This document shows positions 1 to 52,713 of a stretch of DNA of 52,713 nt, one piece after another. Positions within the stretch are counted from its first letter, which is position 1. Every line of letters begins with the position of its first letter. The DNA comes from Chamaesiphon sp. 341R_metabat_111 (GTDB lineage: Bacteria > Cyanobacteriota > Cyanobacteriia > Cyanobacteriales > Chamaesiphonaceae). A program made the translations under genes and the position numbers. The notes under the pieces are model-generated. The model saw only the letters and a program-made list of their open reading frames with translations. It did not search any database and was not told where the DNA came from. The stretch covers positions 1 through 52,713 of the forward strand of contig JANXVE010000020.1 of assembly GCA_025351825.1 (NCBI GenBank), written 5' to 3'.

Positions 1-131
1 GACCTCTTGCGTGAATCCAGAATTGCTCATACTTTGACCAGTTAATTAAAATCTAAAAGTCGTATTGCCAACAACTAACAACTAGTAACTAACAACTAAA
101 ACACTATGATTTGACATTCGCGCAAGAGGTC
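1..131. mobile_element. MITE-like element, copy 1
   Basis: A short non-coding element with terminal inverted repeats. The left end GACCTCTTGCGTGAAT is matched by the complement of the right end, ATTCGCGCAAGAGGTC, with one mismatch. A second copy lies at 49560-49684, nearly identical over the first 65 or so bases. Copy 1 is about 6 bp longer because of an extra AACTAAC-type heptamer inside. The right end is followed by TA. In copy 2 both ends are flanked by TA, which fits the TA target duplication of IS630/Tc1-mariner-type transposition. The left flank of this copy lies outside the window. No transposase is encoded, so movement would need a transposase supplied from elsewhere. Confidence 0.8.
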
Positions 132-229
132 TAATAGTTAAGATCGTTGAGAAGGTGTTTAAAAAGGGGAGTGAGGCTGATGATGTCGATCCAGATCGAC
201 TAACGACGATTTTGGTGACTCATTTCTGA
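125..229 (+). pseudogene. 3' remnant of a gene cut by the MITE
   Basis: The frame running out of the right end of the MITE stays open for about 34 codons and stops with TGA at 227-229. It reads like a genuine protein C-terminus (charged segment VEKVFKKGSEADDVD, then LTTILVTHF). Upstream the frame enters the MITE and meets a stop at 107-109, so no start codon remains. I infer a gene whose 5' part was separated by the element. I do not recognise the family. The end overlaps the tail of the convergent ankyrin gene by 10 bp. Confidence 0.45.
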
Positions 230-999
230 TAATTCGATTTAGCTCCTCTGGCTATTAACATCTGGGCGATTTGTGCTCGATCTTCTGTACTTGTCCTGGT
301 GTGAACTCTATTTGCGTCTAGGGCTTGATTACCACCCTCTGCTACCAGTGTTTTACCATCATCAGGAGTCGCTGCAATCATTAGCTTAATCGCATCTAAC
401 CGTCCCCAAGCGGCTGCCTGTTCCAAGGCTCTAGCATCGGGTTTAGCCCCCGATTTAAGCAGTAGTTTCACTATTTCTGGATCTCCTCCTTCATAACTAG
501 CCCCGAAAAGTGGAGAGCGTCCGTCAGGATCGCGGGCATTGGGATCTGCTCCCATCTCAATCAACGTCTTGGAGTAATTAGCGGTTCCGCTCAAACCATT
601 CTGAATTAAAAGTTGTTCACGGGTACCCTTCAGATCGCCGCGTTGAGCAGCAGCAATAACGTATTGCTGTAATCCCTGGGTATCGGTGCCAGCAAATACA
701 GCACCTCCACACAAAAGTAGAAATGGAATCATGATGGCAAAGATAGTTGCCCATCTGTTGGATAATCGATACCAAAGTAATAAGCTACTCAATCCCACAA
801 ACATACTGCCCAGAACGAGGAATCCTGGAGTAGCCACAAAGGATATCGCTGTCTGAGCCAACCAGTCAGGCAGAACAGCTAGCCAAGTAAGCAGAAGTCC
901 CACACGAGTCATTAAGCAAAAGAAATACCCTGGCAAAATCCAAGTTAGCGCAACCAGTATTTTCGGAGTATGACGTAATCGGCGTTGCATTTTTAACAT
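220..999 (-). CDS. Membrane-anchored ankyrin-repeat protein
   Basis: This 259-residue protein has an N-terminal half with about three hydrophobic segments (roughly residues 13-35, 45-65 and 85-103), suggesting an inner-membrane anchor. A soluble C-terminal half carries ankyrin-type repeats: TLIEMGADPNARDPDGRSPL, then EIVKLLLKSGAKPDARAL, then AQIAQMLIARGAKSN at the end. Ankyrin repeats bind protein partners; no catalytic motif is visible. The start follows a basic stretch (MLKMQRRLRH), and MQRR at residue 4 is an equally plausible start. No partner gene is adjacent, so the specific role is unknown. Confidence 0.75.
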   Translation of the reverse strand: MLKMQRRLRHTPKILVALTWILPGYFFCLMTRVGLLLTWLAVLPDWLAQTAISFVATPGFLVLGSMFVGLSSLLLWYRLSNRWATIFAIMIPFLLLCGGAVFAGTDTQGLQQYVIAAAQRGDLKGTREQLLIQNGLSGTANYSKTLIEMGADPNARDPDGRSPLFGASYEGGDPEIVKLLLKSGAKPDARALEQAAAWGRLDAIKLMIAATPDDGKTLVAEGGNQALDANRVHTRTSTEDRAQIAQMLIARGAKSNYQK

Positions 1000-1187
1000 G
1001 GCTAATTTTCCGATGAGAACCTCGATCGATAATCTCGATCGCCGATCGTGGACAAAGATAAATTGACAATTCTGGCCTGTTCTGGCTCGATTTAAATATT
1101 TTTGAGCGATTCGATCGCTATTACAAATCCGTTTGAGTAATCTCTAACAGCTCACGACAAGTGAAAGTCATAAAAGTTCCCAGATGT

Positions 1188-1215
1188 TAACACCTGAATG
1201 TATATTCATGTGTTA
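1188..1215. promoter_or_regulatory. SmtB/ZiaR-type operator palindrome
   Basis: Half-sites TAACACCTGAAT (1188-1199) and ATTCATGTGTTA (1204-1215) are complementary at 11 of 12 positions around a 4-bp spacer. Zinc-sensing ArsR/SmtB repressors in cyanobacteria bind imperfect palindromes of this kind, with TGAA/TTCA cores. It lies just upstream of an SmtB-like reading frame, so autoregulation is the simplest inference. Confidence 0.65.
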
Positions 1216-1244
1216 GGATATTAAGATAACTAAAAAAGAATATC

Positions 1245-1459
1245 ATGTCTACTGTCACCCAGATGAAATGTGCGTCGGGGATTTAGCAGCGATGTTGGAG
1301 ATGAACGAATCGGCAGTATCCCATCAGTTAAGAACGCTCAGGGCAATCCGATTGGTCAATTTTCGCAAACAGGGACGACACGTTTTTTATAGTTTGCAAG
1401 ATAGTCAGATTCTCGACTTTTATCAGTCAGCAATCGAGCAGAACGATGTTGTTGAATGA
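1245..1459 (+). pseudogene. SmtB/ZiaR-type metal-sensing ArsR regulator, internally deleted
   Basis: From the ATG at 1268 a 63-residue frame encodes only the second half of an ArsR/SmtB winged helix: [20 protein letters not shown] is the recognition-helix region, followed by the wing ([14 protein letters not shown]) and the last helix. Family members are usually 100-130 residues; the first two helices and their metal-binding cysteine region are missing. Another ATG at 1245 opens a different frame (MSTVTQ...) that stops after 13 codons. I infer the original start codons were fused out of frame to the C-terminal half by a deletion of roughly 150-200 bp. The truncated frame could still be expressed from 1268 but should not fold as a normal dimer. 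The divergence from the znuA-like gene downstream and the operator upstream point to zinc. Confidence 0.6.
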
Positions 1460-1563
1460 ATTTTATATTTAGGAAATAAGGGATCGAATGTTAATTTCGA
1501 TCTCTTACTTCTCAGCAATTTAATTAAAGCGATGCTCAAATAGAGGGGATTTTGCAAATGCAC

Positions 1564-2595
1564 TTATTTAGCCACAAAAGGTGTGAATCTACCGCCCAAT
1601 CCTTCGACGATCTCTTTAGTATTTGAAACTAACATTTTCTGATAAGTTCCACCTGGGCTACTAACTTCACCTAAGCCGTCAGCATAGATTTCTTGCTCTG
1701 ATACTTTTACCTTAGCTTCTCGAGCAATTGTGGTAATCAATTTAGGATTGAGCGTCAATTCTGCAAAGATAGTCGGTACTTGTACCTTCTTTATTTTATC
1801 AACCAGTTCTTTCGCTCTAGCGGCATTTGGCTTTTCTTCCGTACTCAATCCTTCCAAAGCATTAACTGGAATTCCATAAGCTTTGGAGTAATATCCCAGG
1901 GCATCATGAGTTGTAAATAACACCTTCTTGGCAGCAGGGATCGTACCGATTTCAGATTTAATCCAAGTATTAAGTTGCCCGATTTCTGCTGTTAATTTTT
2001 GAGTGTTTTGCTTGTAAGTTGCTGCTTGAGCAGGTACTAATTTCTCTAAACTAGCCTCGATCGTTTCGGCAATCTTGATGCCATTCTGAGCATTATGCCA
2101 AACATGGGGATCTGTTGTGCTTTTACCGTCTTCTTCAAACTTCTGGGGCTGGGGTACCGCAACTTCATATACGGCTATCTTTGAAGCTGGATTGGATGTT
2201 GCTCTAATCGCTTTGATTAGCTCTGGTTCAAAGTCATAGCCACCATACAAGACCAGTTTAGCATCCTCGATCGATTGTCTATCTGCGGGGGTGATTTTAT
2301 AGATGTGAGGATCGCTACCAGGCGCAAGCAAGCAGACTACATTCACGGTGCTAGCCGCAATTTGTTTGGTCAAGTCACAGAGTACAGTATGAGTTACCAC
2401 TACTTTTGGGCTGCTATCTGTACTTGCGGCTGTGGTTGTGGCCGGAGTTTTGCTAGCTGTGGGACTAGCAGCATCTGAAGGCTGCTTGTTTGGGGTGTTG
2501 CATCCAGTTAGCAGCCCGATGGTTAGCATTGATGATACCAGCCAGTTGTAACGTAGCGGCTGGTCTGAATCTGGGCGACGAGGGCTAATTTTCAC
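1564..2595 (-). CDS. Zinc/manganese ABC transporter substrate-binding lipoprotein (ZnuA-like)
   Basis: This 343-residue cluster 9 (TroA/ZnuA) solute-binding protein captures a divalent metal in the periplasm and delivers it to an ABC permease. The N-terminus has a lipobox ending LTGC with lipidated Cys32, then a Ser/Thr/Ala-rich linker to about residue 62. Expected ligands are visible: His97 (DPHIY), His164 (DPHVWH), His230 (TTHDALGYY) and Asp306 (YADGLG). Histidine at the third position is the zinc-type pattern, whereas manganese proteins carry Glu there. The usual His-rich loop of ZnuA is absent. The ATPase and permease genes are not beside it, so it acts as an orphan or serves a distant transporter. 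A Zur/Fur-like palindrome lies about 90 bp upstream of the start. Confidence 0.88.
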   Translation of the reverse strand: MKISPRRPDSDQPLRYNWLVSSMLTIGLLTGCNTPNKQPSDAASPTASKTPATTTAASTDSSPKVVVTHTVLCDLTKQIAASTVNVVCLLAPGSDPHIYKITPADRQSIEDAKLVLYGGYDFEPELIKAIRATSNPASKIAVYEVAVPQPQKFEEDGKSTTDPHVWHNAQNGIKIAETIEASLEKLVPAQAATYKQNTQKLTAEIGQLNTWIKSEIGTIPAAKKVLFTTHDALGYYSKAYGIPVNALEGLSTEEKPNAARAKELVDKIKKVQVPTIFAELTLNPKLITTIAREAKVKVSEQEIYADGLGEVSSPGGTYQKMLVSNTKEIVEGLGGRFTPFVAK

Positions 2596-2682
2596 GATCT
2601 GTTGAATTGGTAAATTATGGGCGGGTTCCTGGCGCAGCGGTGTGTCACGGGCAAAATCTGTGCAGGGAGTCCCTCATAGAAT

Positions 2683-2695
2683 GAGAATCATTATC
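2683..2695. promoter_or_regulatory. Zur/Fur-like box upstream of the ZnuA-like gene
   Basis: GAGAATCATTATC forms a 6-1-6 palindrome with one mismatch and resembles the cyanobacterial Zur consensus (TGATAATNATTATCA) and the Fur box. It sits in the divergent spacer between the metal-binding lipoprotein and cysK. Given the zinc-type ligands of the lipoprotein, repression by Zur under zinc sufficiency is the likeliest reading; Fur cannot be excluded. Confidence 0.55.
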
Positions 2696-2861
2696 GCCAC
2701 GAACAAAATTATCTTAAAGGGTGGAGTAGCTTGCTGTCAAATGAGCCAACCGAAGGTTGCCACTCTACTTAGCCACAATGATAAGCTTAGGGTAGCCAGA
2801 TAGCATTTACGGTTTGTTTGAGACCAGTTTTGCCCATCTCACCTCTCACCATCTAAGCTCT

Positions 2862-3806
2862 ATGAAAATTGCCAACAATATTACCGAACTAGTCGGTCGC
2901 ACTCCCCTAGTCAGACTCAATCGCATCCCGCAAGCAGAGGGCTGTGTTGCTGAAATTATTGTCAAGCTAGAGGGGATGAATCCCGCTGCATCCGTCAAAG
3001 ATCGGATTGGGGTAAATATGATTGAGTCGGCTGAGAAAGAAGGCTTAATTGCTCCTGGCAAAACGATCTTAGTCGAACCCACTTCAGGGAATACTGGAAT
3101 TGCCCTGGCGATGGTGGCAGCAGCCAAGGGCTATCGCTTGATTCTAACCATGCCTGAATCGATGAGTCTCGAACGTCGGGCATTATTAAAAGCTTATGGT
3201 GCCCAATTGGAACTCACTCCAGGCAGTGAAGGCATGACTGGTTGTATCCGCCGCGCTCAGGAAATTGTCGATAAAACGCCTCATGCGTATATGCTCCAAC
3301 AATTTCGGAATCCTGCCAATCCGCAGATTCATCGCACAACTACCGCTGAAGAAATTTGGGCAGATACCGATGGGACAGTAGATATTCTCATCTCTGGAGT
3401 TGGCACTGGCGGCACGATTACCGGAATTGCTGAAGCTCTCAAACTCCGCAAACCAGAATTTAAAGCCATTGCTGTAGAGCCAACCAATAGCCCCGTCCTC
3501 TCTGGCGGTAGACCTGGCCCCCACAAGATTCAGGGGATTGGAGCCGGATTTATTCCTCAAGTATTAAAGATTGAAGCGATCGATGAAGTAATCCAAGTAA
3601 CTGACCAACAAGCGATCGAGTATGGCCGTAGATTAGCACGAGAAGAAGGCTTATTATCGGGTATTTCTTCAGGTGCCGCATTGTACGCCGCGATCGAAGT
3701 TGGCCGCCGCCCTGAAAATAAAGGTAAACTAATTGTCATGATCCAGCCTAGCTTCGGCGAACGCTATCTCAGTACTCCTCTGTTTCAAGATCCAGAGCCT
3801 GTTTAG
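2862..3806 (+). CDS. cysK: Cysteine synthase A (O-acetylserine sulfhydrylase)
   Basis: This enzyme makes L-cysteine from O-acetylserine and sulfide using pyridoxal phosphate. It is a 314-residue fold-type II protein of normal family length. It has the PLP lysine in PAASVKDRI, the substrate loop SGNTG, the phosphate-binding GVGTGGT loop, and the C-terminal SSGAA motif. The ATG at 2862 was chosen because it opens [19 protein letters not shown], the standard N-terminus; the frame extends upstream to 2814 with an unconserved leader. It stands alone, divergent from the metal-binding lipoprotein. The spacer to the next gene is filled with G-rich 8-bp repeats. Confidence 0.95.
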
Positions 3807-3807
3807 G

Positions 3808-3870
3808 GCGTGGGAGCGTGGGGGCACGGGAGCACGGGAGACTGGGAGCGTGGGGGCACGGGGGCACGGG
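3808..3870. repeat. G-rich 8-bp tandem repeat (GGGGGCAC/GGGAGCGT family)
   Basis: Degenerate tandem copies of GGGGGCAC and GGGAGCGT units directly follow the cysK stop codon. The same sequence family recurs at 16396-16425, 23806-23870 and 27336-27391, each time just after a stop codon or in the spacer before the next gene. Confidence 0.75.
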
Positions 3871-3907
3871 AGACTAGAAATATCGATCGACTCCCAACTC
3901 TCAACTA

Positions 3908-3940
3908 TTCACTAAACCACTAAACCACTAAACCACTATC
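3908..3940. repeat. CACTAAAC octamer repeat
   Basis: Tandem copies of CACTAAAC end in CACTATCC, 10 bp ahead of the J-domain gene. The same octamer, on either strand, appears near 11070, 26240, 26430, 27405 and 46970. Confidence 0.7.
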
Positions 3941-3949
3941 CACTTCTCG

Positions 3950-4633
3950 ATGTCAGAAACGCACTACCAAGTCCTTCAAATCCATTCCAAAGCTACTGCT
4001 GATGAGATCAAACAAGCTTATCGGCAGTTGGCCAAAAAATATCATCCCGATGTCAATGGTGGCAAAGCTAATGCCGATCTGATTATCAAAATCAATGCCG
4101 CTTATGAAGTTTTGGGTGACGATCTCAAGCGGCGCGAATACGATTATTTTCTAGCACCTGAGATAGTTATCCCGCGTCAACAGCAAGCTTCAGCACACAT
4201 TCCCCGTCGTCCGGCTCGACCCGTGGGACATGAAGTAGATGAGGATTTAGTCTTGTGGCTGAATCAAGTTTATGCACCAATAAATCGGATGATTGGTTGG
4301 ATTATTAAACCACTAAAACTGCAAATTCAAGAACTTTCTGGCGATCCATTTGATGATGAATTAATGGGTAAGTTCGAGGCGTATGTAACTGAGTGTCAGC
4401 TACATTTACAGAAGATTGACAAGATTTTTCACTCAATGTCTAATCCGGCACTACTTGCGGAGATAGCTGCTAACTTATATTACACCATCAACCAAGTAGC
4501 TGATGGCGTGAAAGAACTAAATTTTTATGTCATGAACTATGACGAAAGCTGCCTACATGACGGAGTAGAGATGTTTAAAGTTGCCGCTCAGTTGCAGAAA
4601 GAAACCAATCGAAAAATCAAAAGTTATCGATAA
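3950..4633 (+). CDS. J-domain (DnaJ-like) protein
   Basis: Residues 3-65 form a canonical J-domain (HYQVLQIHSKATADEIKQAY...) with the HPD tripeptide in KYHPDVNG, which stimulates Hsp70 (DnaK) ATPase activity. The rest of the 227-residue protein has no Gly/Phe region, zinc finger or type I/II client-binding domain. It is instead a mostly helical domain of unknown function. This makes it a type III J-protein, presumably directing DnaK to a specific client. No dnaK or grpE is nearby. Spacing to sqdX downstream is 71 bp, so co-transcription is possible but not indicated. Confidence 0.88.
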   Translation: MSETHYQVLQIHSKATADEIKQAYRQLAKKYHPDVNGGKANADLIIKINAAYEVLGDDLKRREYDYFLAPEIVIPRQQQASAHIPRRPARPVGHEVDEDLVLWLNQVYAPINRMIGWIIKPLKLQIQELSGDPFDDELMGKFEAYVTECQLHLQKIDKIFHSMSNPALLAEIAANLYYTINQVADGVKELNFYVMNYDESCLHDGVEMFKVAAQLQKETNRKIKSYR

Positions 4634-4704
4634 TAAAATAGTAACGACTGAGCTATTGCTCAATTGAAATCGAAGCTTATTTCCTAAAGCCTAAAGCCCA
4701 ACCA

Positions 4705-5814
4705 ATGCGAATCGCCCTATTTACAGAAACTTTTTTACCAAAAGTCGATGGGATTGTTACTCGACTGAAATACACGATCGAATACCTGCAAAAATATGGC
4801 GATGAGGTCTTAGTATTCTGTCCAGCAGGGGGACTAGAATCGTATTGCGGAGCTAGAATACATGGGCTGTCCGCTTTTCCCTTACCGCTTTATCCCGAAC
4901 TAAAAATAGCCCCACCCCGACCAGCAATCGGTCAACAATTAGCCAAATTCAAACCAGATCTTATCCACGTCGTCAATCCAGCAGTATTAGGACTAGCTGG
5001 AATTTTTTATGCCAAATTAAATCGCATTCCCTTGGTAGCTTCTTATCATACTCACCTGCCCAAATATCTCAAACATTATGGATTGGGGATGTTAGAAGGC
5101 TTACTGTGGGAATTGTTAAAAGCAGCACACAATCAGGCAACCTTAAATCTCTGTACTTCCACTGTGATGGTACAAGAACTGCGCGAACAGGGGATCGATC
5201 GAGTAGATCTGTGGCAGCGGGGCGTAGATACGGAAACTTTCGAGCCAGCTAGAGCTACACCTGAAATGCGTCAGCATTTGACCCAGGGTGAGCCAACCAG
5301 CCAGCTATTACTCTATGTTGGTCGCCTGGGAGCTGAAAAGGAAATCGAACGGATTAAGCCCGTTTTAGCAGCAATTCCTGGATCGAGACTAGCGATCGTG
5401 GGCGATGGCCCTCATCGTGCTAATTTAGAGACTTATTTTGCAGGTACTCCCACACACTTTGTTGGTTATTTGGGTGGCGATAAACTAGCCGCCGCATACG
5501 CTGTAGCAGATGCCTTTATCTTTCCATCGCGGACTGAGACGCTAGGTTTAGTATTATTGGAAGCAATGGCAGCAGGTTGCCCAGTCATTGCAGCTCGATC
5601 GGGCGGTATTCCTGATATCGTTACAGATGGACTAAATGGCTATCTCTTCGATCCCCAAGATCCCCAGGCTGCAACTCTAGCTACTCAAAAACTTTTCGCA
5701 GAACCTCATGATTACCTCAGGCTTCGCCAAAACGCCCGCTCAGAAGCCGAAAAATGGAGCTGGGCTAGTGCAACCAGACAGTTGCAGGAGTATTATCAAC
5801 AGGTGGTTAGATAG
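4705..5814 (+). CDS. sqdX: Sulfoquinovosyltransferase SqdX (GT4 family)
   Basis: SqdX transfers sulfoquinovose from UDP-sulfoquinovose to diacylglycerol, forming SQDG of the thylakoid membranes. The 369-residue GT-B protein begins with the family pattern MRIALFTETFLPKVDGIVTR. It has HVVNPAVLGLAG and SYHTHLPKYLKHYGLG in the N-terminal domain. The C-terminal domain has the nucleotide-sugar site: YVGRLGAEKEIE, then FPSRTETLGLVLLEAMAAG with the GT4 E-x7-E motif. These segments closely resemble cyanobacterial SqdX and plant SQD2. The usual partner sqdB is not in the window. It is followed by TTGATAG-type heptamers. Confidence 0.9.
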   Translation: MRIALFTETFLPKVDGIVTRLKYTIEYLQKYGDEVLVFCPAGGLESYCGARIHGLSAFPLPLYPELKIAPPRPAIGQQLAKFKPDLIHVVNPAVLGLAGIFYAKLNRIPLVASYHTHLPKYLKHYGLGMLEGLLWELLKAAHNQATLNLCTSTVMVQELREQGIDRVDLWQRGVDTETFEPARATPEMRQHLTQGEPTSQLLLYVGRLGAEKEIERIKPVLAAIPGSRLAIVGDGPHRANLETYFAGTPTHFVGYLGGDKLAAAYAVADAFIFPSRTETLGLVLLEAMAAGCPVIAARSGGIPDIVTDGLNGYLFDPQDPQAATLATQKLFAEPHDYLRLRQNARSEAEKWSWASATRQLQEYYQQVVR

Positions 5815-5894
5815 TTGATAGTTGATAGCTACTAGTAATAGTTGAGTGAAGGGCTGAGTAATTCTGTCCCCCAGTCCCCCAGTCTCCCAGTCCC

Positions 5895-6158
5895 CTACTC
5901 CCCCGCCTCATTCTCTCCCAAAAACGGCTGCTGACCGATCCCTAGCTCCTTCTTACTCCGCTTGAGTTCCTTCCAGAGGCTTTTGATTTGCTTGTACGAC
6001 TCTTCTGGAGTGAGCTTGCCGGATGTTTCTAAACTACAGATATAACTGACTTTTTGGGTGAATTCCTGGAGATTGTTATTAAATACTAAATTTTCGGGGG
6101 TAAAGTTGCCGTGATAACGACTACTTGGGTACAAAAAAGGATCGACTTGATTTGACAT
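5895..6158 (-). CDS. Conserved cyanobacterial hypothetical protein (DUF7219-like)
   Basis: An 87-residue soluble protein starting MSNQVDPFLYPSSRYHGNF, with two predicted helices (NNLQEFTQKVSYICSLETSG and PEESYKQIKSLWKELKRSKK). I recognise the pattern as a small protein widespread in cyanobacteria with no known role; the domain name is from memory and less certain. No signal peptide or membrane segment is present. It is transcribed divergently from purC, with about 100 bp between the start codons. Confidence 0.7.
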   Translation of the reverse strand: MSNQVDPFLYPSSRYHGNFTPENLVFNNNLQEFTQKVSYICSLETSGKLTPEESYKQIKSLWKELKRSKKELGIGQQPFLGENEAGE

Positions 6159-6262
6159 TAATATTGCGCCCTACTTGTTGCGATACAATACCGATCTGTA
6201 TTAACTGTTGCCGATTTTCGGCTAAAATTTGGTGTTGCTCCTCTAATTTTAACTATTTCAGC

Positions 6263-6991
6263 ATGAATCGTCATCACCAGATTTACGAAGGCAAAGCTAA
6301 GATTCTGTACGCTACAGATGACCCTGATGTCCTACTAGCTTACTTTAAAGATGATGCTACTGCATTTAATGCTCAAAAGCGCGGCACGATCGCCGGAAAA
6401 GGAGAAATCAACTGTCAAATTGCCGCACATCTGTTTAAATCGATCGAATCACACGGAATTGCAACTCACTATATTGATTGTCCCGCTGTAAATGAGATGC
6501 GGGTAAAATCGGTGGAGATTATTCCACTCGAAGTAGTAGTCAGGAACATTGCGGCAGGCAGTCTTTGTCAACAGACAGGCATCCCTTTAGGTACAATTTT
6601 ACCAGCACCATTAGTTGAATTCTTTTACAAAGATGATGCCTTAGGCGATCCACTCTTGACACGCGATCGACTAATGTTAATGGAAATAGCTACGGTAAAT
6701 CAGATAGATATCCTCCATGCCAAAGCGATCGAGATTAATATTATCCTCCAAAACTTTTTCAAGCTGTGCGGAATTACACTTGTTGACTTCAAAATCGAAT
6801 TTGGTGTAGACAAACACCAGCAGATCCTCCTCGCGGATGAAATTAGTCCCGATAGTTGTCGGTTGTGGCTAATTGGGGAACCCGATCCCAATTTGCGAGT
6901 CTTGGATAAAGATCGGTTCCGCCGCGATTTGGGCAATATCGAAGATGCTTACCAACAAGTCCTCTCAAGAGTCTTAGGGGTTAAAGAGTAG
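6263..6991 (+). CDS. purC: Phosphoribosylaminoimidazole-succinocarboxamide synthase
   Basis: PurC (SAICAR synthetase) condenses CAIR with aspartate using ATP in purine synthesis. The 242-residue protein shows the family hallmarks YEGKAKILYAT at the N-terminus, FKDDATAFNAQKRGTI, VVVRNIAAGSLCQQTG and, near the C-terminus, DEISPDSCRLW. The ATG at 6263 (MNRHHQIYEGKAK) is chosen because upstream codons back to 6125 are unconserved and Cys-rich, unlike any PurC. The gene is followed 45 bp later by bamA, so the two may share a transcript. Confidence 0.95.
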   Translation: MNRHHQIYEGKAKILYATDDPDVLLAYFKDDATAFNAQKRGTIAGKGEINCQIAAHLFKSIESHGIATHYIDCPAVNEMRVKSVEIIPLEVVVRNIAAGSLCQQTGIPLGTILPAPLVEFFYKDDALGDPLLTRDRLMLMEIATVNQIDILHAKAIEINIILQNFFKLCGITLVDFKIEFGVDKHQQILLADEISPDSCRLWLIGEPDPNLRVLDKDRFRRDLGNIEDAYQQVLSRVLGVKE

Positions 6992-7036
6992 TTGGCAACA
7001 TTGAAGCTAACGCTCGCAACATTTACTAGATAAAAT

Positions 7037-9169
7037 ATGAAATTTAGATTGAACTGTAGATTAAACTTACTTTTCGTTGTCACAATTGCTGCAATTGGTC
7101 AAGTTGCCAGTATTGGAGCGGTAACTGCCGAACCTATGCCAATCGAGCGGCTAGTGTCCCAAACTAAGTTGGCTAGCTCCATCTTAGAACCCAAATCGGT
7201 CGTCGAAGCTGCCAATCTGCCCACTGCCAAAGATCTACTCGCTCGTCGCAAACCGCGTAAGCCTTTGATGCGGCGGAAAACAGCTCCGAAGCCAGCCGCA
7301 GCTACAGAGCCAGATAGTACGTCGCCACAGACGCAGACACCAGCCACGCCAACCACGCCAGCAACTGGCATTGAAAAGCAGGTACTAGTCTCGGATATCA
7401 TCATTCGCAGCCCCAAAGGGACACTAGACCCCGCCCTAGAATCAAAAATTCGCCAAGTTCTCACTGTTAAAACTGGACAACCAACAAATCGCGCCCAATT
7501 AGAGCAAAATCTCAATGCTGTCAGAGCGTTAGGTTCTTTCTCCGCTGTCGAAATCATTCCCGAAGATACGAGCAAAGGAGTCAAACTCAGCTTCGTTGTG
7601 ACAACCTACGGTAACTTAAGCAAAGTTCAAATTAGGACATTACCAGCAAGTAGCAGCAGCGTCTTGAGTCAAGCAGAAATTGATGAGATATTTCAGAGTC
7701 AGTATGGTAAACAGCTAAACGCAGTCGAACTTCAGGCAGCCATCAAAAAATTAAATGAGTTCTATCAAAAACAGGGCTACAATCTCGCTCAGGTCGCTGA
7801 TGTTGAAGAACTTAGTGCTGATGGCACCCTCAAACTAGTCATCGCCGAAGGGATAATTGAAGATGTCCAAGTCCGGTTTATGACCAAAGAGGGCTTGCTA
7901 GTTGATGACAAGAAAAAACCCATCTCCGGCAATACCCGCCCGTTTATCGTCACTCGTGAAGCTGAGTTGAAACCTGGCAAGATCTTCAACCGTGCCACCG
8001 TCGAACGAGATCTGCGCCGAATTTACGGCTTGGGAATATTTGACGATGTGCGCGTCGCCTTCGCTCCTGGAACAGATCCAGCCAAGGTCGTACTTCAGTT
8101 TAACGTGATTGAGAAAAAGACATTCTCGATCGTGGCTGGTGGCGGACTTAGCTCGACAAATGGTTTATTTGGAAGTATTAGTTACAACCAATTGAACGTG
8201 GGCGGGAATGCTCAGAAAATCGGTGCTGAAGTCCAACTCGGTACCAAAGATTTTATCTACGATCTGAATTTTTCCGATCCTTGGATTGCGACCGATCCCA
8301 ATCGCACGTCTTACAATGCCAATATCTTTTCACGTAGATCTATATCGTCAGTATTTGACGGCGGTAAAACACCTCCCCTCGGCGATGTACCTAGAATCGT
8401 CAGACAGGGTGCTGGTATAACGTTCAATCGTCCCCTCAATGGCGATCCGTTTAGTGATAGTGCTTGGCGGGGTTCTCTGGGTGTCCAGTATCAACGAGTT
8501 TCCGTGCGGGACATAAATGGTAGTGCCATCGTCAAACAAGATAGTGCAGGCAAAGACCTCAGCTTTAGCAAAACGGGTGAAGACGATCTGCTGATGCTAC
8601 AGTTGGGTCTAACACGAGATTTACGCAATAGCTTTACCCAGCCGAGCCAGGGTTCTCTACTGAAACTGGGTGTGGATCAATCGATTCCAGTCGGCGTTGG
8701 GAAAATCTCGATGACCAGGGCACGAGCAAGTTTCACCAACTATACGCCAGTCAAGTTGATCAATCTCACTCCTGGTGCTCAATCATTGGTGTTCAACGTG
8801 CAAGGTGGGACAATTTTAGGCGATCTGCCACCCTATGAAGCCTTTAGTTTAGGTGGCCCAACTTCAATCCGGGGCTATGAAGAAGGTGATGTGGGGTCAG
8901 GACGAAGCTACGTCCAAGCTAGTGCTGAGTATCGCTTTCCAGTGATATCGATCGTGGGAATCGGCATTTTCGCTGACTATGGTAGCGATCTGGGTACTGG
9001 CAGCAGCGTACCAGGCAATCCAGCCGGAACTCGTGGCAAACCAGGCGATGGTTTTGGTTATGGTGCTGGACTGCGGATCGATTCGCCAATTGGCCCAATT
9101 CGGATCGACTATGCCATCAATAGTCGTTCGGAGAATCGGATCCAGTTTGGAATCGGGGAAAGATTCTAA
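7037..9169 (+). CDS. bamA: Outer-membrane assembly factor BamA/Omp85 (Toc75 homologue)
   Basis: This 710-residue Omp85 protein inserts beta-barrel proteins into the outer membrane. A signal peptide covers about residues 1-31. A Pro/Thr/Lys-rich linker runs to about residue 115. Three POTRA domains follow (about 118-370), matching the three-POTRA layout typical of cyanobacteria. The C-terminal half is a 16-strand barrel. GGPTSIRGYEEGD carries the conserved (V/I)RG(F/Y) motif of loop 6, and the chain ends in a terminal phenylalanine (GIGERF), as expected for a barrel substrate. A perfect 15-bp hairpin follows the stop codon. Confidence 0.94.
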   Translation: MKFRLNCRLNLLFVVTIAAIGQVASIGAVTAEPMPIERLVSQTKLASSILEPKSVVEAANLPTAKDLLARRKPRKPLMRRKTAPKPAAATEPDSTSPQTQTPATPTTPATGIEKQVLVSDIIIRSPKGTLDPALESKIRQVLTVKTGQPTNRAQLEQNLNAVRALGSFSAVEIIPEDTSKGVKLSFVVTTYGNLSKVQIRTLPASSSSVLSQAEIDEIFQSQYGKQLNAVELQAAIKKLNEFYQKQGYNLAQVADVEELSADGTLKLVIAEGIIEDVQVRFMTKEGLLVDDKKKPISGNTRPFIVTREAELKPGKIFNRATVERDLRRIYGLGIFDDVRVAFAPGTDPAKVVLQFNVIEKKTFSIVAGGGLSSTNGLFGSISYNQLNVGGNAQKIGAEVQLGTKDFIYDLNFSDPWIATDPNRTSYNANIFSRRSISSVFDGGKTPPLGDVPRIVRQGAGITFNRPLNGDPFSDSAWRGSLGVQYQRVSVRDINGSAIVKQDSAGKDLSFSKTGEDDLLMLQLGLTRDLRNSFTQPSQGSLLKLGVDQSIPVGVGKISMTRARASFTNYTPVKLINLTPGAQSLVFNVQGGTILGDLPPYEAFSLGGPTSIRGYEEGDVGSGRSYVQASAEYRFPVISIVGIGIFADYGSDLGTGSSVPGNPAGTRGKPGDGFGYGAGLRIDSPIGPIRIDYAINSRSENRIQFGIGERF

Positions 9170-9213
9170 AGTTAGTCGATCGTTGATATAGCAATTGCCA
9201 TACTGTTTAGGAT

Positions 9214-9246
9214 ACAAACCCGACTTTTTGGAAAAGTCGGGTTTGT
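9214..9246. terminator. Strong hairpin after bamA
   Basis: ACAAACCCGACTTTT (9214-9228) and AAAAGTCGGGTTTGT (9232-9246) are perfectly complementary around a 3-nt loop: a 15-bp stem with A/T-rich inner pairs. It lies 45 bp past the bamA stop and probably ends the purC-bamA transcript. Confidence 0.8.
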
Positions 9247-9407
9247 CGCTATTACTAGTTCTACTTGTCCGACGAATATTTGTACCTACATGTTTAGTTA
9301 ACGTGAGTTGATAGCTGACATCCAGGGGAGATGCAATGCTTGTCGCCTGGGTTTTGGCTAGTTTTAGTGTTATAAATATTGATGCTACGTTACTTATCGA
9401 TCGACAG

Positions 9408-9713
9408 GTGTTGAAATATCTATTTAAGTTGTGTTCGATCGGCATATTAATTTGGTCGATGCACTTGGCTCCAGCTTTTGCGGCGTTTTGTCGGCAGGTG
9501 GAGGGACACCAGATTTGTATTGTCGATATCAAGCGGAGTGCCAAGAATTATTGGCAGTATCAGGCCGTAGTGAGTAACGATGGGATTGAGTCACCCTCAG
9601 CATCTTATGACTGTCGGGAGCGGTTAATCATCGATCTAGAGGGCAAAGTATCCTCATTTCGATCGCGTAAAGATGCCCAATTTGTCTGTAGTCTCTATCG
9701 ACGTAGGGGCTAA
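9408..9713 (+). CDS. Small secreted hypothetical protein
   Basis: Reading from a GTG at 9408 gives 101 residues with a textbook signal peptide: VLKYLFKLC, a hydrophobic core SIGILIW, and a cleavage site after HLAPAFA. The mature part (FCRQVEGHQICIVDIKRSAKN...) has three or four cysteines that could pair. It resembles small cyanobacterial exported proteins containing the pattern ICxxxIKRSAKxxWxY; I know of no function. The frame is open back to an ATG at 9336, which would bury the signal peptide 24 residues in, so I prefer the internal start. An opposite-strand frame over the same DNA reads into bamA and its terminator and was discarded. Confidence 0.6.
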   Translation: MLKYLFKLCSIGILIWSMHLAPAFAAFCRQVEGHQICIVDIKRSAKNYWQYQAVVSNDGIESPSASYDCRERLIIDLEGKVSSFRSRKDAQFVCSLYRRRG

Positions 9714-9946
9714 AATCTTCGAGTTGAATTAATGGAAACCATTGAGGCAGCTCGGATCGAGGATCGATCCCAGCTAGTCGCTAAGACCCGCACCGCGATA
9801 TACTATAAGGAAGAAAATTGTTTTGACTGATGTAGTCTTTACAAAAAGCGAACTACTAGCAAAATATTCATAATTTATTACTTTCACAAAAGCCCAAAGC
9901 CCAAAGCCTAAAGCCTGCTCTCCACCCTCTACCTCCTACTCCCTCT

Positions 9947-11065
9947 ATGAACTCAGGTATTGACCTCCAGGGAACTTTTGTCCAATCCCTCAGTGACTTT
10001 GGTATCTCCACCGAACTGGCTAAAATTCTCTGGATGCCATTTCCGATGCTGCTAATGCTCATCGGTGCCACTGTCGGCGTACTCGTCAATGTCTGGCTAG
10101 AACGCAAAATTTCTGCCGCCGTCCAGCAGCGGATCGGCCCTGAATATGCGGGTCCATTGGGCGTGCTCCAACCAGTTGCCGACGGTTTGAAACTAGTATT
10201 TAAAGAAGATATTCTGCCCTCAAAGGCTGACCCATTTCTCTTCACGATGGGGCCAATTCTGGTCGTGATGCCAGTATTTCTTTCTTACCTAATTGTCCCC
10301 TTCGGCCAAAATTTGGTCATCACTAATATCAACACGGGGATATTTTTGTGGATTGCCCTATCGAGCATCGTGCCGATTGGACTGTTGATGGCGGGATATG
10401 CCTCAAACAATAAGTACTCATTGATTGGTGGTTTACGGGCGGCAGCACAGTCGATTAGCTACGAGATTCCGCTAGCTTTGTCGGTGCTGGCGATCGTGTT
10501 GATGTCTAATAGTCTCAGCACGATCGATATTGTCCAGCAGCAGTCAGGTTATGGCATTCTCTCCTGGAATATCTGGCGACAGCCAATCGGGTTCGTGATC
10601 TTCTGGATTTCTGCCCTCGCCGAATGCGAACGTCTTCCCTTTGACCTTCCAGAGGCTGAGGAAGAGCTAGTTGCTGGCTATCAGACCGAGTACTCAGGGA
10701 TGAAGTTCGCGCTGTTTTATGTGGGTTCCTACGTTAACCTAGTACTATCAGCGTTGATGGTCGCCATCCTCTATCTGGGTGGTTGGTCGAGTCCAATTCC
10801 GATCGAGTTGCTTGGTAATTTAGTTGATGTCGATCCTACCAGTTCATGGCTACAGGTAGTTGATGCCTCTCTGGGCATCGCGATGACTGTCCTCAAAGCT
10901 TATTTCTTGGTATTTCTTGCCATCCTCACTCGTTGGACAGTCCCCCGCGTGCGGATCGACCAGTTGCTCAACCTCGGCTGGAAGTTCCTACTCCCCATCG
11001 CCCTAGCGAATTTGCTGATTACTGCTGCGCTTAAATTAGCCTTCCCCACCGCTTTTGGTGGATAG
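9947..11065 (+). CDS. ndhA: NDH-1 subunit A (NdhA)
   Basis: This membrane-arm subunit (NuoH/ND1 type) of the cyanobacterial NDH-1 complex serves respiration and cyclic electron flow. It forms part of the quinone cavity and joins the peripheral to the membrane arm. The 372-residue protein has about eight hydrophobic segments. Signatures are [37 protein letters not shown] and [20 protein letters not shown]. The order ndhA-I-G-E is the conserved cyanobacterial cluster. Spacers here (113, 43 and 119 bp) are long and partly filled with short repeats. Confidence 0.97.
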
Positions 11066-11178
11066 TGATTTAGCGGTTTAGTGGATAGTGGTTTAGTAGT
11101 TTAGCAAATAGTCTGGGGATGAAATTTCAAACTCCCCACATTTCCCACATTTCCCACACTCCCCCATCCCCTCTTATC

Positions 11179-11736
11179 ATGCTGAAATTTCTCAAACAAG
11201 TCGTCGATTACACCAAAGAAACCGCCAATGCTGCCAAGTATATCGGGCAAGGATTGGCTGTGACATTTGACCACATGCAGCGTCGTCCGGTGACGGTGCA
11301 GTATCCCTACGAAAAGCTAATTCCGTCCGAGCGGTTTCGGGGTAGGATTCACTTTGAATTTGATAAATGTATCTCGTGCGAAGTCTGCGTGCGGGTATGT
11401 CCGATTAACTTGCCTGTGGTGGACTACGAGTTTGACAAAGCTACTAAGAAAAAGAAACTTAATAGTTATAGTATCGATTTTGGAGTCTGTATCTTCTGTG
11501 GCAACTGCGTCGAGTATTGCCCTACCAACTGTCTGTCGATGACCGAAGAATATGAGCTAGCCACATTCGATCGACACGAACTCAACTATGATAGTGTGGC
11601 TCTCGGTCGTCTCCCAACTAAAGTTACGGACGATCCCATGGTCACAGCTCTCCGCACCCTGGCTTATCTGCCTAAAGGAGTCATGGAACCTCACGATCTT
11701 CCCGCAGGTTCTGAGCGGGCTAATAGCAATAAGTAA
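11179..11736 (+). CDS. ndhI: NDH-1 subunit I (NdhI), 2x[4Fe-4S]
   Basis: This peripheral-arm ferredoxin-like subunit carries the last two iron-sulfur clusters before plastoquinone. Two CxxCxxCxxxCP motifs are visible: Cys64/67/70/74 ([12 protein letters not shown]) and Cys104/107/110/114 ([12 protein letters not shown]). From the ATG at 11179 ([20 protein letters not shown]) the length is 185 residues, near the family norm. An in-frame ATG at 11119 would add a low-complexity His/Ser/Pro leader made from CCCACATTT repeats, so it was rejected. Confidence 0.96.
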
Positions 11737-11779
11737 CTGGCAAAATCGATCTTAAACCGTCCATAATCAACAACGTAAA

Positions 11780-12367
11780 ATGCAAATCGCTGAAGGTGTT
11801 CAGTTAGTTACATTCGCCATCCTTTCTATCTTGATGCTAGGAGCAGCATTGGGCGTAGTTCTGTTTGCGAATATCGTTTATTCTGCCTTTTTATTAGGTG
11901 GCGTATTTATTAGCATGGCCGGAATTTATATCCTGCTCAATGCTGATTTTGTGTCTGCTGCTCAAATTTTGGTGTACGTCGGCGCAGTGAATGTCTTGAT
12001 TCTATTTGCGATCATGTTGGTCAACAAACGTGAGGAATTTAAGCCACTCAAAAATGGCTGGCTGAGACAGGGTTCGACTGCGGTTGTTTGTGGCGGTTTA
12101 TTTGCATTATTGAGTGCCGTATCGATCGTTACACCTTGGTCGATTTCTACGGTCAGCCCACTTTCTAGCTCGGTTGTGCCGATCGCCAAGCACTTTTTTA
12201 CTGATTTTCTTTTACCATTTGAGTTGGCTTCAATTCTCTTATTAATGTCAATGGTTGGGGCAATTATTCTGGCTCGCAGAGATTTTCTGCCCGACGATGT
12301 TGGCGCAACTTCTACTCAAGACAGCTTGACTTTACCAGAGCGTCCGCGTGAATTGGCAGGCAAGTAA
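11780..12367 (+). CDS. ndhG: NDH-1 subunit G (NdhG)
   Basis: This NuoJ/ND6-type membrane subunit of NDH-1 is 195 residues with five hydrophobic helices. The third segment contains FVSAAQILVYVGAVNVLILFA, the most conserved ND6 stretch, which carries the pi-bulge helix of complex I; MLVNKREEF follows. The C-terminal 20 residues are polar. It sits between ndhI and ndhE in conserved order. Confidence 0.95.
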   Translation: MQIAEGVQLVTFAILSILMLGAALGVVLFANIVYSAFLLGGVFISMAGIYILLNADFVSAAQILVYVGAVNVLILFAIMLVNKREEFKPLKNGWLRQGSTAVVCGGLFALLSAVSIVTPWSISTVSPLSSSVVPIAKHFFTDFLLPFELASILLLMSMVGAIILARRDFLPDDVGATSTQDSLTLPERPRELAGK

Positions 12368-12369
12368 TT

Positions 12370-12401
12370 AATTGAGAATTGAGAATTGAGAATTGAGAAT
12401 T
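12370..12401. repeat. AATTGAG heptamer array
   Basis: Four perfect tandem copies of AATTGAG plus AATT lie between ndhG and ndhE. This short tandemly repeated heptamer type is common in cyanobacterial spacers; it sits inside an operon and should be transcribed. Confidence 0.8.
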
Positions 12402-12411
12402 AATATCTGTA

Positions 12412-12436
12412 GTTGGGTTGAAGAATGAAACCCAAC
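12412..12436. repeat. GTTGGGTT...AACCCAAC inverted repeat
   Basis: GTTGGGTT (12412-12419) faces AAACCCAAC (12428-12436) across 8 bp. The same ends, with a longer interior, recur at 47010-47131. This is a dispersed palindromic repeat family; here it lies in the ndhG-ndhE spacer and could form a hairpin in the mRNA. Confidence 0.6.
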
Positions 12437-12486
12437 GCACCTATCCAAAAGATTCGGTTGGTTGGTTAATAATAAGTATTTAGATT

Positions 12487-12795
12487 ATGTTGCAATTACA
12501 ATATTTTTTGGTTTTGGCGGCTGCGTTATTTTGTATCGGGATCTATGGGCTGATTACTAGTCGAAATGCGGTACGAGTACTGATGTCGATCGAACTAATG
12601 TTAAATGCCGTTAATTTAAACTTGATGGGCTTTTCTAACTATACCGATCCAACCGAAATCAAAGGACAAGTATTTACGATTTTCGTGATCGCGATCGCAG
12701 CGGCAGAAGCGGCTGTAGGACTAGCGATCGTTCTGGCAATTTATCGGAATCGCGATACGGTTGATATGGAACAATTTAACTTACTCAAATGGTAA
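12487..12795 (+). CDS. ndhE: NDH-1 subunit E (NdhE)
   Basis: This NuoK/ND4L-type subunit is 102 residues with three transmembrane helices. The second helix contains [15 protein letters not shown], with the conserved membrane glutamate implicated in proton transfer; a second acidic residue lies in [12 protein letters not shown]. Its last 7 bases overlap the start of aroE. Confidence 0.95.
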
Positions 12796-13691
12796 TTACT
12801 GGCACTACCAAAATTTTGAGTGTAATTGGCAATCCGATCAGTCATTCACTTTCGCCAATTATCCATAACGCCGCGATCGAGCATTTAGGCTTGGACTATC
12901 GATATCTGGCATTTCCGGTAGCTTCAGAACGGCTGGCAACAGTGTTGGACGGTTTTGCGGCGATTGGACTAGTGGGATCTAGCGTCACGATTCCCCATAA
13001 GCAGGCAATTATGCCGCTACTAGCAGAGATTAGCCCCCTGGCTCAAGCCGTAGGTGCCGTAAATACCATCTGGAACGCCCGTACAGGCTGGCACGGGACA
13101 AACACTGACGTTGCTGGATTTGTCAGCCCTCTAGCGGCAATGCAGCGGGACTGGAGCAACACAACTGCGGTAGTGTTGGGAAATGGCGGTGCAGCGCGGG
13201 CGGTAGTAGTAGGCTGTCATCAGTTAGGCTGTGGCAAGATTCAGGTAGTTGGGAGAGATGTGGCAAAGTTAGAGCGGTTTCAGTCTAGCTGGGCAGCTAT
13301 TCAGCTCCCGATGACTGGTAGCGAAACGCAGCAGCAAGTCACCATCACAACTCATTTGTGGACAGAGTTACCAGCTTTAATTGACAAAGATAATTTATTG
13401 CTAGTAAATAGTACGCCCATCGGCATGTATCCACAGATTGAGGATAGTCCGATTAGTGTAGAAATGATTCAGGGAATCGGGGCTAATTCGATCGCGTACG
13501 ATCTGATTTATACACCGCACCCGACGAAGTTTTTGCAGTTAGCAAAAAATGCGGGGATGATGACGATCGATGGTACAGAAATGCTCGTTCAACAAGGTGC
13601 TACTGCCTTTGAATTGTGGCTCAAACAACCAGCTCCGATCGATATTATGCGTCAGGCATTAATTCGACAATTACACGATATTCAGACTTGA
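12789..13691 (+). CDS. aroE: Shikimate 5-dehydrogenase
   Basis: AroE reduces 3-dehydroshikimate to shikimate with NADPH in aromatic amino acid synthesis. The 300-residue protein has the shikimate-binding [15 protein letters not shown], the catalytic Lys in [20 protein letters not shown], the nucleotide loop [18 protein letters not shown] and the C-terminal [16 protein letters not shown]. Its start overlaps the end of ndhE, implying translational coupling to the ndh operon, an unexpected pairing of function. A strong hairpin follows at 13714-13753. Confidence 0.95.
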
Positions 13692-13713
13692 GATCGACAT
13701 CAGTTTTAGCAAC

Positions 13714-13753
13714 ATAAAAGTAGGGGTAATGTATAGATTGCCCCTACTTTTAT
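13714..13753. terminator. Bidirectional terminator between aroE and the TPR gene
   Basis: ATAAAAGTAGGGGTAA pairs with TTGCCCCTACTTTTAT (one G·T/A offset near the loop) across 8 nt. The stem has A-runs and T-runs at its base on both strands, so it can end the ndh-aroE transcript and the convergent TPR transcript alike. Confidence 0.8.
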
Positions 13754-13766
13754 AACGGTGCTGAAA

Positions 13767-15275
13767 TTACTTTATTTGTGCCAATTTCCGCAACACCGAC
13801 TCATAGCCAGCCGAATTATTTTGAGATTGGAATAATTTTGCAGCCATTTTTAAGTCTTGGGTGGCGGCTAGAGTGACTTGCTGTTGAGCATATAACAATC
13901 CGCGATTACTATAGGCAAGGGCGTGATTTGGTTGCAGGCTAATCGCTCTATTGTAATCAGTCATCGCCAGTGGATAGTTTTGGAGTTGAACTTGAACCAA
14001 TCCTCTGTTGAAGTATAGTTCGGCATTACCTGGTTCGATCGCAATAGCCCTGTCATAGTCCTGTATTGCTTTATCATATTCACGAGTTGAATAGTAGACA
14101 ATGCCCCGATTGAGATAAGCAACTGTATAACTAGGCTTGAGGCGGATGGCATTGGTATAGTCAGCGATTGCGGCTTGGCGATTGCCTGCCATAGAGTGAA
14201 CGGCACCGCGATTATTGTAAGCTTCTACTAACTGAGGATTGAGTCCGATCGCGATCGTATAATCAGCGATAGCGTTGGTACGATCGCCAGTTTCTGCGAA
14301 GATAACCGCTCGATTGAAATAAGCAGTTGTCTCTTTAGAATTGAGGCTGATAATTTTGTTGTAGTCATTAGTCGCACCAGCCCGATCGCCGACTTCTCTT
14401 CTGGCAATCGCTCGACTAAAATAAGCATTGTACAAGCTGGGCTTGAGGGCAATCGCTCGATCGTAATCAGCAATTGCTGCTTGATAATTCCCTGCCGCTC
14501 CTTTGGCTTTGCCTCTGCCGTAATAGGCATTGGCGTAGGTTGGCTGGATCTCGATTGCCATATTCTGGTCGGCGATTGCCCCCTGCTTGTCTCCGAGATC
14601 GAGCTTTGCCAAGCCCCGATTGTAATAAGCATCTGAGCTTCCTGGCTGGAGTTTAATTGCCTTGTTATAACTAACAATTGCTCCTTGTTTGTCTCCAGTT
14701 TGAGCTAGGATCATTCCTTTACCGATCGACAATTGTGGATCGTTGGGCTTGATATTACCCGCTGCTTCCATGTCAGACATCGCGCCTGGGCGATCTCCAG
14801 CACTGAGCCGCGCAAAACCACGATTGGCATAAGCTGGGAAAAATTTGGGATCGATCGCGATTGCACGGGTATAATCAGCAATCGCCCCCAACTTATTACC
14901 CATTACACCTTTAACGATGCCACGGTTGTTGTAGGCATCGATAAAATTAGGCTGTAACTGAATGGCTCGATCGAAATAAGCAATTGCACCCGTAGTGTCC
15001 TTATTGCGATAGCGACGCATCGCTTCTCTAAAATAATCATTAGCTGATTGCGGTGCTCTAACAATGCCTTTTGCCAACCGCACTGGACTGGGAGTGGTGG
15101 CGACTTGCCGATTTGGACTAAGAGCGGACTGTTTATCGATCGCCAGTGCTGCCTCTGAGTGCAGCATCGAGATCGCTGACAGCAAAAAGGTGAAAATCAG
15201 AATCGGAATTTCATACATCCACGATCTGTAAGTGAGTGTCTTCTGATTGGAAATTTTCATTGTTAAAATTGCCAT
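13767..15275 (-). CDS. Membrane-anchored or secreted TPR-repeat protein
   Basis: A 502-residue protein with an N-terminal hydrophobic segment (IPILIFTFLLSAISML, about residues 24-40) that is a signal peptide or anchor. About twelve 34-residue tetratricopeptide repeats follow, most with the form AIADYxxAIxLxPxxxxAYxNRG. This is a protein-interaction scaffold, probably periplasmic. No enzyme motif is present. MKISNQK at codon 6 (15260) is an alternative start. It is monocistronic and ends against the aroE terminator. Confidence 0.82.
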   Translation of the reverse strand: MAILTMKISNQKTLTYRSWMYEIPILIFTFLLSAISMLHSEAALAIDKQSALSPNRQVATTPSPVRLAKGIVRAPQSANDYFREAMRRYRNKDTTGAIAYFDRAIQLQPNFIDAYNNRGIVKGVMGNKLGAIADYTRAIAIDPKFFPAYANRGFARLSAGDRPGAMSDMEAAGNIKPNDPQLSIGKGMILAQTGDKQGAIVSYNKAIKLQPGSSDAYYNRGLAKLDLGDKQGAIADQNMAIEIQPTYANAYYGRGKAKGAAGNYQAAIADYDRAIALKPSLYNAYFSRAIARREVGDRAGATNDYNKIISLNSKETTAYFNRAVIFAETGDRTNAIADYTIAIGLNPQLVEAYNNRGAVHSMAGNRQAAIADYTNAIRLKPSYTVAYLNRGIVYYSTREYDKAIQDYDRAIAIEPGNAELYFNRGLVQVQLQNYPLAMTDYNRAISLQPNHALAYSNRGLLYAQQQVTLAATQDLKMAAKLFQSQNNSAGYESVLRKLAQIK

Positions 15276-15434
15276 AGCTAAGTAAATTGCGGGTAGGTCC
15301 AGATATGCCAGGATAAATTAGGACTATGTAAGCTACCCTACTGGAAGACTGTAGCACATCTGGGAATTTTCACCGATTGGGTCGATTGAGTAGTGATAGA
15401 TTTTGCGGAAGGAAAAGTAAATGTCAACAGCCAA
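15276..15434. other. Non-coding spacer
   Basis: This is the first part of a 382-bp stretch without an intact gene, upstream of the TPR gene on one side and ahead of the decayed frame at 15435 on the other. It should hold the TPR promoter, but I see no convincing -35/-10 pair. Confidence 0.4.
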
Positions 15435-15599
15435 ATGACTAATTATCAGGACATTTTACCGATTATTACAGAATTAAGCAGATATTTTCACCTAGTGCCA
15501 GATTGAGATCCTGAATATATCGATCGGGCTTGGTAAGAAACTTATCACAAATTGAGCGCGTCAACTAATCTAGAATTCGACTACGCAAGATTTAGTTAG
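15435..15599 (+). pseudogene. Decayed coding sequence with in-frame stops
   Basis: One frame reads MTNYQDILPIITELSRYF, HLVPD, stop (15504), DPEYIDRAW, stop (15534), ETYHKLSASTNLEFDYARFS, stop (15597). The composition is protein-like between stops, unlike the flanks. Open codons also run in from upstream (FAEGKVNVNSQ). I infer a relic of a gene inactivated by two nonsense changes; I do not recognise the family. It could equally be chance in a short window. Confidence 0.35.
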
Positions 15600-15657
15600 C
15601 TCAAGTTTTCGTCCTTCTAGTCGATCGGGATTACCAAATCCAGATAAAATCTAATAC

Positions 15658-16395
15658 ATGCAACGCTTAACTCACACATCTCATCGCTCCCATTATTGGG
15701 GATGGCTGCTAATCTGGTTGTCGATCTTTTTTGGCGGCATCACGCCTATTCAGGCGGTGCCAGTCACAGCCCAGCAGCCAAGTTCTCAAGGATTCTCACT
15801 CAACGCAGATATTCAAGAAGCAAACTCTAAAACTGAAGTGGCTACTGCCAGAGGCAATGTTCGGTTCAATTATCCCAGTCGCAAGATTCAAGGTAAAGCT
15901 GACCTCGCTCTGTATTATATCAAGCAAAAACGAATCGTGCTGACGGGGAATGTATTAATTATTCAGAACGGTAATACACTCGAAGGAGAGAGCATAACTT
16001 ATCTAGTTGAGGAAGGTAAATTTGTCGCCAATCCCAAAGTCAAAAAACAAGTTCGCAGCAATTATCTCGTCCCCGAACAGGGCGGTAAAGGGCTAACAAT
16101 CCTCTCCAATACCCAGGAAGCCAATACCAAAACAGAAATAATCACCGCACGGGGGAGTGTAAAACTTACCTACCCAGATCGAAAGCTCCAAGCACGAGCA
16201 AATACTGCCGAATATAATATCAAAGCCAAGCAAGTTGTCCTGTCAGGAAATGTCCTCGTCGTTAGCAATGGCAGCAGCCTTCAAGGTGATACAATTACAT
16301 ACCTAATTGAAGAAGGTCGATTTGTCGCCAGACAGAAACCAGGCATCCCCGTTCAATCAATCTATATTGTTCCCGACGAGAAAACTGATAAGTAG
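15658..16395 (+). CDS. lptA: LptA/OstA-like periplasmic LPS transport protein
   Basis: This periplasmic OstA-domain protein should bridge lipopolysaccharide from the inner-membrane exporter to the outer membrane. The 245-residue chain has a signal peptide (about 1-35, ending near IQAVPVTA). Two homologous units follow: IQEANSKTEVATARGNVRF...LTGNVLIIQNGNTLEGE and TQEANTKTEIITARGSVKL...LSGNVLVVSNGSSLQGD. Each ends in an ITYL(V/I)EEG(K/R)FVA strand. This duplicated beta-jellyroll layout fits the LptA family. It is followed by lptB and lptF, and the operon supports the call. Confidence 0.88.
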   Translation: MQRLTHTSHRSHYWGWLLIWLSIFFGGITPIQAVPVTAQQPSSQGFSLNADIQEANSKTEVATARGNVRFNYPSRKIQGKADLALYYIKQKRIVLTGNVLIIQNGNTLEGESITYLVEEGKFVANPKVKKQVRSNYLVPEQGGKGLTILSNTQEANTKTEIITARGSVKLTYPDRKLQARANTAEYNIKAKQVVLSGNVLVVSNGSSLQGDTITYLIEEGRFVARQKPGIPVQSIYIVPDEKTDK

Positions 16396-16425
16396 CGTGG
16401 GAGCGTGGGAGTACGGGAGCGCGGG
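16396..16425. repeat. G-rich 8-bp repeat
   Basis: GTGGGAGCGTGGGAG-type units directly after the lptA stop are the same family as 3808-3870. They are followed to about 16505 by degenerate CCGAACTCC-type direct repeats that fill the rest of the spacer before lptB. Confidence 0.6.
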
Positions 16426-16509
16426 AGAAAGAGTCAAGCGTTTCCCCGTCTCCGAACCCCCAACTCCGGACTCCGAACTCCCCGTCTCCGAACTCCCAAC
16501 CCCTAACTT

Positions 16510-17238
16510 GTGAAAATTGTCCTCGAAAACATCCACAAATCTTATGGCAAGCGCAATATTGTCAATAGCGTTAGCCTCTCTGTGTCCCAGGGTGAAATCG
16601 TGGGATTACTCGGCCCCAATGGTGCTGGTAAGACTACCACATTTTACATCGCGACTGGACTAGAGAAGCCCAACCAGGGCAAAGTTTGGCTAGATGATGA
16701 AGATATTACCAGTTTGTCGATTCATCAGCGGGCGCGGCGGGGAATCGGCTATTTGGCGCAGGAGGCGAGTATCTTTCGGAGTCTGACTGTGCTGGACAAT
16801 CTGCTGTTGGTCATGGAGCAAACCCAAGTACCGCGTAAGCTGTGGGATCGCAAGTTGACTGAGTTGATTACTGAATTTAGCCTCGAAAAGGTCGTAAATA
16901 CATTAGGTAATCAGGTTTCCGGCGGCGAAAGGCGAAGAACCGAAATTGCTCGATCCCTGGCTGCGGGAATTGATGGGCCAAAATTTTTATTCCTGGATGA
17001 ACCGTTTGCTGGAGTAGATCCGATCGCAGTGGCGGAGATTCAAAAGATTATTGCCAAATTACGCGATCGAAATATGGGCATCCTCATCACCGATCATAAT
17101 GTCAGGGAAACGCTTGCTGTGACCGATCGAGCATACATCATGCGGGAAGGTCAGGTACTAGCTTCCGGCAGTACCGAAGAGATGTATAGTAATCCGCTGG
17201 TGCGGCAATATTATTTAGGTAGTAACTTTCAGTTTTAG
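16510..17238 (+). CDS. lptB: LPS export ABC transporter ATPase LptB
   Basis: This cytoplasmic ATPase powers extraction of lipopolysaccharide from the inner membrane. The 242-residue chain starts at GTG 16510. It has Walker A GPNGAGKTT, Q-loop AQEASIF, signature VSGGERRRTEIARSLA, Walker B FLFLDEPFAG and switch His in ITDHN. The ERRRTEIAR form of the signature and the YLAQEASIFR segment are specific to the LptB branch. It lies 10 bp upstream of the permease gene, so they are co-transcribed. Confidence 0.95.
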   Translation: MKIVLENIHKSYGKRNIVNSVSLSVSQGEIVGLLGPNGAGKTTTFYIATGLEKPNQGKVWLDDEDITSLSIHQRARRGIGYLAQEASIFRSLTVLDNLLLVMEQTQVPRKLWDRKLTELITEFSLEKVVNTLGNQVSGGERRRTEIARSLAAGIDGPKFLFLDEPFAGVDPIAVAEIQKIIAKLRDRNMGILITDHNVRETLAVTDRAYIMREGQVLASGSTEEMYSNPLVRQYYLGSNFQF

Positions 17239-17248
17239 TGAATAGTTA

Positions 17249-18415
17249 ATGGTAAATCAAAAAAGTTTAACGCGAAGATTTCTGCCTGGAATTTCGGTGA
17301 TGGATCGATATATCTTTCTCCAATTACTGATGCCATTTCTATTTGGAGTCGGGGCCTTTTCATCGATCGTACTGGCAATTGGAAGTTTATTCGATCTCGT
17401 GCGGCAGGTGGCCGAAGCTGGATTACCCATTACCGTCGCGCTGGAAGTAATGGCTCTCAAAATGCCGTTGTATATCGGCTACTCCTTCCCGATGTCTATT
17501 CTATTGGCAGGGATGATGACCTATGGTCAATTTTCGGCATCGAGTGAGATCATTGCGTTTCGGAGCTGTGGGATTAGTATTTATCGATTGATGCTACCTG
17601 CACTAGTTTTGAGCGTAATTGTGACTGGGGTTACTTTCTTTTTCAATGAATTACTGGTTCCAGTTGCCAATCAACGGGCAACAATGACGATGACATCTGC
17701 CCTGAAACAGGACAAGCCTAAATTTAAGAAAGATAATATTACTTATTCTGAATATAAAGAAGTTGAAAAAGACGGCAAGAAAGAACAAGTTCTAGTCCGG
17801 CTGTTTTATGCCGAAAAATTTGATGGTAAAACCATGACTGGGCTAACTATCCTCGATCGATCTCAGCAAGATAAAAGCTTGAGCCAAATTTTAAATGCCC
17901 AGTCTGCCGTCTGGAATAGTGAGAATAATACTTGGGATTTTTCTAATGGCACTATCTATCTAATTGCCCCCGATGCTTCCTATCGCAACATCGTCACTTT
18001 CCAACGTCAACAATTACAATTACCAAAATCACCCTTTGACTTAGCTGCGCCAGACCAGAATCCTGACGATATGAGCATCGCTGAATTGATGAATTATGCA
18101 GAGCAAATCAAACTCAGCGGTGACAACAAGAAAATCCTGGCAATCGCCGTCAAAATTCAAAGCAAATTAGCATTCCCCTTCGTTTGTATCGTATTTGGTC
18201 TAATTGGTTCGGCGATGGGAATTCGTCCCCAACGTAGTGGCAAAGCGACTAATTTCGGCGTGAGTGTATTGATGATTTTTGGTTATTACTTTTTGATGTT
18301 TGTTTGCCAAGCATTGGGACAAGCTGAGATCGTCTCCCCATTTTTAGCTGGATGGCTACCGACTTTCATCGGTCTGGCTACTGGTGGCTGGCTGGTTTTA
18401 CAAGCTGCCAAATAA
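17249..18415 (+). CDS. lptF: LptF/LptG family permease
   Basis: This 388-residue YjgP/YjgQ permease partners LptB. Three N-terminal membrane helices (about residues 20-125) and three C-terminal ones (about 300-385) flank a periplasmic beta-jellyroll of about 170 residues. Family motifs include DRYIFLQLLMPFLFG, GYSFPMSILLAGMMTYG and ASSEIIAFRSCGISIYR, the coupling helix. Only one permease is encoded here. Proteobacteria use an LptF-LptG heterodimer, so a homodimer or a second gene elsewhere is implied. Confidence 0.92.
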   Translation: MVNQKSLTRRFLPGISVMDRYIFLQLLMPFLFGVGAFSSIVLAIGSLFDLVRQVAEAGLPITVALEVMALKMPLYIGYSFPMSILLAGMMTYGQFSASSEIIAFRSCGISIYRLMLPALVLSVIVTGVTFFFNELLVPVANQRATMTMTSALKQDKPKFKKDNITYSEYKEVEKDGKKEQVLVRLFYAEKFDGKTMTGLTILDRSQQDKSLSQILNAQSAVWNSENNTWDFSNGTIYLIAPDASYRNIVTFQRQQLQLPKSPFDLAAPDQNPDDMSIAELMNYAEQIKLSGDNKKILAIAVKIQSKLAFPFVCIVFGLIGSAMGIRPQRSGKATNFGVSVLMIFGYYFLMFVCQALGQAEIVSPFLAGWLPTFIGLATGGWLVLQAAK

Positions 18416-18469
18416 TCCTTACCCCTAAGCGGTTAAACTAGTAACGGAATCACTGCAATACGCCGAATC

Positions 18470-19321
18470 ATGTCCATCCCTGCTATTCAATGGTACCCTG
18501 GCCACATTGCCAAAGCCGAACGTCAACTCCAAGAACAGATCAAGAAAGTTGATGTTGTGTTGGAGGTGCGGGATGCACGGATTCCGTTTGCAACATATCA
18601 CCCTCTGCTCAAGACGTGGATTGGTAACAAGCATAAGTTACTGGTCCTCAATCGGGTCGATATGATCCCGCCAGCCGTCAAAGATATGTGGACAGAATGG
18701 TTCTTATCTCAGGGTGAACAGCCATTTTTTGCCAATGCTCAACAGGGCACTGGAGTAGTCGCCATCTCCAAAGCGGCTCAGTCAGTCGGAGTTGCGATCA
18801 ACGAAAAGCGGAAAGAACGCGGCATGTTGCCCCGTCCAGTGCGGGCGGTAGTAATTGGCTTTCCGAATGTGGGCAAATCAGCACTGATCAATCGACTGGT
18901 GAATAAACGGGTAGTCGAGAGTGCCAGACGCGCTGGCGTGACTAGATCCCTGCGTTGGGTCAGAATTTCCGACCAATTAGAGCTACTAGACGCTCCAGGG
19001 ATTATTCCTGGACGGTTGAGTGACCAGTCAGCCGCGATCAAACTGGCAATCTGTGATGATATTGGTGAGGCGGCATACGACAGACAGGGGATGGCAGCAG
19101 CATTTATCGAACTATGTCAGGAAATGGGCTATGTAGCAGCCCTAAATGCCCGATATGGTTCAATTCCAACGACATTGAGTGGGGAAGAATACCTGCACCA
19201 TCTGGCAAATGAGAAATATCGCGGCGATTTGGAACGAACATCTCACCTAATTCTCAATGATTTTCGGACTGGTGTCTTGGGAAATATCCCCCTAGAGCTA
19301 CCAACTAAAATTCAGGTTTAA
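18470..19321 (+). CDS. ylqF: Ribosome biogenesis GTPase YlqF/RbgA
   Basis: This circularly permuted GTPase is needed for late assembly of the 50S subunit. Order of motifs in 283 residues: G4 LNRVDM first, then G5, then G1 GFPNVGKSALINRL, G2, and G3 DAPGI. That permutation defines the YlqF/YawG class. The N-terminus IQWYPGHIAKAERQL is the family signature. The C-terminal helical domain (about residues 195-283) is the RNA-binding part. The gene begins 54 bp after lptF on the same strand. Confidence 0.94.
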   Translation: MSIPAIQWYPGHIAKAERQLQEQIKKVDVVLEVRDARIPFATYHPLLKTWIGNKHKLLVLNRVDMIPPAVKDMWTEWFLSQGEQPFFANAQQGTGVVAISKAAQSVGVAINEKRKERGMLPRPVRAVVIGFPNVGKSALINRLVNKRVVESARRAGVTRSLRWVRISDQLELLDAPGIIPGRLSDQSAAIKLAICDDIGEAAYDRQGMAAAFIELCQEMGYVAALNARYGSIPTTLSGEEYLHHLANEKYRGDLERTSHLILNDFRTGVLGNIPLELPTKIQV

Positions 19322-19586
19322 TTAGGAGAAATGTGCTTGCGATGATGATCTGACACACCCTCTAGGACAGATATTTTTTTGGCATACACCCGCTATCTCG
19401 TTGGTAGCTTTTTCTGGTATATTAAGGGGCAATAAATAACTAGTTTTCAAGATTTAAGCTTACTAAGTACAAGTAAATTTAATAATAATAAGGATCTTAA
19501 ATTCTCAGACATAAGGAGAGGGATTTGAACCCCATCCTAAAACCCCAGCGATCGATTATCAACTATCAACTATCAACTATTTAAGA
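19322..19586. other. Spacer with possible promoter and heptamers
   Basis: Between ylqF and the glycosyltransferase there is no gene. TTGGTAG...GGTATATTAAG near 19400-19430 could be a promoter. TATCAAC heptamers (19558-19579) abut the next start codon. A short tRNA T-arm-like string at about 19508-19530 has no matching cloverleaf. Confidence 0.35.
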
Positions 19587-20708
19587 ATGCATATTGCGTG
19601 GCTAGGAAAGAAAACGCCTTTTTGTGGCAATGTTACCTATAGTCGAGAAATTACTGGAGCTTTAGCTAATCGTGGGCACAAAGTAAGTTTTATGCATTTT
19701 GCTGATACCAAAGCTGACGGCGATGAGGTACCATTACCATTTTTTTTCACGTCTCAAATGTTTACGATTCCCACAATTAGGGCTAAACGCATTCTGGAAC
19801 GATCGCTTCGTCGTCGCAAGCCAGATATCGTTCATGCTTCTCTGAGTCTATCGGCTCTCGATTTTCTCCTCCCAGAAATTTGTCAGGAGCTAGATCTGCC
19901 GCTGATTTCAACGTTTCATACTCCCTACGATGCCAAGCGCAGAAATGTTACTTCAACCAGTCAATTTTTAGCCTATCAACTGTATGCACCATTTTTAGCT
20001 AAATACGATCGAACGATTATTTTCTGTGAAGAACAGCAAGATCTATTAGTTAAATTGGGCGTATCACGCGATCGAATTACAGTGATTCCCAATGGTGTTG
20101 ACGATCTCAAATATACTCCAGGTTCGAGTAATATTAGAGCTGAATTTAACGCCAAGCAAATCTACGTCTACCAAGGCCGAATTTCGACTGAGAAAAATGT
20201 TGAATCTCTGCTTAAGGCTTGGAAATACTGCAACATGCGCGACCACGGTTGTAAGCTATTACTAGTCGGCGATGGCCCACTCAAACCAAATCTCGAACAG
20301 TCTTATGGGATCGAGCATGGCGTGATTTGGTTGGGTGCGATTCGCGATGATGCCCGTCGGATCGAAATATTGCGCGGTGCAGACGTATTTATTCTCCCCT
20401 CTCTGGTGGAAGGTTTGTCTCTGTCTCTATTAGAAGCAATGTCTTGTGGTGTTGCTTGTATCGCCACAGACGCAGGCGCGGATGCTTCGGTGATTGCTGA
20501 TGGTGCTGGGGTTGTCATCAATACCCAGGGTGTCTCTGGACAACTCCGCACGATCCTCCCGCTGATTCGCGAACACAAAGCATGGCGAGATTCGCTAGGC
20601 AAATCTGCCCGCAAACGAGTCTTAGATAGTTATACCCTCACAGGTAATGTCGATCGAATCGAGCAGCTCTATGGGGAAATTTTGGCTCCATTGCAGGCCG
20701 TTGGCTAG
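19587..20708 (+). CDS. GT4-family glycosyltransferase
   Basis: A 373-residue GT-B glycosyltransferase. The N-terminus MHIAWLGKKTPFCGNVTYSR is acceptor-side. HTPYDAKRRN follows, then the nucleotide-sugar domain with YQGRISTEKNVESLLKAW, LLVGDGPLKPNLE and LPSLVEGLSLSLLEAMSCG, where the retaining GT4 E-x7-E motif is present. The closest kinds I recognise are cyanobacterial glycolipid or polysaccharide glycosyltransferases; the sugar and acceptor are not deducible. No membrane segment is present. Its neighbours are not a polysaccharide cluster. Confidence 0.85.
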   Translation: MHIAWLGKKTPFCGNVTYSREITGALANRGHKVSFMHFADTKADGDEVPLPFFFTSQMFTIPTIRAKRILERSLRRRKPDIVHASLSLSALDFLLPEICQELDLPLISTFHTPYDAKRRNVTSTSQFLAYQLYAPFLAKYDRTIIFCEEQQDLLVKLGVSRDRITVIPNGVDDLKYTPGSSNIRAEFNAKQIYVYQGRISTEKNVESLLKAWKYCNMRDHGCKLLLVGDGPLKPNLEQSYGIEHGVIWLGAIRDDARRIEILRGADVFILPSLVEGLSLSLLEAMSCGVACIATDAGADASVIADGAGVVINTQGVSGQLRTILPLIREHKAWRDSLGKSARKRVLDSYTLTGNVDRIEQLYGEILAPLQAVG

Positions 20709-20730
20709 ATTGTAGCCAACGTCAAGAAAT

Positions 20731-22107
20731 TTAGGCTTGGAGAGTAGCTTTGAAGACTAGATCGTTAAAATCTCGATCGCCGCCACCAAAGGTATCTTCC
20801 ACCCCAAAATTATTCTCACCAAGCAAGCGGAAATGGTCAATTTTATCGGGGTTGGCACCGAGATAGTTGAAGTAAGCATGAACCACATTACCGCTACCAC
20901 CATTAGTCGGATTGCTGGCAACAAAATCATTGAATGAACCTTGGGCGACAACTACAGGCGCGTAGATTTTGCCGCCAGCAATATCTTGGTTTGTCTTAGT
21001 ATCGGTTTTACCTGCTTGCAAGATCGCACTTTTAATTGCTTCGATCGCATAGTTAGTATCACCAGGTTGGAGAGTACTACCATTAGCGAGCTGAATCGTG
21101 CCATTGAGATCCTCAACTGCGTAGAAACCGATGTTATTGTTATAGGCGGCGGAACTGGTAGTTGTAATATTTGCCTTGAGTGTTTTACCAGCAAAATCGG
21201 TTAGGTCGAGCGTGCGTCCTTGGGCTAATCCTTGGGATTGACTACCGATCGGCAAATTTGGGCTATTACCATCTAGCCTCACCACATTTAATACCAGTTC
21301 GTCATTATTTACCGATACTTTATAGCCATCGTTCGCATTATTATTCGCGATCTTAATCGGGCTGTTTCCACTTGCATCGGGGATTGAGAAGACAATATTC
21401 GTCGGCATCTTGCCACTGGCAAGCTGTTGCTGAAAATCAGCGATCGACCCATCTTGAACTTGAAAAAACTGATAGATTTTATTCGACTCTAAGCCAATCT
21501 CTCTTTTGGTAGTACTAAAGAAACTACTATTCAAGGTCGAAAATATCGGTCTGGCGGTATCGCTAGCAGCTTGGAGATATCCGGCGGCACCAGGTGCGAT
21601 CCCGCCAATTTTACCGCTCACATCGTCAACAATGAATATACCAATTTCATTAACTTTATTACCCGCTTTTTGGCTGACAGCACTAATGCCAAAGCCTCTC
21701 ACCGTCGGATCTGTTGTCAATTGATTTGCTACTAGTACGATGCCAGCGATCGAGCCGAGAGGAGGCGTGGGAGTCGGTGGCGGTGCATCGTTAGTTACCA
21801 CAACAACGATATCCTTAAGATCTGCAACTTGAGTATTTTGGACGATTGCCAATTGGGTACCACCAAAATTGATAATTGCATCATTACCAGTTTGCACCGT
21901 GGTGAGATCGGTAGGTTTGCTGTCACTGGGCAAATCGACTTGAATCGTGTCATCTAGCGGCGCAAAGTCTGTAATTGTATTCGGTGTTGAGGGTAGATTT
22001 AGTGCTGATAGCTGAAATATATCTGCCCCCAAACCGCCAGTGAGTGTATTGCCACCGGATCCCCCAAAAATTAGGTCGTCACCATCAGTACCTTTAATTA
22101 TTGCCAT
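20731..22107 (-). CDS. RTX-repeat protein with C-terminal DUF4114
   Basis: From the ATG at 22107 (MAIIKGTDGDDLIFGGSGG) the protein is 458 residues. Residues 5-30 hold hemolysin-type calcium-binding nonapeptides (GTDGDDLIFGGSGGNTLTGG), followed by a short beta segment (ADIFQLSALN...). The remainder ends in a DUF4114 domain (FRLLGENNFGVEDTFGGG, then DRDFNDLVF). No Sec signal is seen; RTX proteins are usually exported by type I secretion with an uncleaved C-terminal signal. A surface or extracellular calcium-dependent role is inferred. Codons upstream to 22173 are possible but unconserved. The gene is monocistronic. Confidence 0.82.
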   Translation of the reverse strand: MAIIKGTDGDDLIFGGSGGNTLTGGLGADIFQLSALNLPSTPNTITDFAPLDDTIQVDLPSDSKPTDLTTVQTGNDAIINFGGTQLAIVQNTQVADLKDIVVVVTNDAPPPTPTPPLGSIAGIVLVANQLTTDPTVRGFGISAVSQKAGNKVNEIGIFIVDDVSGKIGGIAPGAAGYLQAASDTARPIFSTLNSSFFSTTKREIGLESNKIYQFFQVQDGSIADFQQQLASGKMPTNIVFSIPDASGNSPIKIANNNANDGYKVSVNNDELVLNVVRLDGNSPNLPIGSQSQGLAQGRTLDLTDFAGKTLKANITTTSSAAYNNNIGFYAVEDLNGTIQLANGSTLQPGDTNYAIEAIKSAILQAGKTDTKTNQDIAGGKIYAPVVVAQGSFNDFVASNPTNGGSGNVVHAYFNYLGANPDKIDHFRLLGENNFGVEDTFGGGDRDFNDLVFKATLQA

Positions 22108-22463
22108 TTCAATCCCCTGTAAACTAATTTCCAAGGAGCTAGATCGCCAGAGTAAATCTGTTATCGAACTCAATGTTATATAGATATACGCAGCTATGAC
22201 TAGATTGGATCTCTATTCGAGCGCATTTTTTTGAGATTGTAAAAATCAAATTCCAAATGTTACTCTTAGCTCGTAGTAGGCATTAGATGGATCGTCAAGT
22301 CTAAACTCAAGTATGGCGGGAATGCTTGGTGTTCCATCTCACAGCGTGTGATCTCAAAACAATGCCACAGCAATCATTGACTCTCAGCGAGTAGGAAATG
22401 ATTACTGTGGCTATTGGTTAATTGAGATAGTGTTTCAGCCCGAAGACCTCAACATAGATCTTC
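22108..22463. other. Spacer with an inverted repeat
   Basis: No gene is seen. A 15-bp inverted repeat with one mismatch, GCCACAGCAATCATT (22364-22378) facing AATGATTACTGTGGC (22397-22411), lies about 50 bp downstream of the lipoprotein gene on the minus strand. It is the likely terminator for that gene. The rest should carry the promoter of the RTX/DUF4114 gene. Confidence 0.55.
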
Positions 22464-22781
22464 CTATGGCTTTTTAGGAGTTTCAGCAGGCTTAGTTGTT
22501 TGAGTTTTAGTAGTCTTTGTGGTGTCGCCTTTAGGCGCGTCAGCAGGCTTCATGCCATCAGCAGGCTTTGCATCGCCTTTAGGAGCGTCAGCGGGCTTCA
22601 TGCCATCAGCAGGCTTTGCATCGCCTTTAGGAGCGTCAGCAGGCTTGGTTTCAGTAGTCTCAGTCTTGGTAGTCTCAACCTTGGTAGCGTCAGGTGCAGC
22701 AGCGTCTTCTTTCTTGCCACAAGCAGTCAAGCTAGTAGTTAGGGTCAGACCAGCGATTACCAATAATAGTTTCCAGTTCAT
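22464..22781 (-). CDS. Small repeat-rich lipoprotein
   Basis: From the ATG at 22781 (MNWKLLLVIAGLTLTTSL), preceded by a GAGG ribosome-binding site, the protein is 105 residues. The lipobox ends LTAC, so the mature lipoprotein begins at a lipidated Cys followed by GKKEDAAAPD. The rest is a disordered Lys/Pro/Ala/Asp-rich tail made of a 16-residue unit, KPADAPKGDAKPADGM, repeated about 2.6 times, flanked by Thr/Glu/Lys-rich stretches. No enzymatic domain is present; it is probably a periplasmic spacer or cell-wall-interacting peptide. The frame extends 16 codons upstream to 22829 but the lipoprotein signal fixes the start. Confidence 0.7.
   Translation of the reverse strand: MNWKLLLVIAGLTLTTSLTACGKKEDAAAPDATKVETTKTETTETKPADAPKGDAKPADGMKPADAPKGDAKPADGMKPADAPKGDTTKTTKTQTTKPAETPKKP
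22525..22648. repeat. 48-bp tandem repeat in the lipoprotein gene
   Basis: Units begin at 22525, 22573 and 22621 (the last partial). The first two copies differ at only a couple of positions, which points to recent duplication. Because 48 is divisible by three, copy-number change lengthens the protein without breaking the frame. Confidence 0.85.
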
Positions 22782-22908
22782 CGAAAATTTCCTCACACTT
22801 ATTTTTTTGGAACCGACATGCGGTTTCATATATTATTCTAGCACCGAGAAGGAGAAAAACTAGGCTAAGCTAAAGGTCGGAAACCGTATATTTTAGCTGC
22901 CAAAGATA

Positions 22909-23802
22909 GTGGAAACCGAACAGCTTCAAAGAACTCGCGCCCAACTCTTATCTCCCAAATTGCCTGTGAATTCACCACTTTCCCATCTTACCCTGACGGA
23001 AATACTCGATCGCACGATCGAATTGAGTCAGACAGGCGCAGCGATCTTGAAGTCTTACTATCGAGGTAGTAATGAAGACTTGGATGTCCTAGATAAGTCC
23101 GAAGGGCCAGTCACAGCGGCAGATCGAGCTGTAGACAAACATCTGCTTGATGGCATTCAAACCATGTGTGGAGAAAGTTGTGGATATCTGACAGAGGAGA
23201 CTTATCAGGCTGGAGATCGAGAATTGGCTCAAGATTGGGTGTGGATTATCGATCCGCTTGATGGTACGCGAGATTTTATCGACAAGACGGGTGAATATGC
23301 GATTCATATCGCCCTCACTTACCAGCACCGCCCAGTCCTCGCCGTAGTAACAATCCCCGAATCAGATCGATTGTATGCGGCGATTGATGGTGGCGGAACT
23401 TGGCTCGTTGCCGCTGATGGAGTGCGAACACCTGTAAAAGTATCACGCGGTAAAAAAATTACCGACTTAGTTGTCGTCGCCAGTCGCAATCATCGGAATG
23501 ATGAGCTGGTGAAGTTACTCGCCAGACTTCCTTGTCAGCAACAGCGAGAAGTTGGCAGCATTGGCTGCAAGATCGCTGCCATCCTCGAACATCACGCTGA
23601 TGTCTACGTTTCGCTATCGGGCAAATCAGCCCCGAAAGACTGGGATTTCGCCGCACCCGAACTAGTTCTAACTGAAGCAGGCGGCAAGTTTACCCACGCA
23701 GATGGTAGTTTGCCTGGATACAATCGGGGTGATGTCAGTCAGTGGGGCTGTTTGATTGCTAGCAATGGGGAGTGGCATCAGGATTTGTTGGGGGTGAGTT
23801 AG
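22909..23802 (+). CDS. cysQ: 3'(2'),5'-bisphosphate nucleotidase CysQ (inositol phosphatase superfamily)
   Basis: A 297-residue lithium-sensitive phosphatase fold protein. It has metal-binding EGPVTAADRAVD, then WIIDPLDGTRDFI (the IMPase signature) and DWDFAAPELVLTEAGGKFT near the C-terminus. The GTRDF variant and the overall pattern fit CysQ, which clears 3'-phosphoadenosine 5'-phosphate from sulfate assimilation, rather than SuhB. Translation probably starts at GTG 22909; a later in-frame start is possible because the first 30 residues are poorly conserved. It is monocistronic. Confidence 0.85.
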   Translation: METEQLQRTRAQLLSPKLPVNSPLSHLTLTEILDRTIELSQTGAAILKSYYRGSNEDLDVLDKSEGPVTAADRAVDKHLLDGIQTMCGESCGYLTEETYQAGDRELAQDWVWIIDPLDGTRDFIDKTGEYAIHIALTYQHRPVLAVVTIPESDRLYAAIDGGGTWLVAADGVRTPVKVSRGKKITDLVVVASRNHRNDELVKLLARLPCQQQREVGSIGCKIAAILEHHADVYVSLSGKSAPKDWDFAAPELVLTEAGGKFTHADGSLPGYNRGDVSQWGCLIASNGEWHQDLLGVS

Positions 23803-23805
23803 GGG

Positions 23806-23870
23806 ACGGGGGGATGGGGCGTGGGGGCGTGGGGGCACGGGGGCACGGGGGCACGGGGGCACGAGGGACT
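23806..23870. repeat. G-rich 8-bp tandem repeat
   Basis: Four or more near-perfect copies of GGGGGCAC follow the cysQ stop. This is the cleanest array of the G-rich family seen in the window. Confidence 0.85.
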
Positions 23871-23887
23871 GGTGATTAAGCTACTAT

Positions 23888-23999
23888 CCACTATCCACCA
23901 TTCACCATTCACTATTCACTATTCACCATCCACTATTCACCATCCACCATTCACTATCCACCATTCACTATTCACTATTCACCATCCACCATTCACCAA
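23888..23999. repeat. Heptamer array (YCACYAT x16)
   Basis: Sixteen contiguous 7-bp units, all variants of (C/T)CAC(C/T)AT (CCACTAT, CCACCAT, TCACCAT, TCACTAT), lie between the G-rich repeat and the end of the convergent SDR gene. There are no spacers between units, so this is not CRISPR. It matches the short tandemly repeated repetitive (STRR) class of cyanobacteria. Confidence 0.9.
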
Positions 24000-24003
24000 A
24001 CCG

Positions 24004-24759
24004 CTACCACGCAATTTTGCTACCGTCCCAGGAGAAGAATTCGCCGCTGTCGGTTGGGGTTAATCCATCCATGACGGTGAATAATTGTGATACTGTTCGA
24101 TCGACTGAAAACAGCTTTTCTGGTGGGACATTGCGCTGAAATGGTTGTGATAATCTAGTAGCCGTCGTGCCTGGATGGAGCGCGACGAGGATGGCATTGG
24201 GACATGTGCGCTTATACTCGATCGCAGTAGTCCGAATAAACATATTTAGAGCCGTCTTAGATGCGCGATAACCATACCAGCCACCGATCTGATTGTCGCC
24301 AATACTACCAACTTTAGCGGAAATAGTCGCCAGGATCGATCGAGCATCATGCTTCAATAGGGGCTGTACCTGTTTAAACAGCAGCATCGCCCCGATACTA
24401 TTTACCTGAAAATAACGCAGGAGCTGTTCACTATTGATGTGCCGTAAGCTTTTCTCTGGCTGCATCTCGCCTTCATGCAAGACACCCGCCGAGTTGATGA
24501 CGTAGTGCAGAGTTTTTGTCTCAGCCTGAATCGCTTGAATTACAGCGGCAATTTGAGATTCGTCCGTAATATCCATTTGCAAACAGTGTAGCTTGGGATT
24601 GTCGATCGCCAATAGCTCTGCTGCTGATTCTACCCTTCGATATGTTGCATAAACCCGATCGATATCACTTTGTGCGAGTAATTGTCTGACGAATCCCAAC
24701 CCAATTCCTTGTCCGCCACCTATAATTAGGGCGGTTTTTAACAAACTATCAATTGACAT
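24004..24759 (-). CDS. SDR-family oxidoreductase (CsgA-like)
   Basis: A 251-residue short-chain dehydrogenase/reductase. The N-terminal Rossmann loop is GGGQGIGLGFVRQLL, followed by MDITDES (adenine-binding Asp), NSAGVLHEGEM, SAKVGSIGDN (catalytic Ser region) and YGYRASKTALNMFIRT with the YxxxK dyad. The unusual GWYGYRASK and HPGTTATRLS patterns fit the CsgA/carbonyl-reductase-like branch. The substrate is unknown. It follows selO by 44 bp on the same strand and is likely co-transcribed. Confidence 0.87.
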   Translation of the reverse strand: MSIDSLLKTALIIGGGQGIGLGFVRQLLAQSDIDRVYATYRRVESAAELLAIDNPKLHCLQMDITDESQIAAVIQAIQAETKTLHYVINSAGVLHEGEMQPEKSLRHINSEQLLRYFQVNSIGAMLLFKQVQPLLKHDARSILATISAKVGSIGDNQIGGWYGYRASKTALNMFIRTTAIEYKRTCPNAILVALHPGTTATRLSQPFQRNVPPEKLFSVDRTVSQLFTVMDGLTPTDSGEFFSWDGSKIAW

Positions 24760-24803
24760 CTGTACTTTCTCTGCGTTCTCTGCGGTTGAATTAATAAATG
24801 CTT

Positions 24804-26234
24804 CTATTTACCAGCTCGAATCTTAGCTAATAAATCATAAAAAGGTTCCCAATTATTTTCTTGAGCGATCGGATCCCAAATCGATTCGATCTGCGGACGT
24901 AGTAGAATAGTTTGGGGGTTAGATCGATCCAATCTACTCTCAACCAAATTCATCTCAGTTTTGGATAAATCGCCCAAAGCTTGATGATAAAGCTGTAGCC
25001 ATTTACTATAACCAGAATTTCCGACCACTTCAGGCATTAATTCTGTTTCATTCAAGATTGAGTTCAGATCGTCGAACCAGCGTAATTTAAACGCCTGACT
25101 CAGATCGAAGAAAAACTGATGATAGCCAACCTGAGTATCTGATAATAGCTGCAATGTAGTCACTAATAGCTCATCAAGAACGGGGGTTGATTCACACTCA
25201 AATCCTAGCTTTTGGAGCATGAGCTTTTTATAGAATGGGAAATAGTAACCCTCGAATTTAGCCAGAGCAGTCGTCATTTCAGTCGGATCGATAACTGCTT
25301 TTAAAGGCTGCTGAAGTAACTCTAGATTGAGCTTACAGATGCCTGGTTGATTGCCATAGCTATATCGTCCATAGTGATCGAAATAAGCAGCCGTGAAGTC
25401 AGGATTATAGCTAGGCAAAAAGGCAAAAGGGCCATAGTCAAAACTCTCGCCAGTAATTGACATATTATCAGTATTTAATACTGCATGACAGAATCCTGCT
25501 GCCATCCATTGGGCAACTAATTCGGCAACCCGTTGGACTAATTCGGTGTAGAATTGAGCATAGCGATCGATTGCGGCAACATTGCTCAGATGACCATAAT
25601 AATATTCAATTACATGGTCTAATAACTTCTGAATTAAATCATTGCGCTTGAGATAATTTAATCGTTCAAATGTACCAAACCGGATGTGCGATCGACTAAA
25701 CCTGACCATTACCGCAGATCTCGTGGGTGAAGGTTCGTCTCCCCGCCAGAGATCCAAACCTGTTTCTACCATACTCAGACAGCGCGAAGTTTTGACTCCC
25801 ATCCGATGCAGGGCTTCCGCCGCTAGCACCTCCCGCACCCCACCCTTGAGCGTCAGCATCCCATCCCCACCGCGAGAATAAGGAGTCCGTCCCGAACCCT
25901 TGGTGCCAAAGTCATAGAGCTGCCCATCCACCCCGCGTACCTGTCCATACAGGAAGCCCCGCCCATCGCCCAAGCCTGGATTGTACTCACCAAATTGATA
26001 ACCGTGATAGCGTAGAGCTAGGAAGGGATGAGCTGGACTGACAAACTGACCAAAAGCTTCCGTAAAATCTGCATCGCTAACCCCACCAGGATCCAATCCC
26101 AACTGAATTAACAGATCGTCATTCCGAAACCGTAACGTCTGCTGCGAAAACTCAGCAGCAACTACGTCATCATAGTAATCAGCACCCAAAGTTTCTAAGG
26201 CAGGTTCGTAGTTGAGGGCGAGAATTGGATTCAT
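24804..26234 (-). CDS. selO: SelO-family protein adenylyltransferase (YdiU)
   Basis: A pseudokinase-fold enzyme that transfers AMP from ATP to Ser/Thr/Tyr of target proteins, linked to redox stress. Length 476 residues is typical of bacterial YdiU. Visible are [13 protein letters not shown], the ATP-binding [18 protein letters not shown], and the active-site region [20 protein letters not shown] with the metal-binding Asn/Asp pair. The C-terminal selenocysteine of eukaryotic SelO is absent, as in most bacteria. The position upstream of the SDR gene on the same strand suggests a two-gene unit. Confidence 0.9.
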
Positions 26235-26465
26235 AAATTAGTTGGTTAGTGGTTTAGCGATTTAGTGGTTTAGCAAAAAGACATTGGATGACAGGTGGTA
26301 CGAGTTGAAAACAAATTGAATGGATGTTTTATTTCAATGAATACATTAAGCGAAGTAAATAATTGCAAATATTTACTAATTAGACATTGCTTGTGATTTA
26401 GCTAGTGAGCGTTGCTCATTAAATTGCTAAACCACTATTCACTAAACCACTAAACCACTAAATCC
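26235..26465. repeat. Spacer with octamer repeats on both sides
   Basis: GTGGTTTA-type octamers occur at about 26240-26275, and their complement CTAAACCA/CACTAAAC at about 26425-26462, in the divergent spacer between selO and crr7. The two sets could base-pair across about 150 bp. Confidence 0.55.
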
Positions 26466-26723
26466 ATGACAGACTCTCTAATGTTCAATAACGATGCTTA
26501 TGTGGTGCTGGAGACAGATCGACCAGAAGAACTGCTTACGCCAGCAGAAATGTTTGCAAAACTCAAACAAATTGTGATTAAATTTGCTGACGATCTGCCG
26601 ATCGATGTCCAGCAAATTAGTGGTGTCGATCGGCAGGTTCAATATCTGCTTGATACTAGCTGTGAGTTGGATCTAGTCCCAGGCGAATATTTGCAATGGT
26701 ATGTCGTTAGACTAGAGAAGTAG
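26466..26723 (+). CDS. crr7: Chlororespiratory reduction 7 (CRR7) family protein
   Basis: This 85-residue soluble protein has the CRR7 pattern: YVVLETDRPEELLTPAEM, then DLPIDVQQ, LLDTSCELDL and the C-terminal QWYVVRLEK. In plants CRR7 is needed for accumulation of the chloroplast NDH complex (subcomplex A assembly); the cyanobacterial homologue is presumed to act on NDH-1, but I do not know of proof. Its 3' end overlaps the convergent DUF2854 gene by 17 bp. Confidence 0.75.
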   Translation: MTDSLMFNNDAYVVLETDRPEELLTPAEMFAKLKQIVIKFADDLPIDVQQISGVDRQVQYLLDTSCELDLVPGEYLQWYVVRLEK

Positions 26724-27282
26724 TTTTCTCGGAGACTTTATCGACAACTAAAGTAAGATTTATTTCCTCTGTGCCATCATCATAATCGACGTGTGCTGTT
26801 ACACCTGGACCAAAGAATTTAGTAATCTTTTCATTTTTTTCTTGCCAAACATCAAGTTTCATAAAAGGAGAATAAAAATCTAGAGTGAGGGCATAAGTAC
26901 CACCAATTTCTGATTCTTTGATTCCGGTTAATACTGGTCGATCGTCATCACTAGGAGCCAACCCTAATTTTTCTAAAGCAATATCTAAATGTGCTTCTTG
27001 CCCGTACCGATAGCGAGTAACATCTTTACGAATTTGATTGAGTGTATCGGTAGCTTCTTTATCGCGGAGCTTCAGGATACTAGCAGAAGTCAATTCGGTA
27101 AAAGGTACTGGTTCGAGTTCTGCCGATTTGAGTGCCAAACCACCCAAGAACAGGGGAATGCCATAGAAGAAACCAATCAGGTTAAAAGTAGGATCGTCGA
27201 TGGCGTATGCAAAAAAACCGACGAGTGTGAGCAATCCACCAAGATTGATCAGGACTAAGCTGAGAGGAATTTGACGGAACAT
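26707..27282 (-). CDS. DUF2854 family membrane protein
   Basis: A 191-residue protein with two N-terminal membrane helices (LVLINLGGLLTLVGFFAYAI and LIGFFYGIPLFLGGLAL) and a soluble C-terminal domain (RYRYGQEAHLDIALEKLGL...). DUF2854 is shared by cyanobacteria and chloroplasts and has no established function. It is convergent with and overlaps crr7. Confidence 0.8.
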   Translation of the reverse strand: MFRQIPLSLVLINLGGLLTLVGFFAYAIDDPTFNLIGFFYGIPLFLGGLALKSAELEPVPFTELTSASILKLRDKEATDTLNQIRKDVTRYRYGQEAHLDIALEKLGLAPSDDDRPVLTGIKESEIGGTYALTLDFYSPFMKLDVWQEKNEKITKFFGPGVTAHVDYDDGTEEINLTLVVDKVSEKTTSLV

Positions 27283-27335
27283 ATCTGTGGATTAAAAAAA
27301 GACTGAAGTATTTTTATTATCGGCTAACTTAGCAA

Positions 27336-27436
27336 GTAGGGGGTAGGGGGATGGGGAGATAGAGGGGTGTGGGGAGTGTGGGGGGATTGGAACTATCGAT
27401 CGCTAAACCACTATCCACTAAACCACTAAACCACCA
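27336..27436. repeat. G-rich repeat followed by CACTAAAC octamers
   Basis: GTAGGGGG/GTGTGGGG-type G-rich units (27336-27391) are followed by CACTAAAC/CCACTATC octamers (27404-27436) ahead of the large ankyrin gene. The two repeat families also adjoin at 3808-3940. Confidence 0.65.
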
Positions 27437-27530
27437 TTAGCAATTCTGACCAATAATTTGGGAACCATAGATACAGAGGCAGTGCATTGGGCACATTACT
27501 TGTCACCCATAAGATTTGGACACAGCAACC

Positions 27531-30266
27531 ATGAGTGTAGATCCCCAAACTCAGAACTTATTTGATGCGATTTTGGCAGTGAATTACGATCGAGTCAAAC
27601 TCATTGTCGATGCAGGGGTAGGAATCAATCACCCGAACGATCGTGGGCAAACTCCATTGGTGGTAGCTTGTCAGCGGGGTAATTTGGAGATCGTCGATCT
27701 GCTCATGGCTGCTGGTGCTCAGATGCAGGTATCTTTAGATCCAGTCGTGTCGTCGGCGGAAGTTACCTACGCTTTCGATCTCGATGAAATTTTTGCAGCT
27801 AATGAAGTTTCCGATCGTTTAATCGGTGGTGACAACTCCAAAATATTTGTAGATAGCGAAATTACGATGACTTCGCTGAATAATCCAGCCCAAAAGGTTG
27901 AATTTCAGCCGAGCGAAACTTATGCATTCGATCTGAGTCGCGATCTAGACAGGCTTACTGCTGAGAATCAAGAGGAGCCAGATTGCTTGTCAGTGCCGAT
28001 GGGCGAATGGGAGGCAAATGAAACCTATGTGATGGACAATTTTAATCTGCCGATCCCCGATCCTGACGAAGCTGGTGAAAATTTTGCACAGGAGGGCTTT
28101 CTGGTAGATCTGATTCAGCAGCAGGATTCGATCGAAATCGATTCAGCGATTGATGAAGATGGGACTGCCATGAGTGATGACTGGGATGAAGGGGCGACAT
28201 ACGCGATCGATCTTGACGATCTCCATCTCGCCGAACTAATGGGTGGAGCAGCTACAGCACCAATAGCTCTGGAAGTAGTTGCTCCAGAGATCGATGAAGA
28301 TGGGACTGCCATGAGTGATGACTGGGCAGAAGGGGAGACATATGCGATCGATCTTGACGATCTCCATCTTGCCGAACTAATAGGTGGAATTAAGGAATCT
28401 GCAAAATTTGTAGAAGTAATTGCGCCAGAAATCACTGAAATTAGTAGTGCCTCAATCGATACCCATGCCGAAAATGAAACCTATGCGATCGATCTAGGCG
28501 ATCTCGATCTGTCCAAATTAATCGATGGTATTGATGATAATTTTGAAGGTGGCGACATCTCTGCGCCATTGTCAGAGTATATTCTCACAGACATTGATTC
28601 TAGTTTATTTCCAGTAATTGCTGGTGAAGATGAGCCAGACTATACGATCGACGACGATCCGACAGATATTTTTGGACAGCGTGAGTCCAGCTCTGACGCA
28701 CCGACTCCGACATATGACGAAAATGCGACAAACACCTCGCTGATGGCGGCGGTAATTGATGGCGATCTGGATTTGGTGAAACAATCGATCGAAGCTGGAG
28801 CCAGTCTCGATCGCTATGATTGGAATCTCAGCTACGCGCCACTGGGGATGGCAATCGATCGAGGACATGCCGATCTTGTCGAGTGTCTACTAAAAGCCGG
28901 AGCCAATCCCCACTGTGGCAGCACATCCACCACCGCGCTGGGTTTAGCCGCTGAAAACGGTGAAGCCGAAATTATGCAGCTATTGCTGGCACGCCGAGTT
29001 GATGTCAATACACCGATTGCCCCAGACGGCTGGACAGCCTTACTCGCTGCCATTCAAAATGGACATCGATCTGTCGTCCAATTGTTGGTAGCTGCGGGCG
29101 CGAATGTCAATGTCTGGAGCCGTGGTGAGACACCAATCATCCTCGCTGCCAAATCTGAAGAGCGGGATATCTACAACTATCTCTATCCGATCGTCAATAC
29201 AGCCATTCGCCTATGTGCCGATCGAGATGGCGAACATCTGCTCCAAGCCACCCACAAACGCCGGATTCGGCTCCAAAATCGTCCGATTGAGAAATTCATC
29301 GAAATGGCAACAGAGGGCAATATTGCCGAGATAAATCGCGCAATTGAGGTCGGGATTGAAATCGACGAACTTGGTGCCAAAGGGCATACAGCACTGATGG
29401 TAGCGGCATATTATGGTCATCGATCGGTTGTCAATGCTTTACTCGCTGCTGGTGCAGATCCCAATCTTCTCAGCGATGACAATGGTTTGGGGGCAGGAAT
29501 GACTGCGCTAATGTTGGCAGCAGGCAGTTTCTTTGCCAGCAATCGTCAACAGATCGCCAAATTACTCATTGCTGGTGGTGCAGATGTCAATCAGCGTGGT
29601 GTCGGCGGCAAAACAGCAATTTTCTATGCCGCACTAGCTGGCTCTGGCTACCAAGATTGTGTTGAAATACTGATCGCTGCTGGTGCCGATCTCGACATCC
29701 ATAACGATCGTGGGCATACCGTTTTGACATCAGTAGCTACCGCTGAAAATTACTCGATGCTAAATCTGCTGATGCAAGCAGGTGCCTCAACCGATGGATT
29801 GGCTTCGATTCAACTGATCCAAGCAGCAGCAGCAGGGAATATGAACCGAGTTCGAGCATTATTAACTGCCAACGTCAATCTCGATCTCGATCGAGGTGCC
29901 GCTATTGGCAATGCCGCAGCCGCCGGACATACTCAGATTGTCGAGCTACTAATCCAAGCAGGCGCGAATGTCAATCTCACCGATAAGCTGGGATTCTCTC
30001 CGATCGCTAGTGCTGCCTACTCCGGCTATAGTGAAATAGTTAATTTACTAATTGAAGCAGGCGCAGACATTCAAGCCCCCGCTGGTGAGTCGCAAAGTTA
30101 TTCTGCTCTAGAATACGCCCAAATGGGACTATATCAATTTGATGCTCGCTCACTCACCAGTGCAGCACAGAAGGAAGCATCTAGCCGATCTGATCTAACC
30201 CAACCAGCAGATCTTCAACACGATCGAATCATTCGCAAACTTGAGCAATTAGTGAGTCGAGGCTAG
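27531..30266 (+). CDS. Large ankyrin-repeat protein with internal acidic TYAxDL repeats
   Basis: About 911 residues from the ATG at 27531; a TTG at 27516 would add five. Residue numbers here count from the TTG. One or two ankyrin repeats open the protein (RGQTPLVVACQRGNLEIVDL). Residues 80-400 are an acidic, ankyrin-free insert in which the motif (E/A)TYA(I/F)DL recurs at about residues 84, 135, 228, 275 and 322, with a variant at 170. The units at 228, 275 and 322 are exactly 47 residues apart. Ankyrin repeats resume at about 405 and run in two blocks to about 860. No signal peptide, membrane span or enzyme motif is seen. It is probably a cytoplasmic scaffold. It stands alone between repeat-rich spacers. 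Confidence 0.82.
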   Translation: MSVDPQTQNLFDAILAVNYDRVKLIVDAGVGINHPNDRGQTPLVVACQRGNLEIVDLLMAAGAQMQVSLDPVVSSAEVTYAFDLDEIFAANEVSDRLIGGDNSKIFVDSEITMTSLNNPAQKVEFQPSETYAFDLSRDLDRLTAENQEEPDCLSVPMGEWEANETYVMDNFNLPIPDPDEAGENFAQEGFLVDLIQQQDSIEIDSAIDEDGTAMSDDWDEGATYAIDLDDLHLAELMGGAATAPIALEVVAPEIDEDGTAMSDDWAEGETYAIDLDDLHLAELIGGIKESAKFVEVIAPEITEISSASIDTHAENETYAIDLGDLDLSKLIDGIDDNFEGGDISAPLSEYILTDIDSSLFPVIAGEDEPDYTIDDDPTDIFGQRESSSDAPTPTYDENATNTSLMAAVIDGDLDLVKQSIEAGASLDRYDWNLSYAPLGMAIDRGHADLVECLLKAGANPHCGSTSTTALGLAAENGEAEIMQLLLARRVDVNTPIAPDGWTALLAAIQNGHRSVVQLLVAAGANVNVWSRGETPIILAAKSEERDIYNYLYPIVNTAIRLCADRDGEHLLQATHKRRIRLQNRPIEKFIEMATEGNIAEINRAIEVGIEIDELGAKGHTALMVAAYYGHRSVVNALLAAGADPNLLSDDNGLGAGMTALMLAAGSFFASNRQQIAKLLIAGGADVNQRGVGGKTAIFYAALAGSGYQDCVEILIAAGADLDIHNDRGHTVLTSVATAENYSMLNLLMQAGASTDGLASIQLIQAAAAGNMNRVRALLTANVNLDLDRGAAIGNAAAAGHTQIVELLIQAGANVNLTDKLGFSPIASAAYSGYSEIVNLLIEAGADIQAPAGESQSYSALEYAQMGLYQFDARSLTSAAQKEASSRSDLTQPADLQHDRIIRKLEQLVSRG

Positions 30267-30334
30267 TCTCATCCCATTAAATTAGTCAGATTAATTCTCA
30301 ATAACTTCGCGATCGATCCCGATCGACCCATGAT

Positions 30335-30501
30335 AGGATGTAGCCAGTCGTTGGCAGTCAGCCACGGAAATTAATGGGGAAAGATTGGTGCAAAATCCAA
30401 CGCTGTCCCGCAACTGTGATGCTTTTAGTCTCTAAATTGAGGCTTGAACTAGCTGAGTCAGAACACCCGTTAATTAAACTACATCACGTTCATCTGCGAG
30501 G
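30335..30501 (+). ncRNA. Cobalamin (B12) riboswitch upstream of cbiM
   Basis: The core reads GCCACGGAA, GGGGAAAGATTGGTGCAAA, TCCAACGCTGTCCCGCAACTG and, near the 3' side, the B12-box-like GAGTCAGAACACCCG. These are the conserved blocks of the AdoCbl riboswitch. It ends against the GAGG ribosome-binding site of cbiM, favouring control of translation: B12 binding would hide the ribosome site and shut off cobalt uptake. Boundaries are approximate. Confidence 0.9.
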
Positions 30502-30507
30502 TACAGG

Positions 30508-31293
30508 GTGACAAAATATCAATCAAAAAAAGTTGCTAAGTTATTAGCAATGGTTGGTTTGAGCGGCTATCTGATCGCTGGCTCACCGACATCAGCACAG
30601 GCGATGCACATTGCCGAAGGCTATCTACCCGTGCAGTGGGCAGTCTTTTGGTGGGTGGTTGCGATTCCCTTCTTTTGGTTGGGGATGCGATCGATCGATC
30701 GGATTACCAAGGCTCATCCAGAACTCAAGCTTTTACTAGCACTAGCTGGAGCCTTCACCTTCGTCCTCTCTGCGCTCAAGATCCCTTCTGTCAATGGCAG
30801 TAGCTCTCACCCCACAGGCACAGGCTTAGGTACAATTTTATTTGGTCCCCTGGCAATGTCGGTAATGGGTGGATTAGTCTTATTATTTCAGGCGATCTTA
30901 CTCGCACATGGTGGCATCACCACCCTGGGTGCAAATGCGTTCTCGATGGCAATTGTCGGCCCAATGGTCGCTTATGTCGTGTACAATGCGATCGCCAAAA
31001 CTGGGCATCCAAAAATTGCCGTCTTCCTCGCGTCAATGCTGGAAGACTTGTGTACTTATCTGGTTACTGCTGTTCAATTAGCTCTCGCTTTTCCTGCCGC
31101 ACAGGGTGGATTTATGGCAGCTTTTATTAAATTTGTCGGTGTATTTGCCATCACCCAAATTCCCTTGGCAATCAGTGAAGGATTATTAACCTTACTAGTC
31201 TGGAACTGGCTCCAAGACTACGGCCAACAGGAATTAAAGACACTCGGACTATTTCAACAGAAAAATAATTTAGATGCAGAAATTATCAATTAA
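30508..31293 (+). CDS. cbiM: Cobalt ECF transporter substrate-capture subunit CbiM
   Basis: CbiM is the S-component of the CbiMNQO energy-coupling-factor cobalt importer. It starts at GTG 30508 with a GAGG site. Residues 1-32 form a signal peptide ending in AQA. The mature chain begins [12 protein letters not shown]. In CbiM/NikM the mature N-terminal Met-His pair helps coordinate the metal, so cleavage at AQA would expose exactly that end. Six or seven membrane helices follow. [11 protein letters not shown] carries the conserved His of the metal site. It overlaps cbiN by 20 bp. Confidence 0.95.
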
Positions 31294-31594
31294 TACCTGG
31301 CTATTCGGTGGCGCACTGATTTTGTCGATGGCTCCTGTCTTGATTCATCAGGGCAAAGAATTTAAGGCGACAGATAGTATCAATATCACCGCGATCGAAC
31401 AAGTCAAACCTGGCTACAAACCGTGGTTTGAACCAGTGATAAAACCATCTGGTGGCGAGGTTGAAACCTTTCTATTTGCGACTCAAGCGGCGATCGGATC
31501 GGGAGTTGTCTGCTATATTTTAGGACTATATAAAGGTCGAACCGAGCGTCGGAAAATAGATGAAGTCGTGGCAATTGTCAAAGATCGCGATTAG
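31274..31594 (+). CDS. cbiN: Cobalt transporter auxiliary subunit CbiN
   Basis: A 106-residue protein with two membrane helices (about residues 8-22 and 71-88) and a periplasmic loop between them containing [20 protein letters not shown]. CbiN loads cobalt onto CbiM. It overlaps cbiM at the start and shares one base of its stop with the GTG of cbiQ, indicating tight translational coupling. Confidence 0.92.
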
Positions 31595-32388
31595 TGCATA
31601 TTCAGCTTGATACTCTCGCCTATAGCAATCGGCTGCGGCATCTCCCTCCAGCCCAAAAGCTCTGGTTCGCGCTGATAGTGCTGCTACTTGCCCTGATTAC
31701 CCATTATCCAGTCCAAATCCTCATTTTTATCTGGATGAGCTGCTGGAGCGTAGTTTATGCGGGGATTCCGTGGCGGATCTACAGCTCGATGATCCTGGGG
31801 GTGATGACATTTCTGATTACCAGTATGCCAGCGTTGGCGATCGAGTATGCTGGCACTATCTCTGGAGATATTCAGTCTGATGTTTTGTGTCAGATAGCTG
31901 GATGGGGCGGACATATTTACCTCAGCCGTCAGGGTTTGATTCAGGCGATCGAAGTTTTGATTCGATCGTTGGCGAGTACTTCCGCGCTATTCTTTATAGT
32001 ATTGACAATTCCGGCGATCGATCTGGCAACTACTGCCCAAAAAATTGGTTGTCCGCAGATCCTAGTCGAATTAGCTTTGTTGGTTTATCGATTTATCTTT
32101 CTATTAGCAGACACAGCCCAAAAGATTGTCACCGCCCAAGTTTCGCGCGGTGGTTATCGAATTAATCGGCTGAGAATATATAGCTTGAATTTACTAGTGC
32201 GCCAATTAATTGGGCGCACGGCTAGTCGTTATCAGCAGTTAACGTTAGGAGTAACCGCACGCGGTTTTCAGCAAGAATTTAGATTTTGGCAACCGCTACA
32301 ATATCAATATTCACCTCGCTATGCGAGAGAATCAATCATTGGTTGTGTAATCTTAATTATTGGCGAGATATTATATCTGCATAGATAA
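31594..32388 (+). CDS. cbiQ: Cobalt transporter transmembrane T-component CbiQ
   Basis: This 264-residue EcfT-family protein couples ATP hydrolysis to CbiM. The start is GTG, overlapping the TAG of cbiN. About five helices lie at residues 20-125 and at the C-terminus. The conserved coupling segments are visible: LVELALLVYRFIFLLADTA, VSRGGYR and VTARGF, corresponding to the two A-R-G type motifs that dock onto the ATPase. Confidence 0.93.
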   Translation: MHIQLDTLAYSNRLRHLPPAQKLWFALIVLLLALITHYPVQILIFIWMSCWSVVYAGIPWRIYSSMILGVMTFLITSMPALAIEYAGTISGDIQSDVLCQIAGWGGHIYLSRQGLIQAIEVLIRSLASTSALFFIVLTIPAIDLATTAQKIGCPQILVELALLVYRFIFLLADTAQKIVTAQVSRGGYRINRLRIYSLNLLVRQLIGRTASRYQQLTLGVTARGFQQEFRFWQPLQYQYSPRYARESIIGCVILIIGEILYLHR

Positions 32389-32394
32389 GTTACT

Positions 32395-32465
32395 CACCAT
32401 TCACCATCCACACTTCTTCTTGCGAAGAGGTTTCACCAACGGCTACGCTCAGTGCAAGCCATCCA
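32395..32465. repeat. Interspersed repeat between cbiQ and cbiO
   Basis: The spacer carries TTGCGAAGAGGTTTCACCAA and GGCTACGCTCAGTGCAAGCC, strings of the type found as dispersed repeats in many cyanobacterial genomes, preceded by ACCATTCACCATCCAC-type heptamers. It pushes cbiO 85 bp away from an otherwise overlapping operon, suggesting insertion into the operon. Confidence 0.55.
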
Positions 32466-32473
32466 CTCCACCA

Positions 32474-33328
32474 ATGATTAATGATGAATACTTACTAGAA
32501 TTCAAAGATATCTACTATAGCTATCCGATGGCAAAATCTCCAACTTTAACAGGTTTAAGCTTTCGGTTGCCGAAAAATAAAAAAACAGCAATTATCGGTC
32601 AAAATGGTTGTGGTAAATCCACCATGTTTCTGATTGCCGATGGATTGTGTCAACCCGATCGAGGTACAGTTACTTTAGACAATACTCCACTCACATTCGA
32701 TCGAGCATCCTTGAATCGCTGGCGACAACGAGTAGGGCTAGTATTTCAAGATCCCGAACAACAACTAGTCGCACCAACTGTGGCTGCTGATGTTTCTTAT
32801 GGACTGTGCAATCAAGGATTAGCAGATGCAGAAGTTGCCGCAAAAGTAACTAAAACTCTCGCTGATTTCCAACTAGAAAATCTGGCGATGTCACCCCTCC
32901 AACACCTCAGCTTGGGTCAAAAAAAACGAGTCAGTATTGCAGGTGTGATGGCATTGCAACCCGAATTATTGCTATTAGATGAACCCACTGCCTACCTCGA
33001 TCCGATTCAAACGCGAAACCTCCTGGCGGAATTAGATGCGATCGCCAAATTAGGTACTACTCTATTAATTGCTACCCACGATTTGGATTTTGTTTATCAA
33101 TGGGCGGATTGGGTATTGGTGATGGAACAAGGACAAATCATCGCTGAAGGTGAAACAATTGCCGTCTTTGAGCAGCTTCGATCGATGCCTGATTTTCAAT
33201 TAGGAATGCCAATACTATCGCAAATGTGGTTGCAGTTAGCCAATAAAATGCCACAACTTCCAGCTCCCAGATCGATCGAGGAATTTAATCTTTATCTAGA
33301 AAAATATCTGGCTCAACGCGATCGTTAG
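32474..33328 (+). CDS. cbiO: Cobalt transporter ATPase CbiO
   Basis: The A-component ATPase of the cobalt ECF importer is 284 residues. It has Walker A IGQNGCGKSTMF, Q-loop FQDPEQQL (the EcfA/CbiO form), signature LSLGQKKRVSIAGVMA, Walker B LLLLDEPTAYLD and switch THDLDF. The ATG at 32474 is chosen because the open upstream codons (from 32360) translate the interspersed repeat. It ends 5 bp before the convergent dnaX stop. Confidence 0.94.
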   Translation: MINDEYLLEFKDIYYSYPMAKSPTLTGLSFRLPKNKKTAIIGQNGCGKSTMFLIADGLCQPDRGTVTLDNTPLTFDRASLNRWRQRVGLVFQDPEQQLVAPTVAADVSYGLCNQGLADAEVAAKVTKTLADFQLENLAMSPLQHLSLGQKKRVSIAGVMALQPELLLLDEPTAYLDPIQTRNLLAELDAIAKLGTTLLIATHDLDFVYQWADWVLVMEQGQIIAEGETIAVFEQLRSMPDFQLGMPILSQMWLQLANKMPQLPAPRSIEEFNLYLEKYLAQRDR

Positions 33329-33333
33329 TAGAT

Positions 33334-36048
33334 TCAACTATCCACAACCTGGTTAAATAATTCGTGACTGCGATCGATAATTTCGCCATTAAAAGTTTTG
33401 ACAACGTGCTCTGTTGCTGCTTGAAGAATGGGATCGAGATCTGGTTCTTCTAGCTCTATTTCTGGCGTATGTTCTGCACGCTCTACATCGATCGATTCTG
33501 GTGGTTCGGCGAAATCTAGTGATGGATCTGATTCAAATAAATCGACTGGGGCTAATGGTTCTGGCTGCGCTACTACAGGTACTTGCGGCGGTGTGACTAT
33601 TGGTGCTGGCGGCTTAATTAGTTCGGGTTCTGGCGGCGTAATTATTGGCTCTAGCGGCTTAACTAGTTCGGGTTCTGGCGACGTAATTATTGGCTCTGGA
33701 ATTACTACTGGGATTGCGACGGGAGCGGCTACAGGTGGCTCTGGTGGTTTTGCTGAAATTGTAAAACTACTCGGCTGGGCTTGAATTTTGCCCATCACAT
33801 CTAGTTTCACTGAAATCGATCGACCAAACATAGTACTAAACACTTTACTCAGTTCTGGTACCTTGCCACTCGCGATCGACTGCATCGTACTTGATTTCAT
33901 CGCCACAATTGCTTGCGTTTCTGAAACTACGACCAACTTGCCAAAGGGTTTGAATAAGTCTCTACTAGCGGGTAGAAGCTGCTGTAAGACCTGTTCCCAG
34001 GTTTGAACGAGGTCAACAGTGCCGATTGGTGCTGGGGCTACTATGGGGGCAACTGGAGCAACTGGTGTAGGTATGGCAACTGGAGCAACTGCCATACTCG
34101 GCGGTTGCATTGCTGGCGGCTGGGAAACTTGGGGGCTAATCGATGGTGATGGTGGGGGCGTAATAGCGACGGGAGCTGGTGACTGCTGGGTGCTGACTGT
34201 CAGTAGCCCCAAGATGGCAATCTCCAACCACAGTTGGGGTTGAGTCGTATGCTTGAGCTGGATTTCACTATCTTTGAGATATTTTTGACCATTGAGAATC
34301 CAGTTCAGCTCCCATGTTTTGGCAATATTCACCAATTCTGTCCAAGTCTCACTGGTGAGCGCGACTAGATCTGGACGCTTGGGGGCAGTCTTGGCAATTA
34401 GCAGATCGCGATAGCAACCCGCGAGATTTTGGAGCACAGTTAGGGGTTCTTTGCCCCGTTCGAGAATAGTGCGAGTCAGATCGAGTAGACTTTCAGGGTC
34501 GGCTTTAGCGATCGAATGTAATAGATCCAATAAATCTTGTTCGGGTACCGATCCGATCGCATCGTACACTCGATCGGGTGTAATCTCGCCATCGAGCAAA
34601 CTCAACCTGTCGAGCAAGCTCTCAGCATCGCGCAAGCCACCTTGGGCAATTTGGGCAATTAATTTTACTGATGGCGGATCGATTGAGATCTCTTCGATTC
34701 CGGCAATATAAGTCAAATGTTTGACCATCGCATCCACCGGAATCCGCCGATAATCAAATCGCTGACAACGGGAAATAATCGTCGGTAATACCCGTTGTGG
34801 ATCGGTAGTTGCGAGGATAAATACCACCCGATCCGGCGGCTCCTCCAGCGTCTTCAGCAGCGAATTGAATGCCGACGTAGTGAGCATGTGACAATTGTGA
34901 ACCAATAATCCATTAGCCACAAAATTGTGATTATCCTCAACCTCAAGATCGTAGACTCGTTCAACTCCAGCGCGGTTGACAGATTTTACCGTCTCCAAAC
35001 TTGTATGCCATTGATGGGATGGAATAAATTCGTAAGTCTTCCAACCACTGGCGACTTGTATTGGCGTTAAAGCCGATGTAATAGTATGGGGGCTTTTGTT
35101 TGTCTCTTTGGTAGGACTTAATATTTGCTGCGTAGCCGAGTGCCGCAAGCCAATCAGCGATAAGTTGGTTTTCTGCCAAGGAATAGCCTTGCGTGTGGAG
35201 ATGGATGCTAGGGCTTCCTTGCTCCCAGATCCCATGTCCTTTGACGTAAAGGTGTTTTTTCCAGTAAGACTGGATGCTGTGCAGGGTACAGCCAGATTGT
35301 AGATATGTGGGAATAGGTAATTTTGACCCGCAACCACAGGCACAGATGGGTCTAAGTTCTTCTGCTTGTTGTTGGACTGAAAGATTGGTGACAGGATTTT
35401 CATCTCTGGTTTCAGTGATTGAGCCTCGATCCATCCGCGATCCGTCCTAATTAAATGATTTCCAGTGCAGCTAATTTCTCGCTCAGTGGTTTTAATTGTC
35501 AAAGTTGACTTCTCGCCACGTTCGACCCATCTGAGTACCTGTTTCCATTCCCAGGTATCATGATTATCGTTATAGCTTAAGACCTTTTGACCAACTAATG
35601 TTCGATCGTCAATTCGCATCCAACCGTTGCTGGTCAAAACCAGACTATCACCAGTCAAACATTCATCGATCGTGTAAACCTTATAGCGACACTGTACGGG
35701 GGCATATTGAGCGCGTTCGATGATCTCACGGATATTATCGACACCTGTATTACTGGCAGCATCGATTTCGATAATATCTAGCGCAGCACCAAGCGCGATC
35801 GAACTACATACCTCACAAATCCCACAAGGTTGCGCTGTAGGTACCTGACTCGCCATACAATTAAGGGACTTCGCTAGAATTCGCGCACTAGAAGTCTTGC
35901 CCGTACCGCGTGGTCCCGTAAACAGGTACGCGGGGGCAATCTTCTGAAGTCGGAGTGCATTAGTCAAGGTAGTAGAAATCGCCTCTTGCCCGACCAGATC
36001 CGCGAAAGTTTGTGGTCTATATTTATGATGTAGAGGTATATGTGCCAT
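33334..36048 (-). CDS. dnaX: DNA polymerase III subunit gamma/tau with intein
   Basis: The clamp-loader ATPase of the replisome, 904 residues as translated and about 648 after intein removal. Residues 1-129 include Walker A GPRGTGKTS (45-53) and the four-cysteine zinc module Cys64/75/78/81. An intein occupies residues 130-385, splitting the Walker B region between TIDE and CHML. Downstream are the sensor 1 region (LLKTLEEPPDRVVFILATTD), the helical domains and a Pro-rich tail with PEPELVKPLEPII-type repeats. Since the intein interrupts the ATPase site, DnaX works only after splicing. The Pro-rich tail resembles cyanobacterial tau-type linkers. Confidence 0.95.
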   Translation of the reverse strand: MAHIPLHHKYRPQTFADLVGQEAISTTLTNALRLQKIAPAYLFTGPRGTGKTSSARILAKSLNCMASQVPTAQPCGICEVCSSIALGAALDIIEIDAASNTGVDNIREIIERAQYAPVQCRYKVYTIDECLTGDSLVLTSNGWMRIDDRTLVGQKVLSYNDNHDTWEWKQVLRWVERGEKSTLTIKTTEREISCTGNHLIRTDRGWIEAQSLKPEMKILSPIFQSNNKQKNLDPSVPVVAGQNYLFPHIYNLAVPCTASSLTGKNTFTSKDMGSGSKEALASISTRKAIPWQKTNLSLIGLRHSATQQILSPTKETNKSPHTITSALTPIQVASGWKTYEFIPSHQWHTSLETVKSVNRAGVERVYDLEVEDNHNFVANGLLVHNCHMLTTSAFNSLLKTLEEPPDRVVFILATTDPQRVLPTIISRCQRFDYRRIPVDAMVKHLTYIAGIEEISIDPPSVKLIAQIAQGGLRDAESLLDRLSLLDGEITPDRVYDAIGSVPEQDLLDLLHSIAKADPESLLDLTRTILERGKEPLTVLQNLAGCYRDLLIAKTAPKRPDLVALTSETWTELVNIAKTWELNWILNGQKYLKDSEIQLKHTTQPQLWLEIAILGLLTVSTQQSPAPVAITPPPSPSISPQVSQPPAMQPPSMAVAPVAIPTPVAPVAPIVAPAPIGTVDLVQTWEQVLQQLLPASRDLFKPFGKLVVVSETQAIVAMKSSTMQSIASGKVPELSKVFSTMFGRSISVKLDVMGKIQAQPSSFTISAKPPEPPVAAPVAIPVVIPEPIITSPEPELVKPLEPIITPPEPELIKPPAPIVTPPQVPVVAQPEPLAPVDLFESDPSLDFAEPPESIDVERAEHTPEIELEEPDLDPILQAATEHVVKTFNGEIIDRSHELFNQVVDS
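34894..35661 (-). mobile_element. DnaX intein (256 aa), splicing blocks intact
   Basis: Block A starts with Cys (CLTGDSLVLTSNGWM). Block B contains the T-x-x-H motif (CTGNHLIRT). Block F is RVYDLEVEDNHNFVANG. Block G ends LLVHN, with the penultimate His and terminal Asn needed for cyclisation. The next residue is Cys (CHML), the +1 nucleophile, so all splicing residues are present. Residues about 215-335 in this frame are Ser/Thr-rich and resemble no intein or endonuclease domain. In the shifted frame the same DNA encodes an endonuclease-like segment (34961-35434). Confidence 0.92.
34961..35434 (-). pseudogene. Out-of-frame LAGLIDADG-type homing endonuclease segment inside the intein
   Basis: The shifted frame is open for 157 codons from an ATG. 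Its second half reads like the C-terminal part of LAGLIDADG_2-type homing endonucleases: HLHTQGYSLAENQLIADWL, then PYYYIGFNANTSRQWLEDL, then IPSMAYKF. The first half has a CACGCG...YVKGHG zinc-knuckle-like segment often seen ahead of such domains. The expected D-D-G catalytic segment before LHTQGYS is not there (KGHG instead), so the LAGLIDADG part with the catalytic aspartates appears deleted. I infer a decayed endonuclease moved out of frame by two compensating indels. A functional overlapping gene is less likely. Confidence 0.7.
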
Positions 36049-36175
36049 CTGCGGGATAAATAGAAGAAGGTCGATCGAAAGTACTATCTCTCAATTGAGG
36101 TGATTTGCCTAGCACTACCCTCTACGATACTCTAGATCGAATGTACCTAAAATTGTGCATCCAAGGAATCTGTAA

Positions 36176-37237
36176 ATGTTGAAAAAAATCTGGCAATCAT
36201 TCATGAGGTGGTTTCGTAAATTGTCGAAACGAGGAGCAGGTAGATCGATAGTCGCCACTGCCGCTGAGTTACCACCGCTTGATGATACCGATCGAGAGTA
36301 CCTATTCATGCAGTTGCTCGAAGGCGTAGCACACGGCTGGCAACAACCTCGCGCGATCGGCTTTTTTAACAAAATTAGGCAACGTGTCCGCAAATCCGAG
36401 TGGCTCGAATGGCTGGATCGATTTGGCAATAGCCTAGTTCAATCACCCGTTCCTAATTATGAACTAGCCGGACGGATGGTGCAATTGGCCGAACTCGACT
36501 GTGGTGAGATTGGCGATCTAGCTGGATCTTACGGTGCAAAGTTGCTCAATCGTCAAGCCGAAGAATTTGCCGACTTACTGCCGATTATGGAATTTGATGC
36601 TCTGGGTGCCGGATCTGCCAGTCCGTTCGAGCAGTTTCCCGAAATACCAGCAGAACTATTAATCGACAACGATCCGATGGATTCGCCGCCATCCCAGTCT
36701 TTTGCCTCCCAGTCAGACGACGAAAATGCACCTTCCGAGACTCGTGAGATTACCCTCGAAGAATTTTCGGCAATGCTGCACAAAGATCCCAGCTTAGTCG
36801 CCGAGCTAGCAGAACAATTTGGAGTCGAAACCACCGATCCGCAAGAGATCGTCGAGCTAGTCATCGCCCAAATGCAGCAACAAGTCTCAACCCCCAGCGG
36901 CGATCTCGGTTCGGCTTCCCTCGACTCCGCTCAGGACAAGCCGCTCACCGACCAAGATCGAACTGAATCCTCAGATTCTAATATCGACCGAGATCGAGTT
37001 GTCGGTTCGGCTCCGCTCAACGACCAAGATCGAATAGTTAGTGAGCAAGGCCAAATTGAAAATCCAATTCATCCTGTGGTCAGTGAGCGGAGTCGAACTG
37101 AACTCCCTGCCCCCCCTCCCCCACCAGCTCCAAAATTGGAATACAAGCCTGAAGATCCCTGGAGTGCAGATCGAGCTGCTACTCACGGCGGGGAACAGCT
37201 TCCAGAAGCAGTCAATACGCCCGATCGAGGAGTGTAA
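36176..37237 (+). CDS. Conserved cyanobacterial hypothetical protein with repeat-expanded linker
   Basis: 353 residues. The N-terminal 145 (MLKKIWQSFMRWFRKLSKR, then LPPLDDTDREYLFMQLLEGV and WQQPRAIGFFNKIRQR) form a helical domain I associate with cyanobacterial proteins of unknown role. Residues about 175-240 contain an acidic helical segment (ITLEEFSAMLHKDPSLVAEL). The remainder is disordered and contains repeated strings (SLDSAQDKPLTDQDRTE, SAPLNDQDRIVSEQ, VSERSRTELP) derived from an interspersed DNA repeat. No membrane or catalytic motif is seen. It ends 6 bp before rnhA, so the two are co-transcribed. Confidence 0.72.
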   Translation: MLKKIWQSFMRWFRKLSKRGAGRSIVATAAELPPLDDTDREYLFMQLLEGVAHGWQQPRAIGFFNKIRQRVRKSEWLEWLDRFGNSLVQSPVPNYELAGRMVQLAELDCGEIGDLAGSYGAKLLNRQAEEFADLLPIMEFDALGAGSASPFEQFPEIPAELLIDNDPMDSPPSQSFASQSDDENAPSETREITLEEFSAMLHKDPSLVAELAEQFGVETTDPQEIVELVIAQMQQQVSTPSGDLGSASLDSAQDKPLTDQDRTESSDSNIDRDRVVGSAPLNDQDRIVSEQGQIENPIHPVVSERSRTELPAPPPPPAPKLEYKPEDPWSADRAATHGGEQLPEAVNTPDRGV

Positions 37238-37243
37238 TCGTCC

Positions 37244-38098
37244 ATGAGTAGAATTAAAGATTTATACACCGATGGAGCTTGCTCCGGCAATCCTGGCCCT
37301 GGTGGGTGGGGTACAGTTGCTTATTATGATGACGGTAGCTGCCACGAACTCGGCGGACGCGATCGAGCAACAACAAATAACCGGATGGAGATGCAAGCCG
37401 CCATCTCTGCCCTCGAATTTTTTGCGGAGACTAGTCAAACGCAACAATGCGTCCTCTACACCGATAGTGAATACCTGATCAAAGGGATCACTCAATGGCT
37501 GAAAGGCTGGAAGAAAAAAGGTTGGAAAACCGCTGCTGGTAAAGATGTCCTCAACAAAGACTTGTGGGAAAAACTGGACATCCTCGATCGACAAGTCCAA
37601 GCCCAAACCAAAGTCCCCGTCTCCTGGCAACATGTACGCGGACATTCTGGTAATGTCGGGAATGAACGCTGCGACACGATCGCCAGAGGCTTTTCTAGCG
37701 GTCAGCCACCACAACTCCGGCAACGCCCTACAATAGAATCAGCTCCAGTTAAACAGAACTCTGCAAATCGTTTAGCACCCATTCCCTCTCCACCTGAGTT
37801 ACAAATCGTCCCCATGTTAGAAGAACAGATCGTTCATACCGAAAGTACCGAACATATCCCCCGCGAAGTCCGCGTCGCCCATCTCCACCACCTGATCGAC
37901 ACATTGCGAATCGCCGATGAAATTGCCAAGGGTAGTTATCTGATTGCTAGTTCCGAACTTGCCGACTTAATGGATATCAACGCCAGTGCCGTCACCAGTC
38001 GCGGCGATAGCTGGGCATGGCGCAACTGGATCGTGTCTAGAGTCCGGCGAGAAGGAAACCAGATTTTATGGCAATTGGAACGTGTCGATGGGGAATAG
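37244..38098 (+). CDS. rnhA: Ribonuclease HI with extra C-terminal helix-turn-helix-like domain
   Basis: RNase HI cleaves RNA in RNA-DNA hybrids. Residues 1-150 are the catalytic domain. The DEDD set is visible: Asp10 (YTDGACSGNPGPGGWG), Glu49 (NNRMEMQAA), Asp74 (YTDSEYLIKG) and Asp144 (GNERCDTIARG), with His134 in VRGHSGN. Residues about 200-284 form an added domain (VRVAHLHHLIDTLRIADEIA, then LADLMDINASAVTSRGDSW, then RVRREGNQILWQLERV) that looks like a winged helix or DNA-binding module. It recurs in cyanobacterial RNase HI as I recall. Length 284 is almost twice the E. coli enzyme. Confidence 0.92.
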   Translation: MSRIKDLYTDGACSGNPGPGGWGTVAYYDDGSCHELGGRDRATTNNRMEMQAAISALEFFAETSQTQQCVLYTDSEYLIKGITQWLKGWKKKGWKTAAGKDVLNKDLWEKLDILDRQVQAQTKVPVSWQHVRGHSGNVGNERCDTIARGFSSGQPPQLRQRPTIESAPVKQNSANRLAPIPSPPELQIVPMLEEQIVHTESTEHIPREVRVAHLHHLIDTLRIADEIAKGSYLIASSELADLMDINASAVTSRGDSWAWRNWIVSRVRREGNQILWQLERVDGE

Positions 38099-38099
38099 T

Positions 38100-38157
38100 T
38101 GATAGTTGATAGCTAATAGCTCGTAGGGTGGGCACTGCCCACCATCTGGGATTCAAG
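38100..38157. repeat. TTGATAG heptamers and palindrome GGTGGGCA-C-TGCCCACC
   Basis: Two or three TTGATAG heptamers follow the rnhA stop. A near-perfect palindrome at 38127-38143 (8-bp arms around one base) belongs to a dispersed cyanobacterial repeat type. It lies between convergent rnhA and moeA and may serve as a terminator, though a loop of one base is too tight for the full stem. Confidence 0.6.
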
Positions 38158-39390
38158 CTAAATTATCAGCACTCTTATTGACGTTCCAGCCTCGATCGAA
38201 CTCACATCCACAGGTATCATTACCAAAGCATTGGTACCTGCGAGATTAATCAAATTTGCCGAACTGTGATTGCCACCCGCCAGACTAAACTGATACCGCC
38301 CCTCAACTAACTCCAGCTTCCCCCAAAGATAAGTTTCCCGCTTTCCATCAGCAGTTAAATTCTGACTAGTCATCGCCTCAATCCAAGTCGGTTGCCAATT
38401 AGATTTCGGCAAACCTGCCAACTTCGCCATTGCAGGTTGCACAAATCGCCAACAGCTCACCAACGCCGAAACTGGATTCCCTGGTAGCCCAAAATAAACG
38501 ATCGATCGAGTATCCCGTTTAAACTTTGCCACCGTCAACGGTTTTCCTGGCTTGATCGCCACCGCCCGCACCCGAATATCGCCACCCAACTCAGCTAATA
38601 TCTCCTCTACATAGTCATAATCGCCGACAGAGACACCTCCCGTCGAAAGTACTAAATCTGCCGAATCGATCGCTTCAGACATCGCAGCGGTCAATTTTGA
38701 TCGATCGTCAGGGATAATTCCCAGGCAGATCGGGATCCCCCCAGCTTGCTGAACAAACGCGGCTAAAGCATACTGATTTGAATCGACTATTTGCCCTGGC
38801 TTCAAAGCTCGATCCGGTGTCACCAATTCATCCCCAGTCGAGAGGATTGCCACACGGGGACGACGGTAAACCTTTACTTCACTGCATCCCGTCGCTGCCA
38901 GAATCGCGATTTCAGCCGGATTTAGCACCGTACCCGCAGCCAACAGCGGATCGCCAACCTTAGCGTATTCGCCCCGCTGCCGAATAAACGATTTTGCAGT
39001 GGGAGTAATCTGAATTTTGACAAAAGTTTTTTGCACCCGCTGAGTATGCTCCTGCATCACGATCGTATCCGCACCCGCAGGTACAATCGCCCCAGTAAAT
39101 ATTCGCGCCGCTTCTCCCGATTGAATCTCTCGCTGCGGCTGATATCCCGCTGGAATTTCTTCTACCACTTCCAGCGTAATCGGATGCTTGGGCGTACTCG
39201 ATCGCACATCACTAAACTTGACCGCATAGCCATCCATCGCCGAATTATCCCAGTGGGGAAAGTCTACCTGACTAGATATCGAGCGTGCCAAAATTCGCCC
39301 TGTTGCCAGAGTCAGATCGACGGTTTCTATTTCACTCAAAGGTTGGACTAAACTGAGAATAATCTTTTCGGCTTGAGATACAGGCAGCAT
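38158..39390 (-). CDS. moeA: Molybdopterin molybdenumtransferase MoeA
   Basis: MoeA inserts molybdate into adenylylated molybdopterin, the last step of molybdenum cofactor synthesis. From the ATG at 39390 (MLPVSQAEKIILSLVQPL) it is 410 residues. Signatures are WDNSAMDGYA, AGADTIVMQE, ILSTGDELV, LSTGGVSVGDYD, and FGLPGNPVSA. A start at 39435 would add 15 unconserved residues and reach almost to the divergent dgt gene. It stands alone; other moa/mob genes are not in the window. Confidence 0.93.
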   Translation of the reverse strand: MLPVSQAEKIILSLVQPLSEIETVDLTLATGRILARSISSQVDFPHWDNSAMDGYAVKFSDVRSSTPKHPITLEVVEEIPAGYQPQREIQSGEAARIFTGAIVPAGADTIVMQEHTQRVQKTFVKIQITPTAKSFIRQRGEYAKVGDPLLAAGTVLNPAEIAILAATGCSEVKVYRRPRVAILSTGDELVTPDRALKPGQIVDSNQYALAAFVQQAGGIPICLGIIPDDRSKLTAAMSEAIDSADLVLSTGGVSVGDYDYVEEILAELGGDIRVRAVAIKPGKPLTVAKFKRDTRSIVYFGLPGNPVSALVSCWRFVQPAMAKLAGLPKSNWQPTWIEAMTSQNLTADGKRETYLWGKLELVEGRYQFSLAGGNHSSANLINLAGTNALVMIPVDVSSIEAGTSIRVLII

Positions 39391-39447
39391 TTTTAGGGAA
39401 GTATGAGTGTAAGAGTCGTCGGGAAGTAAATACAAGTAAAGATTAAA

Positions 39448-40794
39448 ATGTCACAAATGAAATGGGAACAGCTTCTATCCCGCAAACGTTATGGAGTCAG
39501 TCAGCCAGAAAAAATTGAAGAAGGGCGCAGTCACTTTCAGAAAGATATCGATCGAATCATCTTTTCTAGTTCCTTTCGGCGACTAAATCACAAGACTCAG
39601 GTACATCCACTGCCTCAGAATGATAACATTCACACCCGTCTTCCTCACAGCCTGGAAGTTTCTTCCGTTGGTCGCAGTTTGGGCAAAAAAGTCGGCGAAA
39701 GGTTACGTGAAGAGTTAAAACAAATTGCGATTGAACCATCGGATTTGGGGGATATTGTCCAAGCCGCCTGTCTCGCTCATGATATCGGCAATCCCCCGTT
39801 TGGACATTCCGGTGAAGAAGCAATTAGAGACTGGTTTAAAGAAAATTCAACTCAGCCGTTTCTGCAAGATTTGAGTCCCAAGCAGCTCGGTGACTTTACT
39901 AATTTTGAGGGCAATGCTCAAGGATTTAGGATTATTACTAAGCTTGAGTACTATTTACTCGAAGGTGGAATGCGGCTGACTTACGCGACGCTGGGCACAT
40001 TTCTCAAGTATCCCTGGACATCCGATCTGTTGCTCAAAGCAGGTAAGAAAAAGTATGGATGCAGTCAATCAGAGCGGAAAATTCTTCAAGAAATTGCCAC
40101 AGAGCTAGGTTTGATCGAGCAAGAAAAAACAGCTTGGTGTCGTCATCCCCTGGCATATCTGGTGGAAGCGGCGGATGATATTTGCTATGCTCTTATCGAC
40201 CTCGAAGATGGGATTGAGATGGGCTTTTTGACCTATGAAGAGGTAGTCGAGATTCTCAAAACCGTAGTTGATTTCGACCAGATTTCTCTATTTCATCCTA
40301 GCTGTGAAGGTGACGATCTGCGTAATCGTAAAATTGCGATCGCCCGTGGCAGAGCAATGAATGTATTGATTGATGGCGTTGCTGATACTTTCATTCAACA
40401 AAAAGATTATCTCTTAAATGGCAGTTTTATTTACAACGATCTCATTGAAGCTTGCGGTGGCAATGTCCAGCAATGTATTAAATTAGCCAAGCATACTGCC
40501 CAGCAAAAGATATTTAATAATCCCCGCAAGTTGCAGTTAGAGATTGGAGCTTATGCGATCGTTGAAATATTACTAGATTCTTTTATCAAAGCTGCCTATG
40601 CGTTTAAAATCCATCAGGATGGAGAACCCTTTTCGTTTAAACACGGTAGAATGTTGGAACTGATGGGTAGTCACAAGCCCAAAAAAAGCTGGTCTTTGTA
40701 TCACTCTTATATGCACGTTCTGGATTTTATCTCAGGCATGACTGACAATCATGCGACTCATATCGCCAAGCAGCTTCGGGGCATGGGTGAGTAA
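39448..40794 (+). CDS. dgt: Deoxyguanosinetriphosphate triphosphohydrolase-like protein
   Basis: This HD-domain dNTPase hydrolyses dGTP (and often other dNTPs) to the nucleoside and triphosphate. In 448 residues: FSSSFRRLNHKTQVHPLPQ, NIHTRLPHSLEVSSVGRSLG with His67, and CLAHDIGNPPFGHSGE with the metal-binding His111-Asp112. A C-terminal HD partner Asp lies in EAADDICYALIDLEDGIE. These match the Dgt family rather than the shorter dGTPase-like YfbR group. It is divergent from moeA. Confidence 0.92.
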   Translation: MSQMKWEQLLSRKRYGVSQPEKIEEGRSHFQKDIDRIIFSSSFRRLNHKTQVHPLPQNDNIHTRLPHSLEVSSVGRSLGKKVGERLREELKQIAIEPSDLGDIVQAACLAHDIGNPPFGHSGEEAIRDWFKENSTQPFLQDLSPKQLGDFTNFEGNAQGFRIITKLEYYLLEGGMRLTYATLGTFLKYPWTSDLLLKAGKKKYGCSQSERKILQEIATELGLIEQEKTAWCRHPLAYLVEAADDICYALIDLEDGIEMGFLTYEEVVEILKTVVDFDQISLFHPSCEGDDLRNRKIAIARGRAMNVLIDGVADTFIQQKDYLLNGSFIYNDLIEACGGNVQQCIKLAKHTAQQKIFNNPRKLQLEIGAYAIVEILLDSFIKAAYAFKIHQDGEPFSFKHGRMLELMGSHKPKKSWSLYHSYMHVLDFISGMTDNHATHIAKQLRGMGE

Positions 40795-40816
40795 GGTTCA
40801 GTTGGCTCAGTCTAGA

Positions 40817-41440
40817 TTATGACAACCACTGCTCTAAATGATCGATCGAAGTAAAGTCTAATAGATCTTCGCCTAATAACTCCAATCGCTCTAGAGATAA
40901 AGCCTCGATTTTAGCCAGCAGAGTAGGATTAATATTTCCCAATTTCCGATTTAGCAACCGAATAACTAAAGCTCTAGCCTCCTCAACCCGCCCTTGAGTG
41001 ATGCCTTTTATTTCACCGCGCTGTTCGCCGCGTTGTTCACCGCGCTGTTCACCGCGCTGTTCACCCACTAGCTCGGCAGCTTGAAGCTTCTCTAAAAACA
41101 ACGGTGATAACTGCATCATCAGATCCTCTTCCTCTGCTTCTTTAATCTCTCTGGCTTCCCGAATCAAATTGGCATGTAGATCGAACAATTTTCCCATGCA
41201 AGCGCGAATCTGAAAAATTGTTGGTGGATTCCGAAACGGCTCCATCACAAAGTTAGTTCGAGCAATCTTACCTAACAAACCCAATTCAGGAGTCGGTTGA
41301 GTTGCAGCATCTGGTTGAAAATAGACATCTACTTCTCGAACTTCAGAGCTAATTTTAAACGAAGTTTGAACTTCGCCGAACGGAGATAATAAGGATTCTA
41401 AAAAACCTTTAGCAAACTCGTCGTGGGGGAATCGAGTCAT
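40817..41440 (-). CDS. Rpn/PD-(D/E)XK-like protein with C-terminal DUF4351
   Basis: 207 residues. The N-terminus (RFPHDEFAKGFLESLLSPFG, then SSEVREVDVYFQP) resembles the transposase-derived PD-(D/E)XK nuclease-like family (RpnC/YhgA type) that is expanded in cyanobacteria; EVDVYF would be the D/E-x-K region, but the Lys is not obvious. The C-terminus (ALVIRLLNRKLGNINPTLLA to the FTSIDHLEQWL end) is DUF4351. Between them lies a coiled acidic helix and a GEQR tetrapeptide repeated four times. It may be a short version of the full protein (usually 250-320 residues), lacking the start of the nuclease fold. Confidence 0.8.
   Translation of the reverse strand: MTRFPHDEFAKGFLESLLSPFGEVQTSFKISSEVREVDVYFQPDAATQPTPELGLLGKIARTNFVMEPFRNPPTIFQIRACMGKLFDLHANLIREAREIKEAEEEDLMMQLSPLFLEKLQAAELVGEQRGEQRGEQRGEQRGEIKGITQGRVEEARALVIRLLNRKLGNINPTLLAKIEALSLERLELLGEDLLDFTSIDHLEQWLS
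41010..41066. repeat. 12-bp tandem repeat coding (GEQR)n
   Basis: Four 12-bp units (plus strand CACCGCGCTGTT and near variants) encode GEQRGEQRGEQRGEQR in the DUF4351 gene. The period is divisible by three, so slippage changes linker length without a frameshift. Confidence 0.8.
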
Positions 41441-41480
41441 GGGGACAACCCAGGGTAGTTGAGACGAAACACTTTGCTCA

Positions 41481-41675
41481 TTAATCGCCCCCCTTCAATG
41501 CCTTGTTAAAATTCTGGCGATAGGCACCATTGACGATGTAGCAAACTGGCCAGAGCAATGCTAGGACAATTTTGGTCGGTAAAGTGCGTTGATAATTAGT
41601 CCTGTTGAAATTGCGGGAAAACTTCCAGACTCCAAACCCATATGCGCCGACTAAGCCAATCACAACGAATTGCAT
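41481..41675 (-). CDS. Small membrane protein, hypothetical
   Basis: 64 residues with hydrophobic stretches at 1-17 (MQFVVIGLVGAYGFGVW) and about 33-48 (KIVLALLWPVCYIVNGAY), separated by a basic Arg/Asn/Thr-rich loop. Two membrane passes with a short loop is the simplest reading. Codon use is like its neighbours and it resembles small cyanobacterial membrane proteins, but I know of no function. Confidence 0.6.
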   Translation of the reverse strand: MQFVVIGLVGAYGFGVWKFSRNFNRTNYQRTLPTKIVLALLWPVCYIVNGAYRQNFNKALKGGD

Positions 41676-41887
41676 ACGTTTTGCCCAAATCTTGATTAAT
41701 GACGGTTGTTACAAAATCGGCGATCTAATTGCCCTATGATGACAATCTACAGTTCTATTTTAGCCAGATCTGCGTGAATTGTCGATCGAGATAAATATAT
41801 TAACCTATGCGATCGAGCGGCGATCGGCTTCAAGAATAGATTAACAATTAAGATATATTGGGCGAACACCTCCCTGGAAAAGAAGAT

Positions 41888-44434
41888 ATGCAAGTGCGCG
41901 CAGTATTAATGGCTGGCGGTTCGGGGACGCGACTAAGACCTTTGACCTGCGAACTACCCAAACCAATGGTACCAGCGATCGATCGACCGATCGCCGAGCA
42001 TATTATCAATTTGCTCAAACGTCACCAGATTAATGAAGTAATTATCACGCTGCACTATTTACCAGAAGTGATTCAGAATTACTTTGGTGATGGGAGTGAG
42101 TTTGGGGTCAAGATTCACTATGCAGTGGAAGCGGAGCGGGCACTGGGTACGGCTGGCTGTGTCAAAAATGTTGAAGAAATGCTATTGAGTACATTTCTGG
42201 TGATTAGTGGTGACAGTCTCACAGATATCGACTTGACTGGTGCGATCGAATTTCACCGCCAGAAGGGTGCTAAAGTGACGATTATTCTCACCCAGATCCC
42301 GAATCCAGTTGATTTTGGAGTAGTAATTATCGATGAAGATAAACGGATTCGGCGGTTTCTGGAGAAGCCTTCGGCGAGTGAGGTATTTTCGGATGCGGTG
42401 AATACGGGGATCTATATTCTAGAGCCGGAAGTATTGGACTATCTCCATCCCGATACTGAGGCTGATTTTTCCCAAGATTTATTTCCGCAGTTGCTGAAGC
42501 ATAATATCCCGATGTACGGCTATGTTGCCGATGGTTATTGGTGTGATATCGGTCAAGTGGATACTTATCGGGAAGCACAGTACGACGCACTACGGGGTAA
42601 GGTCAAGCTCGATTGGCCATTTCCCGAAACTAGCCCAGGTATCTGGATTGGGGCGAATACCTATATCGATCCGAGTGCGATGATTGAGGCTCCAGCGGTA
42701 ATTGGTGCCAATTGTAAAATTGGGGCGCGGGTAAAAATTTCCGCTGAGACAATAGTAGGTGATAATGTCGCGATCGGTCGCGGTGCCAATCTCAAGCGGC
42801 CGATTATTGGTAATGGCTCGATCATTGGCGAGGATGCCCAGCTTCGGGCTTGTGTGCTAGCGCGTGGGGTGAGGATCGGTCGCGGTGCTCAAGTGCTGGA
42901 AGGGGCAATTTTGGGGGCGTTATCGAATGTCGGTGAGGAGGCTAAAATTAATCCCAATGTGCGAGTCTGGCCGAACAAAGAGATCGAGCCGCTGGCGGTG
43001 CTAAATCTCAATTTGATTTGGGGTCAAATTGCCCACCGAAATTTGTTCGCCCAAAGGGGTGTGCAGGGATTAGCTAATATTGATATCACGCCGGAATTTG
43101 CGGTCAAATTGGGTGCTGCTTATGGTTCTACGTTGCTACCAGGATCTCAGGTAACAGTCTCTCGCGATCAACGCAATGTATCACGAATGGTATCTCGATC
43201 GCTGATTGCTGGCTTGATGTCCGTGGGGATTAATATTCAAGATCTAGAATCTACCGCCATTCCCGTCGCCCGCAAAATTATCTACGCCCTGCGTCAGCGT
43301 CAAGATGAAGTTACGGTAATTGGGGGGATTCATGTGCGGCTACATCCCGATCGCACAGACTCAATCCTAATCGAATTCTTTGACGATCGCGGGATCAATA
43401 TTTCCACCACTCAAGAGAAAAAGATCGAATCAGCCTACTTCAAAGAAGACCTTCGTCGCGCGCGAATTCCCGAAATCGGTGATGTCAACCGCTTTTCCCA
43501 AGGGATGGACATCTACAAATCCGCCTTCCAAAAACAACTCAACATCGATGCCATTCGTCATGCTGGTACCAAGGTAGTCGTGGATTATGTCTACGCTGTC
43601 TCTGGGGCAATCTTGCCGCTGCTATTATCAAAATTTGGCTGTGACGCAGTGGTACTCAACGCTAGTCTCAGCCAGACATCCCTGACAGCCAACGAACGGG
43701 AAGCCTTACTCAATCAACTCGGACATGTGGTAGTCGCCCTCAAAGGTTCCTTTGGGGTGCAAGTCTCTGCCCACGGCGAACAGCTCATCCTCGTCGATGA
43801 AGAAGGCGTGCCGATTCGGGGGAATATGCTCACCGCCCTGATGGTGCAAATCGTCCTCACAGCCTATCCTGGCGGTACCGTAGTCGTCCCCGTCCAAGCA
43901 TCTAGTGCGATCGAACAAATTGTCCGGCGGCATGGCGGCAAAGTCAAGCGGACTAAAGCCAGTCCCACAGCTCTGATGGAAGCCTGTCAGCAGCTCCCCA
44001 ATGTTGTATTGGGTGGTAGTGGCGAAATGGGCTTTATCTTCCCCGAATTTCATCCTGGCTTCGACGCAATGTTTTGCATTGCCAAACTAATTGAAATGCT
44101 CACCCGTCAAGAACGTTCCCTCAGTAGTCTCCGTGCCGAGCTACCGCGCGTCTTCTATCGCAATCACTCCCTCCGCTGCCCTTGGACAGCCAAAGGCGGC
44201 TTGATGCGGCATATCCTCGAAAATCATCAGCCCGAATATCTAGATACCGAAGATGGAGTCAAAATCATCAATTATCAAGACGACAGATGGGTGTTAATTC
44301 TCCCCGATGCTGGCGAACCTCTGGTGCATATTTATGTCAATGGTAACGATCGCAATTGGGTCGATGAAACCATGCGCGAATACCGTCAAATCGTCCAAGA
44401 TTTCATCGAACAGTATCGTCAGACTAGTGATTAG
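41888..44434 (+). CDS. Mannose-1-phosphate guanylyltransferase-like protein fused to a degenerate phosphomutase domain
   Basis: 848 residues. An N-terminal nucleotidyltransferase domain (residues 1-240) has the nucleotide loop LMAGGSGTRLRPLTCELPKP and SGDSLTDID, fitting GDP-mannose or similar NDP-sugar pyrophosphorylases. A left-handed beta-helix follows (about 250-370, many hexapeptides such as VIGANCKIGARVKI). The C-terminal half (about 385-848) has the fold of phosphomanno/glucomutases. However, the phosphoserine motif TASHNP is replaced by a segment around VIGGIHVRLHPDRTD, and the DxDxDR metal loop by LVDEEGVPI. That domain should be catalytically dead and may be regulatory. The ATG at 41888 fits the family; codons upstream to 41858 begin with TTG. 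No partner gene is adjacent. Confidence 0.88.
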   Translation: MQVRAVLMAGGSGTRLRPLTCELPKPMVPAIDRPIAEHIINLLKRHQINEVIITLHYLPEVIQNYFGDGSEFGVKIHYAVEAERALGTAGCVKNVEEMLLSTFLVISGDSLTDIDLTGAIEFHRQKGAKVTIILTQIPNPVDFGVVIIDEDKRIRRFLEKPSASEVFSDAVNTGIYILEPEVLDYLHPDTEADFSQDLFPQLLKHNIPMYGYVADGYWCDIGQVDTYREAQYDALRGKVKLDWPFPETSPGIWIGANTYIDPSAMIEAPAVIGANCKIGARVKISAETIVGDNVAIGRGANLKRPIIGNGSIIGEDAQLRACVLARGVRIGRGAQVLEGAILGALSNVGEEAKINPNVRVWPNKEIEPLAVLNLNLIWGQIAHRNLFAQRGVQGLANIDITPEFAVKLGAAYGSTLLPGSQVTVSRDQRNVSRMVSRSLIAGLMSVGINIQDLESTAIPVARKIIYALRQRQDEVTVIGGIHVRLHPDRTDSILIEFFDDRGINISTTQEKKIESAYFKEDLRRARIPEIGDVNRFSQGMDIYKSAFQKQLNIDAIRHAGTKVVVDYVYAVSGAILPLLLSKFGCDAVVLNASLSQTSLTANEREALLNQLGHVVVALKGSFGVQVSAHGEQLILVDEEGVPIRGNMLTALMVQIVLTAYPGGTVVVPVQASSAIEQIVRRHGGKVKRTKASPTALMEACQQLPNVVLGGSGEMGFIFPEFHPGFDAMFCIAKLIEMLTRQERSLSSLRAELPRVFYRNHSLRCPWTAKGGLMRHILENHQPEYLDTEDGVKIINYQDDRWVLILPDAGEPLVHIYVNGNDRNWVDETMREYRQIVQDFIEQYRQTSD

Positions 44435-44473
44435 ATCGATCGAAAAATATAAGCAACAGAATTCAGTTATTTT

Positions 44474-45442
44474 ATGAGTTATTTAGAGACTGTGGCTGAT
44501 TTCTATTCAGAAGTCGCTCAAACACCAGAAGTCGGATTGTGCTGTGTTCAAAGTACCCCACTACAACTCCCTGGATTGCATATTCCCGACATCATGCAGG
44601 AGATGAATTATGGCTGTGGTAGCACCGTTCATCCGTCGGAGCTAAACGATGAGCCGACAGTATTGTATCTAGGCGTAGGTGGTGGATTGGAGGCTCTCCA
44701 GTTTGCTTATTTTAGTCGGCGGGTAGGTGGAGTAATCGCGGTCGATCCGGTAGCCAAAATGCGTGATGCCGCAGCACGTAATCTCAATTTAGCGGCTGAG
44801 TCTAACTCCTGGTTCGATCCAAGTTTTGTCGAGATTCGATCGGGTGATGCTTTTGAACTACCCGTACCTGATGAATCTGTCGATGTGGTGGCTCAAAATT
44901 GTTTATTTAATATCTTTGAGCCAGCGGATCTCGATAAAGCTTTAGCTGAAGCCTATCGAGTACTCAAACCAGGTGGTAGACTGCAAATGAGCGACCCGAT
45001 CGCCACGCGCCAAATACCGTTACACTTACAGCAGGATCGGCGATTGCGGGCAATCTGTCTATCTGGTGCAATGATCTATGATGAATATACAGAGCGGATT
45101 ATTGCCAGTGGTTTTGGGCAGATCGAAATTCGTGCCCGTCGCCCTTATCGATTATTAGACGCGCATAGCTATCAATTAGATCGGCATTTACTACTCGAAA
45201 GCCTCGATTCAGTCGCTTTTAAAGTACCAGTTCCTGATGATGGAGCCTGTATATTTACAGGCAAAACTGCGATTTATGCGGGGAAAGAAACAGTTTTTGA
45301 TGATTTAGCAGGGCATATATTACCACGCGGTTTACCTACAGGAGTTTGTGACAAGACAGCGGCAAAACTGGCAGCGTTATTAGCCGCTGAATGTATCATT
45401 ACCCCCTCAACTTGGCACTATCAAGGTGATGGCTGTTGTTAA
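44474..45442 (+). CDS. arsM: Arsenite methyltransferase ArsM (arsenosugar type)
   Basis: A 322-residue class I SAM-dependent methyltransferase. SAM loop is VLYLGVGGGLEALQFAY; further motifs are IAVDPVAKMRDAA and YRVLKPGGRLQMSDP. Candidate arsenic-binding cysteines lie in EVGLCCVQS, MNYGCGS (Cys48) and VAQNCLFN, the spacing of ArsM-like enzymes, plus a C-terminal Cys-Cys pair. The closest fit is the cyanobacterial ArsM that starts arsenosugar synthesis; its partner arsS is not adjacent. The methyltransferase assignment is firm; the arsenic substrate is inferred from the cysteines. A perfect 15-bp hairpin follows. Confidence 0.78.
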   Translation: MSYLETVADFYSEVAQTPEVGLCCVQSTPLQLPGLHIPDIMQEMNYGCGSTVHPSELNDEPTVLYLGVGGGLEALQFAYFSRRVGGVIAVDPVAKMRDAAARNLNLAAESNSWFDPSFVEIRSGDAFELPVPDESVDVVAQNCLFNIFEPADLDKALAEAYRVLKPGGRLQMSDPIATRQIPLHLQQDRRLRAICLSGAMIYDEYTERIIASGFGQIEIRARRPYRLLDAHSYQLDRHLLLESLDSVAFKVPVPDDGACIFTGKTAIYAGKETVFDDLAGHILPRGLPTGVCDKTAAKLAALLAAECIITPSTWHYQGDGCC

Positions 45443-45452
45443 GTAATCGATC

Positions 45453-45487
45453 GTTGACAGCAAAAATGGAGTATTTTTGCTGTCAAC
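45453..45487. terminator. Perfect hairpin between convergent arsM and DUF2232 genes
   Basis: GTTGACAGCAAAAAT (45453-45467) and ATTTTTGCTGTCAAC (45473-45487) are perfectly complementary around a 5-nt loop. It sits between stop codons at 45442 and 45491 and can terminate both transcripts. Confidence 0.8.
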
Positions 45488-45490
45488 CAC

Positions 45491-46273
45491 TTAAATATCC
45501 AACAATGTATCTACCCAAGCTGGTGCTTTGGGAATAGGATTGCCTAGTTTTTCAAATATCAAAAGTGCGACTAGATGAACGACGAACAGATAGACAAAAT
45601 TGTTAAATAAGATCAGCACGATCGCCAAAGTTTGAATTACCATTAAACTTGGTTCGGCTAGGATGCCCAATCGAATAAAAATCCACTCAGCTAGATCGTG
45701 AATTCTGGCCATCGAATACATCCACAGGTCTTCCCCAAGGAAGGCTGATGTCAGCCAAAATCTAAAGAACACGCCGATGCAATCTAGTAATGCACCGAGC
45801 GAGATCGAAGTCAGCCAGCTCGACTGTCTGCGCCAACAGGCTCCCAGTTGTACCCCCATCAATCCATAGGGAATCACAAACAGGATACTCCGAGTCGGCC
45901 CTAGCAGCACTGACAATAACAATCCAGACACCAAAGCCGTCATCCATCCCGCTCGCTGTCCCCAGCGCAAATAGATCAACGCAATCGGAATCGGGAAAAA
46001 GATCCTAAATACAGGGACCCCAGGCAAATAGTAACTAAATAGCCACAGTAAACTCGCCGTACTTGCGAGGAAAGCGGTTTCTACCAAAACAATCGGTGGC
46101 TTGCCAGTCGGAGCCGCAGTCACCTTTGTTGTTTGCTCTTCGGGGGGGGATGGATGCTTTAGGGGAGATGCCAATGGACTACCTCGATCGCATGTGCGAT
46201 CGACTAAATGAGTTATGATAAAGATCGGTTGGATAAGCCTGTCAATTCTTATTGTAAAGCGACTCACTACCAA
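45491..46273 (-). CDS. DUF2232 family membrane protein
   Basis: 260 residues with about six hydrophobic helices in residues 60-245 (TAFLASTASLLWLFSYYLPG, VFRIFFPIPIALIYLRWGQR, ALVSGLLLSVLLGP and others). The DUF2232 family (YybS-like) is widespread in Firmicutes and cyanobacteria and has no settled biochemical role. The first 50 residues are polar and poorly conserved, so a start nearer residue 40 is possible. It is convergent with arsM and divergent from the GNAT gene. Confidence 0.78.
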   Translation of the reverse strand: MVVSRFTIRIDRLIQPIFIITHLVDRTCDRGSPLASPLKHPSPPEEQTTKVTAAPTGKPPIVLVETAFLASTASLLWLFSYYLPGVPVFRIFFPIPIALIYLRWGQRAGWMTALVSGLLLSVLLGPTRSILFVIPYGLMGVQLGACWRRQSSWLTSISLGALLDCIGVFFRFWLTSAFLGEDLWMYSMARIHDLAEWIFIRLGILAEPSLMVIQTLAIVLILFNNFVYLFVVHLVALLIFEKLGNPIPKAPAWVDTLLDI

Positions 46274-46335
46274 TCTAAATAGTCAGCATCTCAATTAGTA
46301 AAATCGGCTGAGATCGAGTTGCTCAAACATTTGAT

Positions 46336-46986
46336 ATGTCGGAACTTAGCACAAATCTCAATAATCTAGACACGTTCGCCAGCATCGCTCCGAACATCGC
46401 CTTCAATCCCGCTCAGATTGAGATTCGTCCGGTCAAAGAAAATGAAATCCACTATGTTGCTGACATTATTACGCGCAGCTTTCATTTCGATCGAGGCTGG
46501 ATGGCGTGGTTTACACCATTATTTAAAATCGGGATTGCCGAAGATCTGCGGAATCGACTTCGCACCCGCGTCCCCAGCGCGCTTCATAGCAAACCCCAGC
46601 AGCAAGTTTGCTCGATCGCACTGTGTATCGATCGAGAACAATCGCATATTTCCGGTACCGTAGAGGTAGGTGTCCGTACTGCCGAACGCTATCGCCAAAA
46701 TCATCATCGCTACGTTTATCTCTCCAATCTAGCCGTCAGCAAAGACTTCAGGCGGCGTGGAGTTGCCCAGAAACTGATTGAAAGGTGCGAACAACAGACG
46801 GTAGAATGGGGCTACACCGAGATCCATCTCCATGTGATGGGCAAAAATGAACGGGGTCGCAATTTGTACCAAAAACTTGGCTATGAGGTCGTTTCCAGCG
46901 AGTTGGTGTGGTCGATTATTCCCTGGCATCGTCCAGAACGATTATTTTTACGCAAACAACTGGGGATTAGTGGTTTAGTGGTTTAG
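46336..46986 (+). CDS. GNAT-family N-acetyltransferase
   Basis: 216 residues. The fold is seen in IEIRPVKENEIHYVADIITR (strand 1/helix 1), VYLSNLAVSKDFRRRGVAQKL (strand 4 and the acetyl-CoA pyrophosphate loop R-x-x-G-x-A) and LHVMGKNERGRNLYQKLGYE (strand 5 to helix 4). It therefore binds acetyl-CoA; the acceptor is unknown. The first 30 residues are an unconserved extension. GTGGTTTA octamers begin right at its stop. Confidence 0.82.
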   Translation: MSELSTNLNNLDTFASIAPNIAFNPAQIEIRPVKENEIHYVADIITRSFHFDRGWMAWFTPLFKIGIAEDLRNRLRTRVPSALHSKPQQQVCSIALCIDREQSHISGTVEVGVRTAERYRQNHHRYVYLSNLAVSKDFRRRGVAQKLIERCEQQTVEWGYTEIHLHVMGKNERGRNLYQKLGYEVVSSELVWSIIPWHRPERLFLRKQLGISGLVV

Positions 46987-47131
46987 TTGCTAGTGGTTTA
47001 GATCTGTAGGTTGGGTTGCGGATGCGCGCTCCTCGGGTTCCCCGTTCGCGGAGCGTCTCCAAAGGAGAGGGTTTAGCGGACCAAGCAGAGGAATGAAACT
47101 AGGGCATACCCCACAAATGAGACAACCCAAC
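46987..47131. repeat. Nested interspersed repeats
   Basis: GTGGTTTAG octamers come first, then GTTGGGTTG (47010-47018) facing CAACCCAAC (47123-47131). Inside lies a segment with GTTCGCGGAGCGTCTCC and an inner TCTCC-AAA-GGAGA hairpin (about 47054-47067), a repeat type common in cyanobacteria. The outer ends match the element at 12412-12436, so the inner part looks inserted into a copy of that element. Confidence 0.55.
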
Positions 47132-47230
47132 ACACTCAACCTTTTCCCAAATAAGTAGTCGATGAGGCTTTAATCGATCGAGAATTCAGGTAGCATATTC
47201 TTAGCATGGGAGATTTAGTGGAGAATATCA

Positions 47231-47761
47231 ATGTTGAAGATTCAAACAGCTCAGAGATTATTACCAATTTTTGCTTTAGCTAGCTGCCTAGTTGCCTCTG
47301 TGCCTGGGATTGTTAGAGCCGATAGTTTGCCTGGGTTTACGTTATTCAGTGGGATCGAACAGGGAAATCAGCTTGCTTATCGGTTAGACTCAGGGAATAG
47401 AAGCACTACCGATCGATATCGGCTCAAGATTCCTGGTTCAAAAATCAACCGCCTTGGTGCAGCCCAAATTCAGATTACTTATCCTGACTACTTCAAAGGC
47501 AAGTTTGACGATAAAGCAGTAGAAGTATTTGTGGGTGATAAATTAGTCCCCGTGCAGGCTGTCAAGTGGGATCGAGAGCGTCAAACCATCGAAATCGATC
47601 TCGCCCAACAGCTCAAAACCAAAGGTGAAATCGAAGTTGTCCTCAGCAATGTCCAGAATCCCGACAGCAGCGGCATGTATTATTTTAGCTGTCAAGTCAA
47701 GAGCAGTGCTGATTTTCCCCTAGCTCGATACGTCGGTACCTGGATTCTAAGTATCGATTAG
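47231..47761 (+). CDS. DUF2808 family exported protein
   Basis: 176 residues with a signal peptide (about 1-30, ending VPGIVRADS). The mature part starts LPGFTLFSGIEQGNQLAYRL and contains RYRLKIPGSKINRLGAAQI, ITYPDYFKGKFD and VLSNVQNPDSSGMYYFSCQV. This is the DUF2808 pattern of periplasmic proteins widespread in cyanobacteria and without known function. The ATG at 47231 sits after a weak GGAGA at about 47219. Confidence 0.8.
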   Translation: MLKIQTAQRLLPIFALASCLVASVPGIVRADSLPGFTLFSGIEQGNQLAYRLDSGNRSTTDRYRLKIPGSKINRLGAAQIQITYPDYFKGKFDDKAVEVFVGDKLVPVQAVKWDRERQTIEIDLAQQLKTKGEIEVVLSNVQNPDSSGMYYFSCQVKSSADFPLARYVGTWILSID

Positions 47762-47798
47762 CACGCAGTTACTGCGTCTGCATAACACACCTTCAATA

Positions 47799-47833
47799 AA
47801 TAACCCAGCATCCTCTTCAGATGTTGGGTTATT
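47799..47833. terminator. Terminator after the DUF2808 gene
   Basis: AATAACCCAGCATC (47799-47812) pairs with GATGTTGGGTTATT (47820-47833), 14 bp with one G-T, around a 7-nt loop and followed by TTGTG. Confidence 0.75.
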
Positions 47834-48212
47834 TTGTGTCTGGAAACGTCTGGAGCAGATAGATTCAGGCTCATTTGAGGATCGTAATCGAAAGAAACTA
47901 GTTGACGAGTGAAGGATCTGCGAGTAAAGGTGGGAATGCTATAAATAACGGCTGATTAATTAACTTATATCCTGCACCGATACATAAAGACTAGTAAAAG
48001 CAGAGATCTTTGGATACCCCTACAGGTTAATTGTGTAGGGTTGCCCTTCATGGGTACCCTGGATCTACGATTACCACTAGTATGTTCAAACTGGTGCAAG
48101 ATATGAGTTAATCCAGTCAGATCGATGACTGAGCATCGGCATTTACGAGTATCAGTAAGATCCAGATCTTTTCAGATCTAAATTTTTTTAAAAGCACACT
48201 TGAGAATAGTCT
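47834..48212 (+). promoter_or_regulatory. Upstream region of sigC with structured leader
   Basis: No gene is present in these 379 bp. CCCTACA (48018-48024) faces TGTAGGG (48034-48040) in a hairpin, nested within ATACCC/GGGTAC ends. AGATCT-TTTC-AGATCT lies about 40 bp before the start codon. TATAAATAAC at 47940 could be a -10 element. A long leader is common for sigma-factor genes under complex control; which promoter is used is unknown. Confidence 0.35.
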
Positions 48213-49484
48213 ATGTCAAGTCAATCCTTGTACAAATCAGTAGAATACGATGAATCAGCAGCCTCAGATTTAGATCTGCAAGGTATGAACATGGATGAAG
48301 ATAGTCTGCGGACATCTTTGCCAGAATTGTTTGAGCCAGATCTAGATAGTACTGCGGTGCCAAATGCGGCTAAAAATCTTTACTACAGTAAAGATTTGGT
48401 ACGCATATACCTCCAAGAAATTGGCAAAGTGCGACTGCTAGACAGAGATGAAGAAGTCGCCGAAGCGCAATTCGTGCAACGCTATGTCCAATTACTCGAA
48501 CTCCGCGCTGATGCCGCCGAACAGGTAAAGATTGGCAAAAGTGATGACCTAGCAATCTTACAGTACGTCGAGTCAGTCGAGATTCACGATCGATTGACAG
48601 CCCAATTGGGGCATCGTCCTTCCCTGGAACGCTGGGCGAGTATGGCAGGTATCTCTGTAGCCGAACTCAAGCCGAGATTGACCGCTGGCAAGCAAAGGTG
48701 GGCAGAACTAGCTGGAGTGAAAGTTGCCGAAATCGACGGCATTCAGACCTCAGGTATCCGCGCTAAGGGACATATGATCGAGGCGAATCTCCGACTCGTG
48801 GTTTCTGTTGCCAAAAAATATCAAAATCGTGGCTTGGAACTCTTGGATCTGATTCAAGAAGGGACGATGGGTTTGGAGCGAGCGGTAGATAAATTCGATC
48901 CAACTAAAGGTTATCGGTTTAGTACCTATTCATACTGGTGGATTCGCCAGGGAATTACCCGCGCGATTGCGACTCAGAGCCGGAATATTCGCCTCCCCGT
49001 CCACATTACCGAAAAGCTGAACAAGATCAAAAAAGTTCAACGAGATCTGAGTGTCGCTACTGGAAGATCGCCCAAATTGGAGGAAGTTGCGGCAGCGATG
49101 GATATGACGCTGGTACAGTTGCAAGAAGTGCTGATGCGTGTCCCTCGATCGGTATCATTGGATGTAAAGGTGGGCAAGGATCGTGATACAGAATTGGGCG
49201 ATATGCTCGAAGCTGATGATGTCACCCCAGAGCAACTGATGATGCGGGAGTCACTTCAAGGCGAACTCGTGATTCTACTGGCAGATTTGACCGATCGAGA
49301 GCGGGAAGTAATTTGTCTCCGGTTTGGGCTAGGATATGAACAAGCGCATTCTCTGGCTGATATTGGGCGGTTACTGGATCTTTCTCGCGAACGTGTCCGT
49401 CAAATCGAGTCCAAAGCTCTCCAAAAACTACGTCAACCCAAACGTCGCAACCGTGTGCGGGACTATCTAGAATCAATGAATTAG
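48213..49484 (+). CDS. sigC: RNA polymerase sigma factor, SigC-like (group 2)
   Basis: A 423-residue sigma-70 factor. Region 1.2 is about residues 60-95 (DLVRIYLQEIGKVRLLDRDE). A non-conserved insert of about 90 residues follows. Region 2 is ANLRLVVSVAKKYQNRG... with the -10 recognition segment YSYWWIRQGITRAIA. Region 3 follows, then region 4.2 at the end (SLADIGRLLDLSRERVRQIE). The C-terminus LRQPKRRNRVRDYLESMN and the 1.2-2 insert fit the cyanobacterial SigC branch better than SigA or SigB. Region 1.1 is replaced by a short acidic N-terminus. Confidence 0.85.
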   Translation: MSSQSLYKSVEYDESAASDLDLQGMNMDEDSLRTSLPELFEPDLDSTAVPNAAKNLYYSKDLVRIYLQEIGKVRLLDRDEEVAEAQFVQRYVQLLELRADAAEQVKIGKSDDLAILQYVESVEIHDRLTAQLGHRPSLERWASMAGISVAELKPRLTAGKQRWAELAGVKVAEIDGIQTSGIRAKGHMIEANLRLVVSVAKKYQNRGLELLDLIQEGTMGLERAVDKFDPTKGYRFSTYSYWWIRQGITRAIATQSRNIRLPVHITEKLNKIKKVQRDLSVATGRSPKLEEVAAAMDMTLVQLQEVLMRVPRSVSLDVKVGKDRDTELGDMLEADDVTPEQLMMRESLQGELVILLADLTDREREVICLRFGLGYEQAHSLADIGRLLDLSRERVRQIESKALQKLRQPKRRNRVRDYLESMN

Positions 49485-49559
49485 TTTTTAAAAATGGGGG
49501 TAGTTTTTGAATTGCCCCTACCAAATCTTTGCCATTTGCAGCCTAAATCCTGAATATTA

Positions 49560-49684
49560 GACCTCTTGCGTGAATCCAGAATTGCTCATACTTTGACCAG
49601 TTAATTAAAATCTAAAAGTCGTATTGCTAGCAACTAACAAATAACAACTAAAAATACTATGATTTGATATTCGTGCAAGAGGTC
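49560..49684. mobile_element. MITE-like element, copy 2
   Basis: A complete copy of the element at 1-131, 125 bp long. It is flanked on both sides by TA (…ATTA before GACCTC and GGTCTATT after), the target duplication expected for IS630/Tc1-mariner-type elements. Ends GACCTCTTGCGTGAAT and ATTCGTGCAAGAGGTC are imperfect inverses. It lies 75 bp past the sigC stop and just downstream of two minus-strand genes, so it does not break a gene here. Confidence 0.85.
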
Positions 49685-49730
49685 TATTCTAATCATAGAT
49701 TAGAACTAGTGAGCACCGATCGTCCCACCG

Positions 49731-50078
49731 TTAAGCACGCAGTCGATCCATCAACTTACTAAACACCCGCAGATAAGATTTAACCTCTACTTTAGGAATG
49801 CCGATTGTTGTATCGAAATTTCTAATATTGATGCCATTACAAGCCTCATTCAGAATGTTGTTGAGTAGAATCACCTGCTCTCGATCGACAATACAGTTGT
49901 TACTTAATGATGTCAGCAATTGCGTCGCTTCTAGATAGGAGAAGCCCACTCTTGTCTGAAATTCTGGCTCGTGATTGAGATCGTTTTTTACTGTGGTAAA
50001 AAGATTGTGAATTACGACTAGCTCTAGATCGCTGAATTCAAGATTGGCTTGGCTATCGTCTACGATCGTAATTTCCAT
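49731..50078 (-). CDS. Hypothetical protein
   Basis: 115 residues, acidic and soluble, no signal peptide (MEITIVDDSQANLEFSDLEL, then GFSYLEATQLLTSLSNN and NNILNEACNGINIRNFD). Predicted mostly helical. No recognised domain. It begins 11 bp after the stop of the 444-residue membrane protein on the same strand, so the two form a probable operon. Confidence 0.65.
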   Translation of the reverse strand: MEITIVDDSQANLEFSDLELVVIHNLFTTVKNDLNHEPEFQTRVGFSYLEATQLLTSLSNNCIVDREQVILLNNILNEACNGINIRNFDTTIGIPKVEVKSYLRVFSKLMDRLRA

Positions 50079-50089
50079 AGATTTAATAT

Positions 50090-51424
50090 TTAGATTTCCT
50101 TGCTGCTGCTATAAGTAACTTTAGCTTCTTCTAAAAGATCGTAAAGTAAAGATTCAATTTTGACGATCGTTTGTCCGCGTTGCATTTCATCACCGATCGA
50201 TTGTGTCAGAGTTTTAGCTAGGCGACGGCTGAGATTGCCGCTAGCTGGATCTTCTAAAACCTTTGTGAGGGCAATGTAAATAGATCCAGATATTTCCTTG
50301 ACAACTCGATCGATCGCCTGAGCTGGCAATTCACCGATCCCTGGCAGCAGTCTAAGGTTGCGATAAGCAGGTGATTCTGATAGAGCTTTTTGAAATAAAT
50401 GTCTAAAAATTGCTTCCAGATCTGGTTGAATCTTTGGGATTACTCGATAAACAATTAGCTCTAGGATCAGTTCAAACAATACCTCTATTTCATTCGTGTT
50501 ATTTAGATCGATATGTGGTTGTTGAAGATAACCTCTAATAATCTGAGCTATTTGTCCTCGCTTGACTGCTGCTTGGGTTTGACTCAGTACTTGAATAACC
50601 ACCCCATCAGTTAATTCGTTAACAATCTGGCCGACAAACAATCGATTTAATTCCGACTTAACAATATCAAAGTTGATTAATTTGGCTCGATCGCAACGAA
50701 TCAGGACTGGAATCACCCGCAGGAATTGAGCGAAAGGCAACAATAAAAAGAGATCGTACCAGCGACGAACGATCGCCTGTGGCCAACTAACGTTACGATT
50801 GCGCTGACAGATATAGTAAACTCTGCCGAGTAGATCGATCGCAAAGATTCCAATAAAGATGATATCGATCTGCCAAAATAGATCGATGTAATTGCCAGAG
50901 AGATCTAATCGTCGATAATAGTTAGTAACGATTAATGGTTTGATTTTTTGGTCGTAAAAATCAATCTCTTTATCCCAGCCAGCTTTGGTCAGATAAGCTT
51001 GACTCCAGAAGGTTTGAAACGAACCTTTTGCCGATTGATTTTGCACTCTGTCGCGAACTTGATTCTTGATTTTCTCTAAATTGCCAGTCTTCTCAGCTAC
51101 TTGAAAGGGATTGTTTTGAATTAGGCTTACACTCAAAGTATCTAATTCTTGGAGCCAGCTCCGAGTTTGAGCAGAGGCTAGTCCCGTTTGGTTGACGGTA
51201 AGTTTGAGCTGTTCGACGGCATTGAGATATCGCTGGGTTTCGCGATGGGGTTCGATCCCTTTAAACCTGTCGTAGTGCTCGACTACAATGGGTAAGTTCC
51301 GAAAGTAGAAATCACGCCAGGGAATATAAGTAAAATCGAACATCGCTACTAAAAATCCGATCGAGGCGATAATTGCCATCAATCGATCGAACCACAAGTT
51401 TTTGCGGGTAGCTGGCGAAAACAC
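50090..51424 (-). CDS. Hypothetical membrane protein
   Basis: 444 residues. Hydrophobic segments lie at about 15-35 (LMAIIASIGFLVAMFDFTYI) and 185-205 (LFWQIDIIFIGIFAIDLLGR); a third weaker segment is near 220-240 (WYDLFLLLPFAQFLRVIPVL). Between the first two is a periplasm-sized helical domain; the C-terminal 200 residues are soluble and helical (VIPKIQPDLEAIFRHLFQKA). The second and third segments vaguely recall a voltage-sensor or ion-channel S1-S4 fragment, but the rest does not, and I make no call. It is conserved-looking and probably pairs with the gene downstream. Confidence 0.65.
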   Translation of the reverse strand: MFSPATRKNLWFDRLMAIIASIGFLVAMFDFTYIPWRDFYFRNLPIVVEHYDRFKGIEPHRETQRYLNAVEQLKLTVNQTGLASAQTRSWLQELDTLSVSLIQNNPFQVAEKTGNLEKIKNQVRDRVQNQSAKGSFQTFWSQAYLTKAGWDKEIDFYDQKIKPLIVTNYYRRLDLSGNYIDLFWQIDIIFIGIFAIDLLGRVYYICQRNRNVSWPQAIVRRWYDLFLLLPFAQFLRVIPVLIRCDRAKLINFDIVKSELNRLFVGQIVNELTDGVVIQVLSQTQAAVKRGQIAQIIRGYLQQPHIDLNNTNEIEVLFELILELIVYRVIPKIQPDLEAIFRHLFQKALSESPAYRNLRLLPGIGELPAQAIDRVVKEISGSIYIALTKVLEDPASGNLSRRLAKTLTQSIGDEMQRGQTIVKIESLLYDLLEEAKVTYSSSKEI

Positions 51425-51522
51425 TAAAAGATTTTAGAAAGTGTGAGCATCATGACCCTCATTTTAGAGTACTTTGGCTATAGTTATCAAAAAAATCACG
51501 GGTTTCACTTCACATAGCGATT

Positions 51523-52713
51523 ATGCAAGATTTTAACTGGAACAAGCTCCAAAATGGCTCAGATATTCGGGGTGTTGCGATCGAGGGCGTTCCTAATGAA
51601 AATGTTAATCTCACCCCTGAAATCGCTAAAGTTCTCGGACAATCTTTTGCTAGCTGGCTATCACAAAAAGTAAATAAATCCACTGATAAATTAACAATTG
51701 GAGTGGGGCGTGATAGCAGGCTGTCCGGCCCGACAATTATGGCTGCTGTCATGGATGGGATTACTTCAGTTGGTAGTCATGTCAATGACTTCGATCTGGC
51801 TTCGACTCCGGCAATGTTCATGAGTACGATTACTGCTGAGTTTGAGTGTGATGGCGCAATTATGCTCACAGCTAGTCATCTACCATTCAATCGCAATGGT
51901 CTGAAATTTTTCACTGCTCAAGGTGGTTTAGAAAAGCAGGACATTTCAGCTATTCTGGCATTATCAGCTACAAACGAGTTTGTAAATGCCGGATCGAAAG
52001 GTAATACTGTCAAGCGTGATTTTATGTCAGTATATGCCAACCAATTTGTCAATCAAATCAGGACTGCTGTCAATCATCCGACTAGTTTTGAACAACCGTT
52101 AATCGGTCTAAAAATAATTGTTGATGCGGGTAATGGTGCGGGTGGATTTTATGTCGATCGGGTATTGCAGCCATTGGGTGCAGACACTACTGGGAGCCAG
52201 TTTCTAGATCCAGATGGTACGTTTCCCAACCACGTTCCCAATCCAGAAGATCCCACGGCAATGGCGGCAATTTGCCAAGCTGTAACTGCACATCAGGCTG
52301 ACTTTGGGATTATTTTTGATACAGACGTAGATCGATCGGCAGCAGTAGACAGTACGGGCAAAGAACTCAATCGCAATCGATTAATTGGACTAATTAGTGC
52401 GATCGTCCTCCACGAACATCCGAACTCTACCATCGTCACTGATTCAATCACTTCTGATGGATTGACTCACTTTATCCAGCAAGATTTGGGTGGTACTCAC
52501 CATCGGTTCAAGCGTGGCTATAAAAATGTGATTAATGAGTCAATTCGACTCGATCGATCGGGGCAATCATCGTGGGTAGCGATCGAGACTTCTGGACATG
52601 CCGCAATGAAAGAAAATCACTTTCTCGATGATGGTGCATACTTAGTCAGTAAACTCCTAATCGAACTTGCTAAATCTAGGTTGGCAGGTAAAAGATTGAC
52701 AGATCTAATTGCT
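51523..52713 (+). CDS. Phosphomannomutase/phosphoglucomutase (partial, cut by window end)
   Basis: 397 codons from ATG 51523, still open at the window edge. This alpha-D-phosphohexomutase has the catalytic phosphoserine Ser118 in TASHLPFN, the metal loop DTDVDR (Asp266/268/270) and the sugar-binding loop ETSGH (Glu355). All active-site parts present so far are intact, unlike the degenerate domain in the fusion at 41888. TASHLPFN instead of TASHNP is the variant found in the plant/cyanobacterial branch. It interconverts hexose 1- and 6-phosphates; mannose versus glucose preference cannot be told. Confidence 0.88.
   Translation, partial: MQDFNWNKLQNGSDIRGVAIEGVPNENVNLTPEIAKVLGQSFASWLSQKVNKSTDKLTIGVGRDSRLSGPTIMAAVMDGITSVGSHVNDFDLASTPAMFMSTITAEFECDGAIMLTASHLPFNRNGLKFFTAQGGLEKQDISAILALSATNEFVNAGSKGNTVKRDFMSVYANQFVNQIRTAVNHPTSFEQPLIGLKIIVDAGNGAGGFYVDRVLQPLGADTTGSQFLDPDGTFPNHVPNPEDPTAMAAICQAVTAHQADFGIIFDTDVDRSAAVDSTGKELNRNRLIGLISAIVLHEHPNSTIVTDSITSDGLTHFIQQDLGGTHHRFKRGYKNVINESIRLDRSGQSSWVAIETSGHAAMKENHFLDDGAYLVSKLLIELAKSRLAGKRLTDLIA

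Follow-up and report, generated by a model that had tools for sequence, protein, structure and literature searches.

A conserved short-motif array in the acidic linker of an ankyrin repeat protein of Chamaesiphon

Eukaryotes offer well-known cases of short-motif arrays in disordered linkers. Repeated binding motifs also occur in the disordered linkers EPYC1 and CsLinker of pyrenoids and CsoS2 of alpha-carboxysomes. These three proteins resemble the locus described here by analogy, in that short stickers are repeated along a disordered chain, and no relationship between the motifs is claimed. The present array differs from them in lying between two ankyrin regions and in being strongly acidic, and nothing observed suggests that the ankyrin linker binds Rubisco. 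Flexible linkers that repeat a short motif are a known kind; the motif itself and its confinement to one genus are new. Searches of the open-access literature, outside which most subscription papers lie, found no report on this protein or motif and no case of a short-motif array in a cyanobacterial ankyrin protein.

The ankyrin protein and the motif copies of its linker

The window (the whole 52,713-nucleotide stretch of Chamaesiphon DNA that was analyzed) contains an open reading frame at 27516-30266 of the forward strand that encodes an ankyrin protein. The ATG at 27531 is likely the start, because the sequence MSVDP is common to the orthologues, and the features of the resulting protein are collected in Table 1. 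Both regions flanking the linker match the Pfam families Ank_2 (PF12796) and Ank (PF00023). The whole-protein scores of 218.7 and 191.2 bits lie far above the curated cut-offs of 27.3 and 21.1 bits, so that tandem ankyrin repeats are present above the gathering score, whereas no Pfam family matched the linker with its motifs above cut-off. The second ankyrin region, too, is acidic.

Table 1. Features of the ankyrin gene and its downstream flank in the window
Feature	Position	Strand	Remarks
Ankyrin protein gene, 911 aa from the likely ATG start	27531..30266	+	ORF opens at TTG 27516
N-terminal ankyrin block, residues 1-66	27531..27728	+	homology; AlphaFold pLDDT mostly 71-84
Acidic linker, residues 67-394	27729..28712	+	net charge -75; pLDDT <50
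Motif M1 AEVTYAFDLDEIF	27756..27794	+	in 8/8 full-length orthologues
Motif M2 PSETYAFDLSRDLDRL	27909..27956	+	in 8/8 full-length orthologues
Motif M3 WEANETYVMDNF	28008..28043	+	in 8/8 full-length orthologues; pattern match at 28023
141-bp tandem repeat underlying the 47-residue period	28144..28433	+	TRF; copy comparison
Motif M4a WDEGATYAIDLDDL	28182..28223	+	M4 in 8/8; three copies only in window, L002, L003
Motif M4b WAEGETYAIDLDDL	28323..28364	+	
Motif M4c AENETYAIDLGDLDL	28467..28511	+	
Degenerate acidic place M5 EDEPDYTIDDDPTDIFG	28626..28676	+	conserved alignment columns
C-terminal ankyrin region, residues 395-911	28713..30263	+	slightly basic helical stretch near 555-594
Cobalamin riboswitch RF00174	30328-30488	+	34.3 bits vs 31.5 gathering score; between ankyrin gene and cbiM

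The first-pass annotation had located TYA(F/I)DL at five places in the linker, and all five were recovered, with Thr at ORF residues 84, 135, 228, 275, and 322 and the last three copies exactly 47 residues apart. A sixth copy, ETYVMDN (M3, Thr codon at 28023), was absent from its list. The window thus holds six copies, and four to six are found across the eight full-length orthologues, with the consensus (W/F)xxxETY(A/V)(F/I/M)DL. Among 38 copies, position -5 is occupied by Trp in 19 and by Phe in 8, position -1 by Glu in 29, and position +5 by Leu in 29; these three positions lie outside the search expression.

The DNA pattern for TYA[FILM]DL, ACNTAYGCNWTNGAYYT, matched five times in the window versus never in 100 shuffles, and five times across the entire 4.06 Mb genome, every match falling in the ankyrin gene. 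Such a motif was contained in 0.03% of 200,000 shuffled linkers, never more than once. With a looser pattern, 26 genome matches were obtained versus 20 for the backward control, and the sole cluster consisted of the six in the linker. The M4 copies read GCGATCGATCT, resembling the HIP1 octamer, and M1 and M2 use other codons. HIP1 was rejected as the cause of the motif: none of the four occurrences of the octamer (GCGATCGC) in the window falls within the linker.

Conservation and selection within Chamaesiphon

The ankyrin gene was present in all nine genomes of the genus. In eight of them it spans the whole linker. In G007, the ninth, it is split between two contigs (L006 and L049), one of which shows M1, M2, and M3 and the other M4; this genome was excluded from the counts on eight. 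Contigs L031-L035 were left out because, from their equal lengths, they appear identical to L002, L003, L008, L007, and L006. M1, M2, M3, and M4 were found in every full-length orthologue (32/32 sites). Each of these sites retained Thr and had a hydrophobic +3 residue, and Tyr gave way to Cys once, in M1 of L004; because Thr and the hydrophobic +3 are part of the search expression, which also permits Cys for Tyr, it is the recovery of every site that counts. In the five more distant orthologues M1-M4 were still kept, although the linkers are merely 41-49% identical to that of the window. Absence of the motif from all homologues, as expected of a private expansion, was therefore not what was seen within the genus, where all nine genomes carry it. 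The motif pattern had 29 matches in the genus, five of them outside the orthologues: three without an open frame of at least 80 aa containing the motif, and two reading TYAFDF or TYAIDF in unrelated frames. Ahead of M1, the linkers of L005, L007, L008, and L009 are about 80-100 residues longer and include conserved FENL.ELI and WQD stretches; this extension is missing in the window, L002, L003, and L004.

Constraint is stronger on the motif blocks than on the intervening residues. With blocks that had been drawn after the alignment had been viewed, dN/dS was 0.04-0.11 in the blocks and 0.28-0.32 between motifs for four of six pairs. Individual values for motif blocks, inter-motif residues, and second ankyrin region were 0.04, 0.29, and 0.08 for window/L002; 0.04, 0.32, and 0.08 for window/L003; 0.06, 0.30, and 0.06 for L008/L009; and 0.11, 0.28, and 0.07 for L005/L008. 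The motif value was saturated for window/L004. For L002/L003 it was 0.35, from few changes, and not lower than the inter-motif value of 0.28 (second ankyrin region 0.07), which counts against the docking function favored below. Invariant columns made up 49% in the motif and 9% in the inter-motif part. On the five hexamers listed in the first-pass annotation alone, the effect was smaller, with a circular-shift P of 0.0034, or 0.03-0.045 with flanks, from just 327 distinct offsets; random placement of the five hexamers gave P values of 0.037-0.088. These results bear on the proposal that the array is a private low-complexity expansion devoid of function. Only three genomes have additional M4 copies and the 47-residue period, and the linker type was not found beyond the genus, as such an accident would predict, but four sites persist in all orthologues and the motif-block dN/dS contradicts it, making it extremely improbable.

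The 47-residue regularity had been regarded as a feature of the proposed docking site. A single M4 is present in five of the eight full-length orthologues, and the three genomes with three copies show M4 spacings of 47/47 (window), 46/47 (L002), and 46/55 (L003); a functional 47-residue period was rejected on these grounds. The first 93 bases of window M4 copy 2 match window copy 1 at 85/93 positions, and copy 2 of L002 and L003 at 58/93 and 60/93. For the last 48 bases, divergence is too high for an assignment (24-29/48 with all six compared). Comparison of the copies points to exchange between them once the lineage of the window had separated from L002 and L003. The period is therefore the size of the unit that was copied in tandem in the clade of the window, a by-product of duplication rather than a designed spacing.

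A steadier spacing was seen upstream: M1-M2 measures 45-52 and M2-M3 35 in 8/8 orthologues, and M3-M4 varies from 40 to 89. Nearly fixed M1-M2-M3 spacing is needless for independent sites and counts against the docking reading. It leaves room for M1-M3 forming a small folded unit, with a flexible string confined to the M4 region, and further conserved columns do lie between these motifs. An AlphaFold model of residues 1-180 placed a strand on M1, but it is too poor for use (mean pLDDT 48, other four models 28-36), and the linker has neither a PDB relative nor a Pfam match above cut-off. PDB sequences included none resembling the linker or motif (best E 0.13) and none for the M4b peptide. We consider such a unit very unlikely.

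Relatives beyond the genus and predicted disorder

A linker profile search of 291 genomes of the order returned the nine genus genomes plus ten others at E values of 0.06-0.9, with no convincing match among the 282 genomes outside the genus. Five of the ten weak matches were opened, and their longest frames were not ankyrin proteins. In a sample of 388 genomes of the class, a set overlapping that of the order, two other genomes were matched at E values of 0.02 (G437) and 0.08. TYxxD[LIVM] was not found in frames of at least 120 aa at 21 loci outside the genus (L010-L030), except for a stray TYLTDI in L028. A viral scan detected no relative, nor did a plasmid search, in which one match had an E value of 0.03 and 27% identity. 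Outside the genus, the motif was absent from what was examined.

Two homologues from other genera, L011 and L012, were compared by eye. They share the short N-terminal ankyrin block, the acidic linker, and the long ankyrin region, as well as a similar charged helical insert in the latter. Their linkers differ in being shorter, in lacking TYxxD[LIVM], and in having a common stretch of their own, LGE.I..A.EDAP.EAK.FY.G....VDAFS. Since both show the ankyrin-acidic linker-ankyrin architecture, this layout probably arose before the motif array, and since they possess a different conserved stretch, linkers of this ankyrin family may carry lineage-specific motifs.

The linker is predicted to be disordered. 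In charge-hydropathy analysis it fell on the disordered side in 8/8 orthologues, and the second ankyrin region fell on the folded side. The full-length AlphaFold model, built from a six-row alignment, had a mean pLDDT of 50 and a pTM of 0.28, with residues 66-398 below 50, the ankyrin regions mostly at 55-85, and stretches of 558-706 also below 50; with only six sequences aligned, low pLDDT lends disorder weak support. Short helices start directly after TYAFD at M1 (84-97) and M2 (136-148), and shorter ones lie at or near M4a-c.

Short constrained blocks in a drifting acidic background, their repetition, and the ankyrin neighbors favor a multivalent docking linker. We see roughly even chances of a scaffold or adaptor protein with a disordered, acidic, multivalent putative docking linker between its ankyrin regions. 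The two ankyrin regions would bind folded partners, and the long acidic linker would carry four ancestral motif copies, six in this species, each trailed by a short helix-prone, acidic-hydrophobic tail. Every copy would be a docking site for one and the same partner surface, so that the scaffold could gather several partner molecules or bind one by avidity. Docking, equivalence of the copies, and multivalency are what we infer here. A docking site as originally proposed agrees well with a short motif that has been conserved inside a variable acidic linker, predicted to be disordered and flanked by ankyrin blocks; the 47-residue regularity was given up as part of that proposal.

The motifs might instead fold onto the grooves of the protein's own ankyrin repeats, keeping the protein in a closed form that opens when a partner displaces them. 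They sit between two ankyrin regions, within the genus they occur with this ankyrin protein, and TYA[FILM]DL is found in no other gene of the genome. The full-length model, however, offers no confident placement of the linker, and the net charge of -20 of the second ankyrin region is unfavorable for an acidic linker; such intramolecular docking appears quite unlikely.

A phospho-switch was also considered, in which a Ser/Thr kinase would modify each motif Thr and FHA-domain proteins would dock on pThr in a pTxx(I/F/M) context. It is possible because no residue is better kept than Thr, the +3 residue is hydrophobic, and the own genome has nine FHA matches above cut-off. FHA domains accepting pTXXL and pTXXD peptides are the subject, by its title, of a paper cited in PMC3146460. 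Against this, most sites keep Tyr and Asp no less strictly than Thr, although recognition by a pThr reader would not by itself call for that, and the presence of FHA domains says little because a cyanobacterial control genome has them too. We regard this switch as distinctly unlikely.

The docking linker could further be part of a genus-specific module, comprising the new motif, a dedicated reader, and a valency tuned by M4 tandem duplication, possibly with condensate formation or phospho-controlled assembly; this extension is rather unlikely. A partner of the motif should be accessible to a simple peptide pulldown, a feasible search because the motif is sharp, occurs in a single gene of the genome, and shows purifying selection that can be measured. 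The change in M4 copy number between close species provides a natural test of a valency effect.

Neighboring genes

Upstream, on the opposite strand, the ankyrin gene is accompanied by a DUF2854 gene, SelO, and an SDR gene, and downstream by cbiMNQO and dnaX. Judged from the first residues of each frame, the same neighbors occur in the two further genomes opened, G004 and G006, so that the ankyrin gene adjoins cbiMNQO in all three genomes looked at. Because a cobalamin riboswitch sits between the ankyrin gene and cbiM in the window, cobalt uptake (cbiMNQO) is probably under its own control, separate from the ankyrin gene. In G006, a 216-aa opposite-strand frame lies between them. A role of the ankyrin gene in the cbiMNQO operon was set aside on account of these two features.

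Three minor observations concern the surroundings. The dnaX gene (33334-36048, reverse strand) carries an intein (PF14890) at residues 152-385, and 24- and 45-bp tandem repeats lie inside its reading frame at 33587-33697. Two arrays of the octamer CTAAACCA, at 26427-26462 and 27403-27434, flank the DUF2854 gene.
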